Both the position numbers and the translations under genes were made by a program. The notes under the pieces were generated by a model that saw only the letters and a list, made by a program, of their open reading frames with translations, made no database searches and was not told the origin of the DNA. Source: Ectothiorhodospiraceae bacterium 2226 (GTDB taxonomy: Bacteria; Pseudomonadota; Gammaproteobacteria; GCA-013348725). Taken from it: DNA of 64,000 nt. Below, piece after piece: positions 1 to 64,000 of the stretch; position 1 is the stretch's first letter, and each line of letters opens with the position of its first letter. The stretch is taken from assembly GCA_013348725.1 (NCBI GenBank), contig CP054689.1, positions 2,786,501-2,850,500 of the forward strand. The letters run 5' to 3'.

Positions 1-188
1 AGCGCCCCTTCGACGGCGTCCCACCACAGCGCCGGATCCTGTTCGACCGCGCGGCCCTCCCGCCGCGGGGGCGGCAGGCGCGTGGTCGCCTCGGCCTGGA
101 CGGTGCCGCTCGTGTCGATGGCCAGCGCACGACACCCCGAGGTGCCGAGGTCGATGCCGACGTACAGGGCGCCGGGCGCGCGGCTCAT
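1..188 (-). CDS. FGGY-family carbohydrate kinase, N-terminal fragment
   Basis: Only the first 62 or so codons lie in the window and the gene runs off the left edge. The protein begins [20 protein letters not shown]; the GIDLGTSG stretch is the phosphate-1 loop of the ASKHA fold and is characteristic of FGGY sugar kinases (xylulokinase, glycerol kinase and relatives). A later QDPALWWDAV segment also fits xylulokinase-like members. The substrate cannot be named from this fragment. Its ATG overlaps the queF stop codon as TGATG, so the two are probably translated from one transcript, with queF upstream. Confidence 0.85.
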   Translation of the reverse strand, partial: MSRAPGALYVGIDLGTSGCRALAIDTSGTVQAEATTRLPPPRREGRAVEQDPALWWDAVEGA

Positions 189-577
189 CAGGGGAGCTGC
201 ACCGGCACGGGGGGTTGCCAATCGGGCGCGCGGTGCTCGGCCACCACCGTGGTGTAGATGCCGCCGCGCACGTTGAACCGCGCGGTCAGGCGCATGAAGC
301 GCGGCGCGCAGGCGGCCACCAGGTCGCCCAGGATCTGGTTGGTCACCGCCTCATGGAAGGCGCCTTCGTCGCGAAAGGCCCACACATAGACCTTGAGCGC
401 CTTGAGTTCGACACAACGCGCCTCCGGCACATAGTCGATCGCGAGGGTCGCGAAATCCGGCTGGCCGGTCTTGGGACACAGGCAGGTGAATTCGGGCACC
501 TCGATGTGGATGGTGTAGTCACGTTCCGGGGCAGGATTGGGGAAGGTCTCCAGATCCTTGCTGGGCTGGGTAGGCAT
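188..577 (-). CDS. queF: NADPH-dependent 7-cyano-7-deazaguanine (preQ0) reductase
   Basis: QueF reduces the nitrile preQ0 to preQ1 in queuosine tRNA modification. At 129 aa this is the short, single-domain (YkvM-like) type rather than the longer E. coli type. The active-site segment is at residues 33-43: [11 protein letters not shown], with Cys34 as the expected thioimide nucleophile and Asp41 as the proton donor. The NADPH-binding segment VELKALKVY follows at about 56-64. The chosen ATG follows a GAGAGTGA ribosome-binding site; an open frame extends upstream to 673 but that extension runs into the smc promoter side and lacks family similarity. It is divergent from smc across a 117-bp gap. 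Confidence 0.96.
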
Positions 578-694
578 CGATTCACTCTCTATGGTACTTT
601 GGCGCGCTCGTAGGACGTCGAAAAACCCGGCTTTACGTGCCGCGCGTTCGACGTTGCCATAGTGTATCAACACCCGAGTGCGCGGCGGTTATTC

Positions 695-3600
695 ATGCGA
701 CTGAGCAAGATCAAGCTGGCGGGCTTCAAGTCCTTCGTCGACCCGACCACGCTCCCCCTGCCGAGTAATCTGGTGGGCATCGTCGGCCCCAACGGCTGCG
801 GCAAATCCAACACCATCGACGCGGTGCGCTGGGTGATGGGCGAGAGTTCCGCCAAGCACCTGCGCGGCGACTCCATGGCCGACGTCATCTTCAACGGCTC
901 CACCGGGCGCAAGCCGGTCGGGCAGGCGTCCATCGAACTCATCTTCGACAACAGCGACGGCACGCTCGGCGGGCAGTACGCCCAGTACGCCGAAATCGCC
1001 GTCAAGCGCATGGTGACCCGCGACGGTCAATCCTCTTATTACCTGAACGGCACGCGCTGTCGTCGACGCGATATCACCGACATCTTCCTCGGTACCGGCC
1101 TCGGACCCCGCAGCTACGCGATCATCGAACAGGGCACCATCTCCCGCCTGATCGAGGCCCGCCCCGAGGAACTGCGCGTGTTCCTGGAGGAGGCCGCCGG
1201 CATCTCCAAGTACAAGGAGCGCCGCCGCGAGACCGAGAACCGCATGCGTCACACGCGCGAGAACCTCGACCGTCTGAACGACCTGCGCGACGAACTCGAT
1301 AAGCAGCTCGCCCACCTGCAGCGCCAAGCCCGCACCGCTGAGCGCTACCAGAGTCTCAAGCAGGAGGAGCGCCTGACCAAGGGGCAGCTCGCGCTCCTGC
1401 GCCTGCATGCGCTCGAGGAGCGTATGGCACAGCACGGGGCGCTGATCGGCGAGCAGGAGACCGCACTCGAGGCCGAGATCGCGGCGGTGCGCGCGGCCGA
1501 GGCCGCCATCGAACACCGGCGTGAGGCGCAGAGCGCCGCCGCCGAGCAGCTGAACACCGTGCAGGCACGTTACTACGCGCTCGGCGCGGACATCGCGCGC
1601 CTGGAGCAGGCCCTGCAGCATGGCCGGGAGCGCCGCCGCCAGCAGGCCGAGGACCTGGCCCAGACCGAGCGCCAGTTGGCGGACGTCGATGCCCACCTCG
1701 GGGACGACGCGCGCCGCATGAGCGAGCTGGAGACCTCGCTGGCTGCCGAGGAGCCTGCCGCCGCCGAAGCCGGCGCCGCTCAGGAGGAGGCCGCGGCCGC
1801 GCTGGCCGAGGCCGAGCAGGCCATGCACGTGTGGCAGGTCGGCTGGGAGGAGTTCAGCCAGCAGTCGGCGCGGCCCTCGCAGACCGCGCAGCTGGAGCGC
1901 GCGCGCCTGGAGCACCTGGAGCAGCAGCAGCGCCAGGCCGCGACGCGCCGCGCGCGTCTGGCCGAGGAGGCGGAGAACCTAGCCGCCGCGCAGGAGGATG
2001 CCCGGCTGGAGGCGCTGGTGCAGGAGCGCGAGGAGCTCGAAGCGCGCCGCGAGGTATTGGACGGCGGCCTCGCCGAGGCGCAGGCGGCGGTGGCCGAGGC
2101 GCGCGAGCAGGGCACCGGCATGGCGGCCGAGCTCGACGAGGCGCGGCGGCGGGTGCAGAGCCTGCAGGGTCGCCGCGCGTCGTTGGAGGCTTTGCAGCAG
2201 GCCGCCCTCGGCAAGCGCAAGGGTGCGGTGAACGACTGGCTGGCGGCGCGCGGACTGGAAGGCGCCCACCGGCTGGCCGAGGCGCTGCGGGTCGACGGCG
2301 GGTGGGAGCGCGCCGTGGAGGCCGTGCTCGGCGAACGCCTCGAGGGTGTGGTGGTGGAGGCCCTGGAGGCCCCGGCGCGCAGCCTGGACGAACTCGGCGA
2401 GGGTGTGCTGTGCCTCATCGAGCCGGCGCGTCAGGGCGCGTTGCCGCAGCGGGACGGCCTCACGCCGCTGGCCGAGCGGGTGCGCGCGCCGTGGTCGCTG
2501 GCCGGCCTGTTGGGCGGCATCTATTGCGCGGATAGCCTGGACGCGGCGCTGGCCGCGCGTCCGACGCTCGCGCCCCACGAGTCCCTGATCACCCCCGAGG
2601 CCGTTTGGATCGGGCCGCACTGGCTGCGGGTCGCGCAGGGCACCGACGAGCGGGCCGGCGTGTTGGCGCGCGCCGAGGAACTGGAGGCCGTGGCCGCCGA
2701 GGCCGAGGAGGCCGAGGCGCGGGTGCAGGCGCTGGCCGAGCGGCTGCAGCAGTCGCGCGCCGCGCTGGAGGAACGGGAGCGGGCGCGCGAGGCCGCGCAG
2801 AGCGAGCTGCAGGCGCTGGTGCGCCGCCTCTCCGAGTTGCAGTCGCAGGAGAGCGCGCGGCGCGCGCGCCGCGAGCAGATCGCCCTGCGCCAGGAACGCC
2901 TGCGCGCCGAGCTGGCCGAGCTCGACGAGCAACTGGCGGGCGCCCAGGCCGAGGAGGCCGAGGTGCGCTCGCGCCTGCACGCGGCGCTGGCGCAGATGGA
3001 AGAGGACGCCGTTCAGCGCGAGCAGTGGCAGAGCCGACGCGAGACCCTGCGCGAGCGCTTGGACGAGGTCAGGGCGCAGGCGAACGCCGCACGCGAGCGC
3101 GCCCACGAGCAGGCCCTGCGCATCCAGTCCATGCGCACCGCGCTGCAGGAGACCCGCAGCGCCCAGACACGCCTGCAGGCGCAGCACGCCCATTTGGTGC
3201 AGCGGCGCGAACAGCTCGCGCGCGCGGTGGAAGAGGCCGCCGCGCCGCTCGCCGAGCAGGAGCAGGCGCTGGACGCCGAACTCGCGCGGCGCGTGACCGT
3301 GGAAGAGGAATTGGCGCAGGCGCGGGCGCGTGCCGGGGAATTGGATCAGGCGCTGCGCGAGTTGGACGCCGAGCGTCAGCGCGCCGAGCAGCGCGCGCAG
3401 GCGGTGCGCGAGGGTCTGGAAGGGGCACGCCTGGCCGCGCAGGAGCTCAAGGTCCGCGCGGCCACGCTGCGCGAGCACCTGGACGAAGCCGGGCACTCGC
3501 CCGAGGCGCTGGCCGCCGAGCTGCCGCCCGAGGCCGAGGAGGCCGCCTGGCAGGCGCGCGTGGAGGAGCTGGCGCAGCGCATCCAGCGACTCGGGCCCAT

Positions 3601-4204
3601 CAACCTCGCCGCCATCGACGAGTACGAGCAGCAGTCCGAGCGCAAGCGCTACCTGGACGCCCAGCACGCCGACCTGTCGGAGGCGCTGGCGACGCTGGAA
3701 GACGCGATCCGCAAGATCGACCGTGAAACGCGCACCCGCTTCAAGGAGACCTTCGACAAGGTCAACAGCGGGCTGCAGAGCATGTTCCCCCGCTTGTTCG
3801 GCGGCGGGCATGCGTATCTCGAACTGACCGGCGACGACCTGCTCGACACCGGCGTCACCGTGATGGCGCGCCCGCCCGGCAAGCGCAACAGCACCATTCA
3901 TCTGCTGTCCGGCGGCGAGAAGGCGCTCACCGCGGTGGCGCTGGTGTTCGCCATCTTCGAGCTGAACCCTGCGCCGTTTTGTATGCTGGACGAGGTCGAC
4001 GCGCCGCTGGACGAGGCGAACGTGGGGCGCTTCTGCACCCTGGTGCGCGAGATGTCGGAGCGCATTCAGTTCATCTTTATCAGCCATAACAAGGCGACCA
4101 TGGAGATGGCCCACCACCTGATGGGCGTCACCATGACCGAGCCGGGCGTGTCGCGCCTGGTGGCGGTGGACGTGGAAGAGGCCGCGGAACTCGCCGCGGT
4201 CTGA
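695..4204 (+). CDS. smc: Chromosome segregation protein SMC
   Basis: This 1169-aa protein is the ATPase of the Smc-ScpAB condensin, which extrudes and organises DNA loops around the origin. Walker A GPNGCGKSN is at residues 31-39. Two long heptad-rich coiled coils, very rich in Ala, Glu and Arg, flank a hinge near residues 510-640. The C-terminal head has the signature LLSGGEKALTAVAL and the Walker B/D-loop FCMLDEVDAPLDEANV. The start MRLSKIKLAGFKSF is the universal SMC N terminus; an upstream in-frame ATG at 662 adds 11 unrelated residues. Its partners scpA and scpB lie at 15.2-16.8 kb. zipA and ligA follow on the same strand. Confidence 0.97.
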   Translation: MRLSKIKLAGFKSFVDPTTLPLPSNLVGIVGPNGCGKSNTIDAVRWVMGESSAKHLRGDSMADVIFNGSTGRKPVGQASIELIFDNSDGTLGGQYAQYAEIAVKRMVTRDGQSSYYLNGTRCRRRDITDIFLGTGLGPRSYAIIEQGTISRLIEARPEELRVFLEEAAGISKYKERRRETENRMRHTRENLDRLNDLRDELDKQLAHLQRQARTAERYQSLKQEERLTKGQLALLRLHALEERMAQHGALIGEQETALEAEIAAVRAAEAAIEHRREAQSAAAEQLNTVQARYYALGADIARLEQALQHGRERRRQQAEDLAQTERQLADVDAHLGDDARRMSELETSLAAEEPAAAEAGAAQEEAAAALAEAEQAMHVWQVGWEEFSQQSARPSQTAQLERARLEHLEQQQRQAATRRARLAEEAENLAAAQEDARLEALVQEREELEARREVLDGGLAEAQAAVAEAREQGTGMAAELDEARRRVQSLQGRRASLEALQQAALGKRKGAVNDWLAARGLEGAHRLAEALRVDGGWERAVEAVLGERLEGVVVEALEAPARSLDELGEGVLCLIEPARQGALPQRDGLTPLAERVRAPWSLAGLLGGIYCADSLDAALAARPTLAPHESLITPEAVWIGPHWLRVAQGTDERAGVLARAEELEAVAAEAEEAEARVQALAERLQQSRAALEERERAREAAQSELQALVRRLSELQSQESARRARREQIALRQERLRAELAELDEQLAGAQAEEAEVRSRLHAALAQMEEDAVQREQWQSRRETLRERLDEVRAQANAARERAHEQALRIQSMRTALQETRSAQTRLQAQHAHLVQRREQLARAVEEAAAPLAEQEQALDAELARRVTVEEELAQARARAGELDQALRELDAERQRAEQRAQAVREGLEGARLAAQELKVRAATLREHLDEAGHSPEALAAELPPEAEEAAWQARVEELAQRIQRLGPINLAAIDEYEQQSERKRYLDAQHADLSEALATLEDAIRKIDRETRTRFKETFDKVNSGLQSMFPRLFGGGHAYLELTGDDLLDTGVTVMARPPGKRNSTIHLLSGGEKALTAVALVFAIFELNPAPFCMLDEVDAPLDEANVGRFCTLVREMSERIQFIFISHNKATMEMAHHLMGVTMTEPGVSRLVAVDVEEAAELAAV

Positions 4205-4227
4205 ACAACAACCGAGGGAGCGAGACG

Positions 4228-7172
<2,945 letters not shown>

Positions 7173-7364
7173 GGGGTAGCACGGACACGGGGCGTCGCTG
7201 GTATCGGTAGTGCCCAAGCGAAACTCGTGCCTTACGTCTTGGATCCGGCGCGATGGTGATGCGCGTTGCGAGCGGTCACCAGAGGCGGTAACTGCAAGGC
7301 TTCGGTAGATCGGCAACGCACGGGGCGTGTGCCTAGCGCGGCGCGAGTATCCGGCGCCCAAAGG

Positions 7365-7407
7365 CGCAATGCGCTGCGCTTATTGCGACAACGTCTTGCG
7401 CCCTACC
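7365..7407 (-). repeat. Dispersed GC-rich repeat, degenerate solo copy
   Basis: The segment carries GGCGCAATGCGCTGCGCTTATTGCG and then TTGCGCCCTAC, a variant of the element found as inverted pairs at 32218-32307, 51259-51408 and in the 53-54.5 kb island. This copy stands alone and is split by about 9 extra bases. The remaining upstream part of the ligA-ppiC gap (7173-7364) shows no gene or other recognisable structure. Confidence 0.6.
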
Positions 7408-7411
7408 ACTG

Positions 7412-7443
7412 AAAAGGGGCATGCGGCGCAAGCCGCATGCCCC
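7412..7443 (-). terminator. Rho-independent terminator of the PpiC lipoprotein gene
   Basis: A perfect 12-bp GC-rich stem (7416-7427 with 7432-7443) closes a 4-base loop. On the minus strand it is followed by TTTT, 18 bases after the stop codon of the gene that ends at 7462. On the plus strand it lacks a T tract, so it mainly serves the minus-strand transcript. Confidence 0.8.
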
Positions 7444-7461
7444 CGGATCCGTAGACCGCGG

Positions 7462-8286
7462 TTACTCGGCCGACTCGATCTGCACCTCGGCGTTTTCGCG
7501 CAGCGACTCGATCCAGTTCTCGACGTGGCGCATGCGCGCGTTGTTGCGCAGGTCTTCTTCCACGGCCTCGAAGGGCGGCGGGGTGCTGGTGCGGGTGTCT
7601 TCCAGCCGCACGACGTGCCAGCCAAACTGCGTCTGCACCGGCTCGGTGGTGTGCGCACCGGGTTCGAGCTGACGCAGCGCCTCCGCGAAGGGCTCCACCA
7701 TCTGCTCGGCGCTGAACCAGCCGAGGTCGCCGCCGGCGCTGGCGGAGGCATCCGCCGAGTGCTCCTGGGCCAGTTCGGCGAAGTCCGCGCCCTCGTTCAA
7801 CTGCTCGATGAGCCCCTGCGCGGTTTCCTCGTCGGCCACCAGGATGTGGCTGGCGCGGTACTCGGTCTGATCGGCGGCGCCGACCTCTTCCTCATACAGC
7901 GCGCGCAGCTCCTCGTCCGAAGGGTTGTGGCCGAGCATCTGGTAACGCACCGCCGCATTGGCGAGCACGCTGATGCGGTAGTTCTGCATCTCGGCGGCAA
8001 TCGCCGGATCGCGATGCAGCCCCTGATCCAACGCGGCCTGGTAGACCAACTGGCGGTCCACCATCTCCTGGAGCAGGCGCTCGCTCAGTTGCTCCCCGCG
8101 CTGCTCGGCGTAGCTCTCCAGCAGCGGCCGGGTGATGGGGACATTGTTCACGCGCGCCACCACTTCGCCTTCGGTGTAGGCGGTGTCGTCCGTTGCCGTG
8201 GCGGGATCGCCGTTGTTGCAGGCGGTGAGCGTCAGCAGGGCGGCGAGTGCGGCGATGCCGGCGAGGGTGTGTCGTGCGTACGTCAT
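7462..8286 (-). CDS. PpiC-type peptidyl-prolyl isomerase lipoprotein
   Basis: This 274-aa protein is a predicted periplasmic foldase anchored by lipid. The N terminus is a lipoprotein signal peptide with lipobox LTAC, so the mature protein would begin at Cys23 (CNNGDPAT). A SurA/PrsA-like helical chaperone region (about 40-140) precedes a parvulin rotamase domain (about 143-235) that begins ASHILVADE and contains GGDLGWFSAEQMVEPF and QTQFGWHVVRLE. The start MTYARHTL was chosen because the upstream frame to 8496 has no signal sequence. It may help fold outer-membrane or periplasmic proteins; its client is unknown. A strong terminator follows. Confidence 0.88.
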   Translation of the reverse strand: MTYARHTLAGIAALAALLTLTACNNGDPATATDDTAYTEGEVVARVNNVPITRPLLESYAEQRGEQLSERLLQEMVDRQLVYQAALDQGLHRDPAIAAEMQNYRISVLANAAVRYQMLGHNPSDEELRALYEEEVGAADQTEYRASHILVADEETAQGLIEQLNEGADFAELAQEHSADASASAGGDLGWFSAEQMVEPFAEALRQLEPGAHTTEPVQTQFGWHVVRLEDTRTSTPPPFEAVEEDLRNNARMRHVENWIESLRENAEVQIESAE

Positions 8287-8311
8287 GTGTCGTCCTCGGG
8301 ATGGGTGCCGG

Positions 8312-8611
8312 TCAAGGCAATACGTACTTGAAAGGCTTGATATCCACGCTGGCGTAGACGCCGGCATCGATGTAAGGGTCGGCGGAGGCCCACGCGTAGG
8401 CCGCATCCAGCGATTCGAACTCCGCCACGATGAGGCTGCCGATGAAGCCCGCCGGGCCCGGATCGGGGCTGTCGATCGCGGGCATGGGGCCAGCAAGCAC
8501 CAACCGGCCTTCGGCCTTCAGCGCCTGCAGGCGCTCAAGATGGGCCGGGCGCGCCTGCTGGCGGGCCGGCAGGCTCTCTTCGACGTCGTGGCAGAAGATT
8601 GCGTAGAGCAT
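8312..8611 (-). CDS. YciI family protein
   Basis: A 99-aa ferredoxin-like fold protein of the YciI family. It starts [17 protein letters not shown], has the conserved [19 protein letters not shown] stretch (about 24-42), and ends with the [17 protein letters not shown] motif (about 78-94). The family contains a conserved His-Asp pair suggestive of an active site, but its reaction is not established. It lies 25 bp upstream of the PpiC lipoprotein gene on the same strand. Confidence 0.88.
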
Positions 8612-8652
8612 GGTTGACCTTCTTTAGCGTGCGGAGCCGGTAGGGAGCGCGG

Positions 8653-9405
8653 CTAGTGGAGCGCGCCGCCGTCTTGGAAACGCCGGTGGTATTCGCTCAT
8701 GACCTCGCGCACCGGCGCCGGATAGTCGAGCGCCTCCATCTGGCGCATGCCCTCTTCGAAGAAGCCCGGCGCGTCAGTGGGCAGCGCCTGGATCAGGTCG
8801 TCGAAGGCCTTGCGCATCAGGGCGGGGTCGTTGGCCCGCGTGGCGACGATGGCCCGGTTGAGGTGCAGGATACGCCAGGGGCGTGCCGGGTTGCTCTGGT
8901 CCAGATCCTGGCGGATCTCCTCGGCGGCGCCTGCGGCGATTTCGCCCATGACGGGCACGAGCTGCGCGAGCTGCCGGGGCTCCTGCGTCGCGTTGGCGGC
9001 GACGGCGAGCGCGTTCACGACCGGTTCGAGGTTGTTCAGGCGGCCGCCGCGGCGCACTCCCCACAGGGCGAGGGGGACGGCGAGTGCGTCGATGCGCGGG
9101 CGGGTGCTCGTGAGGTTCAGTTGTGCGGCCCACTGGCCCAGGTCATTGAGCAGGTCCAGCCCGTAGCCGATCAGCTGGGTCATGTCTTCCGGTTCGCTGC
9201 TGACCGAGGTGCGCGCGGCGGCGAAATCGCTCTCCAGGCGCGCGACGATCTGGACAAACTGGTCGATCGCCTCGGCCAGCAGTTCGGGCGTGACGACCTC
9301 CGCCTGCTCGGCCGTCGGCGCCTGGCGGTAGGCGTTCGCGACCTCCGCCGCCGCTGCCGTCAGGCCCTGGCACAAGGCATCGGTGCTGCTCGATCCGGTT
9401 TCCAT
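8653..9405 (-). CDS. Conserved hypothetical protein, helical
   Basis: A 250-aa soluble, predominantly helical protein with no signal peptide or membrane segment; I recognise no domain. It is rich in Ala, Leu, Gln and Glu. Notable segments are DMTQLIGYGLDLLNDLGQWAA (about 74-94) and a Trp-containing PARPWRILHLNRAIVATRAND region. Codon use and GC-rich third positions match the neighbours, so it is probably a real native gene. It is co-oriented with yciI downstream and with two small envelope-protein genes upstream. Confidence 0.75.
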   Translation of the reverse strand: METGSSSTDALCQGLTAAAAEVANAYRQAPTAEQAEVVTPELLAEAIDQFVQIVARLESDFAAARTSVSSEPEDMTQLIGYGLDLLNDLGQWAAQLNLTSTRPRIDALAVPLALWGVRRGGRLNNLEPVVNALAVAANATQEPRQLAQLVPVMGEIAAGAAEEIRQDLDQSNPARPWRILHLNRAIVATRANDPALMRKAFDDLIQALPTDAPGFFEEGMRQMEALDYPAPVREVMSEYHRRFQDGGALH

Positions 9406-9460
9406 CGCATCCTCTGCGCTATCGACAAAGGGCGCAGTCTAACACGGCCCCGGGTAGGGC

Positions 9461-9877
9461 TCAGGAGAACCAGCGCAGAAATGCCGCCGCGGCGAGGGCG
9501 AGCGCGCCCAGGCCCGCCAGCAGGTGCCAGGTGTGCCGGCGCCGCGGGGTCGTCCAGCGCGTGCCGCCCCGCAGGTACACGATGGCCGCGGTGAGGCCGC
9601 CGATCGTGCTGAGGATCTTGATCGCCAGCGCGCTCAAGGCGATGGCGCTCAAGTCGGGCAGGGTGCCGTAGGCAAGGTAGGACACCACGCCGAACAGTAC
9701 GCCACTGGTGATCTGCACCGCCCAGCCGGTCAGCACCAGCCAGGCGAGGCTGCGCTGCACCGCCTCGGTCTGAGGCACCGGCCAAAGGGCGAATATCGCG
9801 CCGCCGACCACCGCCACCGCGCCGAAGTTGTGCGCGAGTTGGACCAGCGCGTAGGCGAGGTTCTCGAGTAGGTACAT
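9461..9877 (-). CDS. Small integral membrane protein, four predicted helices
   Basis: A 138-aa protein with four hydrophobic stretches at about 15-31, 43-67, 78-100 and 117-135. Family not recognised. The GGAIFALWPVPQTEA and TGWAVQITSGVLFGVVSYL stretches recall small membrane proteins near cytochrome or copper genes, but this is too weak to assign. Its ATG lies 3 bp after the stop of the secreted protein gene at 9881-10225, so the two are likely co-translated and may act together at the membrane. Confidence 0.75.
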   Translation of the reverse strand: MYLLENLAYALVQLAHNFGAVAVVGGAIFALWPVPQTEAVQRSLAWLVLTGWAVQITSGVLFGVVSYLAYGTLPDLSAIALSALAIKILSTIGGLTAAIVYLRGGTRWTTPRRRHTWHLLAGLGALALAAAAFLRWFS

Positions 9878-9880
9878 CGC

Positions 9881-10225
9881 CTACTGCACGGCGAGCGTGA
9901 CGCAGTCCTCGACCCCGATGGGGACGTGGGCGCGGTTGACGACCTTGATGCAGACCTCGCGCTCGCCAGGCTCAAGCGTGGCCAGGGTGTAGCCGCCCGT
10001 GAGCTGGCGCAGGATGTCCACCTCGTTGCCGTCCACATAGACGTGGACGTGGTCGCCGCGCGGCCCGGGCACGACCTCGTACTCGACCCGCGTCTGCTCC
10101 ATCATGTCTACCGCCTCGCCGTCCGAGGGAGACAGGATTTGGACGCGCGGCTCATCCGCCAGCGCGGCGGGGGCGCCGAACGAGAGGATTGCCAGGCAGG
10201 CGAGCAGCAAGAGTATCCGTTTCAT
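9881..10225 (-). CDS. Secreted small beta-rich protein of unknown function
   Basis: A 114-aa exported protein. The N terminus MKRILLLLACLAILSFG followed by APAALADEP is a Sec signal peptide with likely cleavage after ALA. The mature part (about 90 aa) looks like an all-beta, immunoglobulin-like domain: VQILSPSDGEAV, then GPRGDHVHVYVDGNEVD, then LEPGEREVCIKVVNRAH. The two cysteines (C-I-K-V and D-C-V) could form a disulphide. The HVHVYVDG stretch could bind metal, but that is speculation. It is followed at 3 bp by the four-helix membrane protein gene. Confidence 0.75.
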   Translation of the reverse strand: MKRILLLLACLAILSFGAPAALADEPRVQILSPSDGEAVDMMEQTRVEYEVVPGPRGDHVHVYVDGNEVDILRQLTGGYTLATLEPGEREVCIKVVNRAHVPIGVEDCVTLAVQ

Positions 10226-10341
10226 GAGAGGCCTCCCGATAGCCGGCGCGGCGCGCCTTCTATTCCAGTATATGCAGCCGTGGGAGGGCTACCGGCGGTA
10301 TCTGCCGCGATCGCCGCTGGGCGGCCCCGTCGCGCGATCGC

Positions 10342-11064
10342 CTAGCGGCCGGAACCCTTGCGCACCTCGGCCGCCGATACCGGTCCGTAGGGTGTGTGGC
10401 GGTGGCGGTCGTGCTCCCGCATGCGGTAATGCACGAAGTCGGGCAGGGCGTCGAAGTGCAGAAAGGGATTGCCGTGCAGCTGTTCTTCCCAGGTGGAGGT
10501 GGTGCGCTCGGCGTAGTTGTGCCCCGGGTGCAGCAGGGTGTTGGCCGGCAGGTTCTCGCGCAGGCCCCGCAGGGTGTGGAACATCTGCTCGGGATCGCCG
10601 CCGCGAAGATCGCAGCGCCCGCAGCCGAACACGAACAGGGTGTCGCCCGTGATGAGGTCGTTGCCGAGCCGGAAGCAGGCCGAGCCGGGGGTGTGGCCGG
10701 GCGTGTGCAGGAGCTCGATGCGGGTCGCGCCGAGTTCCAGGACGTCGCCCCCGTGATGCAGGGTGGGCCGTATCAACGGCGCCTCCCAAAACTCGGCCTC
10801 GGCCTTCAATAGATGGAGTTGGGCGTCGGTTTCGTCCAATACCTGCTCGATGCCGTTGATGTGATCGTGATGGCTGTGGGTGAGCAGCACGTCGGTCACG
10901 CGCAGGCCGTGCTCGTGCGCCAGGGCCATCACGCGCGCCGGGTCCCAGGCGGGGTCGACGATGGCCGCGCGGCCGCTCTCGCGATCCTCGATCAGGTAGA
11001 CGAAGTTCTCCATCGGCCCCAACTCGAGGGCGTGGATACGGTGGGGTGCTGCGGAGCCGGACAT
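10342..11064 (-). CDS. Metallo-beta-lactamase-fold hydrolase, glyoxalase II-like
   Basis: This 240-aa protein has the complete dinuclear metal site of the glyoxalase II / persulfide dioxygenase superfamily: THSHHDH at 62-68, HTPGHTPGS at 120-128, GDTLF with Asp141, and HPGHNY around residue 182. The FGCGRCDLRGGDPEQMF segment resembles the substrate side of thioester hydrolases. It could hydrolyse S-lactoylglutathione or a related glutathione thioester; the substrate is not proved by sequence. It is divergent from the PHP nuclease gene, with 164 bp between. Confidence 0.88.
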   Translation of the reverse strand: MSGSAAPHRIHALELGPMENFVYLIEDRESGRAAIVDPAWDPARVMALAHEHGLRVTDVLLTHSHHDHINGIEQVLDETDAQLHLLKAEAEFWEAPLIRPTLHHGGDVLELGATRIELLHTPGHTPGSACFRLGNDLITGDTLFVFGCGRCDLRGGDPEQMFHTLRGLRENLPANTLLHPGHNYAERTTSTWEEQLHGNPFLHFDALPDFVHYRMREHDRHRHTPYGPVSAAEVRKGSGR

Positions 11065-11228
11065 GGCGTTCTCCCGGGCGGCAATCCCGCCGACGACACA
11101 ACTGGTTGAAGTAGAAGCCCCGGTGTTCGGAAGCCCCGGTGTTTGCGGACCTCGTCCCAGTATAAACCCCTTCGAGATGCGGCATCCGTCGCGAGACAGG
11201 GTCGCGGCGGATGCGTTACACTCAAGCC

Positions 11229-12062
11229 ATGGCAGTCGTCCACGACCTCCACGCCCACTCCACGTATTCCGACGGTACGCTCACTCCGACATTGCTGGTT
11301 CGGCGCGCCCAGGCGCAAGGCGTCGGCGTGCTCGCGCTCACCGACCACGACGGCCTGGACGGGCTACCCGAGGCCGAGGCGGCCGCGCGCGAATGCGGCA
11401 TCCGGCTGATTCCGGGGGTGGAAGTGTCGGTAAGCTGGGCGGGGCGTACCTTGCACGTGTTGGGGTTGGGGGTCGATCCGGCCGACGCCGGCCTGCGCGA
11501 GGGACTCGCGCGTCTGCGCGCGTTCCGCGGCTGGCGCGCCGAGGAGATCGCGCGCCGCCTGGAGGCGCACGGTATCCCCGACGCCTACGCCGGCGCGAAG
11601 GGCTACGCGCACGGCGCCATCATCGGCCGCACTCATTTCGCCCGCCATCTGTTGGCACTGGGCAAGGCGCGCAATTTCGGCCACGTGTTCAAACGCTACC
11701 TCACGCAGGGCAAGCCGGGCCACGTCCCCGGCCAATGGGCGTCGCTCGAGGAGGCGCTTGGCTGGATTCACGGCGCGGGCGGCCAAGCCGTGCTGGCGCA
11801 TCCGGCGCGTTACAAACTCACCCGCACCAAGCTCAATATCTTGCTGGAAGAATTTCGCGCGGCGGGCGGCGAGGGGCTGGAGGTGATCTCCGGCAGCCAC
11901 GCGCCGCGCGACAGTGTGCTGATGGCGACGTTCGCACGCCGTCATGGCTTGTTGGCCTCCGTCGGTTCGGATTTTCACGACCCGGACGGAGGTTACGCAG
12001 AACTCGGTCGGCTGCCGGAGCTACCTGCGGGCTGCCGACCTATTTGGCACACCTGGCACTGA
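11229..12062 (+). CDS. rnm: PHP-domain 5'-3' exoribonuclease (RNase AM / YciV family)
   Basis: YciV/Rnm removes nucleotides from the 5' ends of RNAs, including 5S rRNA precursors, and hydrolyses 3',5'-nucleotide bisphosphates. The 277-aa protein shows the PHP metal ligands: HDLHAHSTYSDG (residues 5-16), LTDHDGLDG (about 38-46), IPGVEVS, a VLAHPARY strand, and GSDFHDPDGGY near the C terminus. The ATG at 11229 is preferred over an upstream in-frame ATG because it places the HxH motif at the usual distance. yciO follows 44 bp downstream; this yciV-yciO pairing is common in gammaproteobacteria. Confidence 0.92.
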   Translation: MAVVHDLHAHSTYSDGTLTPTLLVRRAQAQGVGVLALTDHDGLDGLPEAEAAARECGIRLIPGVEVSVSWAGRTLHVLGLGVDPADAGLREGLARLRAFRGWRAEEIARRLEAHGIPDAYAGAKGYAHGAIIGRTHFARHLLALGKARNFGHVFKRYLTQGKPGHVPGQWASLEEALGWIHGAGGQAVLAHPARYKLTRTKLNILLEEFRAAGGEGLEVISGSHAPRDSVLMATFARRHGLLASVGSDFHDPDGGYAELGRLPELPAGCRPIWHTWH

Positions 12063-12106
12063 CCGGCTCCGCGTAGCGCGGACCGGTGAGACAAGGAGGC
12101 ACCGAG

Positions 12107-12727
12107 ATGCAAATGCTGCGCATACACCCCGTTAACCCGCAATTGCGGTTGGTGCGACAGGCCGCGGAGGCCCTGCGCGCCGGCGCGCTGATGGTGTACC
12201 CAACCGACTCGGGCTATGCCCTTGGTTGTCGTTTGGGGGACAAGGAGGGCATCGAGCGCATTCGTCGGATCCGCGAGCTGCCGGATCATCACCATCTCAC
12301 GCTGATCTGCCGCGACCTGTCGGAACTGGGGCAGTACGCGCGCGTCGACAACAGCCAGTATCGGCTGCTGAAGTCACTCACGCCGGGGGCCTACACGTTC
12401 ATACTGCGCGCCACCCGCGAGGTACCGCGGCGCCTGCAGCATCCCAAGCGCAAGACCATCGGACTGCGTGTGCCTGACCATCCGGTCGCCCTCAGCCTGC
12501 TCGCGGAGTTGGACGAGCCGATCCTGAGCTCCACGCTCATCCTGCCGTCCAGCGCGCAACCGCTTACCGATCCGCATGAGATCGGCGAGCGACTAGGGTC
12601 GCAGATCGACCTGCTGATCGACGCGGGGTTGACCCAGGCGGAGCCCACCACGGTGGTCGATCTGCTCGAGGGCCCGCCGGTGGTGGTGCGTCCCGGCGCG
12701 GGGGACCTCCGCATGGTCGGCGCCTGA
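12107..12727 (+). CDS. yciO: YciO/Sua5/TsaC-like threonylcarbamoyl-AMP synthase family protein
   Basis: A 206-aa YrdC-domain protein of the YciO branch. Diagnostic stretches are GALMVYPTDSGYALGC (about 23-38), the HHLTLICRDLSELGQYA strand, and KRKTIGLRVPDHP. TsaC paralogues make threonylcarbamoyl-AMP for tRNA t6A; YciO proteins share the fold, and their cellular role is less settled. The start follows a clear AAGGAGG at 12093. A terminator lies 12 bp after the stop. Confidence 0.92.
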   Translation: MQMLRIHPVNPQLRLVRQAAEALRAGALMVYPTDSGYALGCRLGDKEGIERIRRIRELPDHHHLTLICRDLSELGQYARVDNSQYRLLKSLTPGAYTFILRATREVPRRLQHPKRKTIGLRVPDHPVALSLLAELDEPILSSTLILPSSAQPLTDPHEIGERLGSQIDLLIDAGLTQAEPTTVVDLLEGPPVVVRPGAGDLRMVGA

Positions 12728-12738
12728 CACCGTCGAAG

Positions 12739-12766
12739 CCCGGCGGCCTCACGGCCGCCGGGTTTT
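12739..12766 (+). terminator. Rho-independent terminator after yciO
   Basis: A 10-bp perfect stem (CCCGGCGGCC with GGCCGCCGGG) and 4-base loop are followed by TTTT, ending transcription of rnm-yciO. It separates that unit from the tandem repeat array that follows. Confidence 0.85.
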
Positions 12767-12860
12767 GGCCATCTCGCCGGGGACCCGGGGCCCATGGCGA
12801 GATCCCTTCGGTGCCCCGCCGCATCGGATGGCGCGAAGGCTTCCCGTGCGCGCGGGTCCG

Positions 12861-13253
12861 GCACAGGGAGGTGCCGCCGTTCCCCGCGGGGGCGGGGAAC
12901 GCAGCCCCGTGAGAACCACGCTGCTCAGGGGGCGTGGTCGAAACGCCCCATGGACGGGCGTTTCGACCTTCAAGCAGCGGCTACGCCGGGGCGAGGCTGC
13001 GGCACAGGGAGGTGCCGCCGTTTCCCGCACAGGCGGGAAACGCAGCCCCATGAGAACCGCGCTTCTCATGGGGCGTGGACGAAACGCCCCATGGACGGGC
13101 GTTTCGACCTTCAAGCAGCGGCTACGCCGGGGCGAGGCTGCGGCACAGGGAGGTGCCGCCGTTCCCCGCACAGGCGGGAAACGCAGCCCCGTGAGAACCA
13201 CGCTTCTCACGGGGCGTGGTCGAAACGCCCCACGGACGGGCGTTTCGACCTTC
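12861..13253. repeat. Tandem array of a 141-bp hairpin-rich unit, 2.8 copies
   Basis: Units begin with GCACAGGGAGGTGC at 12861, 13002 and 13143, a spacing of exactly 141 bp; the third stops after 111 bp. Each unit contains successive inverted repeats: GCAC/GTGC, a GTTCCCCGC-type stem, an 11-bp CCCCRTGAGAA stem with a 6-base loop, and a 10-13 bp stem GGTCGAAACGCCC with GGGCGTTTCGACC. A GCAGC/GCTGC pair closes the joint between units. Units 2 and 3 differ at both partners of the third stem yet stay paired; units 1 and 2 do so at one pair of the second stem. Because 141 is divisible by 3, several frames remain open, but no convincing protein is encoded. It fills the gap between yciO and the M50 protease gene. 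Confidence 0.9.
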
Positions 13254-13273
13254 TAACCAGTTATAATCCGCCG

Positions 13274-13927
13274 ATGGAAGATTTAGACCTCATGCAGCGC
13301 ATCGCGGTCTGGGCGCTGCCGGTGCTGTTCGCCATCACGGTACACGAGGTCGCCCACGGCTGGATGGCACGCCGCCTCGGCGACCCCACCGCCCTGATGA
13401 TGGGGCGCCTCACCCTCAATCCGATCAAGCACGTCGACCCCGTGGGCACCGTGCTGGTGCCGGGCATCCTGCTGGTGTTCACCGGCTTTGTGTTCGGGTG
13501 GGCAAAGCCGGTGCCGGTGACCTGGCAGAATCTGCGCAAGCCCAAGCGCGACATGATCCTGGTGGCGCTCGCAGGACCCGGGGCGAATCTGCTGATGGCG
13601 GTCGCCTGGGCCTTGGTCGCCCGTTTGGGCCTGATGCTGATGGGGGAGATGCCGTGGCTCGGTCTGCCGCTGCTGTACATGGGTGCGGCGGGCATTCTCA
13701 TCAACATCATCCTGATGGTGTTGAACCTGTTACCGCTGCCGCCGCTCGATGGGGGGCGGGTCGTGTCGGGTTTGCTGCCCGGCCCGCTGAGCTGGCGCTT
13801 CGACCGGCTGGAGCCGTTCGGCCTGTTCATCCTGCTGGGGCTGCTGGCCACCGGCGTATTGGGCATGATCCTATGGCCGCCGATCGAGGCGCTACAGGGC
13901 CTGCTGCATCAGATATTCGTGAGATGA
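13274..13927 (+). CDS. Site-2 protease (M50) family membrane metalloprotease
   Basis: A 217-aa polytopic protein with the zinc site HEVAH (residues 24-28) in the first membrane helix and the third ligand in NLLPLPPLDGG (Asp159). It belongs to the compact bacterial M50 group without PDZ domains, often found beside trpS and scpA. Its substrates are unknown. The ATG at 13274 gives the normal family N terminus; the open frame runs upstream through the repeat array only because that array keeps frames open. A TATAAT hexamer at 13262-13267 lies just upstream, so initiation could be close to the start codon. trpS follows 10 bp later. Confidence 0.93.
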   Translation: MEDLDLMQRIAVWALPVLFAITVHEVAHGWMARRLGDPTALMMGRLTLNPIKHVDPVGTVLVPGILLVFTGFVFGWAKPVPVTWQNLRKPKRDMILVALAGPGANLLMAVAWALVARLGLMLMGEMPWLGLPLLYMGAAGILINIILMVLNLLPLPPLDGGRVVSGLLPGPLSWRFDRLEPFGLFILLGLLATGVLGMILWPPIEALQGLLHQIFVR

Positions 13928-13937
13928 GGGGAATTCG

Positions 13938-15152
13938 TTGAACGTGGTCACGCAGAACCGCCGCGTGCTCTCCGGCATGCGGCCCACCGGCCCGCTGCAC
14001 TTGGGGCACTATCACGGCGTGTTGAAGAACTGGGTCAAACTCCAGCACGAGTACGAGTGTTACTTCTTCGTGGCGGACTGGCACGCGCTCACCACCGATT
14101 ACGAGAACCCGCAAGGCATCTCCCAGTATGTGTGGGACATGGTGATCGACTGGCTGGCGGCGGGGGTGAGTCCCGGTGCGGCGCGCATCTTCATCCAATC
14201 GCGCGTGCCCGAGCACGCCGAGTTGCACCTGCTGCTGTCGATGATGACCCCGCTCGGCTGGCTCGAACGGGTGCCGACCTACAAGGACCAGCAGGAGAAG
14301 CTGCGCGACAAGGACCTCGCCACCTACGGCTTTCTCGGCTACCCCCTGCTGCAGAGCGCCGACATCCTGGCCTACAAGGCGGGCTACGTCCCGGTGGGCG
14401 AGGACCAGGTGGCCCACGTCGAGTTGACGCGCGAGGTGGCGCGCCGCTTCAATCACCTCTACGGTCGCGAGCCGGACTTCGAGGTGCGCGCCGAGACGGC
14501 CGCCGCCAAGATGGGCAAGAAGAACGCGCGCCTGTACCGGGAGCTACGACGCCGCTTTCAGGAGGAGGGCGACGCCGGCGCATTGGACACGGCGCGCGCC
14601 TTGCTGGAGGATCAGCAGAACATCACCCTGGGCGATCGCGAGCGCCTGGTGGGCTACCTGGAGGGCAGCAGCCGCATCATCCTGCCCGAGCCGCAGGCGC
14701 TGCTGACGCGCGCCTCGCGCATGCCGGGGCTCGACGGGCAGAAGATGTCCAAGTCCTACGGCAATACCATCGCCCTGCGCGAGGACCCGGCCCAGGTCGA
14801 GACGCGCATCCGCACCATGCCGACCGACCCGGCGCGCGTGCGCCGCACCGATCCGGGTGAGCCGGAGAAGTGCCCGGTGTGGGAACTGCACAAGGTGTAC
14901 TCCGGCGAGGACGTGAAAGAGTGGGTGCAGCAGGGCTGTCGCAGCGCCGGGATCGGCTGCCTGGAATGCAAGCGCCCGGTGATCGATGCCGTGCAGGCGG
15001 AGCTCGCCCAGCTGCGCGAGCGCGCCCAGCCGTACATCGAAGACCTCGGCATGGTGCGCAGCATCGTCAATGACGGTTGCGAGGCGGCACGGGAAGTGGC
15101 CCGCGCCACGCTGGACGAGGTGCGCAGCGTGATGGGCCTGGTGCACCGCTGA
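13938..15152 (+). CDS. trpS: Tryptophan--tRNA ligase
   Basis: A class I aminoacyl-tRNA synthetase of 404 aa, charging tRNA-Trp. The HIGH-type motif is HLGH at 21-24 within RPTGPLHLGHYHG; the KMSKS loop KMSKSYGN is at about 269-276. It is longer than E. coli TrpS (about 334 aa) because of an extra segment around residues 185-245 (KKNARLYRELRRRF...), as in other long-form enzymes. The likely start is TTG, preceded by ATGAGGGGA, 10 bp after the M50 protease stop. Confidence 0.96.
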   Translation: MNVVTQNRRVLSGMRPTGPLHLGHYHGVLKNWVKLQHEYECYFFVADWHALTTDYENPQGISQYVWDMVIDWLAAGVSPGAARIFIQSRVPEHAELHLLLSMMTPLGWLERVPTYKDQQEKLRDKDLATYGFLGYPLLQSADILAYKAGYVPVGEDQVAHVELTREVARRFNHLYGREPDFEVRAETAAAKMGKKNARLYRELRRRFQEEGDAGALDTARALLEDQQNITLGDRERLVGYLEGSSRIILPEPQALLTRASRMPGLDGQKMSKSYGNTIALREDPAQVETRIRTMPTDPARVRRTDPGEPEKCPVWELHKVYSGEDVKEWVQQGCRSAGIGCLECKRPVIDAVQAELAQLRERAQPYIEDLGMVRSIVNDGCEAAREVARATLDEVRSVMGLVHR

Positions 15153-15199
15153 GCTGCGCGCCCGCAGTTCATTCCATAGAACGTTCTCTAGGGGGAACG

Positions 15200-16009
15200 A
15201 TGCAGACGCCGGACGTACCGCAGCAGGAGGAGATGCCCTTCGCCATCGTGCAGGGCAACGCCTTGTTGACGCTGCCCAAGGACCTATACATCCCCCCCGA
15301 GGCCCTGGAGGTGTTTCTGGACGCCTTCGAGGGGCCGCTGGATCTGTTGCTGTACCTCATCAAGCGCCAGAACCTGGACGTGCTGGATATCCCCATCGCC
15401 GAGATCACACGACAGTACATGGACTACGTCGAGGTGATGAAAGAGCTGCAACTCGAGTTGGCGGCCGAGTACCTGGTGATGGCCGCCATGCTGGCCGAGA
15501 TCAAATCGCGCATGCTGTTGCCGCGACCCACCGAGGAGGGCGACGAAGATGACCCGCGCGCCGAGCTGGTGCGCCGCCTGCAGGAGTACGAGCGCTACAA
15601 GCAGGCGGCGGAGGACATCGATGCCCTGCCGCAGGTGGGGCGCGACATCTTCCCGGCGCGCGTGCCCGACCCGCCGCGCCACGAGGGGCGCGCGCCGCCG
15701 CAGGTGGATCTGGCGGAGATCCTGGCCGCTATCCGGGATGTGATGTCGCGCGCCGAGATGTTCGCGCACCACCAGATCCAGCGCGAACCCCTGTCGGTGC
15801 GCGAGCGCATGTCGCGGCTGCTGGAGGCGCTCGGTCCGGAGCGGTTTACCGAATTCACCAGCTTGTTTACCCTCGACGAGGGCCGGCGCGGCGTCGTGGT
15901 CACGTTGCTGGCATTGCTCGAACTCATCAAGCAGACCCTGGTCGAGTTGGTCCAGGCCGAACCCTTCGGCCCCATTCACGTGCGCCTGCGGGAGGGGACG
16001 ACGGCATGA
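15200..16009 (+). CDS. scpA: Segregation and condensation protein A
   Basis: ScpA is the kleisin that bridges the two Smc heads. The 269-aa protein has the kleisin N-terminal domain (AFEGPLDLLLYLIKRQNLDVLDIPIAEITRQY, given here as three segments around residues 36-67, with AFEGPLDLLLYLI first) and a C-terminal winged-helix region ending in ALLELIKQTLVELVQAEPFGPI, split across about 230-255. The start ATG at 15200 follows AGGGGG. Its 3' end overlaps a mini-ORF leading into scpB, so the two are translationally linked. Confidence 0.95.
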   Translation: MQTPDVPQQEEMPFAIVQGNALLTLPKDLYIPPEALEVFLDAFEGPLDLLLYLIKRQNLDVLDIPIAEITRQYMDYVEVMKELQLELAAEYLVMAAMLAEIKSRMLLPRPTEEGDEDDPRAELVRRLQEYERYKQAAEDIDALPQVGRDIFPARVPDPPRHEGRAPPQVDLAEILAAIRDVMSRAEMFAHHQIQREPLSVRERMSRLLEALGPERFTEFTSLFTLDEGRRGVVVTLLALLELIKQTLVELVQAEPFGPIHVRLREGTTA

Positions 16010-16028
16010 ATCGCGAGGGGATCGCCGC

Positions 16029-16032
<4 letters not shown>
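16006..16032 (+). other. Eight-codon mini-ORF coupling scpA to scpB
   Basis: ATG at 16006 overlaps the scpA stop (ATGA). It encodes MNREGIAA and ends in TGA at 16030-16032, which overlaps the scpB ATG at 16029 (again ATGA). Its first three codons repeat those of scpB (MNR). It looks like a small duplication of the scpB start that keeps ribosomes moving from scpA into scpB; whether it is translated is unknown. Confidence 0.4.
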
Positions 16033-16817
<785 letters not shown>

Positions 16818-16820
16818 ACC

Positions 16821-17729
16821 ATGGACGAGAAACTACAGAAGGTGCTCGCGCGCGCGGGCCTCGGGTCGCGCCGCGAGCTGGAGGACTGGATAGTCGCCGG
16901 GCGCGTAAGCGTGAACAGCCAGCGTGCGACGCTCGGCCAACGCGTGGGGCCGCAGGACGTGCTGCGGGTCGACGGGCGGGTGATTCCGCACGCGCAAACC
17001 GCGCCGATGGAGACGCGGGTGCTGGTCTATCACAAACCGGTGGGCGTGGTGAGTACCCGCAGCGACCCGGAGGGGCGCCCGACGGTGTTCGACACCCTGC
17101 CACGGCTCGCGCAGGGGCGCTGGATAGCGGTGGGGCGGCTGGACCTCAACACCCTCGGGCTCTTGCTGTTGACCAACGACGGCGAGTTGGCCCACCGCCT
17201 CATGCACCCCAGTACCGAGATCGAACGCGAGTACGCCGTGCGGGTGGTGGGCGAGGTGTCCAAGGAGACGCTGGCCCGCCTGCGCGAGGGGGTCGAACTC
17301 GACGGCCAGTCGGCGGCCTTCGACCTCATTCGCCCGGCGGGGGGCGAGGGGGTCAACCATTGGTACCACGTGGTGCTGCGCGAAGGGCGCAACCGCGAGG
17401 TGCGCCGCCTGTGGGAGAGTCAGGGGATCACCGTGAGTCGCCTGATCCGGGTGCGCTACGGGCCGATCACGCTGCCGCGTGGGCTGCGGGCCGGGCGCTG
17501 GGAGGCGCTGGAACTCGGGGCGGTGCGCGAGTTGCTGCGCGCCGCCGGCCTGTCGGCGGAGCGGGCGGGTCCTACGCGCCGACCGGTGCGGGGCAAGGGC
17601 GAGGGGCGCGGCGGTAAGGCCCCGCGTTCCCCGCGCGCGGCCGCGCCGCGGCGCGCCGCCTCGCCCTCGGCCGTCAAGCGGCCCACCAGGCCGCCAAGCA
17701 GAGGACGGCCCAAGCCGCGCCGAGGATGA
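16821..17729 (+). CDS. rluB: 23S rRNA pseudouridine synthase RluB
   Basis: RluB isomerises U2605 (E. coli numbering) of 23S rRNA. The protein has an N-terminal S4 RNA-binding domain (residues 3-60, KLQKVLARAGLGSRRELEDW) and the RsuA-type catalytic domain with Asp108 in GRLDLNTLGLLLLTNDGE. The last 50 or so residues are a basic, Arg/Pro/Lys-rich tail, common in this family. Neighbour order scpA-scpB-rluB is widespread in bacteria. Confidence 0.95.
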   Translation: MDEKLQKVLARAGLGSRRELEDWIVAGRVSVNSQRATLGQRVGPQDVLRVDGRVIPHAQTAPMETRVLVYHKPVGVVSTRSDPEGRPTVFDTLPRLAQGRWIAVGRLDLNTLGLLLLTNDGELAHRLMHPSTEIEREYAVRVVGEVSKETLARLREGVELDGQSAAFDLIRPAGGEGVNHWYHVVLREGRNREVRRLWESQGITVSRLIRVRYGPITLPRGLRAGRWEALELGAVRELLRAAGLSAERAGPTRRPVRGKGEGRGGKAPRSPRAAAPRRAASPSAVKRPTRPPSRGRPKPRRG

Positions 17730-18385
17730 GCATCCGCGACGCCCTGGCCGTCTATCGCGCCCTGTACCAGGTGCATGGCGCGCAGGGCTGGTGGCCGGCC
17801 GAGAGCCCCTTCGAGACCATGGTGGGGGCGATTCTCACCCAGAACACCTCGTGGACCAACGTGGAGCGCGCGCTGACGGCACTGCGTGCCGAGGCGCCGC
17901 TGGAGCCGGCGGCGCTGTTGGCGCTGGATCCGACGGTGCTGGCCGCGGCGCTGCGCCCGGTGGGGTATTTCAACGTCAAGGCGCGGCGCCTGACGGCGTT
18001 CTGTCGCTGGTATCTGGAGCGCGGCGGGTATGCGGGCCTGAAGCGCCTGCCAACGCCCGCGTTGCGCGAGGCCTTGCTGGCCGTCCACGGTATTGGACCG
18101 GAAACGGCCGACGACATCCTGCTGTATGCCTTCGAGCGGCCGGTATTCGTGATCGACGCCTATACGCGTCGGCTATTCGCCCGCTTGGGCTTGATCGAAG
18201 GTACCGAACCGTATGAAGCGCTGCGCGCGCGCTTCGAACAAAGCTTGGCCGCCGAGCCGGCGCCGGTGGCGCTGTTCAATGAATATCACGCGCTGATCGT
18301 GCTGCACGCGAAGAAGGTCTGCCGCCCGCGCCCGAAGTGCACTGCATGTGTGCTCCAGGCGCGCTGCGCGGCCATTACGCCCTAG
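17726..18385 (+). CDS. Endonuclease III-related DNA glycosylase (MagIII-like)
   Basis: A 219-aa HhH-GPD protein with a [4Fe-4S] cluster. The hairpin and catalytic loop read VHGIGPETADDILLYAF followed by VFVIDAYTRRLF, placing the essential Asp in VIDAYTRR. The Lys that gives E. coli Nth its lyase activity is replaced by Glu in GPETAD, as in the MagIII branch, so a monofunctional base excision glycosylase is more likely than an AP lyase. Cluster cysteines are CRPRPKCTACVLQARC near the C terminus. Its ATG overlaps the rluB stop (ATGA). The 3' end overlaps a convergent gene by 11 bp. Confidence 0.88.
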   Translation: MSIRDALAVYRALYQVHGAQGWWPAESPFETMVGAILTQNTSWTNVERALTALRAEAPLEPAALLALDPTVLAAALRPVGYFNVKARRLTAFCRWYLERGGYAGLKRLPTPALREALLAVHGIGPETADDILLYAFERPVFVIDAYTRRLFARLGLIEGTEPYEALRARFEQSLAAEPAPVALFNEYHALIVLHAKKVCRPRPKCTACVLQARCAAITP

Positions 18386-18809
18386 TCGCGGTGCGCGCCG
18401 TGCGCCGCGGTGGCGGCGTGCGGCGCAAGCCCGGCGCGAGGTGTATGCCGCCGTCGAGCAGGAGGATGAGCCTGTCCGGCTGCGGGGGTGAGGCCAGCGA
18501 CTGGAGCAGACTCGCGATGGTCGGGTCGCCCAACTCCTTGGCACAGCCGTGAAAGGCGTAAACACCGTAGTGGCGCGTGTTCTGCACGTGCTTCAGGGCG
18601 CCGCGCAGCGTGTCGGTGCCGGGGATGGCGATATGGGGCGCGCTGACGCGGCGCAGGCCCTTGCTGGGATGCCAGCAGTAGATCGCGCGTGCGCTGGTAC
18701 GTGCGTACGCGCTCAGCGCCTCCAAAGCCGCGGCCGGCGATCCTTCCAAACAGACGAGGCGATCACCGCTGCCTATCAACTTCTCGATGTGCTTGATGTC
18801 GATGCGCAT
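18375..18809 (-). CDS. Orphan protein resembling the N-terminal domain of Ycf46-type AAA proteins
   Basis: A 144-aa soluble protein, family not certain. The order of segments (SGDRLVCLEGSPAAALEALSA, then ARAIYCWHPSKGLRRV, then DTLRGALKHVQN, then HYGVYAFHGCAKEL, then PDRLILLLDGGIHLAPGLR) parallels the N-terminal non-ATPase domain of Ycf46-like AAA ATPases: a residue patch near YLV, a switch W...GL, and a VLLSP...LP segment. No Walker motifs or AAA module follow. It may be a stand-alone domain or a remnant. The last residues (RRTPPPRRTARTATRA) are basic. A good GGGAGAGGG ribosome-binding site precedes the ATG. Confidence 0.65.
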   Translation of the reverse strand: MRIDIKHIEKLIGSGDRLVCLEGSPAAALEALSAYARTSARAIYCWHPSKGLRRVSAPHIAIPGTDTLRGALKHVQNTRHYGVYAFHGCAKELGDPTIASLLQSLASPPQPDRLILLLDGGIHLAPGLRRTPPPRRTARTATRA

Positions 18810-18974
18810 CGTGACCCTCTCCCTATAGCCTGGGAGCGAGTCTAGGGGCTGGGTTCCCGTGCGGCTGTGATCGCTGTCAAGGTTTCACGATGGGACCGGA
18901 TTCCCCTACAAACCCCGCAAGACGAGCTGGCGCCAAGCGTGCGGCGCGGCTTCCCCGCGCGCGCGAGGCGATGC

Positions 18975-19730
18975 TCAGTCCTGGGCGCGCAGTCGTTGAC
19001 CGTGTACGTCGCGGCTGTCGGGGCCGAGCAGGTAGAGATAGGGCCGCATGATGTCGGCGGGCGGCGGCAGCACGCTCGCGTCCTCGGCGGGGAAGGCGCG
19101 GGTGCGCATGGCGGTACGCACCGCGCCGGGATCGATGCTGTTCACGCGGATGCGCCCCAGGCTCTCCACCTCGTCGGCCAAGGTTTCCATGATGTTTTCC
19201 GCCGCCGCGTGGGAGGCGGCGTAGGCGCCCCAGTAGGCGCGTCCGTGGCGGCCGACTTCGGCGCCGGTAAACAGCACGCGCGCGTCGGGGGCCTGCTTGA
19301 GCAACTTGAGGCACGCTCGGGTGAGCAAGTAAGGCGCGTTCACGTTCACTTGCAGGACCTTGGCCCAGAGCTCGGGGTCATAGTGCTCGATTGGAGTCAG
19401 GGTGCCGAGATTGGCGGCATTGTGCAGCAGGCCGTCGAGGCGGCCGAACTCCTCGTCGATCTTCAGCGCGAGGTCGGCGAAGTCCTTGGCCACCGCGCCT
19501 TCGAGGTTCATCGGGTAGATCGCCGGCTCCGGGTGCCCGGCCTGTTCGATGCTGTCGTAAACCGCCTCCAGCTTGCGCGTGGTGCGCCCGAGCAGGATGA
19601 CCGTCGCCCCGTGCGCCGCGCAGGCGCGGGCGGCGGCGGCGCCGATGCCGTCGCCGGCACCGGTAATGAGGATCACGCGGTCCTTCAGCAGATCCGGGGC
19701 GGGGCGGTAGTCCTTGGGTATCACGGTCAT
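18975..19730 (-). CDS. yciK: YciK-family short-chain dehydrogenase, catalytic residues lost
   Basis: A 251-aa Rossmann protein similar along its length to E. coli YciK: NAD(P)-binding TGAGDGIG near residue 24, HNAANLG, and RVNSIDPGAVRTAMRTRAFP. The catalytic region normally reads FTSSSVG...WGAYAASK in YciK. Here it is FTGAEVG...WGAYAASH, so both the active-site Ser and Lys are replaced (Ala and His) while Tyr remains. Oxidoreductase activity is therefore doubtful and a cofactor-binding or structural role is possible. Its ATG overlaps the hpnE stop (ATGA), placing it last in the hpnCDE unit. Confidence 0.88.
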   Translation of the reverse strand: MTVIPKDYRPAPDLLKDRVILITGAGDGIGAAAARACAAHGATVILLGRTTRKLEAVYDSIEQAGHPEPAIYPMNLEGAVAKDFADLALKIDEEFGRLDGLLHNAANLGTLTPIEHYDPELWAKVLQVNVNAPYLLTRACLKLLKQAPDARVLFTGAEVGRHGRAYWGAYAASHAAAENIMETLADEVESLGRIRVNSIDPGAVRTAMRTRAFPAEDASVLPPPADIMRPYLYLLGPDSRDVHGQRLRAQD

Positions 19731-21073
19731 GTATGAGCCTCGCGCGCGGGGCCTTCGGCCCGCGCTGTTGTGAGTATGGCGCGCGCGCATTGTACGCCAC
19801 TTGCGACAGCGCCTTCGAGCGTGGCGGGGTAGCGCGTCGCGGTGTAGTCGCCGGCCAGCCAGCAGCCGGCCAGGGGGCCCTGCGGACCGGGCCGTCGACG
19901 GTCAATGTCGACGCTGCAGCGAAACGTGGCGCGCTTTTCGCGGATCACCAGGTGCTCGCCGGGTGCAGGCCACGCCGGGTGCAGGCGCGCGAGCTGCGCG
20001 CCCACTTCCGCGGCGAGGCGGGCGTTGTCCAGCGCGAGGTGGGGCCCGTTGCCGCTGACCACCACGGCGATCAGGCCCTCCTGCCCGTACAAGGCACGGT
20101 CGAAGGCCCACTGGCCGATCCCGCCGCTGAGGCCGAGCATCGGCCGCCCGAGCGTGACTTCTTCAGGGTAGCGCAGGTAGACGGTGCAGATGGGCTCGTG
20201 CGGCCAATTCGCCAGCTCGCGCGCCAGCTTCTGCAGCGGCCCCGCTTCGGGGGCGAGGTGCTGCAGCGCGTAAGGCGGCACGGCGAGCACCACGTGGTCG
20301 GCGTCCAGGGTCTCGTTGCCCACACGCACGCCGCGCAGGGCATCGCCGCGTGCCACCACGCCGCTGACTCGCTGGCCGAGACGCACGCTACCACCGTAAC
20401 GCTCGATGAAGTCGCGTGCATGCACCGGGAAGGCCTCGCCGAGATCGGTGCGATGGTAGAGCAGGTCGGAGTCGGAGCGGCGGCGCGCCAAGCCCTCGTG
20501 CAGCACGCGCAGGAACACCTGTGCCGAGGCATGCTCGGCATGGGTGTTGAGGGTGGCGAGACACAAGGGCTCCCACAGCAATTCGCGCAGTCGGTGCGGT
20601 TGGCGATGGCGCGCCAGCAGTTCGGCCACACTCTCGTCGCGAGGTAACTGAAAACCGCTGCGCGCCAGTTGCAGACACAGGCGCAGGGCGTGCCAGCGCT
20701 CGCCGAGGCTCAAGCCGCGTGCCCGGGCCAGGGCGGCGACCAGGTGCAGCGGGGCCGGCAGGCGGGGGGCGGCGAGGTGCAGCCCCGGCCCCTCGGGTTC
20801 GCGGACGCGCAGCTCCAGCGGCGCACGGGCGAACGTGCTCGCTTCCTTCACGCCCACCAGGCGCATCAGGCGCAGCGTCTCGCGGTAGGCGCCGATCATC
20901 AGGTGCTGGCCGTTGTCCACGCACAGCTCGGCGAACGGCACCCGGCGGGCCCGCCCGCCCACCTGCTTGGCGGCCTCCAGCACGGTGACCTCGGCGCCCG
21001 CATAGGCCAACTCGACGGCCGCCGCCAGGCCGGCCCAGCCGCCGCCGACGACGGCGACGCGCGGCGGACTCAT
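19727..21073 (-). CDS. hpnE: Hydroxysqualene dehydroxylase HpnE
   Basis: HpnE is the FAD-dependent enzyme that reduces hydroxysqualene to squalene. The 448-aa protein starts with the dinucleotide-binding motif VAVVGGGWAGLAAAVELA and the VLEAAKQVGGRARR stretch of the amine-oxidase/phytoene-desaturase superfamily. The C-terminal flavin segment is GCWLAGDYTATRYPATLEGA. The ATG overlaps the hpnD stop (ATGA); longer open sequence upstream lies inside hpnD and is not coding in this frame. With hpnD and hpnC it forms the three-step route to squalene. Confidence 0.94.
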   Translation of the reverse strand: MSPPRVAVVGGGWAGLAAAVELAYAGAEVTVLEAAKQVGGRARRVPFAELCVDNGQHLMIGAYRETLRLMRLVGVKEASTFARAPLELRVREPEGPGLHLAAPRLPAPLHLVAALARARGLSLGERWHALRLCLQLARSGFQLPRDESVAELLARHRQPHRLRELLWEPLCLATLNTHAEHASAQVFLRVLHEGLARRRSDSDLLYHRTDLGEAFPVHARDFIERYGGSVRLGQRVSGVVARGDALRGVRVGNETLDADHVVLAVPPYALQHLAPEAGPLQKLARELANWPHEPICTVYLRYPEEVTLGRPMLGLSGGIGQWAFDRALYGQEGLIAVVVSGNGPHLALDNARLAAEVGAQLARLHPAWPAPGEHLVIREKRATFRCSVDIDRRRPGPQGPLAGCWLAGDYTATRYPATLEGAVASGVQCARAILTTARAEGPAREAHT

Positions 21074-21942
21074 GCGCGCTGGGCCGCCAGCCAGCGGCGG
21101 TGGCGCCGGCGCTCCCGCCACACGGTCTGCCACGCCAGCCACAGTTTGCGCAGCGGCGTGAGCATCACGCGGCGCTCCATCACCCGCAGGCCGTCCTCGA
21201 TCACCGCGTCCAGGGTCTCGCGGTAGATGCGCGCCATGATGATGCCGGCGCGCTGGCGCGCGCGGTCCGCTTCCGGGAGTTGGTCGAAGGCGCGCTCGTA
21301 GTAGCGCTCGGCGCGCTCCGCCTGGAAGCGCAACAGCGCCTCGAGTTCCGGCGTGTGCCGGTAGCGCAGGATGTCGGCCTCGCGCACCCCGAAGCGCGCC
21401 AGCTCGTCCTGCGGCAGATAGATGCGCCCGCGCGCGGCATCTTCGCGCACGTCGCGCAGAATGTTGGTGAGCTGAAATGCGATGCCGAGGTCGTGGGCGT
21501 ACTTGAGCGTGCGCCGGTCCTCGTAGCCGAAGATCTGCGCGGACATCAGCCCCACCACGCTGGCGGCGCGGTAGCAGTACAGCGAGAGCGCCTTGAAGTC
21601 GGCGTAGCGGTTCTGCTCGAGGTCCATCTCCATGCCGTCGATCATCTCCAGCATGTGCTCGCGGTCGAGCTCGAAGCGGGGCAGGTGGGGTGCGAGCGCG
21701 CGCGTCACGGGATGGCGCGGCGCGCCCTCGTACAGGCGGTCGACTTCCTCGCGCCACCACTGCAGCTTCACGCGCGCCACGGCCTCTTCGCGACACTCGT
21801 CCACCACGTCGTCCACTTCCCGGCAGAACGCGTACAGCGCGGTGATCGCACGCCGCTGTTCGGGATCCAGGAACAGGAAGCTGTAGTAGAAGCTGGAGCC
21901 GCTGCGCGCGGCCTTGTCCTGGCAGTACTGCTCGGGGGTCAT
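21070..21942 (-). CDS. hpnD: Presqualene diphosphate synthase HpnD
   Basis: HpnD condenses two farnesyl diphosphates to presqualene diphosphate. The 290-aa protein has both Asp-rich metal sites of the squalene/phytoene synthase family: REVDDVVDE (about 41-49) and LTNILRDVREDAARGRIYLP (about 157-176), plus YCYRAASVVG. The first residues MTPEQYCQDKAARSGSSFYYSF are typical of HpnD. It precedes hpnE with an ATGA overlap. Confidence 0.94.
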   Translation of the reverse strand: MTPEQYCQDKAARSGSSFYYSFLFLDPEQRRAITALYAFCREVDDVVDECREEAVARVKLQWWREEVDRLYEGAPRHPVTRALAPHLPRFELDREHMLEMIDGMEMDLEQNRYADFKALSLYCYRAASVVGLMSAQIFGYEDRRTLKYAHDLGIAFQLTNILRDVREDAARGRIYLPQDELARFGVREADILRYRHTPELEALLRFQAERAERYYERAFDQLPEADRARQRAGIIMARIYRETLDAVIEDGLRVMERRVMLTPLRKLWLAWQTVWRERRRHRRWLAAQRA

Positions 21943-22015
21943 GGGCGGTTGGTGGGTCTATCCGTGGCGAAAAGGCTTTGCGGACCGCCCATGATGCCGG
22001 AACGGACGCGATTTT

Positions 22016-22909
22016 TCATCCCGCGCGGCCGCGCGGCGGCAGCGCGGCGCGCCACAGCATGCTCGCCCAGTCGCGCGCGCCCAGGCGTGGGCGGGCGAAG
22101 ACATCGTCGCGCCGCTCGAACAAGGCCTTCAGCACGCGCTCCCCGCCGAGGATGATCATGCGCAGCTCGAAGCCGACGCGCCCCGGCAGCACGCGCCCAA
22201 GCGGCGCGCCGGCCTGCAGTAGCGCGCGGGCGCGCTTGATCTGCAGGTCCATCAGCCCGCGCAGCGCAAAATCGTTGCGCCGGGCACGCAGCTGCGCTTC
22301 ATCCACCCCGAAGCGGCGCATCTCGTCCTGCGGGATGTAGATGCGATCGCGCTCCTCGAGGTCCTGGCCGACGTCCTGGATGAAGTTGATCAGCTGCAAT
22401 GCGGTGCACACGGCGTCGGAGTAACCGAGGTTGCGCGGGGTGGCGGCGTCGAACAGATGCAGCAGCAGCCGGCCGACGGGGTTGGCCGAGTGTCGGCAGT
22501 AGTGCATCAGCTCGCCGAGGTCGGCGTAGCGCGTGACGGTGACGTCCATGCGAAAGGCGTGCAGCAGATCGTGAAACGGCTGCAGCGGGAGCTGGTGGGT
22601 GCGCACCACGTCGGCGAGCGCGACGAACAGCGGCTCGCGCGGGGCATCGAGCCGCTCCAACGCCTGGCCGAAGGCGTCCAACGCGGCGAGGCGTTCGGCC
22701 GGGGTGAGCTCGCCTTCGTCGGCGAAGTCGTCGGCGCGGCGCGCGAAGGTGTAGATGACCGCGATGGGCCGGCGCAGGCGCGCCGGCAGCAGGCGCGAGG
22801 CGACCGGGAAGTTTTCGTAATGCGAGCGGGCGAGTGCCTCGCACTCGCGATAGGCCGCCTCCAGCGCGACGGCATCCGCGGTCGGGGCGCCGCTGGGCGC
22901 TGCACTCAT
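22016..22909 (-). CDS. hpnC: Hydroxysqualene synthase HpnC
   Basis: HpnC converts presqualene diphosphate to hydroxysqualene. The 297-aa protein is a second trans-isoprenyl diphosphate synthase-fold member: HYENFPVASRLLP at about 30-42, the first Asp site ARRADDFADE, MHYCRHSANPVGRLLLH, and the second site INFIQDVGQDLEERDRIYIP. Its ATG overlaps the rmuC stop (ATGA), and hpnD follows after 73 bp. No squalene-hopene cyclase gene lies in the window, so the final product (hopanoid or other) is unknown. Confidence 0.94.
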   Translation of the reverse strand: MSAAPSGAPTADAVALEAAYRECEALARSHYENFPVASRLLPARLRRPIAVIYTFARRADDFADEGELTPAERLAALDAFGQALERLDAPREPLFVALADVVRTHQLPLQPFHDLLHAFRMDVTVTRYADLGELMHYCRHSANPVGRLLLHLFDAATPRNLGYSDAVCTALQLINFIQDVGQDLEERDRIYIPQDEMRRFGVDEAQLRARRNDFALRGLMDLQIKRARALLQAGAPLGRVLPGRVGFELRMIILGGERVLKALFERRDDVFARPRLGARDWASMLWRAALPPRGRAG

Positions 22910-24186
22910 GATTCGCCGGAGCCGATGCCGGCCACCGCGCGCGCGCTCTTGTCCACCGGGTCGAGGTCGGCGAGCGGCTTCTTCTCGGCGATGCCGAGCT
23001 CGTTGAAGCGCCGGGCGCCGGGCAGGATGCGGCTGTCGAACGAGCCCACCGCGCGGTTATAGGCGGTGACGCTCGCCTCCAGGCTGCGCCCGACCTTGTG
23101 CAGGTGTTCGGTGAAGGTCGCGAGGCGCCCGTACATTTCCTCGCCGAGCTCACGGATCTTCTCGGCGTTCTCGGCGAGTTGTTCCTGGCGCCAGCCGAAG
23201 GCCACCGCGCGCAGCAGGGCGACGAAGCTGGTGGGGGTGGCCAGGATCACCTTCTGGCGCAGCGCCTCCTCCAGCAGGTCGGGGGCGACGTCCAGCGCCG
23301 CGGAAAGGAACTGATCCCCCGGCACGAACAGCACCACGAAGTCCGGCGCGCGCTTGAACTGGGTCCAATAGGCCTTGCTGGCCAGTTCGCGCACGCGCTC
23401 GCGCATCTGCCGTGCGTGGCGCTCCAGCTCACGCGTGCGCGCCGCCTCGTCGGGCGCCTCCACCGCGCTCAGGTAGGCGTCGAGCGGGGTCTTCACGTCC
23501 ACCACGATCTCGCGACCGTCCGGCATGCGCACCACCATGTCCGGGCGGCTGGTAGCGCCCTCGCTGTCGCGCACCGAGGCCTGCAGCTGAAAGTCGCAGT
23601 ACTCCACCATGCCGGCCAGCTCCGCGAGGCGCTTGAGTGTCATCTCGCCCCACTGGCCGCGCACCTCGGGGCGCCGCAGGGCCTGGGCGAGGTTGCGTGT
23701 CTCGCCCTGCAGGCGCTGCTGGGTCTCCAGCATATCGCGCAGCTGCTGGTTGAGCGCGGCGTGCGACTGGCGGTGCTGGCCCTCGATGGTGCGCAGCTGC
23801 GCCTCGGTACGCGCCAGCGTCTCCTTGATGGGGGCGACCAGGCTCTCCACCGCCTTCTCGCGCTGCGCGAGCTGGCCCTGGGCCTGGATCTGGTACTGCT
23901 GCAGGTTCTCCTTGGCGAGGCGCAGGAACTCTTCGCTGTTCTGGCGCAGGGCCTGGCTGGAGAGGGCGCTGAAACTCGCGGCGAGCTGTTCGCGCGCCTG
24001 CCCCAGGGCCTGGGCGGTCTGCTGATTGGCGCGCCGTTCGGCCTCGAGTTCGGCGGCGAGTTTGGCCGCCTGCTCACGCAGGGGCAGGGCGCGGCGCTGG
24101 CCGTTGAGTTGGCCGATCAGCAGGCCGATGACCAAGCCCGCCAGGGCGGCGCCGGCGATGGCGGCCCACAACACGTATTCAGGCAT
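22906..24186 (-). CDS. rmuC: DNA recombination protein RmuC
   Basis: RmuC limits inversions at short inverted repeats and has a restriction-like nuclease fold. The 426-aa protein has an N-terminal membrane anchor (about 4-24), a Gln/Glu/Ala-rich coiled coil (about 30-165) and the RmuC domain: RGQWGEMTLKRLAELAGM, DMVVRMPDGREIVVDVKTPL, and FVPGDQFLSAALDVAPDLLEEA (segments from about 195 to 300). It sits directly upstream of hpnC with a 4-bp overlap. This is notable in a window rich in inverted repeats, though a link is only conjecture. Confidence 0.93.
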   Translation of the reverse strand: MPEYVLWAAIAGAALAGLVIGLLIGQLNGQRRALPLREQAAKLAAELEAERRANQQTAQALGQAREQLAASFSALSSQALRQNSEEFLRLAKENLQQYQIQAQGQLAQREKAVESLVAPIKETLARTEAQLRTIEGQHRQSHAALNQQLRDMLETQQRLQGETRNLAQALRRPEVRGQWGEMTLKRLAELAGMVEYCDFQLQASVRDSEGATSRPDMVVRMPDGREIVVDVKTPLDAYLSAVEAPDEAARTRELERHARQMRERVRELASKAYWTQFKRAPDFVVLFVPGDQFLSAALDVAPDLLEEALRQKVILATPTSFVALLRAVAFGWRQEQLAENAEKIRELGEEMYGRLATFTEHLHKVGRSLEASVTAYNRAVGSFDSRILPGARRFNELGIAEKKPLADLDPVDKSARAVAGIGSGES

Positions 24187-24258
24187 GCCGGGCTCCGGAT
24201 TATTGGTTGATCTTGAGGGTGTTCAGTATGCCGGTCGCGGCACCCGGCCACCAAGCGG

Positions 24259-24936
24259 TCAAGCGGCGCGCTCGCCCAGCCAGGCGAGGATGTCGCGCGG
24301 CTCCGCCACCAGGCCGTCGGCGCCCCAGGCCTGCGGCTGGTCGTGCGGGCCGAGATAGCCGAACAGCGCCACCAGGGTGCGCATGCCGGCGGCTTGGCCG
24401 GCCTCCACGTCGCGCTGCGCGTCGCCGACGTAGACGCAGGCGCCGGGCGCGAGGCCGCTGCAGGCACAGGCGTGCAGCAGCGGGGCGGGGTGCGGCTTGC
24501 TGTGCGCCACCGTGTCGCCGCTGACGATGCAGGCGGCGCGCGGCGTGAGCCCCAGCGCGTCCATCAGCGGGTCGGTGAGGCGTGCCGGCTTGTTGGTCAC
24601 CACGCCCCACGGGATGCCGCGGGCCTCCAGAGTGTCCAGCACCGACTCCATGCCCGGAAACAGGCGGGTGTGGCGCGCGATGTTGTCCTGGTAGATCGTC
24701 AGCAGGCGCTGGCGCAGGGCCTCGAAACCGGCCGCGGTCGGAGCCAGGCCGAAGCCGAGCTCGATAAGCGCCCGCGCGCCGTGCGAGACCACCGGGCGGA
24801 TGGCCTCGAAGGGCAGCGGGGCTTCGCCTTGTTCCTCGCGTACCGCGTTCAAGGCATAGGCGAGGTCGGGCGCGGTATCGGCCAGGGTGCCGTCCAGGTC
24901 GAACAGGACGGCGCGTAACGTGACGGGCGTGGTCAC
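24259..24936 (-). CDS. mupP: HAD phosphatase, probable N-acetylmuramate 6-phosphate phosphatase MupP
   Basis: A 225-aa HAD hydrolase with motif I FDLDGTLAD (nucleophile Asp13, acid Asp15), motif II VVTNKPARL, and motif IV YVGDAQRDVEAGQAAGM. By sequence alone it could be a phosphoglycolate phosphatase (Gph). The position 1 bp from ubiG, and the larger mtnA-gyrA-serC neighbourhood, match the Pseudomonas locus where the equivalent gene is mupP. MupP dephosphorylates MurNAc-6-phosphate in cell-wall recycling. The choice of MupP over Gph rests on that gene order. Confidence 0.82.
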   Translation of the reverse strand: MTTPVTLRAVLFDLDGTLADTAPDLAYALNAVREEQGEAPLPFEAIRPVVSHGARALIELGFGLAPTAAGFEALRQRLLTIYQDNIARHTRLFPGMESVLDTLEARGIPWGVVTNKPARLTDPLMDALGLTPRAACIVSGDTVAHSKPHPAPLLHACACSGLAPGACVYVGDAQRDVEAGQAAGMRTLVALFGYLGPHDQPQAWGADGLVAEPRDILAWLGERAA

Positions 24937-24937
24937 C

Positions 24938-25687
24938 TCAGGCCGCCCCGTCGTGCGGCTTGTGGTAGGCGGCCAAGTAGTTGACGTCGGCGTTGCCGCC
25001 CAGGCTGTAGGTCTGGGTGAGCGGGTTGTAGTGCAGGCCCGCGATCTCGCGGATCACCAGCCCCTGCGCGCGCGCCCAGTCGTCGAGTTCCGAGGGGCGG
25101 ATGAAGCGCTTGTAGTCGTGGGTGCCGCGCGGCAGCAGCTTGAGCAGGTACTCGGCGCCGACCACGGCCATCAGGTAGGCCTTGGGGTTGCGGTTCAAGG
25201 TGGAAAAGAACACGTGGCCGCCCGGGCGCACCAAGCGCGCGCAGGCCGCGACGATGGACGCGGGATCGGGGACGTGCTCCAGCATCTCCAGACAGGTCAC
25301 CGCATCGAAGGCCGCCGGGCTTTCCTCGGCCAGGGCCTCGGCGGAGATCTCGCGGTAGTCGACCTCGACGCCCGATTCGAGCTTGTGCAGCTGCGCCACC
25401 GCAATCGAGGCGCCGGCAAGGTCGATGCCGGTGACCTGCGCACCGCGCTGGGCCATGGCCTCGCTGAGGATGCCGCCGCCACAGCCGACGTCCAGCACGC
25501 GCGCGCCGTCCAGCGCGTGATGGGACTCGATGAAGCCGACCCGCAGCGGGTTGATAGCATGCAGGGGTTTGAACTCGCCCTCCAGGTCCCACCAGCGCGA
25601 GGCGACGGCCTCGAACTTGGCGAGTTCCGCGGGATCGACGTTGGCGGGCTTCGAGGCGCTGGCAGAGGCGTTGTCTGACACGTTCAT
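24938..25687 (-). CDS. ubiG: Ubiquinone biosynthesis O-methyltransferase UbiG
   Basis: UbiG performs both O-methylations of ubiquinone biosynthesis. The 249-aa protein begins with a Ser/Ala-rich 15-residue lead, then [25 protein letters not shown], the SAM-binding motif [31 protein letters not shown], and [25 protein letters not shown] (in several segments). [19 protein letters not shown] near the end is also typical. It is the first gene of a tight pair with mupP. Confidence 0.95.
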
Positions 25688-25804
25688 GCTGATTCCTTGA
25701 TCGTTCCGGGAGCGTTCCGGTGGGCCGGTCGGGAGCGCGGCGGCGCCCGCCCCGGCGCGGGTGCCGACTAGGGGGAGGATAGCCCGTCCGGGGTCCGGGA
25801 CCGA

Positions 25805-27118
25805 CTATTTTGCCATACGCGCGTGCCACTGCCGCGCGATGGCGCGCAGTTCGTGCTCGTCCAGGGTGGTGAGCAGGCGGTTCTTGAGGAGCTGGCGGCC
25901 GGCTACCCAGACGTCGGTCACCTTGTCGCGGCCGGTGGCATACACCAGTTGCGAGATGGGGTTGTAGACCGGCTGCGTCTCCACGTCGGCCAGCGACACG
26001 GCGGTGATGTCCGCCGCCTTACCGACCTCCAGCGAGCCGATCTCGCCGGCGAGGTCCATGGCCCGCGCCCCGCCGAGCGTCGCGGCCTGCAAGGCCGCCG
26101 CGGCGGGAAACGCGCTGGCGTCGCCGGCCACTGCCTTGGCGAGCAGCGCGGCAGTGCGCATCTCGGAGAACATGTCCAAGTCGTTGTTGCTGGCCGCGCC
26201 GTCGGTGCCGATACCGATGTTCACGCCGGCGTCGTGCAGGCGGTGCACCGGGCAGAAGCCGCTGGCGAGCTTGAGGTTGGACTCGGGGCAGTGCAGCACG
26301 TGCACCCCGCTCTCGGCCACCCATTCGATTTCCTGGTCGGTGAGCTGCGTCATGTGCACCGCGCACAGGCGCGGCCCGAGCAGCCCGATGCTGCGCAGCC
26401 GGGCGAGCGGCCGCTGACCGTTCTGCTGCAGCGCCTGTTCCACCTCGCCCGCGGTCTCGTGCACGTGCATGTGGATGGGTACGTCGAGCTGTTCGGCCAG
26501 CACGCCGACCCGCTCCAGCGAGGCGGTGCTGACCGTGTAGGGCGCGTGCGGCGCCATCGTACTGCTGATCAGCGGGTTGCTGCGGTACTCGTCGTGCACC
26601 TCCAGCCCCTTGTGCAGGTACTCGTCGGCGTTCTTGGCCCAGGCCGTCGGAAAATCGACCACGATCAGTCCCACCGCGGCACGCATGCCGGCGCTCAGTG
26701 CCGCGCGCGCGGTCTCGCCCGGGAAGAAGTACATGTCATTGAAGCAGGTGGTGCCGCCGCGCAGCATCTCCGCGGTGGCGAGCAGCCCACCTTGATACAC
26801 GAACTCCGGCGCCACCCAGCGGCCCTCGGCCGGCCAGATGTGCTCCTTCAACCAGGTCATCAGCGGCAGGTCGTCGGCGAGGCCGCGCATGAGTGCCATG
26901 GCGGCGTGCGCATGGGCGTTGACCAGGCCGGGGATCAGCGCGTGATGCTCCAGATTGTGCACGGTGGCCGCGGCATAGCGGCGGCCGGCCTGATCGCTGG
27001 GCAGGATGTCCACGATGCGGCCGTGGCGGATCGCGACGCTGTGGTTGTCCAGCACGGCGCCGAGGGGCTCCACCGGGATGACCCAACGGGCATGCAGCAG
27101 GATGTCGATGTTTTCCAT
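25805..27118 (-). CDS. mtaD: 5-methylthioadenosine/S-adenosylhomocysteine deaminase-type amidohydrolase
   Basis: A 437-aa TRZ/ATZ-family metal-dependent amidohydrolase. Metal ligands are visible: HAHAAMALMRG (His69, His71), a central HMHVHETAGE, and IGTDGAASNNDLDMF for the last Asp. The family deaminates methylthioadenosine, S-adenosylhomocysteine or similar adenosines. The divergent neighbour mtnA (methionine salvage) and the matching Pseudomonas order support a methylthioadenosine role, but substrate assignment remains an inference. The ATG was chosen at MENIDILLHARWVIP; the frame runs upstream into the mtnA promoter without family similarity. Confidence 0.9.
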   Translation of the reverse strand: MENIDILLHARWVIPVEPLGAVLDNHSVAIRHGRIVDILPSDQAGRRYAAATVHNLEHHALIPGLVNAHAHAAMALMRGLADDLPLMTWLKEHIWPAEGRWVAPEFVYQGGLLATAEMLRGGTTCFNDMYFFPGETARAALSAGMRAAVGLIVVDFPTAWAKNADEYLHKGLEVHDEYRSNPLISSTMAPHAPYTVSTASLERVGVLAEQLDVPIHMHVHETAGEVEQALQQNGQRPLARLRSIGLLGPRLCAVHMTQLTDQEIEWVAESGVHVLHCPESNLKLASGFCPVHRLHDAGVNIGIGTDGAASNNDLDMFSEMRTAALLAKAVAGDASAFPAAAALQAATLGGARAMDLAGEIGSLEVGKAADITAVSLADVETQPVYNPISQLVYATGRDKVTDVWVAGRQLLKNRLLTTLDEHELRAIARQWHARMAK

Positions 27119-27277
27119 GTGCGGGGAGACGTGATGAAAGACCGTGATGTTGCCTAAGCGGCGCGCGCGCCGCAAGGACGACGCGCGGCGGGGCGCCCGT
27201 GTGCGGGGGCACCGCGCTCGGTTATGATGGCGGATTCCGTTCGCCGGGCGAGTCCCGCCCAAGCCTTGGAGCCCGTC
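27119..27277. promoter_or_regulatory. Divergent promoter region between mtaD and mtnA
   Basis: The 159-bp gap serves two divergent genes of related metabolism. A -10-like TATGAT at 27223-27228 would serve mtnA with a leader of about 45 nt. I see no clear -35, riboswitch or operator. Confidence 0.4.
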
Positions 27278-28330
27278 ATGGAACACGATACCGTCCGCGC
27301 CGTGGAATGGACCGATGAGGGGCTGCGGCTCCTGGACCAGCGCCGCCTGCCCGCGCAGTACGAGACCCTGTTGCTTACCGACGCCGCGCAGGTCGCCCAG
27401 GCAATACGGGACATGGTGGTACGCGGTGCGCCCGCGATCGGCATCACCGCCGCGTACGGCGTGGCCCTGGCCGCCGCCGCGCGCTGGCGGGAGGACCCGA
27501 GCCGCTGGCGCGAGCTAATCGAGCAGGACCTGGCGGTGCTGGCCGCCGCGCGCCCCACGGCGGTGAACCTGTTCTGGGCGCTGGATCGCATGCGCCGGGC
27601 CATCGCCGGTGCCGCCGAGCCCCCTGCGGAGGCCTTGCTGGCCGAGGCTCGGCGCATCCACGAGGAGGACGTGGCCGCCAATCGGCGTATGGGTGAGCTG
27701 GGCGCCGCGCTCATCGAGACCCCCTGCGGGGTGCTGACCCATTGCAACACCGGCTCGCTCGCCACCGGCGGCTACGGCACCGCCCTCGGCATGATACGCA
27801 GCGCCTGGCGCGCGGGGCAGGTGAAGGCGGTGTTCGCGGACGAGACCCGTCCGTGGCTGCAGGGCGCGCGTCTGACGGCGTGGGAGCTGGTGCGCGATGA
27901 CATTCCCGTCACCCTCATCTCGGACGCGGCGGCGAGCTACCTCATGCGCCGCGGCGAGGTGGGCTGCGTGGTGGTCGGCGCCGACCGCGTGGCGGCCAAC
28001 GGTGACGTCGCCAACAAGATCGGCACCTACGGTCTGGCGGTCGCGGCGCGCCATCACGGCATCAAGTTCGTGGTGGTGGCCCCGACCTCCACCATCGACC
28101 TCGATATCGCCTCGGGCGAGGAGATTCCCATCGAGACGCGGCCCGCCGAGGAGGTCCTGTCGCTGGCGGGGGTCCCGGTGGCGGCGCCGGGTGCGACGGC
28201 GTGGAACCCCGCCTTCGACGTCACGCCGGCCGCGCTGGTGGACGCCTTGGTGACCGAGCGCGGCGTGCTGCACCACCCCGACGCGGCCGGCATCCAAAAG
28301 CTGATGCGCGGAGCGGTAGTTCCGGCCTGA
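27278..28330 (+). CDS. mtnA: S-methyl-5-thioribose-1-phosphate isomerase
   Basis: MtnA converts methylthioribose-1-phosphate to methylthioribulose-1-phosphate in methionine salvage. The 350-aa protein shows [20 protein letters not shown] (about 47-66), the catalytic Cys in [20 protein letters not shown] (about 150-169), and the catalytic Asp in [20 protein letters not shown] (about 230-249). The ATG at 27278 gives [11 protein letters not shown], the usual start. Confidence 0.95.
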
Positions 28331-28372
28331 GCCCGCCTCAGAGCGTCTCTCGCGGGCGATCGCGCACTGCGC

Positions 28373-28399
28373 TTGGGGGGTAGGGCGATGTGATAGAAT
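28373..28399 (+). promoter_or_regulatory. Probable gyrA promoter
   Basis: An extended -10 element TGATAGAAT ends at 28399, with a weak -35 candidate TTGGGG at 28373 (15-bp spacer). The start codon is about 100 nt downstream, leaving a G+C-rich leader. Assignment is by pattern only. Confidence 0.4.
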
Positions 28400-28500
28400 G
28401 GCCGCTTTCCGCCTCTGCGCCGCGTATTGCCGCGCCGAGGGGTCAGCTAGCCGGGCGCCCCTGGGGGCTCCGAAGCTTCTCTTGAGAGGATTGCCGAGCG

Positions 28501-31095
<2,595 letters not shown>

Positions 31096-31113
31096 AGCAG
31101 GAGCCAAACGAGT

Positions 31114-32199
31114 ATGAGCCGAGTGTTCAATTTCAGCGCCGGCCCGGCGGTCCTCCCGGAAGAAGTGCTCGCGCAGGCGCGCGAGGATCTGGTGGACTGG
31201 CAGGGCAGTGGCATGTCCGTGATGGAGATGAGTCATCGCGGCAAGGAGTTCCTGTCCATCGCCCAGCAGGCCGAGGCCGACCTGCGCGAGTTGATGGGTA
31301 TCCCCGAGAACTACAAGGTGCTGTTCCTGCAGGGCGGTGCCTCCAGCCAGTTCGCGATGGTGCCCATGAACCTGATGGGCGCGCGCGGCACGCGCGCCGA
31401 TTACATCAACACCGGCGCGTGGTCCAAGAAGGCGATTGCCGAGGGCAAGCGCTACGGTGAGGTGAACGTCGCGGCCAGTAGCGCGGACGAGCACTTCACC
31501 ACGGTGCCGAAGGAATCGACGTGGACACTCGATCCGCAGGCCGCCTACCTGCACTACACGCCCAACGAGACCATCGGCGGCGTCGAATTTCCCTTCGTGC
31601 CGGAGACCGGCGACGTGCCGCTGGTGGCGGACATGTCGTCCACCATCCTGTCGCGTCCCATCGACGTGAGCCGCTACGGCATCATCTACGCCGGCGCGCA
31701 GAAGAACATCGGCCCGGCCGGTCTCACGGTGGTCATCGTGCGCGAGGACCTCATGGGTGAGCCGCTGCCCGGCACGCCGACCATGTTCGACTACCGCACC
31801 CACGCCGACAACGAGTCCATGTACAACACCCCGCCGACTTACGGCTGGTATCTGGCGGGGTTGGTGTTCGCGTGGCTCAAGCGCCAGGGTGGCTTGAAGG
31901 GCATGGCCGAGATCAACCGCCGCAAGGCGGGGAAGCTTTACGCGGCCATCGACGGGTCGGATTTCTACAGCAACCCCGTCGACCCCGCGTGCCGCTCATG
32001 GATGAACGTGCCGTTCGTGCTCGCCAAACCGGAGCTGGATGGGACCTTCCTCAGCGAGGCCAAGAAGGCGGGCATGGTCGCGCTCAAGGGCCACCGTTCG
32101 GTCGGCGGCATGCGCGCCAGCATCTACAACGCCATGCCGGAAGAGGGCGTGCAGCGCCTGGTCGATTTCATGCACGACTTCGAGCGCCGCTACGGCTGA
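31114..32199 (+). CDS. serC: Phosphoserine aminotransferase
   Basis: SerC transaminates 3-phosphohydroxypyruvate in serine synthesis, and the vitamin B6 equivalent. The 361-aa protein begins RVFNFSAGPAVLPEEVL; the PLP lysine is in YAGAQKNIGPAGL (about residue 198), with ADMSSTILSRPIDV just before it. It begins the serC-serA-pheA-hisC-aroF-tyrA-aroA-cmk series, 18 bp after gyrA. Confidence 0.97.
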   Translation: MSRVFNFSAGPAVLPEEVLAQAREDLVDWQGSGMSVMEMSHRGKEFLSIAQQAEADLRELMGIPENYKVLFLQGGASSQFAMVPMNLMGARGTRADYINTGAWSKKAIAEGKRYGEVNVAASSADEHFTTVPKESTWTLDPQAAYLHYTPNETIGGVEFPFVPETGDVPLVADMSSTILSRPIDVSRYGIIYAGAQKNIGPAGLTVVIVREDLMGEPLPGTPTMFDYRTHADNESMYNTPPTYGWYLAGLVFAWLKRQGGLKGMAEINRRKAGKLYAAIDGSDFYSNPVDPACRSWMNVPFVLAKPELDGTFLSEAKKAGMVALKGHRSVGGMRASIYNAMPEEGVQRLVDFMHDFERRYG

Positions 32200-32217
32200 C
32201 GCGGCGGAAGAGACATC

Positions 32218-32307
32218 GTAGGGCGCATTAAGCGCAGCGCAATGCGCCGTGTGAGTTGACGATCCGGACGCCGTTGGCGCAATGCGCTTACGCTTATTGC
32301 GCCCTAC
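32218..32307. repeat. Inverted pair of the dispersed GC-rich repeat
   Basis: Two copies face each other between serC and serA: GTAGGGCGCATTAAGCGCAG... at 32218-32248 and its near-complement ending GCGCCCTAC at 32276-32307, with a 27-bp centre. The transcript could fold into a long imperfect hairpin within the serC-serA mRNA. The pair belongs to the family described at 51-54.5 kb but carries A/T variants. Confidence 0.8.
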
Positions 32308-32367
32308 GACGCCGGGGGAGGGGGCCGCGCGACAGCGCGGCAGGCGCACGAAAGAAAGGACGCGGTG

Positions 32368-33534
32368 ATGTTCAAGATACTCACGCTCAACAACATCTCG
32401 GTGCAGGGGCTGGAGCGGCTGCCGCGCGACCGCTACGAGATCGCCTCCGAGATCGGCCATCCCGACGCCGTTCTGGTGCGCTCGGCGAAGATGCACGACA
32501 TGCCGGTGCCCGAGTCCCTGAAAGCGGTGGGGCGCGCGGGCGCGGGGGTGAACAATATCCCCGTGGAGAAGATGAGCGCGCTCGGTATCCCGGTATTCAA
32601 CGCCCCGGGGGCCAATGCTAACGCGGTGAAGGAACTGGTCATCGCCGGCATGCTGATCGCCAGCCGCAATCTATGCGACGCCTGGGCGTACACGCAGGCA
32701 CTGGAGGGCGATGACGTCGAACTGCACCGCCAGGTCGAGGCAGGCAAGAAGCAATTCGCGGGCACCGAGCTGCCCGGCCGCACGCTGGGCGTGGTCGGCC
32801 TCGGCGCCATCGGCCGCCTGGTGGCCAACGCGGCCATCGGCCTCGGTATGAAGGTGGTCGGTTTCGACCCCGGCATCACCGTCGAGGGCGCCTGGCAACT
32901 CTCCTCCGAGGTGGAGAAGGCCGTGTCGATGGATGAACTGGCCGCGCGCAGCGACTTTCTGACGGTCCACGTGCCGCTTACCGACGGCACGCGCCACCTC
33001 ATCAACGCCGAGCGCCTCAAGATCATGAAACCGGGCGCCACGCTGCTCAACTTCGCGCGTGACGGCATCGTCGACGACCGGGCCGCGGCCGCGGCGCTGG
33101 ACGCCGGGCATCTGCATGCCTACGTGTGCGACTTTCCCAGCAATCAGCTCAAGGGACACGCGCGCGTGCTGGCCTTTCCGCACCTCGGCGCCTCCACCCG
33201 CGAGGCCGAGGACAACTGCGCGATCATGGTCGCCGAGCAGGTGCGCGATTACCTGGAGAAGGGCAACATCGTCAATTCGGTCAACTTCCCCACGGTGGTG
33301 CTGCCGCCCACCGAGGGCTGCCGCGTGGCGGTAGTGAACGCCAACGTACCCAATATGGTGGGGCAGATATCCACCGCCGTGGCCGACGCCGGCTTGAACA
33401 TCGTGGACATGCTCAACAAGTCGCGCGGCGGGCTGGCCTACACCCTGATCGACGTTGACCAGCCGCTGCCCGAGGCGACCCGCGCGGCCATCGCGGGCAT
33501 CGAGGGCGTGCTGAAAGTCCGCGTGGTGTACTGA
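32368..33534 (+). CDS. serA: D-3-phosphoglycerate dehydrogenase
   Basis: SerA makes 3-phosphohydroxypyruvate, the first step of serine synthesis. The 388-aa protein has the D-2-hydroxyacid dehydrogenase fold with NAD motif GVVGLGAIGRLVANAA, the catalytic region LLNFARDGIVDD and HLGASTREAEDN, and a C-terminal ACT domain (about 312-388, RVAVVNANVPNMVGQIST). It is the short type without the extra ASB domain of long SerA proteins. ATG at 32368 is preceded by GAAAGGA; a GTG one codon earlier is possible. In Pseudomonas serA is not between serC and pheA, so this is a lineage-specific addition to the operon. Confidence 0.95.
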   Translation: MFKILTLNNISVQGLERLPRDRYEIASEIGHPDAVLVRSAKMHDMPVPESLKAVGRAGAGVNNIPVEKMSALGIPVFNAPGANANAVKELVIAGMLIASRNLCDAWAYTQALEGDDVELHRQVEAGKKQFAGTELPGRTLGVVGLGAIGRLVANAAIGLGMKVVGFDPGITVEGAWQLSSEVEKAVSMDELAARSDFLTVHVPLTDGTRHLINAERLKIMKPGATLLNFARDGIVDDRAAAAALDAGHLHAYVCDFPSNQLKGHARVLAFPHLGASTREAEDNCAIMVAEQVRDYLEKGNIVNSVNFPTVVLPPTEGCRVAVVNANVPNMVGQISTAVADAGLNIVDMLNKSRGGLAYTLIDVDQPLPEATRAAIAGIEGVLKVRVVY

Positions 33535-33567
33535 CCGCGGCGCTGGAAGCGTCCTCCCAAGGAAACA

Positions 33568-33590
33568 GCGCCGGCACGGCTCGCCGGCGC
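33568..33590 (+). terminator. Hairpin after serA, possible weak terminator
   Basis: An 8-bp stem GCGCCGGC with GCCGGCGC and a 7-base loop lies 34 bp after the serA stop. There is no T tract, so it may only pause transcription or protect the 3' end. Confidence 0.35.
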
Positions 33591-33654
33591 ATCATGCCCA
33601 TGATTTTCCCCCCCGCTTCCTGTACTGTATGTCGCTTTCCCTTGGGGCGTGGTA

Positions 33655-34740
33655 ATGAGTGAGGACAACGCCAAGTTGCAAGCGCTGCGCGAGCGCATCG
33701 ACCGGCTGGACGAGGAGCTCCAGGCGCGCATCAGCGAGCGTGCGTCGATTGCCCAGGAGGTGGCGCGCACCAAGCAGGCCGCCGGCGCCGACAACGGCTA
33801 TTACCGCCCCGAGCGGGAGGCGGAGGTGCTGCGCAAGGTCAAGGCGCGCAACGCCGGACCGCTGAGCGACGAGGAGATGGCGCGCCTGTTTCGCGAGATC
33901 ATGTCCGCCTGCCTGGCGCTGGAGGAACCGCTGCGCATCGGCTTTCTCGGTCCCGAGGGGACGTTCACCCAGGCCGCCGCCCTGAAGCACTTCGGCCATT
34001 CCGTGCAGACCGCGTCGCTCGCGACCACCGATCAGGTGTTTCGCGCCGTCGAAGCGGGCGAGTGCCACTACGGCGTGGTGCCGGTGGAGAACTCCACCGA
34101 GGGCGTGGTGACCCATACGCTGGATTTGTTCATCAACTCCCCACTCACCGTGTGCGGCGAGGTGGAGCTGCGTATTCATCATCTGCTGCTCGGCCGCGCC
34201 GGCGGCGAGGCGCCCACGCGGGTCTACTCGCATCAGCAGTCGCTCGGCCAGTGCCGCGCCTGGCTCGACGCCAACCTCGGTTCGGTCGAGCGCGTCGCGG
34301 TGAGCTCCAATGCCGAGGCCGCGCGGCGCGCGGCGGAGGAGGCGGATGCGGTGGCGATCGCGGGCGAAGCCGCGGCCGAGATCTACGGTCTCGAGGTGTT
34401 GGCGCGCAACATCGAGGACGAGCCCGGCAACACCACGCGCTTTCTGGTGATTGGGCGCCAGCCGGTGCCGCCGAGCGGCCACGACAAGACCTCGCTGCTG
34501 CTGTCCACGCGCAACAAGCCGGGGGCGCTGTATGCGATGCTGGAACCCCTGTCCCGCCACGGCGTGTCCATGACGCGGATCGAGTCGCGTCCCAGCCGGC
34601 GCGCCATTTGGGAGTACGTGTTCTTCGTCGATATCGAAGGCCATTGCGCGGACCCGACGGTGGCCGCCGCTCTGCAGGAACTCGAGAGCGAGGCGGCCAT
34701 GTTCCGCGTGTTGGGCTCTTATCCCCGATCGGTACTCTAG
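33655..34740 (+). CDS. pheA: Bifunctional chorismate mutase / prephenate dehydratase
   Basis: The P-protein of phenylalanine synthesis, 361 aa. Residues 1-85 are the AroQ-type chorismate mutase (LQALRERIDRLDEELQARI). About 93-275 is prephenate dehydratase, with GPEGTFTQAAALKHFG, VVPVENSTEGVV and the catalytic NTTRFLVIG. About 282-361 is the regulatory ACT domain (LLLSTRNKPGALYAML, then RIESRPSR, the phenylalanine-binding ESRP). ATG at 33655 was chosen; a GTG two codons upstream is in frame. hisC starts 3 bp after the stop. Confidence 0.96.
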   Translation: MSEDNAKLQALRERIDRLDEELQARISERASIAQEVARTKQAAGADNGYYRPEREAEVLRKVKARNAGPLSDEEMARLFREIMSACLALEEPLRIGFLGPEGTFTQAAALKHFGHSVQTASLATTDQVFRAVEAGECHYGVVPVENSTEGVVTHTLDLFINSPLTVCGEVELRIHHLLLGRAGGEAPTRVYSHQQSLGQCRAWLDANLGSVERVAVSSNAEAARRAAEEADAVAIAGEAAAEIYGLEVLARNIEDEPGNTTRFLVIGRQPVPPSGHDKTSLLLSTRNKPGALYAMLEPLSRHGVSMTRIESRPSRRAIWEYVFFVDIEGHCADPTVAAALQELESEAAMFRVLGSYPRSVL

Positions 34741-34742
34741 CG

Positions 34743-35930
34743 ATGAGCAGCGTGTTGAACGACGGCCCGCGCGGCGGGCAGGTGGATGTGTTGAAGCTTG
34801 CCGCGCCGGGCGTACGGGACTTGGCGCCCTACCAGCCCGGCAAGCCGCTGGAGGCCTTGGCGCGCGAGTACGGCATCCGCGACGCGGTCAAGCTGGCCTC
34901 CAACGAGAACCCGCTCGGCCCCAGCCCCAAGGCGCTCGCCGCCGTAACGGCGGTGTTGAGCGGCTTGGCGCGCTATCCGGACGGGGGCGGCCACGCCCTG
35001 CGCGCCGCGCTGGCCGAGCGCCACGGCGTCGAACCGGCGCAGGTGGTATTGGGCAATGGCTCCAACGACGTGCTGGAACTCATCGCGCGCGCCTTTCTGA
35101 CGCCCGCCGATGAGGTAGTGTTCTCGGCGCACGCGTTCGCGGTCTACCCGCTGGTCACGCAGGCGGTGGGCGCCCGCGCGGTGCAGGCGCCGGCACGCGA
35201 CTGGGGCCACGATCTGGCGGCGATGGCCGCGGCGGTCGGCCCGCGCACCCGGTTGGTGTTCGTCGCCAACCCGAACAACCCCACCGGGACGCTGCTGCAG
35301 CCCGCGGCGCTGGAGGCCTTCGTCGCCGGTTTGCCTGCGCACGTCATCGTGGTGGTGGACGAGGCCTATTACGAGTACACGCGCGACTTGGCGCCGGGTT
35401 TCGAGGCGGCCGATGCGTGGCTGGCGCGCTACCCGAATCTGGTGGTGACACGCACCTTCTCCAAGGCCTACGGCCTGGCGGGCCTGCGCGTAGGGTATGC
35501 CCTGGCCCGGCCGGCGGTGGCCGACCTGATCAACCGCGTGCGCCAGCCCTTCAACGTCAACACCGCCGCTCAGAGCGCGGCGCTGGCGGCACTGGAGGAC
35601 GAAGCGCACCTCGGCGCGGGCTTGGCGGTGAACCGCGACGGGCTCGCACAGTTGACCGCGGCCTTCGCGCGCGTGGGGCTGCCGTACATCCCCTCGTACG
35701 GCAACTTCGTGTCGGTGGGCGTGGGCCAGCCGGCCGGCCCGGTGTACGAGGCGCTGCTGCACAAGGGCGTCATCGTGCGGCCGGTGGCCAACTACGGCAT
35801 GCCGCAGCACCTGCGCGTCAGCGTGGGGTTGCCCGAGGAGAACGCGCGCTTCATCCGCGCGCTGGACGAGATTCTGAACAGTCAGTTGAGTAGCAAGCTT
35901 GCGGGGACGCCCGCCGAGGAAGATCGATGA
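34743..35930 (+). CDS. hisC: Histidinol-phosphate aminotransferase
   Basis: A 395-aa class II PLP aminotransferase. Key segments are KLASNENPLGPSPKAL, LGNGSNDVLELIARAF, VFVANPNNPTGTLL, the DEAYYEY strand, and the PLP lysine in TFSKAYGLAGLRVGYAL. In this aromatic context it probably also transaminates prephenate, phenylpyruvate or 4-hydroxyphenylpyruvate, as proposed for HisC2-type enzymes. It is 3 bp from pheA and overlaps aroF by ATGA. Confidence 0.94.
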   Translation: MSSVLNDGPRGGQVDVLKLAAPGVRDLAPYQPGKPLEALAREYGIRDAVKLASNENPLGPSPKALAAVTAVLSGLARYPDGGGHALRAALAERHGVEPAQVVLGNGSNDVLELIARAFLTPADEVVFSAHAFAVYPLVTQAVGARAVQAPARDWGHDLAAMAAAVGPRTRLVFVANPNNPTGTLLQPAALEAFVAGLPAHVIVVVDEAYYEYTRDLAPGFEAADAWLARYPNLVVTRTFSKAYGLAGLRVGYALARPAVADLINRVRQPFNVNTAAQSAALAALEDEAHLGAGLAVNRDGLAQLTAAFARVGLPYIPSYGNFVSVGVGQPAGPVYEALLHKGVIVRPVANYGMPQHLRVSVGLPEENARFIRALDEILNSQLSSKLAGTPAEEDR

Positions 35931-36943
35931 TCATCATCATGAATCGCAAGGCCACCGAGGAACAGATCGGTGCGGTGGAACAAAAACTGATCGCCATGGA
36001 CATGCAGGCGCATGTCTCGCGCGGCGTCGAGCGCACCATTATCGGCGCCGTGGGGGATGAGACGCGTCTGGACAAGGAACTGCTGCAGGCGCTGCCCGCG
36101 GTGGAAGACGTGATCCCCGTCATGAAGCCCTACAAGATCGTCTCGCGCGAATCCCAAGAGGGCGACACGGTCATCGACATCGGCGGCGTGAAGCTCGGTG
36201 GCAACGCGGTGCAGGTGATCGCCGGGCCGTGCTCGGTGGAGACGCCCGAGCAGATGGAGGCCGCCGCCGCCGGTGTGGCCGCCGCCGGTTGCCGCCTGAT
36301 GCGCGGCGGGGCGTTCAAGCCGCGCACCAGCCCCTACAGCTTCCAGGGCGTGGGCGTCGAGGGGCTGAAGATGTTCCGCGATGCGGCGCGGGCGCATGGG
36401 CTGCCGATCGTCACCGAGTTGATGGACGTGCGCATGCTGGACACCTTCCTCGAATACGACGTGGACGTGATCCAGATCGGCACGCGCAACATGCAGAACT
36501 TCGATTTGCTGAAGGAAGTCGGTCGCGTGCACAAGCCGGTGATCCTGAAGCGCGGCATGTCCGCCACCGTCAGCGAGTGGCTGATGGCGGCCGAGTACAT
36601 TGCCGCCGGCGGCAACCACGACATCATCTTCTGCGAGCGCGGCGTGCGCAGCTTCGAGACTTACTACCGCAACATGCTGGACGTCACCGCCATCCCGGTG
36701 CTGAAGAAAGAGACCCATCTGCCGGTGATCATCGATCCGAGTCACGCGGGCGGCAAGGCGTGGATGGTGCCGGCGCTGGCACGCGCGGCGGTGGCCGCGG
36801 GCGCCGACGGCCTGCTGGTCGAGATGCACCCGACGCCGTGCGAGGCGTGGTGCGACGCCGACCAGGCCCTCAGCCCGGACGAACTCAAGACGCTGATGGG
36901 CGAGTTGCGCGGCATCGCGCAGGTCATCGGCCGCGAGGTGTAG
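35927..36943 (+). CDS. aroF: 3-deoxy-7-phosphoheptulonate synthase (DAHP synthase, AroF type I-beta)
   Basis: The committing enzyme of the shikimate pathway. The 338-aa protein has an N-terminal ferredoxin-like regulatory domain (about 1-70, MIIIMNRKATEEQIGAV, then GVERTIIGAVGDE) and the KDOPS-like barrel: VQVIAGPCSVETPEQM, LMRGGAFKPRTSPYSFQG, QIGTRNMQNFDLL, ILKRGMSATVSEW and IIDPSHAGGKAWMV. It is not the AroG/F/H type of E. coli. Its position between hisC and tyrA suggests expression with the terminal aromatic genes. Confidence 0.95.
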   Translation: MIIIMNRKATEEQIGAVEQKLIAMDMQAHVSRGVERTIIGAVGDETRLDKELLQALPAVEDVIPVMKPYKIVSRESQEGDTVIDIGGVKLGGNAVQVIAGPCSVETPEQMEAAAAGVAAAGCRLMRGGAFKPRTSPYSFQGVGVEGLKMFRDAARAHGLPIVTELMDVRMLDTFLEYDVDVIQIGTRNMQNFDLLKEVGRVHKPVILKRGMSATVSEWLMAAEYIAAGGNHDIIFCERGVRSFETYYRNMLDVTAIPVLKKETHLPVIIDPSHAGGKAWMVPALARAAVAAGADGLLVEMHPTPCEAWCDADQALSPDELKTLMGELRGIAQVIGREV

Positions 36944-36953
36944 CGGCGCCACC

Positions 36954-37883
36954 ATGGCCGAGCGGATCTGCCAGCGCCTGTGCATCGTCGGCGTGGGCCT
37001 CATCGGCGGCTCGCTGGCGCTGGCGTTGCGCCGTGCGGGCGGGGTGGGGGAGATCGTCGGCTGCGGACGTAATGCGGAGCAGTTGGCGCTGGCGCAGTCG
37101 TTGGGGGTGATCGACCGCTACGACACCGACCCCGCGCGGGCCGCCGCGGGTGCCGACATGGTGGTGCTCGCGGTGCCGGTGCTGGCCATGGAGGCGGTGC
37201 TCGGCGAGCTCGCCGCCGGCCTCGGCGCGGACACGGTGCTGACCGACGTCGGCAGCACCAAGGGGAATGTGGCGGCCGCCGCGGCGCGCAGCCTCGGGAA
37301 GCGGCTGGGGCGCTTTGTGCCGGGCCACCCGATCGCGGGTACGGAGCGCTCCGGCGTGCAGCACGCCTTTCCCGAGCTCTATGCCGGCCGGCGGGTGATC
37401 TTAACGCCGCTGGAGCAAACCGACCCGGCCGCCACCGCGCGCGTGCGTGCCCTGTGGGAGGCCGCCGGGGCCCAGGTCAGCGAGATGGGCGTCGCCGAGC
37501 ACGACGCGGTGCTGGCGGCCACCAGCCATCTGCCGCATCTGCTCGCCTACGCGTTGGTGGATACGCTGGCACGTATGGATGAACGCCAGGCCATCTTCCG
37601 CTACGCCGCGGGCGGGTTCCGGGACTTCACCCGTATCGCCTCGTCCGATCCCCAGATGTGGCACGACATCTGTCTCGCCAACCGCGAGGCCCTGCTTGAG
37701 GTGCTCGGCCAGTTCCAGGGCGATCTGCAGCGACTGGAGGCGGCCCTGCGCGCCGGCGACGGCGAGGTATTGATGGAGGTGTTCGGGCGCGCCAAGCGCG
37801 CGCGCGACGCCTTCGTGGACAGCAACGGGGCGGCCGCGCCGCCCCAGGCCGCCGCACCGGCGGCGCAGGACGAACGAGAATGA
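36954..37883 (+). CDS. tyrA: Prephenate/arogenate dehydrogenase
   Basis: A stand-alone 309-aa TyrA, oxidatively decarboxylating prephenate or arogenate. The NAD(P)-binding N terminus is LCIVGVGLIGGSLALALRRAG; substrate and catalytic motifs are TDVGSTKGN, FVPGHPIAGTERSG and the His-containing TSHLPHLLAYALV. In Pseudomonas this domain is fused to AroA, whereas here the genes are separate but overlap by ATGA, consistent with the fusion having arisen from such an arrangement. Residues after about 290 are Ala/Pro-rich. Confidence 0.94.
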   Translation: MAERICQRLCIVGVGLIGGSLALALRRAGGVGEIVGCGRNAEQLALAQSLGVIDRYDTDPARAAAGADMVVLAVPVLAMEAVLGELAAGLGADTVLTDVGSTKGNVAAAAARSLGKRLGRFVPGHPIAGTERSGVQHAFPELYAGRRVILTPLEQTDPAATARVRALWEAAGAQVSEMGVAEHDAVLAATSHLPHLLAYALVDTLARMDERQAIFRYAAGGFRDFTRIASSDPQMWHDICLANREALLEVLGQFQGDLQRLEAALRAGDGEVLMEVFGRAKRARDAFVDSNGAAAPPQAAAPAAQDERE

Positions 37884-39208
37884 GCGATAGCATCAAGGAG
37901 ACCAACGTGCGCTACACGGTGCGCCCCGGCGGGCGGCTGAGCGGGCGCGTGCGCGTGCCGGGCGACAAGTCCATCTCCCACCGCAGCATCATGCTCGGGG
38001 CGCTGGCCGAGGGCACCACGCGCGTGTCCGGCTTCCTGGAGGGCGAGGACAACATCGCCACCCTGGAGGCGTTTCGCGCCATGGGCGTGACCATCGAGCG
38101 GCCCGCGCCGGGGGCGGTGGTCATCCACGGCGTCGGGCTGCACGGGCTGAAGGCCCCCGCCGAGCCCCTGTATCTCGGCAACTCCGGGACCTCGATGCGC
38201 CTGCTGGCGGGCCTGCTCGCGGGGCAGGCCTTCGACGTGACCCTCAGCGGCGATGCCTCGCTCACGCGCCGCCCGATGCGGCGCGTGGCCGACCCGCTGG
38301 CCACCATGGGCGCGCGCATCGACACCAGCGGCGACGGCACCCCGCCGCTGCGCATCCACGGCGGTCAGCCGCTGCAGGGAATCGACTATGTGATGCCCGT
38401 GGCCTCGGCGCAGGTGAAGTCCAGCCTGCTGCTCGCCGGGCTGTACGCGAACGGGCGCACCTGCGTCACCGAACCGGCCCCGACGCGCGACCATACCGAG
38501 CGCATGCTGGCGGGCTTCGGCTATACGGTGGAGCGCGACGGCGCGCGCGCCTGCGTGCAGGGGGGCGGGCGGCTGCGCGCGACCGACGTCGACGTGCCCG
38601 CGGATATCTCCTCGGCCGCCTTCTTCATGGTCGGCGCCAGCATCGCCGAGGGCAGCGACGTGCTGCTCGAGCACGTGGGCATCAACCCGACCCGCATCGG
38701 CGTGATCAACATCCTGCGCCTGATGGGGGCGGACATCACCCTGCTGAACGAGCGCGCGGTCGGCGGCGAGCCGGTCGCCGACGTGCGGGTACGGGCGGCG
38801 CGCCTGCGCGGCCTCGAGATCCCCGCCGAGCAGGTGCCGCTCGCCATCGACGAGTTCCCGGCCTTGTTCGTGGCGGCCGCCTGCGCCGAGGGGCGCACGG
38901 TGCTGACCGGGGCCGAGGAGCTGCGCGTGAAGGAGAGCGACCGCATCCAGGTGATGGCGGACGGGCTCCTGGCCCTCGGCGTGGCGGCACAGCCGACACC
39001 CGACGGTATCGTCATCGAGGGCGGTCCGATCGGTCCCGGGCGGGTGCACAGTCACGGCGATCACCGCATCGCGATGTCGTTTGCGATGGCGGCGCTGCGC
39101 GCCTCCGGCCCCATCGAGATTGACGACTGTGCCAACGTCGACACCTCGTTCCCGGGCTTTGCCACGCTGGCGGGCGGCGCGGGACACGAGGTGGAGGTCG
39201 CGCGCTAG
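37880..39208 (+). CDS. aroA: 3-phosphoshikimate 1-carboxyvinyltransferase (EPSP synthase)
   Basis: Makes EPSP from shikimate-3-phosphate and PEP. The 442-aa protein has [20 protein letters not shown] (about 29-48), the [17 protein letters not shown] loop (about 98-114), and [16 protein letters not shown] (about 349-364). The Ala at [11 protein letters not shown] and surrounding sequence suggest the class II-like (Bacillus/Agrobacterium-like) group used by many gammaproteobacteria, but this cannot be settled by eye. It overlaps tyrA at the 5' end and cmk at the 3' end (TAGTG). Confidence 0.95.
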
Positions 39209-39873
39209 TGAGCGCCGCACCGGTCATCACCATCGATGGACCGAGCGGGTCGGGCAAGGGCACCGTCAGCCGGCTGGTGGCCGATCAACTCGGTTGGGCG
39301 TTCCTCGACAGCGGCGCCCTGTATCGCTTGGTCGGGCTGGCGGCACGGCGGCGGGGCGTGGCGCTGGACGATGCCGCGGCCCTCGCGAACATCGCGCGGG
39401 CATTGGATGTACGCTTCGTGGACGAGGAGGTGTGGCTGGACGGCGCCGAGGTCGGCCACGAGCTGCGCAGCGAGGCGAGCGGGGCGGCGGCCTCGCAAGT
39501 GGCCGCGCTGCCGGCGGTGCGCGAGGCGCTGGTGGACCGGCAGCGCGCGTTTCGCGCCCCGCCGGGACTAGTGGCCGACGGGCGGGACATGGGCACGGTC
39601 ATCTTCCCCGACGCCGAGCTCAAGATCTTCCTCACGGCGAACGCCGAAGAACGCGCCCGCCGGCGCTACAAGCAGTTGAAGGAAAAGGGGCTGGAGGCCG
39701 ATTTGGCCGCGCTGGTGGCAGAGATCGCGGCGCGCGACAAGCGCGACAGCGAGCGCGCGGTGGCGCCGCTGCGCCCTGCCGAGGACGCCGTGGTGGTCGA
39801 CAGTTCGCGGCTGGACATCGCTCAGACGGTGCAGGAGGTGCTCGCTGCCTACCGTCTGCGCCGGGGACAGTGA
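39208..39873 (+). CDS. cmk: Cytidylate kinase
   Basis: Phosphorylates CMP and dCMP. The 221-aa protein begins with P-loop [19 protein letters not shown], followed by [36 protein letters not shown] (in two parts) and [20 protein letters not shown]. The start is GTG overlapping the aroA stop codon TAG. It is followed by rpsA after 136 bp; the cmk-rpsA order is nearly universal in this group. Confidence 0.96.
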
Positions 39874-40009
39874 TTTCTTGGCGCAACTGTTTTATCATTG
39901 CCAGATTAACTTGGGCGGACCTCTTCCTGGAGGCCGTGTTTGTTCCACAGTCCGCATCCGCGGCACAACAGCGTGTTCGGGCGTCTTGCCGAACAAGGAT
40001 TACTGACTA

Positions 40010-41689
40010 ATGAGCGAAAGCTTCGCAGAACTGTTTGAGGAAAGTCTCGCCAGGACGGAGATGCGCCCCGGCGCCATCATCCAAGGCACGGTGGTTCACG
40101 TCGGTTCCGACGTGGTGTTGGTCAACGCCGGGCTGAAGTCCGAGGGCGTCATTCCGATTGAGCAGTTCTACAACGATCGTGGCGAGCTCGAGATTCAAGT
40201 GGGTGACGAAATCGACGTCGCCCTGGAGCATGTAGAGAACGGCTTCGGCGAGACCGCGCTGTCACGCGAGAAGGCCAAGCGCGCCCAGACCTGGACGCGC
40301 CTCGAGAAGGCGTTCGAGAAGGAAGAGACCGTCAGCGGTCGCCTGGCCGACAAGGTCAAGGGCGGCTTTACGGTCGACATCGAAGACATCCGCGCGTTCC
40401 TTCCCGGCTCCCTGGTGGACATCCGCCCGGTGCGCGATACGGCGTACCTCGAAGGCAAGGACCTCGAGTTCAAGGTCATCAAGCTGGATCAGCGCCGCAA
40501 CAACGTGGTGGTGTCGCGCCGCGCCGTGCTCGAGAGCGAGTACAGCGAGGAGCGCGAGCAGCTGCTGGGCAATCTGCAGGAAGGCCAGGTCCTCACGGGC
40601 ATCGTGAAGAACCTGACCGACTACGGTGCCTTCGTGGACCTGGGCGGTATCGACGGCCTGCTGCACATCACCGACATGGCGTGGAAGCGCGTCAAGCACC
40701 CGAGCGACGTGGTGAAGGTCGGCGACGAGATTCAGGTGAAGGTGCTGAAGTTCGAGCGCGACCGCATGCGCGTCTCCCTCGGCCTCAAGCAGCTGGGCGA
40801 GGATCCGTGGGTCGATATCTCGCGCCGGTACCCGGTCAATACCCGCCTGTTCGGCAAGGTCACCAACATCACCGACTACGGCTGCTTCGTCGAGATCGAG
40901 GACGGCGTGGAAGGTCTGGTGCACGTCTCCGAGATGGACTGGACCAACAAGAACATCCATCCCTCCAAGGTGGTGCAGGTCGGTGACGAGGTCGAGGTCA
41001 TGGTGCTCGACATCGACGAGGACCGCCGCCGCATCTCGCTGGGCATGAAGCAGGTGGCCACCAACCCGTGGGAAGAGTTCGGTGCGACCCGCAACAAGGG
41101 CGAGAAGGTCGTGGGCACCATCAAGTCCATCACCGACTTCGGCATCTTCGTGGGCTTGGACGGCGGTATCGACGGCTTGGTGCACCTGTCCGACATCTCC
41201 TGGAATGTCCCCGGCGAAGAGGCCGTGCGCAACTTCAAGAAGGGCGAAGAGGTCGAGACCGTCGTCCTGTCGGTGGATCCCGAGCGCGAGCGCATCTCGC
41301 TGGGCATCAAGCAGCTCGATAAGGACCCCTTCTCCAACTTCGTCGCGGAGCATGCCAAGGGCAGCATCGTGCGCGGCCGCGTGAAGGAAGTCGACGCCAA
41401 GGGCGCCGTGATCGAGTTGCTGGACGCCGAAGGTGTGGAAGGCTACCTCCGGGCCTCCGAGCTGTCGCGTGATCGCGTCGAGGACGCCCGCACGGTGTTG
41501 AACGAAGGCGAGGAGATCGAAGCCAAGTTCGTCGGCGTCGATCGCAAGAACCGCGCCATCAGCCTGTCCATCAAGGCGAAGGACCAGCAGGAAGAAGCCG
41601 AGGTGATGCAGGACTACAATCGTTCTGCGGCCGCGGCCAATCCGACGCTCGGGGATCTGCTGAAGGAGCAGCTCGAGAAGAACGACTGA
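40010..41689 (+). CDS. rpsA: 30S ribosomal protein S1
   Basis: S1 delivers mRNA to the 30S subunit. The 559-aa protein has six S1 (OB-fold) repeats, recognised by recurring [51 protein letters not shown] and [16 protein letters not shown] blocks and by LVHxSxxxW lines (about 22-86, 107-170, 192-260, 277-347, 364-434, 451-520). The last residues [12 protein letters not shown] are typical. A 136-bp leader upstream probably contains its promoter and any S1 autoregulatory site, but I see no firm motif. Confidence 0.97.
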
Positions 41690-41720
41690 ACAAGGAGAGT
41701 CCCGCGAGGGCAGAGGTGCT

Positions 41721-42026
41721 ATGACCAAGTCGGAGTTGATAGAGAACCTGGCGCGCGCGCATTCGCAACTCGCGTACAAGGACGTTGAGCTGGCGGTCAA
41801 GACGATGCTGGAGCACATGACCCAGACCTTGGCCAATGGGGATCGCATCGAGATTCGCGGCTTCGGCAGCTTTTCGCTGCACTACCGACCGCCGCGCGTC
41901 GGGCGCAATCCCAAGACCGGGGACACGGTGTCGCTGCCGGCCAAGCATGTGCCGCACTTCAAGCCCGGTAAGGAGATGCGGGAGCGCGTGAACAACAGCA
42001 TGGACACGCATCCCATCTCCGACTGA
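41721..42026 (+). CDS. ihfB: Integration host factor subunit beta
   Basis: DNA-bending HU/IHF family subunit, 101 aa. It begins [17 protein letters not shown], has the dimer core [30 protein letters not shown] (in parts), and the beta-arm motif [20 protein letters not shown] with the intercalating Pro. It lies 31 bp after rpsA, the usual order, and is followed by a strong terminator. Confidence 0.96.
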
Positions 42027-42047
42027 CGCAACGCCAGCGCCAAATCG

Positions 42048-42076
42048 AAAGCGGGCCTTCGGGCCCGCTTTTTTTG
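42048..42076 (+). terminator. Rho-independent terminator after ihfB
   Basis: A 10-bp stem AAAGCGGGCC / GGCCCGCTTT with a TTCG tetraloop runs into a tract of eight Ts. It is the clearest terminator in the window and ends the rpsA-ihfB transcript. Confidence 0.95.
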
Positions 42077-42243
42077 TGGGTGGGGACCTCGCGGCGGCGG
42101 ATCCTGCTGTCCGGCGCTTCGGCGGGAGGTGCGGCCGGGTGCCACACCTCGCCCTGTGCGCGTGCTAATCTAGCCGCGACGCCGGTGGCCGAGGCTGCGG
42201 CGCGCGCTCATGGGATGGGAAAAGCAAGGAGCTCGATAAGAAC

Positions 42244-42537
42244 ATGAAGCGGATCGCCGCATTTCTCGTCATCCTGCTGGTCGTGGTGTTCGGGCTGACC
42301 TTCGCCGTGCTGAATGCGCAGCCGGTGCGATTCGATTACTACTTCGGTGGCGGGGAGGTACCGCTCGCGCTGCTGCTCGCGGTGGCACTCGTGGTCGGCG
42401 CCCTGCTCGGCGTGCTCGCCAGCCTCGGGGTCATGCTCGGCTTGCGCCGCGACCTTGGCCGCATGCGCCGTCGGGCGCAGGTTTCGGAGAAAGAACTACG
42501 CAACCTGCGCGCGCTCCCGCTCAAAGATACGCATTGA
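42244..42537 (+). CDS. lapA: Lipopolysaccharide assembly protein A (LapA)
   Basis: A 97-aa inner-membrane protein with two hydrophobic helices (about 5-23 and 40-65) and a basic cytoplasmic C-terminal region with a short coiled coil (RRDLGRMRRRAQVSEKELRN). This matches LapA/YciS, which works with LapB to control LPS synthesis through FtsH and LpxC. The lapB start overlaps the end by 1-2 bases of spacing. Confidence 0.92.
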   Translation: MKRIAAFLVILLVVVFGLTFAVLNAQPVRFDYYFGGGEVPLALLLAVALVVGALLGVLASLGVMLGLRRDLGRMRRRAQVSEKELRNLRALPLKDTH

Positions 42538-42538
42538 G

Positions 42539-43702
42539 ATGGCGGCCGAGCTCCTGCTGTTCTTGCTGCTGCCGGCGGCCGCCTACACCGGCTGGCGCGT
42601 CGGGCGCAGGGGGGGCGGGACAGACGCCCGACGCGCCGACGGGCTGACCGCCGCCTATTACCAAGGCCTCAACTACCTGCTGGACGAACAGCCCGACAAG
42701 GCGATCGAGGTGTTCGTCAACATGATCGAGGTGGACCGGGACACGGTCGAAATGCACCTCGCCCTCGGTAGTCTGTTCCGCAGGCGCGGCGAAGTGGACC
42801 GCGCCATCCGCGTTCACCAGAACCTCATCGCGCGGCCGACCTTGGCCAAGGCGCAGCGGGAGCAGGCGCTCCACGAGCTCGGCGAGGACTACATGCGCGC
42901 GGGCTTGTTCGATCGTGCCGAGGCCTTGTTCACGGAACTCGCGCGTAGCACCAAGTACCGCGACCGCGCGCTGCGCCAGCTGAGCTGCATCTACCAGCAG
43001 GAGAAGGACTGGCACCAGGCGATCGATGCGACCTCGCGCTTGGAGCAACTCACCGGGCAGCGTGAACTGCGGGCGGAGATTGCACACTTCTATTGCGAGC
43101 TCGCCGAGCAGGCACGCCAGGAGAACGAACCGAAGGAGGCCTTGCGGTTGCTGCGCCGGGCGCTGGCCACTGACGGAAGCTGCGTGCGCGCGACGCTTTT
43201 GGAAGCCGAGCTTGCACTGGCAGAGGGTAACTGCAAGGGGGCCTTCGGGGCGTTACGGCGGGTCGAGCAACAGGATCCCCACTACCTGCCCGAAGCGGTC
43301 GAGCCCTTGATGCAGTGCGCGCAGCCGCCGCAGAGTTCCAAGGAAGTGCGCCAGTACCTGCTTGGTTTGCTGGAACGGCAGAAGAGCGTCTCGGTGCTGC
43401 TTGCCGCGGCCGAATTGGTGCGCGAGACGCGGGGTCAGGAGGAGGCCGCGGCGCTGATCGCCCACCACTTGCGCGGGCGCCCGTCCGTGCGCGGCATTCA
43501 TCGCTTGATCGAACTGCATCTGCAGGCCGAGGCACGCGACGACCTGAAGATGCTGCGCGACGTGACTACCCGCCTGCTGGCCGAGAAGCCCGTGTACCGC
43601 TGTCAACGCTGCGGGTTCAACGGAAAGGCCCTGCACTGGCTCTGCCCCGGGTGCAAATCGTGGGGTACGGTGAAACCGATCCAGGGGCTGGAAGGCGAAT
43701 AA
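42539..43702 (+). CDS. lapB: Lipopolysaccharide assembly protein B (LapB)
   Basis: LapB/YciM is an adaptor for FtsH-dependent LpxC turnover and LPS assembly. The 387-aa protein has a single N-terminal membrane helix (about 3-20), a series of TPR repeats (about 35-330; [20 protein letters not shown] is the first) and a C-terminal rubredoxin-like zinc knuckle [21 protein letters not shown]. The start codon is 1 bp after the lapA stop. pyrF follows, as in E. coli. Confidence 0.95.
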
Positions 43703-43745
43703 GCGGCGCTTGCGCGCGCGCGGCGCGATCCGTTATCTTGCGGTA

Positions 43746-44474
43746 ATGCCTTCTTCAGCCGAACATCCGCGCGTCATCGTCGCCCTGGACTTTCCCGATC
43801 CAGGCCGCGCGCTGGAATTCGTCGGTCAACTCGACCCGCGCCACTGCCGCGTCAAGGTCGGCAAGGAGCTGTTTACCCGCGGCGGGCCGATGATGGTCGA
43901 GCGGCTGGTGTCGACCGGCTACGACGTGTTCCTCGACCTCAAGTTTCACGACATCCCGAACACCGTGGCACGCGCCTGCGTGGCCGCGGCCGAGCTCGGT
44001 GTGTGGATGCTCAACGTGCACGCGCTGGGCGGGCGCAAGATGATGGAGGGTGCCCGCGAGGCGCTCGAGGCCCTGCCCGGTAAGCGGCCGCTGTTGATCG
44101 CCGTCACCGTGCTCACCAGCCTGGGCGATGAAGATATCCACGAGGTGGGCATGGCGGGCACCGCGGCCGACAACGTGCTGCGCCTTGCGCGTGTGGCGCG
44201 CCGGGCGGGGGCCGACGGCGTGGTATGTTCGCCCCGTGAGGTCAAGGCCCTGCGCCAGACGCAGGGCAGGGACTTCTGCCTGGTTACGCCCGGCATCCGT
44301 CCCCGCGGCGCTGCCACCGGCGACCAGAAGCGCATCATGAGCCCGGGCGAGGCCGTGGCGGCCGGTTCCGACTACTTGGTGGTGGGGCGGCCGATCACGG
44401 AGGCGCCCGATCCCTTGGCGGCGCTGCAGGCCATCCAGGGCGAGATCGACACCCAAATCGCCGCCACTCAGTAG
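43746..44474 (+). CDS. pyrF: Orotidine 5'-phosphate decarboxylase
   Basis: PyrF makes UMP from OMP. The 242-aa TIM-barrel protein has [11 protein letters not shown], the catalytic tetrad segment [14 protein letters not shown] (Asp-Lys-Asp), and [10 protein letters not shown] with the phosphate-binding [15 protein letters not shown] at 43746 is supported by alignment to the normal N terminus. It completes a lapA-lapB-pyrF group. Confidence 0.96.
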
Positions 44475-44736
44475 CCGGCGCGCCGCGTCGGCGCCTGCCG
44501 ACACATCCCCCCAAAGCCCCTTTCGACCCTCAGGATCGCCGCCTGCCTGTCGGCGGCTTCCGCGCCCTTTGTGGCATCTGCATCTGCGCCGGCTTACAGC
44601 GGCGCTACGTCCGTCCTATACCGCCAGCGTCGGAGTCCTACGCGCGTGTCTGGCACGGCTGACAAGGATCGCATTGCCCGGAGGCCGGCGGCGGGCTAGC
44701 GTGCGTGCTCCCTAAAACAACAACGGAGACAGGACC

Positions 44737-45012
44737 ATGAAGGGTGTTCTTATTGGCTTGTTGATGGCGACTTTCCTGTGGTTCGGCAGCGTGCAGGCCG
44801 AGCCGCCACGGCTCGACCTCAACACCGCCGACGTCGAGACGCTCGCCACCGCGCTGCACGGCGTCGGCCGCGAGCGGGCCGCCGCAATCGTGGCCTACCG
44901 TGAGGAGCATGGGCCGTTCCAGTCGGTGGAGGACCTCACCAAGGTCCGCGGCATCGGCGCCGCTACCGTGGAACGCAACCGCGCCGTCCTGTACGTGGCG
45001 CCCAAGGAGTAG
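44737..45012 (+). CDS. ComEA-like helix-hairpin-helix DNA-binding protein
   Basis: A 91-aa exported protein: signal peptide MKGVLIGLLMATFLWFG plus SVQA, then the ComEA domain LDLNTADVETLATALHGVGRERAAAI and FQSVEDLTKVRGIGAATVERN. In transformable bacteria ComEA binds incoming double-stranded DNA in the periplasm. Short ComEA-like proteins are common in Gram-negatives, and competence cannot be inferred. The 262-bp gap upstream from pyrF shows no other gene. Confidence 0.92.
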   Translation: MKGVLIGLLMATFLWFGSVQAEPPRLDLNTADVETLATALHGVGRERAAAIVAYREEHGPFQSVEDLTKVRGIGAATVERNRAVLYVAPKE

Positions 45013-45020
45013 TCTCAATA

Positions 45021-45050
45021 CGGGCGCCGCCCCACGGGTGGCGGCGCCCG
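45021..45050 (+). terminator. Hairpin after the comEA-like gene, possible terminator
   Basis: An 11-bp GC-rich stem (CGGGCGCCGCC with GGCGGCGCCCG, 8-base loop) follows the stop by 8 bp. No T tract follows, so termination may be factor-dependent. Confidence 0.5.
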
Positions 45051-45190
45051 ATACCTCTGGACCTTCGGCGCGCAGAAATGCATAGTTAGGCATAAGAATA
45101 AGGCGCTCGCCTGCCCCCGAGCGTACGTGGATGGGAATTGGGGGCACGAGCACAATGATGTGCATACAGGGACGGGGGGACGGATTTCCT

Positions 45191-46285
45191 ATGGATAACT
45201 CATGGAGCAATATGCGGCGTAGGCCGCAAGAGGATAGGCGCTATACGGACGATGACGAGATCAGCCTCGTCGACCTCTGGCTTGTCCTCGCCCGCCGGAA
45301 GTGGTGGATCATCGGTACCTTTCTCGTCGTCCTCGCCGTGGCGGCGGCGGCTGCCTTCCTTAGCGTCCATCGTTACGAATTCATAACCACCATCGAAATC
45401 GGTACGCGCATCAGCGGTAATCAAGTCAGCCCGATCGAGTCTCCAGAGGCGGTGGTCGCCAAGCTCAACGAAGGCTACATCCCGCCCATCATCGAAGACT
45501 TTGCTGCGAAGACGCCCGATGGTGTGCCCGGCAACGGCGTCCGGGCGCGGGTGCCGCAGGGCAGCAACCTCGTCGTCCTCCAAAGTGAAGGCCCGCAAGA
45601 TCGCCGCGAACTGTTCACCGACATGCACAATCTCGTGGTGCAGCGACTGCAGCAGGATCACAATCGCATGGTCGACGTGATCCGTCAGGGGCAGCAGGTG
45701 CAGCTCGCGGAGGAGATGAGCCGCTTGGCGGAACTGGAGTCCGAAGCGACCGTGATGGAGGGTCGCTTGGAGCGGGTGCAGGAGGCGCGCCGCCTGCTCA
45801 TCGAGGAGATCAAGGTGGTGCGCGCGTTGGTCGAGCGCGCCGAGGGCGAGCGCGAGCGCGCGGTGAGAGAGGCCGGCGAAACCACCGCAGCCATGACCTT
45901 GCTCCTTCTAACCAATGACCTTCACCAGAACCGTGCGCGGCTCACCCAGCTCGAAGAGCGTGCCGCGGTTCAGCTCGTGAACGAGCGGGATCTGTACGCC
46001 AGCGAACTAGGGCGTGTTCGCGGGAGTATCGAGAGTCAGAAGCAACGGATCGAGGGGGTGAAGATTCAGTTGGCGAACATTCAGGAGACGCGGCTGCTTT
46101 CGGGGCCGCGGCAGTCCCTGAATCCCACGGCGCCGAATCGTAAGCTCATGGTTGCGCTGGGCGCCGTGTTGGGATTGGTCGCGGGCGTATTCCTAGCGTT
46201 CTTCGCCGAGCTGGGCGCGAGCGTTCGCGCGCGCCGTGAGGCGGTTGCCGAAGCTGAGAGCGAGCATCCTCGCCAAGCCGCTTAA
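45191..46285 (+). CDS. Wzz-family polysaccharide chain-length regulator, first paralogue
   Basis: A 364-aa inner-membrane polysaccharide co-polymerase. A cytoplasmic lead (DDDEISLVDLWLVLARRKWW) precedes the first membrane helix (about 38-58), a large periplasmic coiled-coil region (about 60-315), and the second helix LMVALGAVLGLVAGVFLAFF preceded by the Pro-rich NPTAPNRK. No Walker motifs are present, so it lacks the BY-kinase of Wzc. The ATG at 45191 is an estimate; ATGs at 45155 and 45131 are in frame. A second copy follows at 46433. They presumably set the length of the polymer made by the wzx/wzy genes downstream. Confidence 0.88.
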   Translation: MDNSWSNMRRRPQEDRRYTDDDEISLVDLWLVLARRKWWIIGTFLVVLAVAAAAAFLSVHRYEFITTIEIGTRISGNQVSPIESPEAVVAKLNEGYIPPIIEDFAAKTPDGVPGNGVRARVPQGSNLVVLQSEGPQDRRELFTDMHNLVVQRLQQDHNRMVDVIRQGQQVQLAEEMSRLAELESEATVMEGRLERVQEARRLLIEEIKVVRALVERAEGERERAVREAGETTAAMTLLLLTNDLHQNRARLTQLEERAAVQLVNERDLYASELGRVRGSIESQKQRIEGVKIQLANIQETRLLSGPRQSLNPTAPNRKLMVALGAVLGLVAGVFLAFFAELGASVRARREAVAEAESEHPRQAA

Positions 46286-46297
46286 GCAGTAAGCCGC

Positions 46298-46327
46298 GCC
46301 CCCTCGAGCTCGGGAGCTCGAGGGGGC
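46298..46327 (+). terminator. Hairpin between the two wzz-like genes
   Basis: A 13-bp perfect stem (GCCCCCTCGAGCT and its complement) with a 4-base loop begins 13 bp after the first wzz stop. It lacks a T tract. It may partly uncouple the two paralogues. Confidence 0.5.
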
Positions 46328-46432
46328 GGCGCATCACAGTCATCTCCGGCCGCCACTGCCGGCCGCGAGTCTCTCATCCCTTTCAATCGCTTAACGCCTG
46401 AAGAGCCTCGTCCTGAGGTTGCGAAGTGTGAT

Positions 46433-47528
46433 ATGGTTCGCATTTTTCGGCGTCAAGCAATGCAAACAACAAGAAGGGGGGACTACCAGGCGTCGGACGA
46501 AATCAGCCTGGTAGATCTGTGGCTACTGCTCAGCCGGCGCGTGTGGTTGATTGTCGGGACGCTTCTGGTCGCTCTGGCGCTGGCCGTGGCCGTTGCGGCA
46601 TTTACGGCGCCCAAGTTCTCCGTGGTCACCACATTGGAGATCGGGACGCGCGTCAGCGGCAACGAGATCGCGCTCATCGAATCGCCCGACGCGGTGGCCG
46701 CCAAACTGAACGAGAACTACATCCCGGCGGCCCTGCATGCCGTCGCCGAAAGGGTGCCGGAGGGCCGCCTCATTCGCCCGCCGCGTGCCCATGTCCCGCC
46801 TCAGAGCGAGCTGGTGGTAATCCAGAGCGCGGCGCCTGCTGCACACGGCCCACTACTGCGAGAGGTGCACGAAGCGGCGCTGGGGCTTCTGCGCCAGGAT
46901 CATGCACGCATCATCGATGTGACGCGACAGGAGCATCAGGCCCGGGAAGCGGAGGAATCCGCCGCGCTCGCCGCCCTGCAGAATGAGGCCCGGAATCTGC
47001 GCGCCCGCGTCGAACGCGCGGAGGAATCCCTGCAGTTGATGGCCGAGGAGATTCGGCGCGTGGGCGCACGGGTGGCTCAGGCCGAAGCCGATCGCGCCGA
47101 AGCGCTGACCGCGGCGGTCGAGGGCGACAATGTGGAGACCACGCTGTTGCTGATGACCAACGATCTGCATCAGCATCGGGCGCGGCTCGCCGAACTCCGT
47201 GAACGTGTGGCGGTCCATCTTCCGAACGAGCGGGACGCGGACGCCGCGGAGCAGCGGCGTGTGGAGGGTGCAATCGCGGTGCAGCGGCTGCGGGTTGAGG
47301 GCGCCCGGCTGGCCCTTGAGAACCTGCGCGAGACCCAAGCGCTCGCCGCGCCGCGCCATTCGCGAGAGGCCGTCTCGCCCAACATCGCGCTGATTCTCAT
47401 TGGGTCTCGTGTTGGGGCTGGTCGGCGGGTTACTCCTCGCGCTTCTCGCCGAGCTGCGCGTCGCCGCCCGGAGTCAGCGCCGATCGGCACTCGCACGGCG
47501 CGAGGACGACGTCCGACAAGCGGCGTGA
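46433..47528 (+). pseudogene. Second Wzz-family paralogue, frameshifted in the C-terminal membrane helix
   Basis: The first 320 or so codons parallel the neighbouring Wzz paralogue: QASDEISLVDLWLLLSRRVW, first helix, TTLEIGTRVSGNEIALIESP, LLLMTNDLHQHRARL, and the Pro-Asn preceding the second helix. Near 47399-47405, after IALILIG, the frame is lost. In the next frame the sequence reads LVLGLVGGLLLALLAELR and then RRSALARREDDVRQAA and a TGA at 47526-47528, exactly the expected ending. Uncorrected, the reading frame instead gives a basic non-membrane tail that runs to 47725, into manC. A single extra G (or a 2-base loss) in ATTGGGTCTCG explains it. It could be a real mutation or a sequencing error. 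Confidence 0.8.
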
Positions 47529-47537
47529 GAACCCCGT

Positions 47538-47595
47538 CACAGGGCAGGGACGCCCTGTGCGCGTCGGCTTTACCTCCCCGATCATGGTCTATATT
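47538..47595 (+). promoter_or_regulatory. Hairpin and probable promoter upstream of manC
   Basis: An 8-bp stem CACAGGGC/GCCCTGTG is followed by a -10-like TATATT at 47590-47595, 51 bp before the manC start. No convincing -35 is seen. It would allow manC-cysC to be transcribed independently of the wzz genes. Confidence 0.4.
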
Positions 47596-47645
47596 TAGCC
47601 CGTGGCTGTGGCCGAACAGGCCATTGCGAGGGAGGGAGCCCAAGC

Positions 47646-49169
47646 ATGACAACAAGGAACGCGCCTATTCAACCCGTGATTCTCTCGGGGGGGGCGGGCA
47701 CGCGGCTGTGGCCGCTGTCCCGTAAGCATTTTCCAAAGCAACTTCTGCCGCTTACCGGCGAACTCACGCTGCTGCAGGAAACCGCGCGGCGGCTGGTCGA
47801 CTTTAGCGGCAGCGCCGTGCGCGAGCCGATCCTCGTTTGCAACGAGGCCCAGCGCTTTATGGTGGCCGAACAACTCAAGCGGGTGGAAGCGCCGAAGGCG
47901 CGCATCCTGCTGGAGCCGGTGGGGCGCAACACGGCGCCGGCCTTGACCTTGGCGGCGCTCGATGCGCGCCAGGTCGCCGACCCGCTGCTGTTGGTGATGC
48001 CGGCCGATCACCTGATTCCCGATCCCCAGGCCTTTCACGCCGCCATCGAGGCGGGGACGGAGCTTGCGCGCGAGGGCAACGTGATTACCTTCGGCGTGGT
48101 GCCGACCACCGCCGAAACCGGTTACGGCTATATCCGGCGCGACGGTACGGGGGAGGGGCCGAGCCGCGCTGCGAAGTTCGTGGAAAAGCCTGATCGTGCC
48201 ACCGCGCAAACCTACGTCGACGACGGCCGCTACGTGTGGAACAGCGGTATCTTCCTGCTGCGCGCCTCGGTCTGGCTGGAGCTGCTAGAGACGCACGCGC
48301 CGGAGATGGCCGCGGCCTGCATGCGCGCCTACGAGGCAGGTGAGAGCGACGAGCCGTTCTACCGCATCTCGCGGGAGGCATTCGCCTCCTGTCCCAGCGA
48401 CTCGATCGACTACGCCGTGATGGAACGCATCGCGGGCGAGGCGGGGCGCTTGTACGTGGTGCCGCTCGCGGCCGGCTGGTCGGACGTCGGCGGCTGGCGC
48501 TCGCTGTGGGAGGTGTTGCCCAAGGATGACGGGGGCAACGTGCGCCGCGGCGACGTGTACACCCACGACGCGCGCAATTCCCTGCTGATGGCCGGCCAGC
48601 GCTGCGTGGCGGCCGTGGGTGTAGACAACCTCATCGTGGTGGAGACGGCCGATGCTGTGCTGGTCGCCCATCGCGACCGCGCCCAGGACGTCAAGCACAT
48701 CGTCGAGCAGATGCGCGAGGACATGCGCGAGGAATGCGAGCAGCATCGGCGGGTTTTCCGCCCCTGGGGCGACTACGAGGGCCTGGACAAGGGCGAACGC
48801 TTCCAGGTGAAGCGCATCGTGGTGAAGCCCGGCGAGGCCCTGTCGCTGCAGATGCACCACCATCGCGCGGAGCACTGGGTGGTGGTGCGGGGCACGGCAA
48901 AGGTCACGCGCGGGGACGAGACCTTCATCATCAGCGAGAACCAATCGACCTATATCCCGCTCGGGGTGAAGCACCGCCTGGAGAACCCCGGCACGATTCC
49001 GCTCGAGATCATCGAGGTGCAGTCGGGCAGCTATCTCGGCGAAGACGACATCGTCCGCTTCGACGACGTCTATGGGCGCGGTGCCGACGCGCCCCCGCCG
49101 AAGCCCGCCGCGCAGCCGTCGGCGGAGCGCCTGGTCGGCGGCGCCTTGTGGGGCGGCGGCCGCAGCTGA
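47646..49169 (+). CDS. manC: Bifunctional mannose-1-phosphate guanylyltransferase / mannose-6-phosphate isomerase
   Basis: Makes GDP-mannose for surface polysaccharide. The 507-aa protein begins with the nucleotidyltransferase motif LSGGAGTRLWPLSRKHFPKQ, with VEKPDRATAQTYV around residue 180 and GWSDVGGW in the middle. The C-terminal third is a cupin phosphomannose isomerase domain (FRPWGDYEGL, then LQMHHHRAEHWVVVRGTAKV, YIPLGVKHRLENPG). Residues after about 480 are Ala/Pro-rich. GAGGGAGGGAG precedes the ATG. The partner phosphomannomutase is at 54770, on the other side of a toxin-antitoxin island. Confidence 0.95.
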   Translation: MTTRNAPIQPVILSGGAGTRLWPLSRKHFPKQLLPLTGELTLLQETARRLVDFSGSAVREPILVCNEAQRFMVAEQLKRVEAPKARILLEPVGRNTAPALTLAALDARQVADPLLLVMPADHLIPDPQAFHAAIEAGTELAREGNVITFGVVPTTAETGYGYIRRDGTGEGPSRAAKFVEKPDRATAQTYVDDGRYVWNSGIFLLRASVWLELLETHAPEMAAACMRAYEAGESDEPFYRISREAFASCPSDSIDYAVMERIAGEAGRLYVVPLAAGWSDVGGWRSLWEVLPKDDGGNVRRGDVYTHDARNSLLMAGQRCVAAVGVDNLIVVETADAVLVAHRDRAQDVKHIVEQMREDMREECEQHRRVFRPWGDYEGLDKGERFQVKRIVVKPGEALSLQMHHHRAEHWVVVRGTAKVTRGDETFIISENQSTYIPLGVKHRLENPGTIPLEIIEVQSGSYLGEDDIVRFDDVYGRGADAPPPKPAAQPSAERLVGGALWGGGRS

Positions 49170-49234
49170 GGGGCGCGGCGATACACGGACGTACTACCCA
49201 CTCGAATCAAATCCATACAAGGACGTAGAACAAC

Positions 49235-49909
49235 ATGCATGAGACGCGCAAGAGCAATAACGTCGTCTGGCAGGACTTGGCCATCGACCGCCGGCAGCGC
49301 AACGAACTGAACGGGCACAAGAGCGCGATTCTTTGGTTCACCGGGCTGTCCGGCTCGGGCAAGTCGACCCTGGCACGCGCCGTCGAGGAGCGCCTGCACG
49401 CCGAAGGCTGCCGCACCTTCGTGCTGGATGGGGACAACGTGCGGCACGGTCTGTGTGGCGACCTCGGCTTCTCGGAGCAGGATCGTGCCGAGAACATCCG
49501 CCGCATCGGCGAGGTGGCCAAGCTGTGCGTGGAGGCCGGCCTCATTACGCTGACGGCGTTCATCTCGCCGTTTCGCGCCGACCGCGACAGGGTACGCAGC
49601 CTGGTCGCGCCGGGGGACTTGCTCGAGGTGTACGTGCAGTGCCCGCTCAGCGTGTGCGAACAGCGCGACGTGAAGGGCCTGTACAAGCGCGCGCGGGCCG
49701 GCGAAATCAAAGACTTTACCGGCATTTCGTCGCCGTACGAGCCACCCGAGAACCCCGATATCGTGGTCGACACCAGCTGCACCAGCATTGACCAGTGCGT
49801 GGATCAGGTGATCGAGGCCCTGGAAGCGCGCGACGTCATCGCGCCGCTGCAGCCGGTGGCCGCGGCGGGCCATGCACGCCGTGTGAATGGACGGGACGCC
49901 CGACTGTAG
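49235..49909 (+). CDS. cysC: Adenylylsulfate (APS) kinase
   Basis: Phosphorylates APS to PAPS. The 224-aa protein has the P-loop [11 protein letters not shown] (35-45), [20 protein letters not shown], the [16 protein letters not shown] segment, [19 protein letters not shown] and [15 protein letters not shown]. It is not accompanied by cysD/cysN here. Placed directly after manC in a polysaccharide locus, it may supply PAPS for sulfation of a glycan, though no sulfotransferase lies in the window. The last 25 residues are not conserved in the family. Confidence 0.93.
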
Positions 49910-49946
49910 CGGCATAGCTTGTTCGGCCGCCTACATCCGCCCTACA

Positions 49947-49970
49947 ATGTGACTATCTAGTTGGTCACAT
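49947..49970. promoter_or_regulatory. Operator-like inverted repeat upstream of the phd/vapC module
   Basis: ATGTGAC and GTCACAT form perfect 7-bp half-sites separated by 10 bp, ending 12 bp before the antitoxin start codon. This is the position and shape of the binding site by which Phd/YefM-type antitoxins repress their own operon. Confidence 0.65.
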
Positions 49971-49982
49971 GGGAAGACGCCG

Positions 49983-50231
49983 ATGGATACCACCATCGTG
50001 TCGCTCGCGGAAGCCAAGGCGCGCCTGAGCGAGCTTACCGAGCTCGCCGCGACCGGCGAGACGGTCATCATCACCAAGCGGGGCAAGCCGGTCGGGCGGC
50101 TGTCGCAGGCCGACCGACCCCGGCAACCGGTGGACAAGCATGCGCTGGCGCGCCTTACCGCCTCGATGCCGCCGCAGGAGGAGAGTGCGGAGACGTTCAT
50201 CCGCGCCGTTCGCGATGACGTGCGCTATTGA
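49983..50231 (+). CDS. Phd/YefM-family antitoxin
   Basis: An 82-aa antitoxin with the N-terminal Phd fold: VSLAEAKARLSELTELAATG (about 6-25), then VIITKRGKPVGRLSQ (about 28-42), and a toxin-neutralising C-terminal tail ending FIRAVRDDVRY. The ATG follows a short leader downstream of a palindromic operator. The toxin gene start overlaps its stop (TGATG), a typical toxin-antitoxin arrangement. Confidence 0.93.
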   Translation: MDTTIVSLAEAKARLSELTELAATGETVIITKRGKPVGRLSQADRPRQPVDKHALARLTASMPPQEESAETFIRAVRDDVRY

Positions 50232-50653
50232 TGCTTTACTTGGATACCAGCCTGCTGGTGGCCGCGCTCACCAATGAAGCTCGTACGAGCGATATGCAAA
50301 CCTGGTTGGCCGCGCAGGACCCGGAAGCACTGTTCATCAGCGAATGGGTGATCACGGAGTTCTCGGCGGCCCTCTCGGCGAAGGTGCGCGTCGGCCACAT
50401 CGGCGCCTCGCATCGCGCGGACGCGCTCGCCGTATTCACCGCCTTGACCGAACGTAGCTTCGGCGTGCTCGCCGTGTCGCGTGCCGAGTTCCGTGCCGCG
50501 GCGCGCTTTGCCGATCAGCACGCTATCGGGCTGCGGGCGGGCGACGCCCTCCATCTCGCTGTTGCCGCCAACCACGGCGCGCGGCTGTGCTCGCTCGACC
50601 GAACCCTGGTGAACGCGGGCGATGCGCTCGGCGTCAGCACCGCCTTCCTGTAG
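50231..50653 (+). CDS. PIN-domain ribonuclease toxin (VapC family)
   Basis: A 140-aa PIN-domain toxin. The four acidic residues of the Mg-dependent nuclease are all present: Asp5 in MLYLDTSLLVAAL, Glu43 in SEWVITEFSAAL, Asp105 in LRAGDALHLAVAA and Asp123 in CSLDRTLV. VapC toxins usually cut initiator tRNA or 23S rRNA; the target here is unknown. It is paired with a Phd-type antitoxin, a common hybrid combination. ATG at 50231 is preferred to the adjacent TTG. Confidence 0.93.
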   Translation: MLYLDTSLLVAALTNEARTSDMQTWLAAQDPEALFISEWVITEFSAALSAKVRVGHIGASHRADALAVFTALTERSFGVLAVSRAEFRAAARFADQHAIGLRAGDALHLAVAANHGARLCSLDRTLVNAGDALGVSTAFL

Positions 50654-50668
50654 TTCGTCGAACGCGCC

Positions 50669-51154
50669 ATGTTCACCGAACATCACCCGACGCTGGCACG
50701 GTTGCTGGACGACATCCGGCCCAAGACGATCTTGGTGGTGGATCCGCACGCAGAGCCCCTGCCGAGCGCGGCGGGCACCGAGGGAGCGCGCATCACGCAT
50801 GTCCGAGCAGACCCCATGAGCGCGGTAGAAGGGCTAGAGCGCTTCGACTTCGGGGTGGTCGCCAACACGCTGGAGCGCCTGGATGCCAAGGCCGCCGGGG
50901 CGCTGCTCGCCGGTCTGCGCGACCTCCATTCCGGGCGCTTCGTCGCGCTGGCGCCGATCGGCGCGGGCTGGCAAGGAATGGCGAGCGTTTGGGAGGAGAA
51001 CGACCTCTTGGCCTTCGGCATGACGCTGATGGCCCGTTACCAGGTCGCCCAAGGGCCGCTCGCGCTCTATCACTTCAACCTCGCCGACTACAAAACCACG
51101 CCGGACTGGCTCAACAGCCGCTACTGGGCCCACCCGGAGCGCTGGGAGCCGTAG
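50669..51154 (+). CDS. Uncharacterised protein, resembles DUF6231
   Basis: A 161-aa soluble protein. ILVVDPHAEPLPSAAG near the N terminus, RFDFGVVANTLERLDAKAAGAL, and the ending LALYHFNLADYKTTPDWLNS followed by RYWAHPERWE resemble the DUF6231 group seen in gammaproteobacteria; I recall this from memory and cannot check it. The middle resembles a methyltransferase-like Rossmann fold without a clear SAM motif. It follows vapC by 15 bp but is probably not part of the toxin-antitoxin module. Confidence 0.75.
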   Translation: MFTEHHPTLARLLDDIRPKTILVVDPHAEPLPSAAGTEGARITHVRADPMSAVEGLERFDFGVVANTLERLDAKAAGALLAGLRDLHSGRFVALAPIGAGWQGMASVWEENDLLAFGMTLMARYQVAQGPLALYHFNLADYKTTPDWLNSRYWAHPERWEP

Positions 51155-51258
51155 GAGTCGCCGTAGAGGCAAGAAGCCCTTATCTGCTCGCGAAGTGTGA
51201 GCTGCGGATGATTCGATGGTGCGCCTATGCTCCGCGCCCCCCAAACAGCGACGACGTT

Positions 51259-51408
51259 GTAGGGCGCCATAAGCGCAGCGCATCGCGCCATGGGCCTCGC
51301 CGAGGTACACCTCCCCCGACTTTTCGCGCCGCAGCCGGGGATCTGGACCTATAGCGCCCTGGGCACTTCCCGGCGCGATGCGCCGCTGCGCGGCTTATGG
51401 CGCCCTAC
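51259..51408. repeat. Inverted pair of the dispersed repeat flanking an 82-bp centre
   Basis: GTAGGGCGCCATAAGCGCAG and following bases (51259-51289) and the reverse-oriented copy ending GGCTTATGGCGCCCTAC (51372-51408) bracket about 82 bp with no gene. Together they make up most of the 51155-51472 gap. Remaining bases before 51259 and after 51408 contain only the hipB promoter region. Confidence 0.85.
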
Positions 51409-51454
51409 ATTTGCGTGGTCTTAATGCATCATATAAGATTCATAATCTCGTCGG

Positions 51455-51474
51455 ATGAATCGTATATTATTCAT
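51455..51474. promoter_or_regulatory. Palindrome over the hipB start, candidate HipB operator
   Basis: ATGAAT and ATTCAT form perfect half-sites separated by 8 bp, and an AT-rich GATTCATAATC lies just upstream. The N8 spacing is the same as in the E. coli HipB operator (whose half-sites differ). The right half overlaps the likely ATG, so binding could block both transcription and translation. Confidence 0.5.
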
Positions 51475-51787
51475 GTCAAGCTATAGTGCGCCCCCGACCG
51501 TGACCCGTCGTCTGCAACGCCTCGGCAGGCTCATTGCCGCCGCGCGCCGCGCGCGGGGCTTCACGCAGACCCAGCTTGCCGAACGGGCCGGCACCTCGCG
51601 CCCAACCATAAACAGGGTCGAGCAGGGGGCGGGGAATGTCGCCTGGGGCACGGTCATGACCCTCTGCTGGCTGCTCGATTTGCCGAGCGACCCGGATGCG
51701 CTCAGTCCCGACAGGCAGGCGGAACTGGCGGTCGCCGGGCGCGGCCGGCGGGTTCGCCCCCGGGGAGGGCTGAGCGATGACTTCTAA
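51473..51787 (+). CDS. hipB: HipB-type XRE antitoxin
   Basis: A 104-aa antitoxin/repressor with a helix-turn-helix: RRLQRLGRLIAAARRARGFTQ, then TQLAERAGTSRPTINRVEQG (about 13-55). The C-terminal 30 residues (QAELAVAGRGRRVRPRGGLSDDF) match the flexible tail common to HipB proteins. The ATG at 51473 is favoured; one at 51455 lies in a palindromic operator. hipA begins inside its 3' end (ATGACTTCTAA), so the pair is translationally coupled. Confidence 0.9.
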   Translation: MSSYSAPPTVTRRLQRLGRLIAAARRARGFTQTQLAERAGTSRPTINRVEQGAGNVAWGTVMTLCWLLDLPSDPDALSPDRQAELAVAGRGRRVRPRGGLSDDF

Positions 51788-53015
51788 GGTCGGTGCAACG
51801 TCCGCATACGTTTGGTTGTGGCTGCCAGGCGCCGACGAACCGGTGGTTTGCGGGCGCGTGACGGCCGATGGACCGGGTGCAGACGCGGTGCATCGCTTCG
51901 TCTACGGACGCTCCTACCGTGCCCGCGCGCAGGCGATCGCGCTCGCCCCGCACGCGCTCCCGCTGCGCGAAGGTGAGCAGGTCACGCGGCGCGGACTGCC
52001 CGGCGTACTCCGCGACGCTGCCCCCGATGCGTGGGGGCGACGGGTGCTGGCACACCGACTGCGCTACAGCGCAGAGCGTGCCGACACGGACCTCACGGAG
52101 ATCGATTACCTGCTTTTGTGCGGCCAAGCCCCGGGCGCCCTTCATTTCCAGACCACGCCCGAGTCTTATACGGCGCAGGCGGAAGGCGCGGCGAGCCTGG
52201 AACAGCTACAGCAGGCGGTCGCGTCCGTCGAGGGGGGCGAACCTCTGACGCCCGAACTCGAGCTGGCGCTACTGCACGGGACGAGCATCGGCGGAGCGCG
52301 ACCCAAGGCCTTGTTGCGGGCGGGCGACGGCCGCCGCTTGATCGTAAAGTTCAGTTCCTCTGCCGACATCCACCCCGCAGTGCGTCTTGAGGCCCTTGGG
52401 TTGGCGCTGGCACGTGCGGCGGGCATCGAAACGGTGCGCGCCGAGCGGTTACAGATTCTAGGCCGAGACGTCCTCGCGATCGAGCGGTTTGACGTCACCG
52501 ACGATGCACCCCCGCGGCACTTTATTAGTGCCCTGACCGCGCTCGACCTGGATGAGATGGAGGCGCGCTACGCCGGATACCCGGCGTTGGCTGACTTTTT
52601 GCGCCGCTATGCCGAGGACGCACTGGGGGCATGCCGCGAACTGTACCGCCGCCTGTTGTTCAACATCCTGATCGGCAACACCGACGATCACGCGCGAAAC
52701 CATGCGATCTTTTGGGACGGCCGGTTTGCCTCGCTCACGCCGGCCTACGACATCTGCATCATCCCGAGGCTGGGCTTGGAGGCGAGCCAGGCGATGGAGG
52801 TCGGGGGCGAGGGAAAGCGCGCGACGCTGAAGAACGCGTACTCCGAATCGGGGCGGTTCGGGATCGACGCCGTCACCGCCCGCGCGATGGCGCGGGAGAT
52901 CGAGGACGCGATTCGCGCACACTGGGCTGCGCAGTGCGATCAGGCGTCCGTCCCCGAGGCGCTAGCCCGGCAACTTTTTGAGCGCACCGTACTTTCCCCG
53001 GCCGTGCACTATTGA
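51777..53015 (+). CDS. hipA: HipA-family serine/threonine kinase toxin
   Basis: HipA toxins phosphorylate glutamyl-tRNA synthetase (E. coli HipA) or other aminoacyl-tRNA synthetases and induce dormancy. The 412-aa protein has the HipA N-terminal domain (RFVYGRSYRARAQAIALAPH), the phosphate-loop GTSIGGARPKALL (about 163-175), LIVKFSSSADIHPAVRLEA, and the catalytic segment LFNILIGNTDDHARNHA followed by LTPAYDICI. All key catalytic residues are present. The C terminus is LFERTVLSPAVHY; a diverged version of this tail occurs alone at 54578-54622. Confidence 0.93.
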   Translation: MTSKVGATSAYVWLWLPGADEPVVCGRVTADGPGADAVHRFVYGRSYRARAQAIALAPHALPLREGEQVTRRGLPGVLRDAAPDAWGRRVLAHRLRYSAERADTDLTEIDYLLLCGQAPGALHFQTTPESYTAQAEGAASLEQLQQAVASVEGGEPLTPELELALLHGTSIGGARPKALLRAGDGRRLIVKFSSSADIHPAVRLEALGLALARAAGIETVRAERLQILGRDVLAIERFDVTDDAPPRHFISALTALDLDEMEARYAGYPALADFLRRYAEDALGACRELYRRLLFNILIGNTDDHARNHAIFWDGRFASLTPAYDICIIPRLGLEASQAMEVGGEGKRATLKNAYSESGRFGIDAVTARAMAREIEDAIRAHWAAQCDQASVPEALARQLFERTVLSPAVHY

Positions 53016-53020
53016 CCGTA

Positions 53021-53320
53021 CAGCGCCTGTTCCTTGCCCGGCGCCCTCCGGCGCGATGCGCCGCTAACGCGGCTTATGGCGCCCTACGGTTGGGTTGTAG
53101 GGCGCCATAAGCGCAGCGCATCGCGCCATTGGCGCTGGACGCGCCCACTGCCCCGTCCGTTTCGCGCTGCCTTGCAACTTCAGCGCCTGTTCCTTGCCCG
53201 GCGCTCTCCGGCGCGATGCGCCGCTAACGCGGCTTATGGCGCCCTACGGTTGGGGTTGTAGGGCGCCATAAGCGCAGCGCATCGCGCCATGGGCGCTCGT
53301 TCCGGCCACCGCGCCCCCGG
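53021..53320. repeat. 160-bp tandem repeat carrying inverted dispersed elements, first block
   Basis: Two copies of a 160-bp unit begin CAGCGCCTGTTCCTTGCCCG at 53021 and 53181. Each contains a reverse copy of the dispersed element (53050-53087; 53210-53247), a 9-10 bp centre, and a forward copy (53097-53129; 53258-53289), so each unit can fold into a long hairpin. The second unit diverges after about 53300. The block starts 5 bp after the hipA stop. Bases 53321-53389 show nothing recognisable. Confidence 0.85.
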
Positions 53321-53389
53321 CGTTCTCCGGCAAGAAGAGTACCCCCGGAGCTGAGCGCGGATATCGGTACGATCCGGCCGCGCTAAGGA

Positions 53390-53537
53390 AGGTCTGAACA
53401 ACGCCATCCTGGCGTTGCCAGACCGCGCAAAGCGAAAAGCGTGATTTTCACTTTGCTTCGTGATCAACGGCTTCCAGCCGCCGATCACGGCGGCACCTCC
53501 CTGTGCCGAGGGAAGCTCTGATGAATCAGAGCTTCCC
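53390..53537 (-). repeat. Structured multi-hairpin element sharing a core with the 12.9-kb array
   Basis: On the minus strand: a perfect 12-bp stem with 4-base loop (53510-53537) that begins at the hicB stop codon, then a 21-bp core (53488-53508) identical in reverse to one in the array at 13000-13020. A GTGATC/GATCAC bracket, an AAAGYGAAAA-type stem with one mismatch, and a GGTCTG...CAACGCC/GGCGTTG...CAGACC stem (53391-53424) follow. It may act as 3' end for hicB mRNA or be a mobile/selfish repeat of the same family. Confidence 0.8.
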
Positions 53538-53947
53538 TAACGCGGCCGCTTGGCGATCTGCTCGCGCGCCAAGGCGAGTCCGGCGCGCGTCAGAAAGGCT
53601 GAGCGGCTCTCGTTGCTGGCTTTGGCGGCCTGGTCGATCGCGCGCAGGGCGCCAGCCGGTACCGTGAGGTTGATGCGTTGCGCGGGGCCCTGCAGGCGCG
53701 CGACATCGATGTCGAACAGCATCCACACGCCGCCTTCGAACCGGGGATCCTCGGCCAGGCGTTCCAAGGGCGTCGGTTCCGGCACGGGGGCGTCTTCCCC
53801 TTCGCAGTAGACCTCGACGGCTTCCTGAATGGCCGCGGGCAGATCCTCCCAGCTGTCGGCCGCGGAGTAGCAGCCGGGGAAGTCGGGAACGATCGCGCCG
53901 TGGGCGTGGGTCTCATCGCCCGGGTGCACGTATACGGGATAGAGCAT
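53537..53947 (-). CDS. hicB: HicB-family antitoxin with ribbon-helix-helix tail
   Basis: A 136-aa antitoxin. The N-terminal half is the partial-RNase-H-like HicB fold (MLYPVYVHPGDETHAHGAIV, PDFPGCYSAADSWEDLPAAI, then EAVEVYCEGEDAPVPEPTPL). The C-terminal half (about 88-135) is an arc-type ribbon-helix-helix, RINLTVPAGALRAIDQAA, then SRSAFLTRAGLALA, which binds the operator. It follows hicA by 3 bp on the minus strand. Its stop lies at the edge of the hairpin element. Confidence 0.93.
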   Translation of the reverse strand: MLYPVYVHPGDETHAHGAIVPDFPGCYSAADSWEDLPAAIQEAVEVYCEGEDAPVPEPTPLERLAEDPRFEGGVWMLFDIDVARLQGPAQRINLTVPAGALRAIDQAAKASNESRSAFLTRAGLALAREQIAKRPR

Positions 53948-53950
53948 GGC

Positions 53951-54139
53951 TTACCTCCAGTCCCACCCGGCTTGCCGGAAGATGCTGCGCAGCGTGCCGG
54001 TGGGGATGTCCTTGCGCGGGTGCGGCACCACCACGTGGCCGGGGCGCTCGGGGTGCTTGTACTTCGCGTGGTCGCCTTTGCCGCCGACCCGCTTCCACCC
54101 CTCGCGCTCGAGCCGTCTGATGATATCCGGGCTCTTCAT
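53951..54139 (-). CDS. hicA: HicA-family mRNA interferase toxin
   Basis: A 62-aa toxin with the dsRBD-like fold: MKSPDIIRRLEREGWKRVGG, KGDHAKYKHPERPG and VVVPHPRKDIPTGTLRSIFR (in segments). The catalytic His is His24 (DHAKYKHP). The canonical GSHH/GSHR is here GDHA. HicA toxins cleave mRNA independently of ribosomes. The gene sits first in the operon, before hicB, as is usual. Confidence 0.93.
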   Translation of the reverse strand: MKSPDIIRRLEREGWKRVGGKGDHAKYKHPERPGHVVVPHPRKDIPTGTLRSIFRQAGWDWR

Positions 54140-54140
54140 G

Positions 54141-54157
54141 GTGTGTATTATACATAC
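54141..54157 (-). promoter_or_regulatory. hicAB promoter with inverted-repeat operator
   Basis: On the minus strand TATAAT lies 7-12 bases before the hicA ATG, inside the near-palindrome GTATGTATAATACACAC. Overlap of a -10 element and a short inverted repeat fits repression by the HicB ribbon-helix-helix domain. The transcript would be almost leaderless. Confidence 0.55.
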
Positions 54158-54196
54158 TCAGAGCCCACGCAACGGGGGGGGGCGGCCGATCCGGCG

Positions 54197-54577
54197 CGCC
54201 CGCCGACTCCTTCCGTTTCGCACTGGCTTGCACTTCAGCGCCGGGTTCCTTGCCCGGCGCCCTCCGGCGCGATGCGCCGCTAACGTGGCTTATGGCGCCC
54301 TACGGATGGGGTTGTAGGGCGCCATAAGCGCAGCGCATCGCGCCATCGGCGCTGGTCGTGCCCACTGTCTCGTCCGTGTCGCGCTGCCTTTCACTTCAGC
54401 GCCCATTCCTTGTCCGGCGCTCTCAGGCGCGATGCGCCGCTAACGCGGCTTATGGCGCCCTACGGTTTGGGTTGTAGGGCGCCATAGCGCAGCGCATCGC
54501 GCCATGGGCGCTGGTCGCGCCCACCGTCCCGTCCGTTTCGCGCTGCCTTGCACTTCAGCGCCCGTTCCTTGCCCGAC
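54197..54577. repeat. 160-bp tandem repeat, second block in the same orientation
   Basis: Two full units and a partial one of the same 160-bp repeat (start markers CAGCG at 54236, 54397, 54556). Reverse/forward element pairs lie at 54267-54303 / 54314-54345 and 54427-54463 / 54474-54505. It is a direct repeat of the block at 53021-53320, so hicAB sits between two homologous blocks. The last partial unit runs straight into the hipA remnant. The rest of this 630-bp gene-poor gap (54140-54196, 54623-54769) shows nothing except the hicA promoter and the manB leader. Confidence 0.85.
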
Positions 54578-54622
54578 GCCCTGCTGGAGCGAACGGTGCT
54601 GTCTCCCGCCGCCTACTACTGA
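54578..54622 (+). pseudogene. C-terminal remnant of a second, diverged hipA
   Basis: Fourteen codons plus stop read ALLERTVLSPAAYY. The intact HipA at 51777-53015 ends LFERTVLSPAVHY; 10 of the last 13 residues are identical, but most codons differ at the third base. That pattern fits a separately evolving, formerly functional hipA, of which only the 3' end survives, rather than a recent copy of the neighbour. There is no upstream HipA sequence; the 160-bp repeat abuts it. Confidence 0.65.
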
Positions 54623-54769
54623 GGGCCGGTACCCGCTAGACCGCCGGCGCCACGGGCTCACGAGCGCCCCGCATCCGCGGAAAGCACCGAACCGTGCGCT
54701 ACGGCCATCCCAAGATCCGTGGCCTTTGCTATACAATGAGTTGTTTCAGGATGAACACCGGGGGGATGG

Positions 54770-56128
54770 ATGAGCGGGGAATCCTGCTTCAAAGCCTATG
54801 ATATCCGCGGCAAAGTGCCGGATCAGCTGGATGAGACCCTGGCCTACCACATCGGCCACGCCTACGCGGAGGTGGTGCGCCCCGAGGGGCCCGTGGCCAT
54901 CGGTATCGACGTGCGGCAAACCAGCCCCCAGCTCGCCGCCGCCCTCACCCGCGGGCTCAACGACGCCGGTGTGGACACCCGCCAGCTCGGCCTGTGCGGG
55001 ACCGAGACTGTCTACTTCGCCGCCAGCCGCCCCGGCATGGGTGGCGGCATCATGGTCACCGCCAGTCATAACCCCATCGAATACAACGGCATGAAGTTGG
55101 TGCGCGAGGACGCGCGCCCCATCAGCGGCGACAGCGGCCTGCGCGACATCGAGAAGCTCGCCCTGGCGGGCCACCGCCACGCCGCCGAGCGGGTAGGGCA
55201 GGACGAAGCCCTCGACGTGATGGACGATTACGTCCAGAAGGTGCTTTCCTTCGTCGACGTCGAGCGCCTCAAGCCCCTGCACCTGGTGGTGAACGCCGGC
55301 AACGGCTGCGCCGGCCCGACCTTCGATGCGATCGCCAAGCACCTGCCGTTCAAGGTCACCCGCATCCACCACGAGCCCGACGGCACCTTCCCCAACGGCA
55401 TTCCCAACCCGCTGCTGCCCGAGAACCGCGAAGTCACGGCACAGGCCGTGCGCGAGGCCGGCGCCGATATGGGCATCGCCTGGGACGGCGACTTCGACCG
55501 CTGCTTCTTCTTCGACGAACGCGGCGAGTTCATCGAGGGCTACTACCTCGTCGGCCTGCTCGCTGTGCAGATGCTCAAGAAGCACCCCGGCAGCAAGATC
55601 ATCCACGACCCGCGCCTCACCTGGAACACCATCGACATGGTGACCGAAGCGGGCGGCATCCCCGTGCAGAGCAAGACGGGCCACGCCTTCATCAAAGAGC
55701 GCATGCGCGAGGAAGACGCCGTATACGGCGGGGAAATGTCCGCGCATCATTACTTCCGCGACTTCGCTTATTGCGATAGTGGAATGATTCCGTGGTTGTT
55801 GGTGGCTGAGCAGGTAAGTGAGAAGGGCAGGGGACTCTCCCGCTTGGTTGAGGAGCGCGTGCGCGCGTATCCATGTAGCGGAGAGATCAACTACCGGGTG
55901 GCAGATGTTGGCGCCACCGTCGAGCGTGTGCTGGAAAGCTATGTGGCGTCGGACCTTGCGACAGACCGCACGGATGGGGTCAGTGCGGAATTCCCCAACT
56001 GGCGCTTTAACATTCGCGGCTCGAACACCGAACCGATGTTGAGGTTGAATGTAGAGACGCGGGGGGCTAGCCAGCTGGTGAGCGAGCGCGTTCAAGAACT
56101 GAGCAAGCTAATTGGCGGAGCGGCATAG
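54770..56128 (+). CDS. manB: Phosphomannomutase (ManB/CpsG type)
   Basis: Converts mannose-6-phosphate to mannose-1-phosphate for ManC. The 452-aa protein starts ESCFKAYDIRGKVPDQL, has the phosphoserine loop MVTASHNPIEYNGMK (Ser99), the Mg site WDGDFDRCFFFD (about 242-253), the sugar-binding GGEMSAHHYFRDF and the phosphate-binding RGSNTEPMLRLN. From about 55740 (codon 324) G+C content falls and codon choice becomes less biased, though the reading frame and motifs continue. This suggests a recombination join inside the gene. AlgC-like PMM/PGM activity on glucose is also possible. Confidence 0.93.
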   Translation: MSGESCFKAYDIRGKVPDQLDETLAYHIGHAYAEVVRPEGPVAIGIDVRQTSPQLAAALTRGLNDAGVDTRQLGLCGTETVYFAASRPGMGGGIMVTASHNPIEYNGMKLVREDARPISGDSGLRDIEKLALAGHRHAAERVGQDEALDVMDDYVQKVLSFVDVERLKPLHLVVNAGNGCAGPTFDAIAKHLPFKVTRIHHEPDGTFPNGIPNPLLPENREVTAQAVREAGADMGIAWDGDFDRCFFFDERGEFIEGYYLVGLLAVQMLKKHPGSKIIHDPRLTWNTIDMVTEAGGIPVQSKTGHAFIKERMREEDAVYGGEMSAHHYFRDFAYCDSGMIPWLLVAEQVSEKGRGLSRLVEERVRAYPCSGEINYRVADVGATVERVLESYVASDLATDRTDGVSAEFPNWRFNIRGSNTEPMLRLNVETRGASQLVSERVQELSKLIGGAA

Positions 56129-56648
56129 GCGATCGAAAGCTCCAGTCTCTGTTTGGTTCAGCTAAACGAGCTCAAGATCTCACGCCAGACACGTCAAGAA
56201 GCGATATGCACTCTCATCACAAAGCGGCGAAACCTCTCCGTACTGCCTTTAAGCTAACGGGAGCTGCTTCTGCAGCTCGGCCGTTCACGCAGCGCGATGA
56301 CGAACAGACTAGCAAGGCTATGAAGGTCGTTTTCTTGTCCAAACCAGCGGGAAGTGGGTGGTGGTCTTACTCGACATCATGCAGCAGACACAACAGTTCT
56401 GCCTGCGTACCTCCTGCATCTCCTAAGGGGGTGAGACGAGGGGTGGATCAATCACTACCGCGTACCGTTCGCTCTTTTTGCCAATGGGGAGCCACATCCC
56501 AGGGCAGTAGGCGGGAAGGAATGCAACCAAGCTCTAGCAGCTCAATCTGATGATGCCGAATGAGTAACGACTGGCCCATCGCGAAACAACCGTTGGTGTT
56601 CGAAATGGATCAAGATGCGCGACCATTTGTGGCGGAGCGGTCATCCGA
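56129..56648. other. 520-bp gap without a recognisable gene
   Basis: The stretch between manB and the flippase gene has lower G+C than the left of the window. Short open frames exist (for example 56206-56550, plus) but show no familiar motif, no ribosome-binding site and a Ser-rich, low-quality composition. It may be the promoter region of the polysaccharide cassette or a decayed gene. I see no clear JUMPstart-like element. Confidence 0.5.
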
Positions 56649-57989
56649 GTGACCCTCACAGTGACGAGATTGCCACCCGCAGTGCTCCGCGCGACTGGCC
56701 GAGTATGGCGGAGTTGTTTTGCTCGAAGTGTGGCGGTGGTCGCTTCCGGAACGGCCGGGGCACAGGCCATCACCATGGCCTTCGCTCCACTCATAACGCG
56801 CATCTATGGGCCGGAGGCTTTCGGCCTGCTGGGCACGTTCATGGCCATTGTCGCCGTTGCGATCCCCGTCGCCGCGCTGGCCTATCCCATCGCTATCGTC
56901 CTACCGCGCGAGGATCGCGATGCCCTGGGCCTGGTTCGGCTGTCCGCCGTCCTGTCGTTCGCGATCGCCCTTTTGGCGGCCGCCGCCCTCTGGACGGGTG
57001 GCGATTGGCTGACAGCGACCCTCGGCGCGGAATCCGTAGCGGGCTTCCTGTTCCTGATCCCACTGGCGATGCTGTTCGCCGCCTGGATGCAGATCGCACA
57101 GCAGTGGCTGATCCGCAAGAAGGAGTTCGGCGTGGTCGCGCGTTCCGCTGTCGCTCACTCGCTCATTCTGAACACGGCTAAGAGTGGGATCGGCTGGCTG
57201 CATCCTGTAGGGGCGGTGCTCATCGTGCTCGCCACGTTGGGCCAAGCCCTGCACGCCGGGTTGCTGTTCATCGGCGCCCGCCGCCGGTACCAGGGTTGCG
57301 CTGCGGAGCGAGAGGAGGGATCGAAGGCCCCGTTGAAGAAGTTGGCGTACCGCCACCGTGATTTTCCGCTGTACCGGGCCCCGCAAAACTTCATCAACGC
57401 TGCCTCGCAGAGTCTGCCGGTGCTGATGCTGGCCGCGTTTTTTGGGCCTGCTGCTGCAGGGTTCTACACGTTGGGGCAGATGGTGATGGGCATGCCCAGT
57501 GCCTTGGTAGGCAAGGCAGTTAATGACGTGTTCTATCCACGCATTACGGAAGCGGCCCACAACGGCGAGAACCTGCCTCAACACATTGTGCGCGCCACCG
57601 GCGCACTGCTTGCCATAGGAATTGTGCCCTTCAGTCTTGTGGCGATGTTCGGTCCTGGGTTGTTTAGCCTCGTCTTCGGCGGAGACTGGGCGCACGCCGG
57701 AGAATATGCCCGTTGGCTGGCGCTTTGGTTGCTCGCAGCGTTTATCAATCGGCCTAGTGTTGCGACGATCCCGGTCCTGTCCCTCCAGCGCGGCTTCCTT
57801 GTATATGAGATCGTTAGCGTTATTGTACGGGCAGCAGCGATTGTTATGGGTGTTTCGCTCTTCCACAGTGATGTGGTCGCTATCGCTCTTTTCGCTCTCG
57901 TTGGCGTGGGTCTGAATCTTTTTCTTATCGCATGGGTGCTGAGAATTGCATACGACTATGAGAGCGCCAGAGAACATGGGCATACCTGA
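56649..57989 (+). CDS. Wzx-type polysaccharide flippase (MATE/MVF superfamily)
   Basis: A 446-aa polytopic membrane protein with about 12 hydrophobic helices. Family marks include RSVAVVASGTAGAQAITMAF, ITRIYGPEAFGLLGTFMAIV (in parts), a cytoplasmic Arg/Lys-rich loop near residue 225, and FYTLGQMVMGMPSALVGKAV. It would flip lipid-linked repeat units across the inner membrane for polymerisation. The start is a GTG at 56649. The next gene starts inside its 3' end. Confidence 0.9.
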   Translation: MTLTVTRLPPAVLRATGRVWRSCFARSVAVVASGTAGAQAITMAFAPLITRIYGPEAFGLLGTFMAIVAVAIPVAALAYPIAIVLPREDRDALGLVRLSAVLSFAIALLAAAALWTGGDWLTATLGAESVAGFLFLIPLAMLFAAWMQIAQQWLIRKKEFGVVARSAVAHSLILNTAKSGIGWLHPVGAVLIVLATLGQALHAGLLFIGARRRYQGCAAEREEGSKAPLKKLAYRHRDFPLYRAPQNFINAASQSLPVLMLAAFFGPAAAGFYTLGQMVMGMPSALVGKAVNDVFYPRITEAAHNGENLPQHIVRATGALLAIGIVPFSLVAMFGPGLFSLVFGGDWAHAGEYARWLALWLLAAFINRPSVATIPVLSLQRGFLVYEIVSVIVRAAAIVMGVSLFHSDVVAIALFALVGVGLNLFLIAWVLRIAYDYESAREHGHT

Positions 57990-59532
57990 AGGCGGGTCCG
58001 GAGATGAGGCAGCTGATCCAGTGAGGCTCGGTCAAAACCTTCGAGACCGCCTTTTGCCGTTTGGCTGGTTCGAGGACCAAGGGAACGATTCAGTTAGACT
58101 GGTGACTGACCACGCGGGCAGCACGCCGTTGTACTACGCGCAGCATCAGGGGCGGGTTCTAGCTGGGCGGAGCCCCTTGGGAGTCTCTCAGCAAATGGAA
58201 GATCCGCGTTTGGATCCGGTTTCGGTTGCGGACTTCCTCCTGAACGGGACTGTGTGTTACCCCTTCACTTTGTTCAGTGGCGTCTATGCCGCGCCTCCTG
58301 GTGCTGTTACCGATGTGACGCCTGACGATATCCAGTCTGAAGTATATTACCGTCCGGATGAGGGCGAAGATGGCGCGCCGCTGCAAATGTGGGGGATGCG
58401 GTTGCGTGAGCAGGTACAGAAGGTCCTCCTGGTGGGTTTAGAAGGAAAGCGTAACATCAAAGTCCTTTTCTCTGGCGGTGAGGATTCGCGTGCCGTCGTG
58501 AGTTTGTTGCCGCCCGATGTTGAGTGTGAGTTGGTTACCTTCTCCGATGGTTATAACCGCGAGGTAAAACTAGCGGAGCGAGCCGCGCGTGCCCTCGGCC
58601 GACCATTGAGGTTCGTAAGGCGTCCCGAAGGGTTTTATCGTCAGGATATCCGCGCGCGCGCTAGACTGATAGGTGGAGTTTCGGATGTTCGGCATACCCA
58701 TGTCTATGGGGTTCTTGCAGACTCCCTCGGTGACGCCGACGCGATTGTCGGCGGGTTTATGTCTGATAGCTTGTTTAAAAGCATGCTCGTGGCTAACGCC
58801 TCTAGGACGTTAAGAAGGATAGGTCCGGAAACGCTTACAAGTGACTTTTCGACGACTCCGGTTGGGATCGCCGATGCCAAGCAGGCGCGCTGGCTTGATC
58901 CAGAGGTGGCCTCGTGCGTTGTTGAAAGGCGTAATAGACACCAAGATCTGCTTGCTGAGTTCAGACCCCGCTCTGCGGTGAACTGGCATTGGCTGTGGCC
59001 TGTAGGGTGCCACCATGAGCAGTTCGCGCATTACTTGGCTGTACAGAACCTTGGCCGCACCGTTGTCGAACCTTTTCTCTCACCTCAGGTATACGCGTTG
59101 GCGGCCAGCATGCCAGATGAGGTTCGTGTGGACCGAAAGGTGTTCCGTGCAGCGTTCGGGTCGCCCATGGGAAGGGCGGGATGGTTGCCTACGAGCTCTG
59201 GGCGCATACCAAGACTGGGCGGTTACGCAGGGCATTACGTTGAGCTCGGTACGGTTGTTTATCGTCGCGCTGGGGATCGTGCGGCAAACCTTGCGGCACG
59301 CATCGTCGGACGGAAGCCAATCAATCAAGGGGCTTGGAGCGGAGATTACGGCGCCTTCCGAAACGGCCTAGCTGGGGAACTCTCCGGCAACCAGTTTGAG
59401 CGAGCCCGCGAGTTGGTGAATGCGATCCTGACCGCGAAGGAAGCAAACGCATTTTTCAAGCCGGGTGGTGGTGACGCTCCGGACCTGGCTCGCAACCGGC
59501 TTCTCCAAGTCGCGTACTTGATGGACGAATAG
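57958..59532 (+). CDS. Asparagine-synthetase-like ATP-pyrophosphatase protein lacking the glutaminase nucleophile
   Basis: A protein of about 524 aa with the asparagine synthetase C-terminal PP-loop IKVLFSGGEDSRAVVSLLPP (SGGEDS at about 172-177). Before it is a shortened Ntn-like region containing LVTDHAGSTPLYYAQHQGRV and ADFLLNGTVCYPFTLFSGVY, but there is no Cys at position 2, so it cannot take ammonia from glutamine in the usual way. It may use ammonia, another amine, or adenylate an unrelated carboxylate. In a polysaccharide locus it could form an amide on a uronic acid; that is conjecture. The start is uncertain (57958 or 57976), inside the flippase gene. Codon use is less GC-biased than in the left half of the window. 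Confidence 0.8.
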   Translation: MRAPENMGIPEGGSGDEAADPVRLGQNLRDRLLPFGWFEDQGNDSVRLVTDHAGSTPLYYAQHQGRVLAGRSPLGVSQQMEDPRLDPVSVADFLLNGTVCYPFTLFSGVYAAPPGAVTDVTPDDIQSEVYYRPDEGEDGAPLQMWGMRLREQVQKVLLVGLEGKRNIKVLFSGGEDSRAVVSLLPPDVECELVTFSDGYNREVKLAERAARALGRPLRFVRRPEGFYRQDIRARARLIGGVSDVRHTHVYGVLADSLGDADAIVGGFMSDSLFKSMLVANASRTLRRIGPETLTSDFSTTPVGIADAKQARWLDPEVASCVVERRNRHQDLLAEFRPRSAVNWHWLWPVGCHHEQFAHYLAVQNLGRTVVEPFLSPQVYALAASMPDEVRVDRKVFRAAFGSPMGRAGWLPTSSGRIPRLGGYAGHYVELGTVVYRRAGDRAANLAARIVGRKPINQGAWSGDYGAFRNGLAGELSGNQFERARELVNAILTAKEANAFFKPGGGDAPDLARNRLLQVAYLMDE

Positions 59533-59535
59533 CAG

Positions 59536-60171
59536 ATGAGTGCCAAGCAAGTGGACAAGTCGCACTACGAGTTCGGCAGGTATATCCACAAGCGCCGTTG
59601 GGCGAGTATATGGCACCAGCTCGACGAAGTGCTCAATCTGAATCCTGCGCGCGTCCTGGAGATCGGTCCTGGGCCTGGCGTCTTCAAGTCAGTGGCTGGT
59701 ACGTTCGGGGTTCACGTTGAAACGCTCGATATCGACCCGGAGCTTAAGCCTGATCACGTTGCATCCGTCTTCGCTATGCCTTTTGCGGATGGTGCTTTTG
59801 ACGTTGTATGTGCCTTTCAGATGCTTGAGCACCTGCCGTTCGAGCAAAGCCTAGAGGCGTTTTCTGAGATGGCACGTGTCGCCGAGCGTGCAGTTGTGAT
59901 TTCGTTACCGGATGCCGCGACCCGTTGGCCGGTGTCCATCTACCTGCCTAGGATCGGCACTGTGCAGTTCTCACTTCCCAAGCCGCGTTTGCGCAGACCG
60001 CCCCACTCGTTCGACGGGGAGCACTATTGGGAGATTAACAAGGCGGGATATGAGCTTAGGTCAGTTGAGAAGTTGCTCGTGAAGCAGGCGCCAGTAACGC
60101 TAAGTAAAAGCTTTCGTGTGCACGAAAATCCTTATCACCGTTTTTTTAGTTTCGCCAAGAAGAGGTCGTAA
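59536..60171 (+). CDS. Class I SAM-dependent methyltransferase
   Basis: A 211-aa methyltransferase with SAM motif I VLEIGPGPGVFKSV (about 40-53), acidic residue of motif II in TLDIDPELK, motif IV VVCAFQMLEHLPFEQ (about 93-107), and no membrane segment. It resembles Methyltransf_11-type enzymes. It likely methylates a sugar or lipid-linked intermediate of the polymer; the substrate is unknown. It begins 3 bp after the preceding gene. Confidence 0.88.
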   Translation: MSAKQVDKSHYEFGRYIHKRRWASIWHQLDEVLNLNPARVLEIGPGPGVFKSVAGTFGVHVETLDIDPELKPDHVASVFAMPFADGAFDVVCAFQMLEHLPFEQSLEAFSEMARVAERAVVISLPDAATRWPVSIYLPRIGTVQFSLPKPRLRRPPHSFDGEHYWEINKAGYELRSVEKLLVKQAPVTLSKSFRVHENPYHRFFSFAKKRS

Positions 60172-60225
60172 GCCCTTCGCAAAATGCGTGCTGCTCGGAG
60201 ACACTAGGATTCCATACGTGGTGAT

Positions 60226-61146
60226 ATGTTGAGATATTCTTTGATCATTCCGCACTTTAACGACTCGGACCGGCTGGAGCGCTTATTGAGAACGGTGCCG
60301 GTGGGGCGTTTGGATCTGGAAGTAATCGTGGTGGACGATTGCAGTCCGGATCAGTCCGTGCTTGATGCGCTGAAGGCGCGCTGGGCGAGGGTTCGGTGGC
60401 TTTCTACTAGAGATAACGCCGGTGCGGGCGCTGCTCGCAACGTCGGCCTTGCGCACGCACAAGGCGAGTACTTGGTGTTCGCTGACGCTGACGACGAGTT
60501 TATTGCGGGGGCGTTCGATGTGTTTGATCAGCATGTGGGTCCCGACGACGATCTTGTGTATTTTCTTGCTCAAGCGGTGCAGGAAGTGGACGGGTCGCGC
60601 TCGAACCGCGCAGATCGGATGAATGCCCTGTGTACGGCCTATCTTGAAGAGCCAAACGAGAGCACGCTCAAGCGCCTGAAACTCGGCCATGGAAACCCGG
60701 TCGCAAAGGTCTACTCGCGCCGGTTTATAGAGAAGCGGGGGGTCAGGTTCGAGGAAACCCGAGTTAGCAACGATGTGGCGTTTAACGTGCTGGCGGCAGT
60801 GCAAGCAGAGCATGTGCGTGCCGTTCCGGTGGCGGTCTATCGCGTTTTCCGACGGGCCAAGAGCATGACTGCGGATCCAGGGCCTGTTGCGTTTCTCGAG
60901 CGTGTCCGCGGCCAGGCCCGCCTCGCAGGCGCCCTTAAATCGCTCGGAATTGAAGAGCTTCCGTCCGCAACGGGTTGGATGCTCGTATCTTTGGCTTACG
61001 GTCCGCTGACGGCGTTCCGGACATGGCGGATCTGCCTCAGATCAGAGTTGCGAACTGACATTTCACGGATATTTCAGGCTTCTCGCTGGCGGCGCTTCAT
61101 GCAAAACCGTTCCGCCGACCAAGCGGAAAAGAAGAGTGCGGATTGA
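60226..61146 (+). CDS. Family 2 glycosyltransferase
   Basis: A 306-aa GT-A fold enzyme. SLIIPHFNDSDRLERLLRTV is the N-terminal nucleotide-binding strand; EVIVVDDCSPDQSV and NAGAGAARNVGLAHAQGEYL are typical GT2, and FADADDEF carries the DXD-type metal site. RRFIEKRGVRFEETRVSNDV contains the late acidic catalytic region. Donor and acceptor are unknown. Confidence 0.9.
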   Translation: MLRYSLIIPHFNDSDRLERLLRTVPVGRLDLEVIVVDDCSPDQSVLDALKARWARVRWLSTRDNAGAGAARNVGLAHAQGEYLVFADADDEFIAGAFDVFDQHVGPDDDLVYFLAQAVQEVDGSRSNRADRMNALCTAYLEEPNESTLKRLKLGHGNPVAKVYSRRFIEKRGVRFEETRVSNDVAFNVLAAVQAEHVRAVPVAVYRVFRRAKSMTADPGPVAFLERVRGQARLAGALKSLGIEELPSATGWMLVSLAYGPLTAFRTWRICLRSELRTDISRIFQASRWRRFMQNRSADQAEKKSAD

Positions 61147-61286
61147 GGCATCATCCGCAGCATTCGCGTCCTGTTGATAGTGTCAGTCCGATCGACCCCT
61201 TTTGGCGCGTTTAACCGTCGTGCAGACGGATTGGACGGAAGCGTTTGGGCGAGTAATAGACTGAACGGCCAGTCCTGGGAGATCTA

Positions 61287-62450
61287 GTGTTGCGTCAGCG
61301 AGAAGAGTGCCGCGAGCGGAGCGGGGACCCGAGTGGACGGCGCCTGACGGTGGTCCATTTATCAACTGTACATTCAGAGCACGACACGCGGATCTTCGAA
61401 AAGCAATGTGTAGGTCTCGCCGCAGAGGGACATTCGGTCACACTGGTCATACAGTCGACACAGGATTGCGATCGGAGGGGGGTCCGGATCCGCGCTCTAT
61501 CGCCTACTAAGCGCCGGGTTCGCCGCATGACCGTCAACGCGTTGAGGGCGTTAAGGATTGCGTTAGAGGAAAGGGCGGACGTGTATCATCTGCATGATCC
61601 AGAACTACTTCCCGTGGGGCTCGCCCTGCGTATGGTTGGGCGGCGCGTCGTGTACGATATGCATGAGAACGTGCCCAAGCAGATCCGCACCAAGCATTGG
61701 ATTCCTCAGTGGATGCGAGTACCTATTGCGGCTGCCGTTTCCAGCGTCGAACGCCTCACACTCAACCACATGGCCGTCGTTTGCGCCGAGCGGTCGTACC
61801 TTTCGGATTATCAATGGGTTCGGCGGCGCGAGTTGGTGCTGAATATGCCGTCGTTAGAGGTGCTAGAAACTATCGCGGAGTTGCCCGCGGAGGTCCCGAC
61901 GATCGGGTACATCGGTGGCGTTACGAAGGATAGAGGGGTTCTGACGGTGCTGCAGGCAGCAATCGACCTTCGCCACGATGGCTTGCGGGTGAACTTTGAA
62001 TGCGTCGGGCCCGTCGATGATGACGTTGCGGCAGATGATCGTTTTAGGGCCGCCATCGCAGATGGCTGGCTTCGCGCTCCGGGTCGGCTGCCGCCCCAAG
62101 ACGGCTGGAGGCGCATCGCGCGCTGTCATGTTGGCGTAGCGGTGCTGAGGCCGTTAGAGAATTACGTCGATTCCTACCCGACGAAGATGTTCGAGTACAT
62201 GGCAATGGGGCTTCCTGTTGTTGTATCCGATTTTGCATTATATCGGCAAGTGGTAGACCAGCATGACTGTGGACTATGTGTGGATCCGGAGAATGTGCAA
62301 TCCGTTCGTCAAGCCCTCGAAGCGTTGCTGACCGATGCCGAAAGGGCGCGGGCGCTCGGCGAGCGCGGGAAGCGTGCCGTGCACGAGCATTACAGTTGGA
62401 AAGGAGAGCTTCAGAAGCTTACGGACTTCTATCGAGGTTTGTTGGAGTGA
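61287..62450 (+). CDS. Family 4 glycosyltransferase
   Basis: A 387-aa GT-B enzyme. Near the N terminus VVHLSTVHSEHDTRIFEKQC matches the glycosyltransferase 4 group that starts with HDTRIF. DVYHLHDPELLPVGLALRM, VVYDMHENVPKQI and IGYIGGVTKDRGVL follow, and the C-terminal nucleotide-binding motif is NYVDSYPTKMFEYMAMGLPV. Start GTG at 61287 follows GGGAG. The 140 bp upstream holds no gene. The wzy-like gene start overlaps its stop (GTGA). Confidence 0.9.
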   Translation: MLRQREECRERSGDPSGRRLTVVHLSTVHSEHDTRIFEKQCVGLAAEGHSVTLVIQSTQDCDRRGVRIRALSPTKRRVRRMTVNALRALRIALEERADVYHLHDPELLPVGLALRMVGRRVVYDMHENVPKQIRTKHWIPQWMRVPIAAAVSSVERLTLNHMAVVCAERSYLSDYQWVRRRELVLNMPSLEVLETIAELPAEVPTIGYIGGVTKDRGVLTVLQAAIDLRHDGLRVNFECVGPVDDDVAADDRFRAAIADGWLRAPGRLPPQDGWRRIARCHVGVAVLRPLENYVDSYPTKMFEYMAMGLPVVVSDFALYRQVVDQHDCGLCVDPENVQSVRQALEALLTDAERARALGERGKRAVHEHYSWKGELQKLTDFYRGLLE

Positions 62451-63766
62451 CCCAGCGTTCGTTCGGGGGGGCAGCGCCGCGCGAGCGAGTAGAGGGCGTT
62501 CCGCCAGATATACATATGCGAGGGGGCGAGGGAATGGGCCGCCTCGCAGCATGGCTCGGCGCTCTCGCGCTCGTGAGTGTGTACATCAGCCCGCGGCTTG
62601 GGGCGCACGTAACCGCGACCGATCTCCTTTTGGTGCTAGCTGCACTGGTGGTTCCCTTCGTTCTTCCTAGACTATGGCGGATCTCGGGCGGGCTTCCGGT
62701 CCTGCTTGGAATTGCGTTTCTCGTATACGCCTTCCTTGTGACCGTGGCAATGTATCCCATCATTGGCACATCCGTAGTCCGTTCGTCGCTGTTTGGCGCA
62801 CGCCTGATCGAGGCGTTCGTAATGTTCGCCATAGCGGTCTACCTAGGCTACACGAGACCACGCCTCTTCCTCTCCGCCGTGGGATTGGGCGCGGGAATTG
62901 TTATTGTTTATGGCTTGTTTCAGATAGTGACGGGCCGATTTTCTGGTTATTACGGTTATATCGGTCTCCTTGGAGAACGCGGGCCCTCGCAGGCGGGGGC
63001 AGTTATTTACCTCACGTTCGTAAGTCTCCTGTTTCTCGGTTACCTTTTTCGCCGCGGGATGTTCACCTTAGGTGCGGTGCTCGTCATCTTCCTTCTTGTG
63101 GGAACGATATCCCGCACCGCGCTCGTCGCCCTGGTAGCTGTATCAACTGTTGGGCTCGTGGTTGTCTGGCTGGCTGGAAGTCGGCGTCTTGCTTGGTATC
63201 AACACCGCATTACCTTGTTGTTGTTTCTCGGGGTGTTGATTTCTGGTGCTGCAGCCATCCAGTTTCTGCCGGACCTTATGGACCGGGTCGCCCATCGGGC
63301 AAGTGCTTCGGATAGTGGGATCTCGATACGGATGGCCAAATGGCAGGGCCAGATCGATCAGCTGAACGCAGTTAGCCCGCTGCTGTGGCTGAGCGGCGCC
63401 GGCCTTGGTTCATATCAGCACCTCGCGCAGAAGGAAACCACGCGACTCGGGTTGGACTCGCAGTACATGTGGCTGATGATGGAGGTAGGAGTAGTCGGCG
63501 CGCTACTGTGGTTGGGGTGGCTCGGGACGATCATTCTTCGGATCTACCGCTGCAACCCGCAGATCGGGCACTTCGCCTTCTTGATGCTTTTTGGAATGCT
63601 CGTGATGGGCATAACGCACGAAATATTCTTGGTGGGTAAACCATCGATGCTTTTCTTCGCTTTGCTGGGAGGCGCGCTTGGCTTGGCGGCGCAAATGAGA
63701 GAGGCCGGTCAACACCATGAGCTATCGCCCCTGCGTCGCGTAAGCGGCTGGGGAAGGTCTGTGTGA
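62447..63766 (+). CDS. O-antigen ligase/polymerase-like (Wzy/WaaL) membrane protein
   Basis: About 439 aa, with ten or more hydrophobic helices and a long periplasmic loop around residues 285-355, the Wzy_C/WaaL arrangement. Loop segments GISIRMAKWQGQIDQLNAVS and LLWLSGAGLGSYQHLAQKET resemble the ligase/polymerase family. It would polymerise or ligate repeat units flipped by the Wzx protein, with Wzz setting length. The start is uncertain: GTG 62447 overlaps the previous stop, while ATGs at 62516 and 62534 are in frame. Confidence 0.85.
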   Translation: MTQRSFGGAAPRERVEGVPPDIHMRGGEGMGRLAAWLGALALVSVYISPRLGAHVTATDLLLVLAALVVPFVLPRLWRISGGLPVLLGIAFLVYAFLVTVAMYPIIGTSVVRSSLFGARLIEAFVMFAIAVYLGYTRPRLFLSAVGLGAGIVIVYGLFQIVTGRFSGYYGYIGLLGERGPSQAGAVIYLTFVSLLFLGYLFRRGMFTLGAVLVIFLLVGTISRTALVALVAVSTVGLVVVWLAGSRRLAWYQHRITLLLFLGVLISGAAAIQFLPDLMDRVAHRASASDSGISIRMAKWQGQIDQLNAVSPLLWLSGAGLGSYQHLAQKETTRLGLDSQYMWLMMEVGVVGALLWLGWLGTIILRIYRCNPQIGHFAFLMLFGMLVMGITHEIFLVGKPSMLFFALLGGALGLAAQMREAGQHHELSPLRRVSGWGRSV

Positions 63767-63912
63767 GCTCACTAGATGCATGGCGGCACCGTGTTCTTGG
63801 CTTGGCGCAAGTGGTTTACCTACCGCTTCGAGACGGGTGCTTGGGCGACTCTGGTAGATTCGTTTCCAGGGCAAGGTCGGGCGCGGCATCGGGTTTCTGG
63901 TACGGTTTCTGA
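63763..63912 (+). CDS. Possible small ORF bridging wzy and the next glycosyltransferase
   Basis: A 49-codon frame starts with GTG overlapping the wzy stop and ends in TGA overlapping the next ATG (TGATG). It reads SSLDAWRHRVLGLAQVVYLP followed by a Gly/Ser/Arg-rich half, not like any family I know. The exact fit between its neighbours is suggestive of translation, but a chance frame or truncated gene remain possible. Confidence 0.25.
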   Translation: MSSLDAWRHRVLGLAQVVYLPLRDGCLGDSGRFVSRARSGAASGFWYGF

Positions 63913-64000
63913 TGAGAATTGTCTATCTTCATCAATACTTTAACACTCCCAGTATGCCCGGGGGGACGCGTTCCTATGAAATGGCGCGGAGGCTCGTGAG
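63912..64000 (+). CDS. Glycosyltransferase (WbuB-like), N-terminal fragment
   Basis: The gene runs off the right edge after about 29 codons. MRIVYLHQYFNTPSMPGGTR followed by SYEMARRLV is the recognisable start of WbuB-type family 4 glycosyltransferases (often GlcNAc/N-acetylfucosamine-type transferases of polysaccharide loci). Confidence 0.85.
   Translation, partial: MRIVYLHQYFNTPSMPGGTRSYEMARRLV

Follow-up and report, generated by a model that had tools for sequence, protein, structure and literature searches.

In the window, i.e. the whole 64-kb stretch of DNA that was analysed, a polysaccharide gene region hosts three toxin-antitoxin modules within about 4 kb. One of them, at 49983-50653, pairs a Phd/YefM-type antitoxin with a PIN-domain toxin (Pfam); it follows an adenylylsulfate-kinase-like gene (49235-49909) and is located upstream of the features listed below, while a phosphomannomutase-like gene, here called manB, starts at 54770, after the short hipA relic that is the subject of this analysis.

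51455-51787, plus strand: hipB antitoxin gene (110 aa, helix-turn-helix), with an 11-base overlap with hipA
51777-53015, plus strand: intact hipA toxin gene (412 aa; Pfam HipA_C and Couple_hipA), the sole HipA found in the genome
53022-53299, plus strand: repeat array, left part, with units 1 and 2 (each about 160 bp), beginning 6 bases past the hipA stop
53300-54208, no strand assigned: hicBA-bearing segment in spacer 2 of the array, which is interrupted here and then resumes
53380-53545, no strand assigned: one copy of an intergenic repeat (about 150 bp) that is dispersed in the genome; nearly all of the 67 own-genome matches of the hicBA segment fall here
53537-53947, minus strand: hicB antitoxin gene (136 aa, PF15919)
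53951-54139, minus strand: hicA toxin gene (62 aa, PF07927)
54209-54582, plus strand: repeat array, right part: spacer 2 ends here, followed by units 3 and 4 and by the first 26 bases of unit 5, which is truncated at the relic
54570-54582, plus strand: junction of 13 bases, repeat-like and one base off the repeat unit, readable in the hipA frame too
54581-54622, plus strand: hipA relic, the last 13 codons of a second hipA, LLERTVLSPAAYY, and its stop codon; 54583-54622 lies outside the repeat

The intact gene is a predicted HipA toxin by its domain content, scoring 148.8 bits for HipA_C and 32.0 bits for Couple_hipA, the HipA N-terminal domain (cut-offs 30.5 and 22.5, respectively). The array takes up the whole interval from one hipA end to the other and encloses hicBA and the dispersed repeat. 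Its four repeat cores share pairwise identities of 90-94%, and the long 160-bp units are found in the genome only here, with pieces of about 30-90 bases scattered elsewhere (23 matches in all). In places the dispersed repeat recurs in tandem every 124 bases or so, e.g. near contig positions 14 kb and 2,569 kb. Just upstream of hipB, positions 51256-51419 contain a single inverted pair of a short palindromic repeat, the two halves of which are in reverse order relative to the 160-bp units. Rfam, at E values up to 1, gave five weak matches (E 0.32-0.96), none at the gathering score; these include the naRNA4 family on two repeat units (53000-53083, E 0.32, and 54239-54299, E 0.55; below the curated score) and glutamine-II over the junction, and all five matches were set aside as chance or repeat palindromes.

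The hipA relic and its missing body

Positions 54578-54622 translate into ALLERTVLSPAAYY followed by a stop codon, and the intact HipA ends in QLFERTVLSPAVHY followed by its stop. In the 13 codons that precede the stop, the two sequences agree in 10 residues but in only two codons, and the differences fall on 10 of the 13 third positions vs. 3 of the 26 first and second positions (Fisher one-sided p = 9.5e-5). This bias indicates that both sequences diverged while they were translated and selected; the relic at 54581-54622 was thus formerly under selection as a coding sequence. No activity is expected of the tail itself. When the whole window was scanned in six frames (ungapped, BLOSUM62) with the last 13 residues of HipA plus the stop as the query, the tail scored 52 against 20 at the next unrelated place, while the best scores across 12 first-order Markov random sequences of 64 kb were 19-25. 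The stop codons of the two sequences are aligned in this ungapped match, and the homology of the relic to the HipA C terminus exceeds chance. A preliminary description of this DNA had reported that 14 codons and a stop match the end of the intact HipA, with differences mostly at third codon positions; both observations are borne out, except that the secure part of the match is 54583-54622, as the first codon (Ala, 54578-54580) lies inside a stretch that also matches the repeat.

The rest of the second hipA is absent from the genome. A protein search with E values up to 10 found one HipA only, and no clear match to further hipA or hipB remains was found near the tail. The spacer just upstream of the tail was considered as older hipA code and rejected, its best frame (28) being different from the frame of the tail (20). 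The best protein score of this spacer was reached by 9 of 300 shuffles against the own HipA, which is not nothing, and by 67 of 300 against the HipA of Methylohalomonas lacus, and its DNA score was equalled in 43 of 300. The single HipA in the genome, the third-position bias, and the motif counts and silent divergence given below give good support to the earlier proposal that a second, diverged and once selected hipA was lost except for its tail.

Subfamily and divergence of the lost gene

For the C-terminal motif ERTV[L/F]xPA, a degenerate 23-base DNA pattern was searched in 369 genomes and identified at 16 places in 15 of them; a backwards control pattern gave one match in the same set. The own genome (2.96 Mb) has two of these places, one at each hipA end, separated by 1.6 kb. 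The remaining 14 places, in 14 other genomes, comprise one HipA end (genome G139), one unrelated place and 12 places antisense to an apparent conserved gene, their shared sequence looking like the antisense of one such gene.

The HipA of M. lacus (locus L037) is 60% identical to the intact HipA and ends in LWERTVLSPALHQD, so that a HipA lineage with such a tail does exist outside the window. The G139 place (locus L032), with the same end and the same 60% identity, is taken to be the same organism. Among the C termini at 27 HipA loci (own included), ERTVLSPA followed by a few residues is confined to the own gene and L037, and most of the others have forms like RQFLNPFAFE; a sample of 299 genomes from the phylum added one further HipA at E <= 1e-100, with a C terminus of the RQFLNPFALE form. 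On the basis of this distribution, the tail derives from the narrow subfamily of the intact gene. The class and phylum genome sets are samples of the known genomes, in which the own order and that of G139 are each represented by one genome. In plasmids, 570 records with a HipA match were found, all below 60% identity.

Base agreement in the first ten aligned codons is 21 of 30 between the tail and the intact gene, 21 of 30 between the tail and the M. lacus HipA, and 22 of 30 between the intact gene and the M. lacus HipA. Among nine shared residues, identical codons number two (intact gene and tail), three (intact gene and M. lacus) and two (tail and M. lacus). The distance between the tail and the intact gene at silent sites is thus like that between the intact gene and the M. 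lacus HipA, which argues that the tail comes from a separate HipA lineage and is no recent copy. Judged from these few codons, the lost gene was about as remote from the intact hipA as the HipA of another order; 14 codons are too few to place the parent of the tail inside the subfamily.

The junction and the loss of the second hipA

At the junction, 26 bases of repeat unit 5 run directly into the tail. The last 13 repeat-like bases, TGCCCGACGCCCT, differ by one base from units 1 and 3 and make sense in the hipA frame too; as they are readable both as repeat and as hipA, the break probably lies within or adjoining them. The suggestion of turnover by recombination at the repeats holds only in part: the junction does coincide with a repeat unit's edge, yet what it joins is a repeat to a gene and not a repeat to a repeat.

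An older or tandem hipA was most likely lost by an illegitimate event at the edge of the array, and how and when this occurred can be proposed as follows. The site directly upstream of manB would have been occupied by a second hipA, from the narrow subfamily to which the intact one belongs. It is most likely that this gene was the older resident and that it was replaced from the left by a segment carrying the present hipBA with the repeats behind it. The right-hand joint would have been illegitimate, formed at a short match (about TTGCCCGRCGCCCT) between the repeat and the hipA end, so that the last 13-14 codons alone survived. The repeat units would have multiplied, and hicBA and the dispersed repeat may have entered one spacer before or after the joint event. 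We give this reading of the relic, as a dead gene fragment left by replacement from the left with an illegitimate right-hand joint, a probability of roughly 0.55. The sequence itself shows the homology, the coding-type divergence, the loss of the body and where the joint lies; that replacement took place instead of tandem loss, that the short match had a role, and in which order things happened is inferred.

A plausible but weaker candidate is the loss of one of two tandem modules, which is close to the version in the preliminary description. Under this scenario an arrangement of hipBA, array and hipBA would have lost its second module to a deletion spanning from repeat unit 5 to the last part of the second hipA. 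It predicts the same present anatomy as replacement, and the tail indeed has the orientation of the intact module, is located downstream of it and is fused to a truncated repeat unit. Nor does composition help to choose between the two scenarios: GC3 is 0.79 in the tail and 0.78 in the intact hipA, compared with 0.82-0.87 in five upstream neighbour genes and 0.84 in manB, and marks neither hipA clearly as a newcomer. However, neither a second hipB nor a hipA body has left a clear trace, and tandem pairs are not usual, as no second copy of the gene's C terminus was found in the flanks of the 27 HipA loci read (up to 5 kb, much less at some), the best second score being 30, at L045, vs. 89 for the own tail of that gene. 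Replacement is favoured because clear traces of a second hipB or hipA body are lacking and because the other HipA loci read have no second tails, and the weight given to it over tandem loss is a judgement.

It is unlikely that the array and hicBA together form an element directed at the hipA end that supplies a new tail and leaves the displaced original one on its far side, in the manner of integrative elements that insert at gene ends. The block from 53022 to 54582 does have hipA ends on both sides, but its named genes are hicA and hicB, and no integrase was found among the listed frames of at least 60 aa (Pfam covered the two hic proteins). In addition, a displaced tail is absent at the other HipA loci read, and the two tails differ at most silent sites. 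Still more doubtful is the broader notion that the block of repeats and hicBA would be a mobile cassette for the capture or exchange of toxin-antitoxin modules, one that breaks into the hipA end and leaves the displaced tail as its scar. Finally, chance resemblance or an origin of the stretch from repeat sequence, for which the shortness of the match and a gapped tblastn alignment running into the repeat (54464-54619, only E = 0.10) might speak, is refuted by the scan scores (52 vs. at most 25 in random sequence) and the aligned stop codon, and the repeat ends at the left edge of the tail, with an upstream spacer that is not clearly hipA-like.

Comparison with known systems

The relic is of a known kind and in itself represents ordinary genome decay. 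Like the gene relics (truncated pseudogenes) described for type II toxin-antitoxin modules, it is a short in-frame toxin end beside an intact homologue in a toxin-antitoxin cluster; unlike them, only 14 codons are left and the joint falls where a tandem repeat array has its edge. A literature search returned no title or opening part of an abstract on a hipA tail at a repeat edge. The HipBA of M. lacus (L037; L032) resembles the present module in its 60% identical HipA, its ERTVLSPA end and a hipB-like frame upstream, but there the module is complete and single, other coding sequence comes after it, and the flank examined has no second tail. Homology-facilitated illegitimate recombination would likewise leave a homologous joint on one side and a short-match joint on the other; here there is no donor or unrearranged recipient sequence for comparison.

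The locus offers a clear fossil of toxin-antitoxin module turnover; its breakpoint can be read to within about 13 bases beside a tandem repeat array. Given sister strains, this breakpoint could decide directly between replacement and the loss of a tandem copy, and the short match at the joint would gain support from a relative in which the gene ends with TTGCCCGACGCCCTGCTGGAG or a close variant. Elsewhere in the window, two adjacent chain-length-determinant-like genes (45131-47725) resemble diverged duplicates; their direct repeats are spaced by 1,242 bases and then by 1,243 near the end, and the second gene may be frameshifted near its end.
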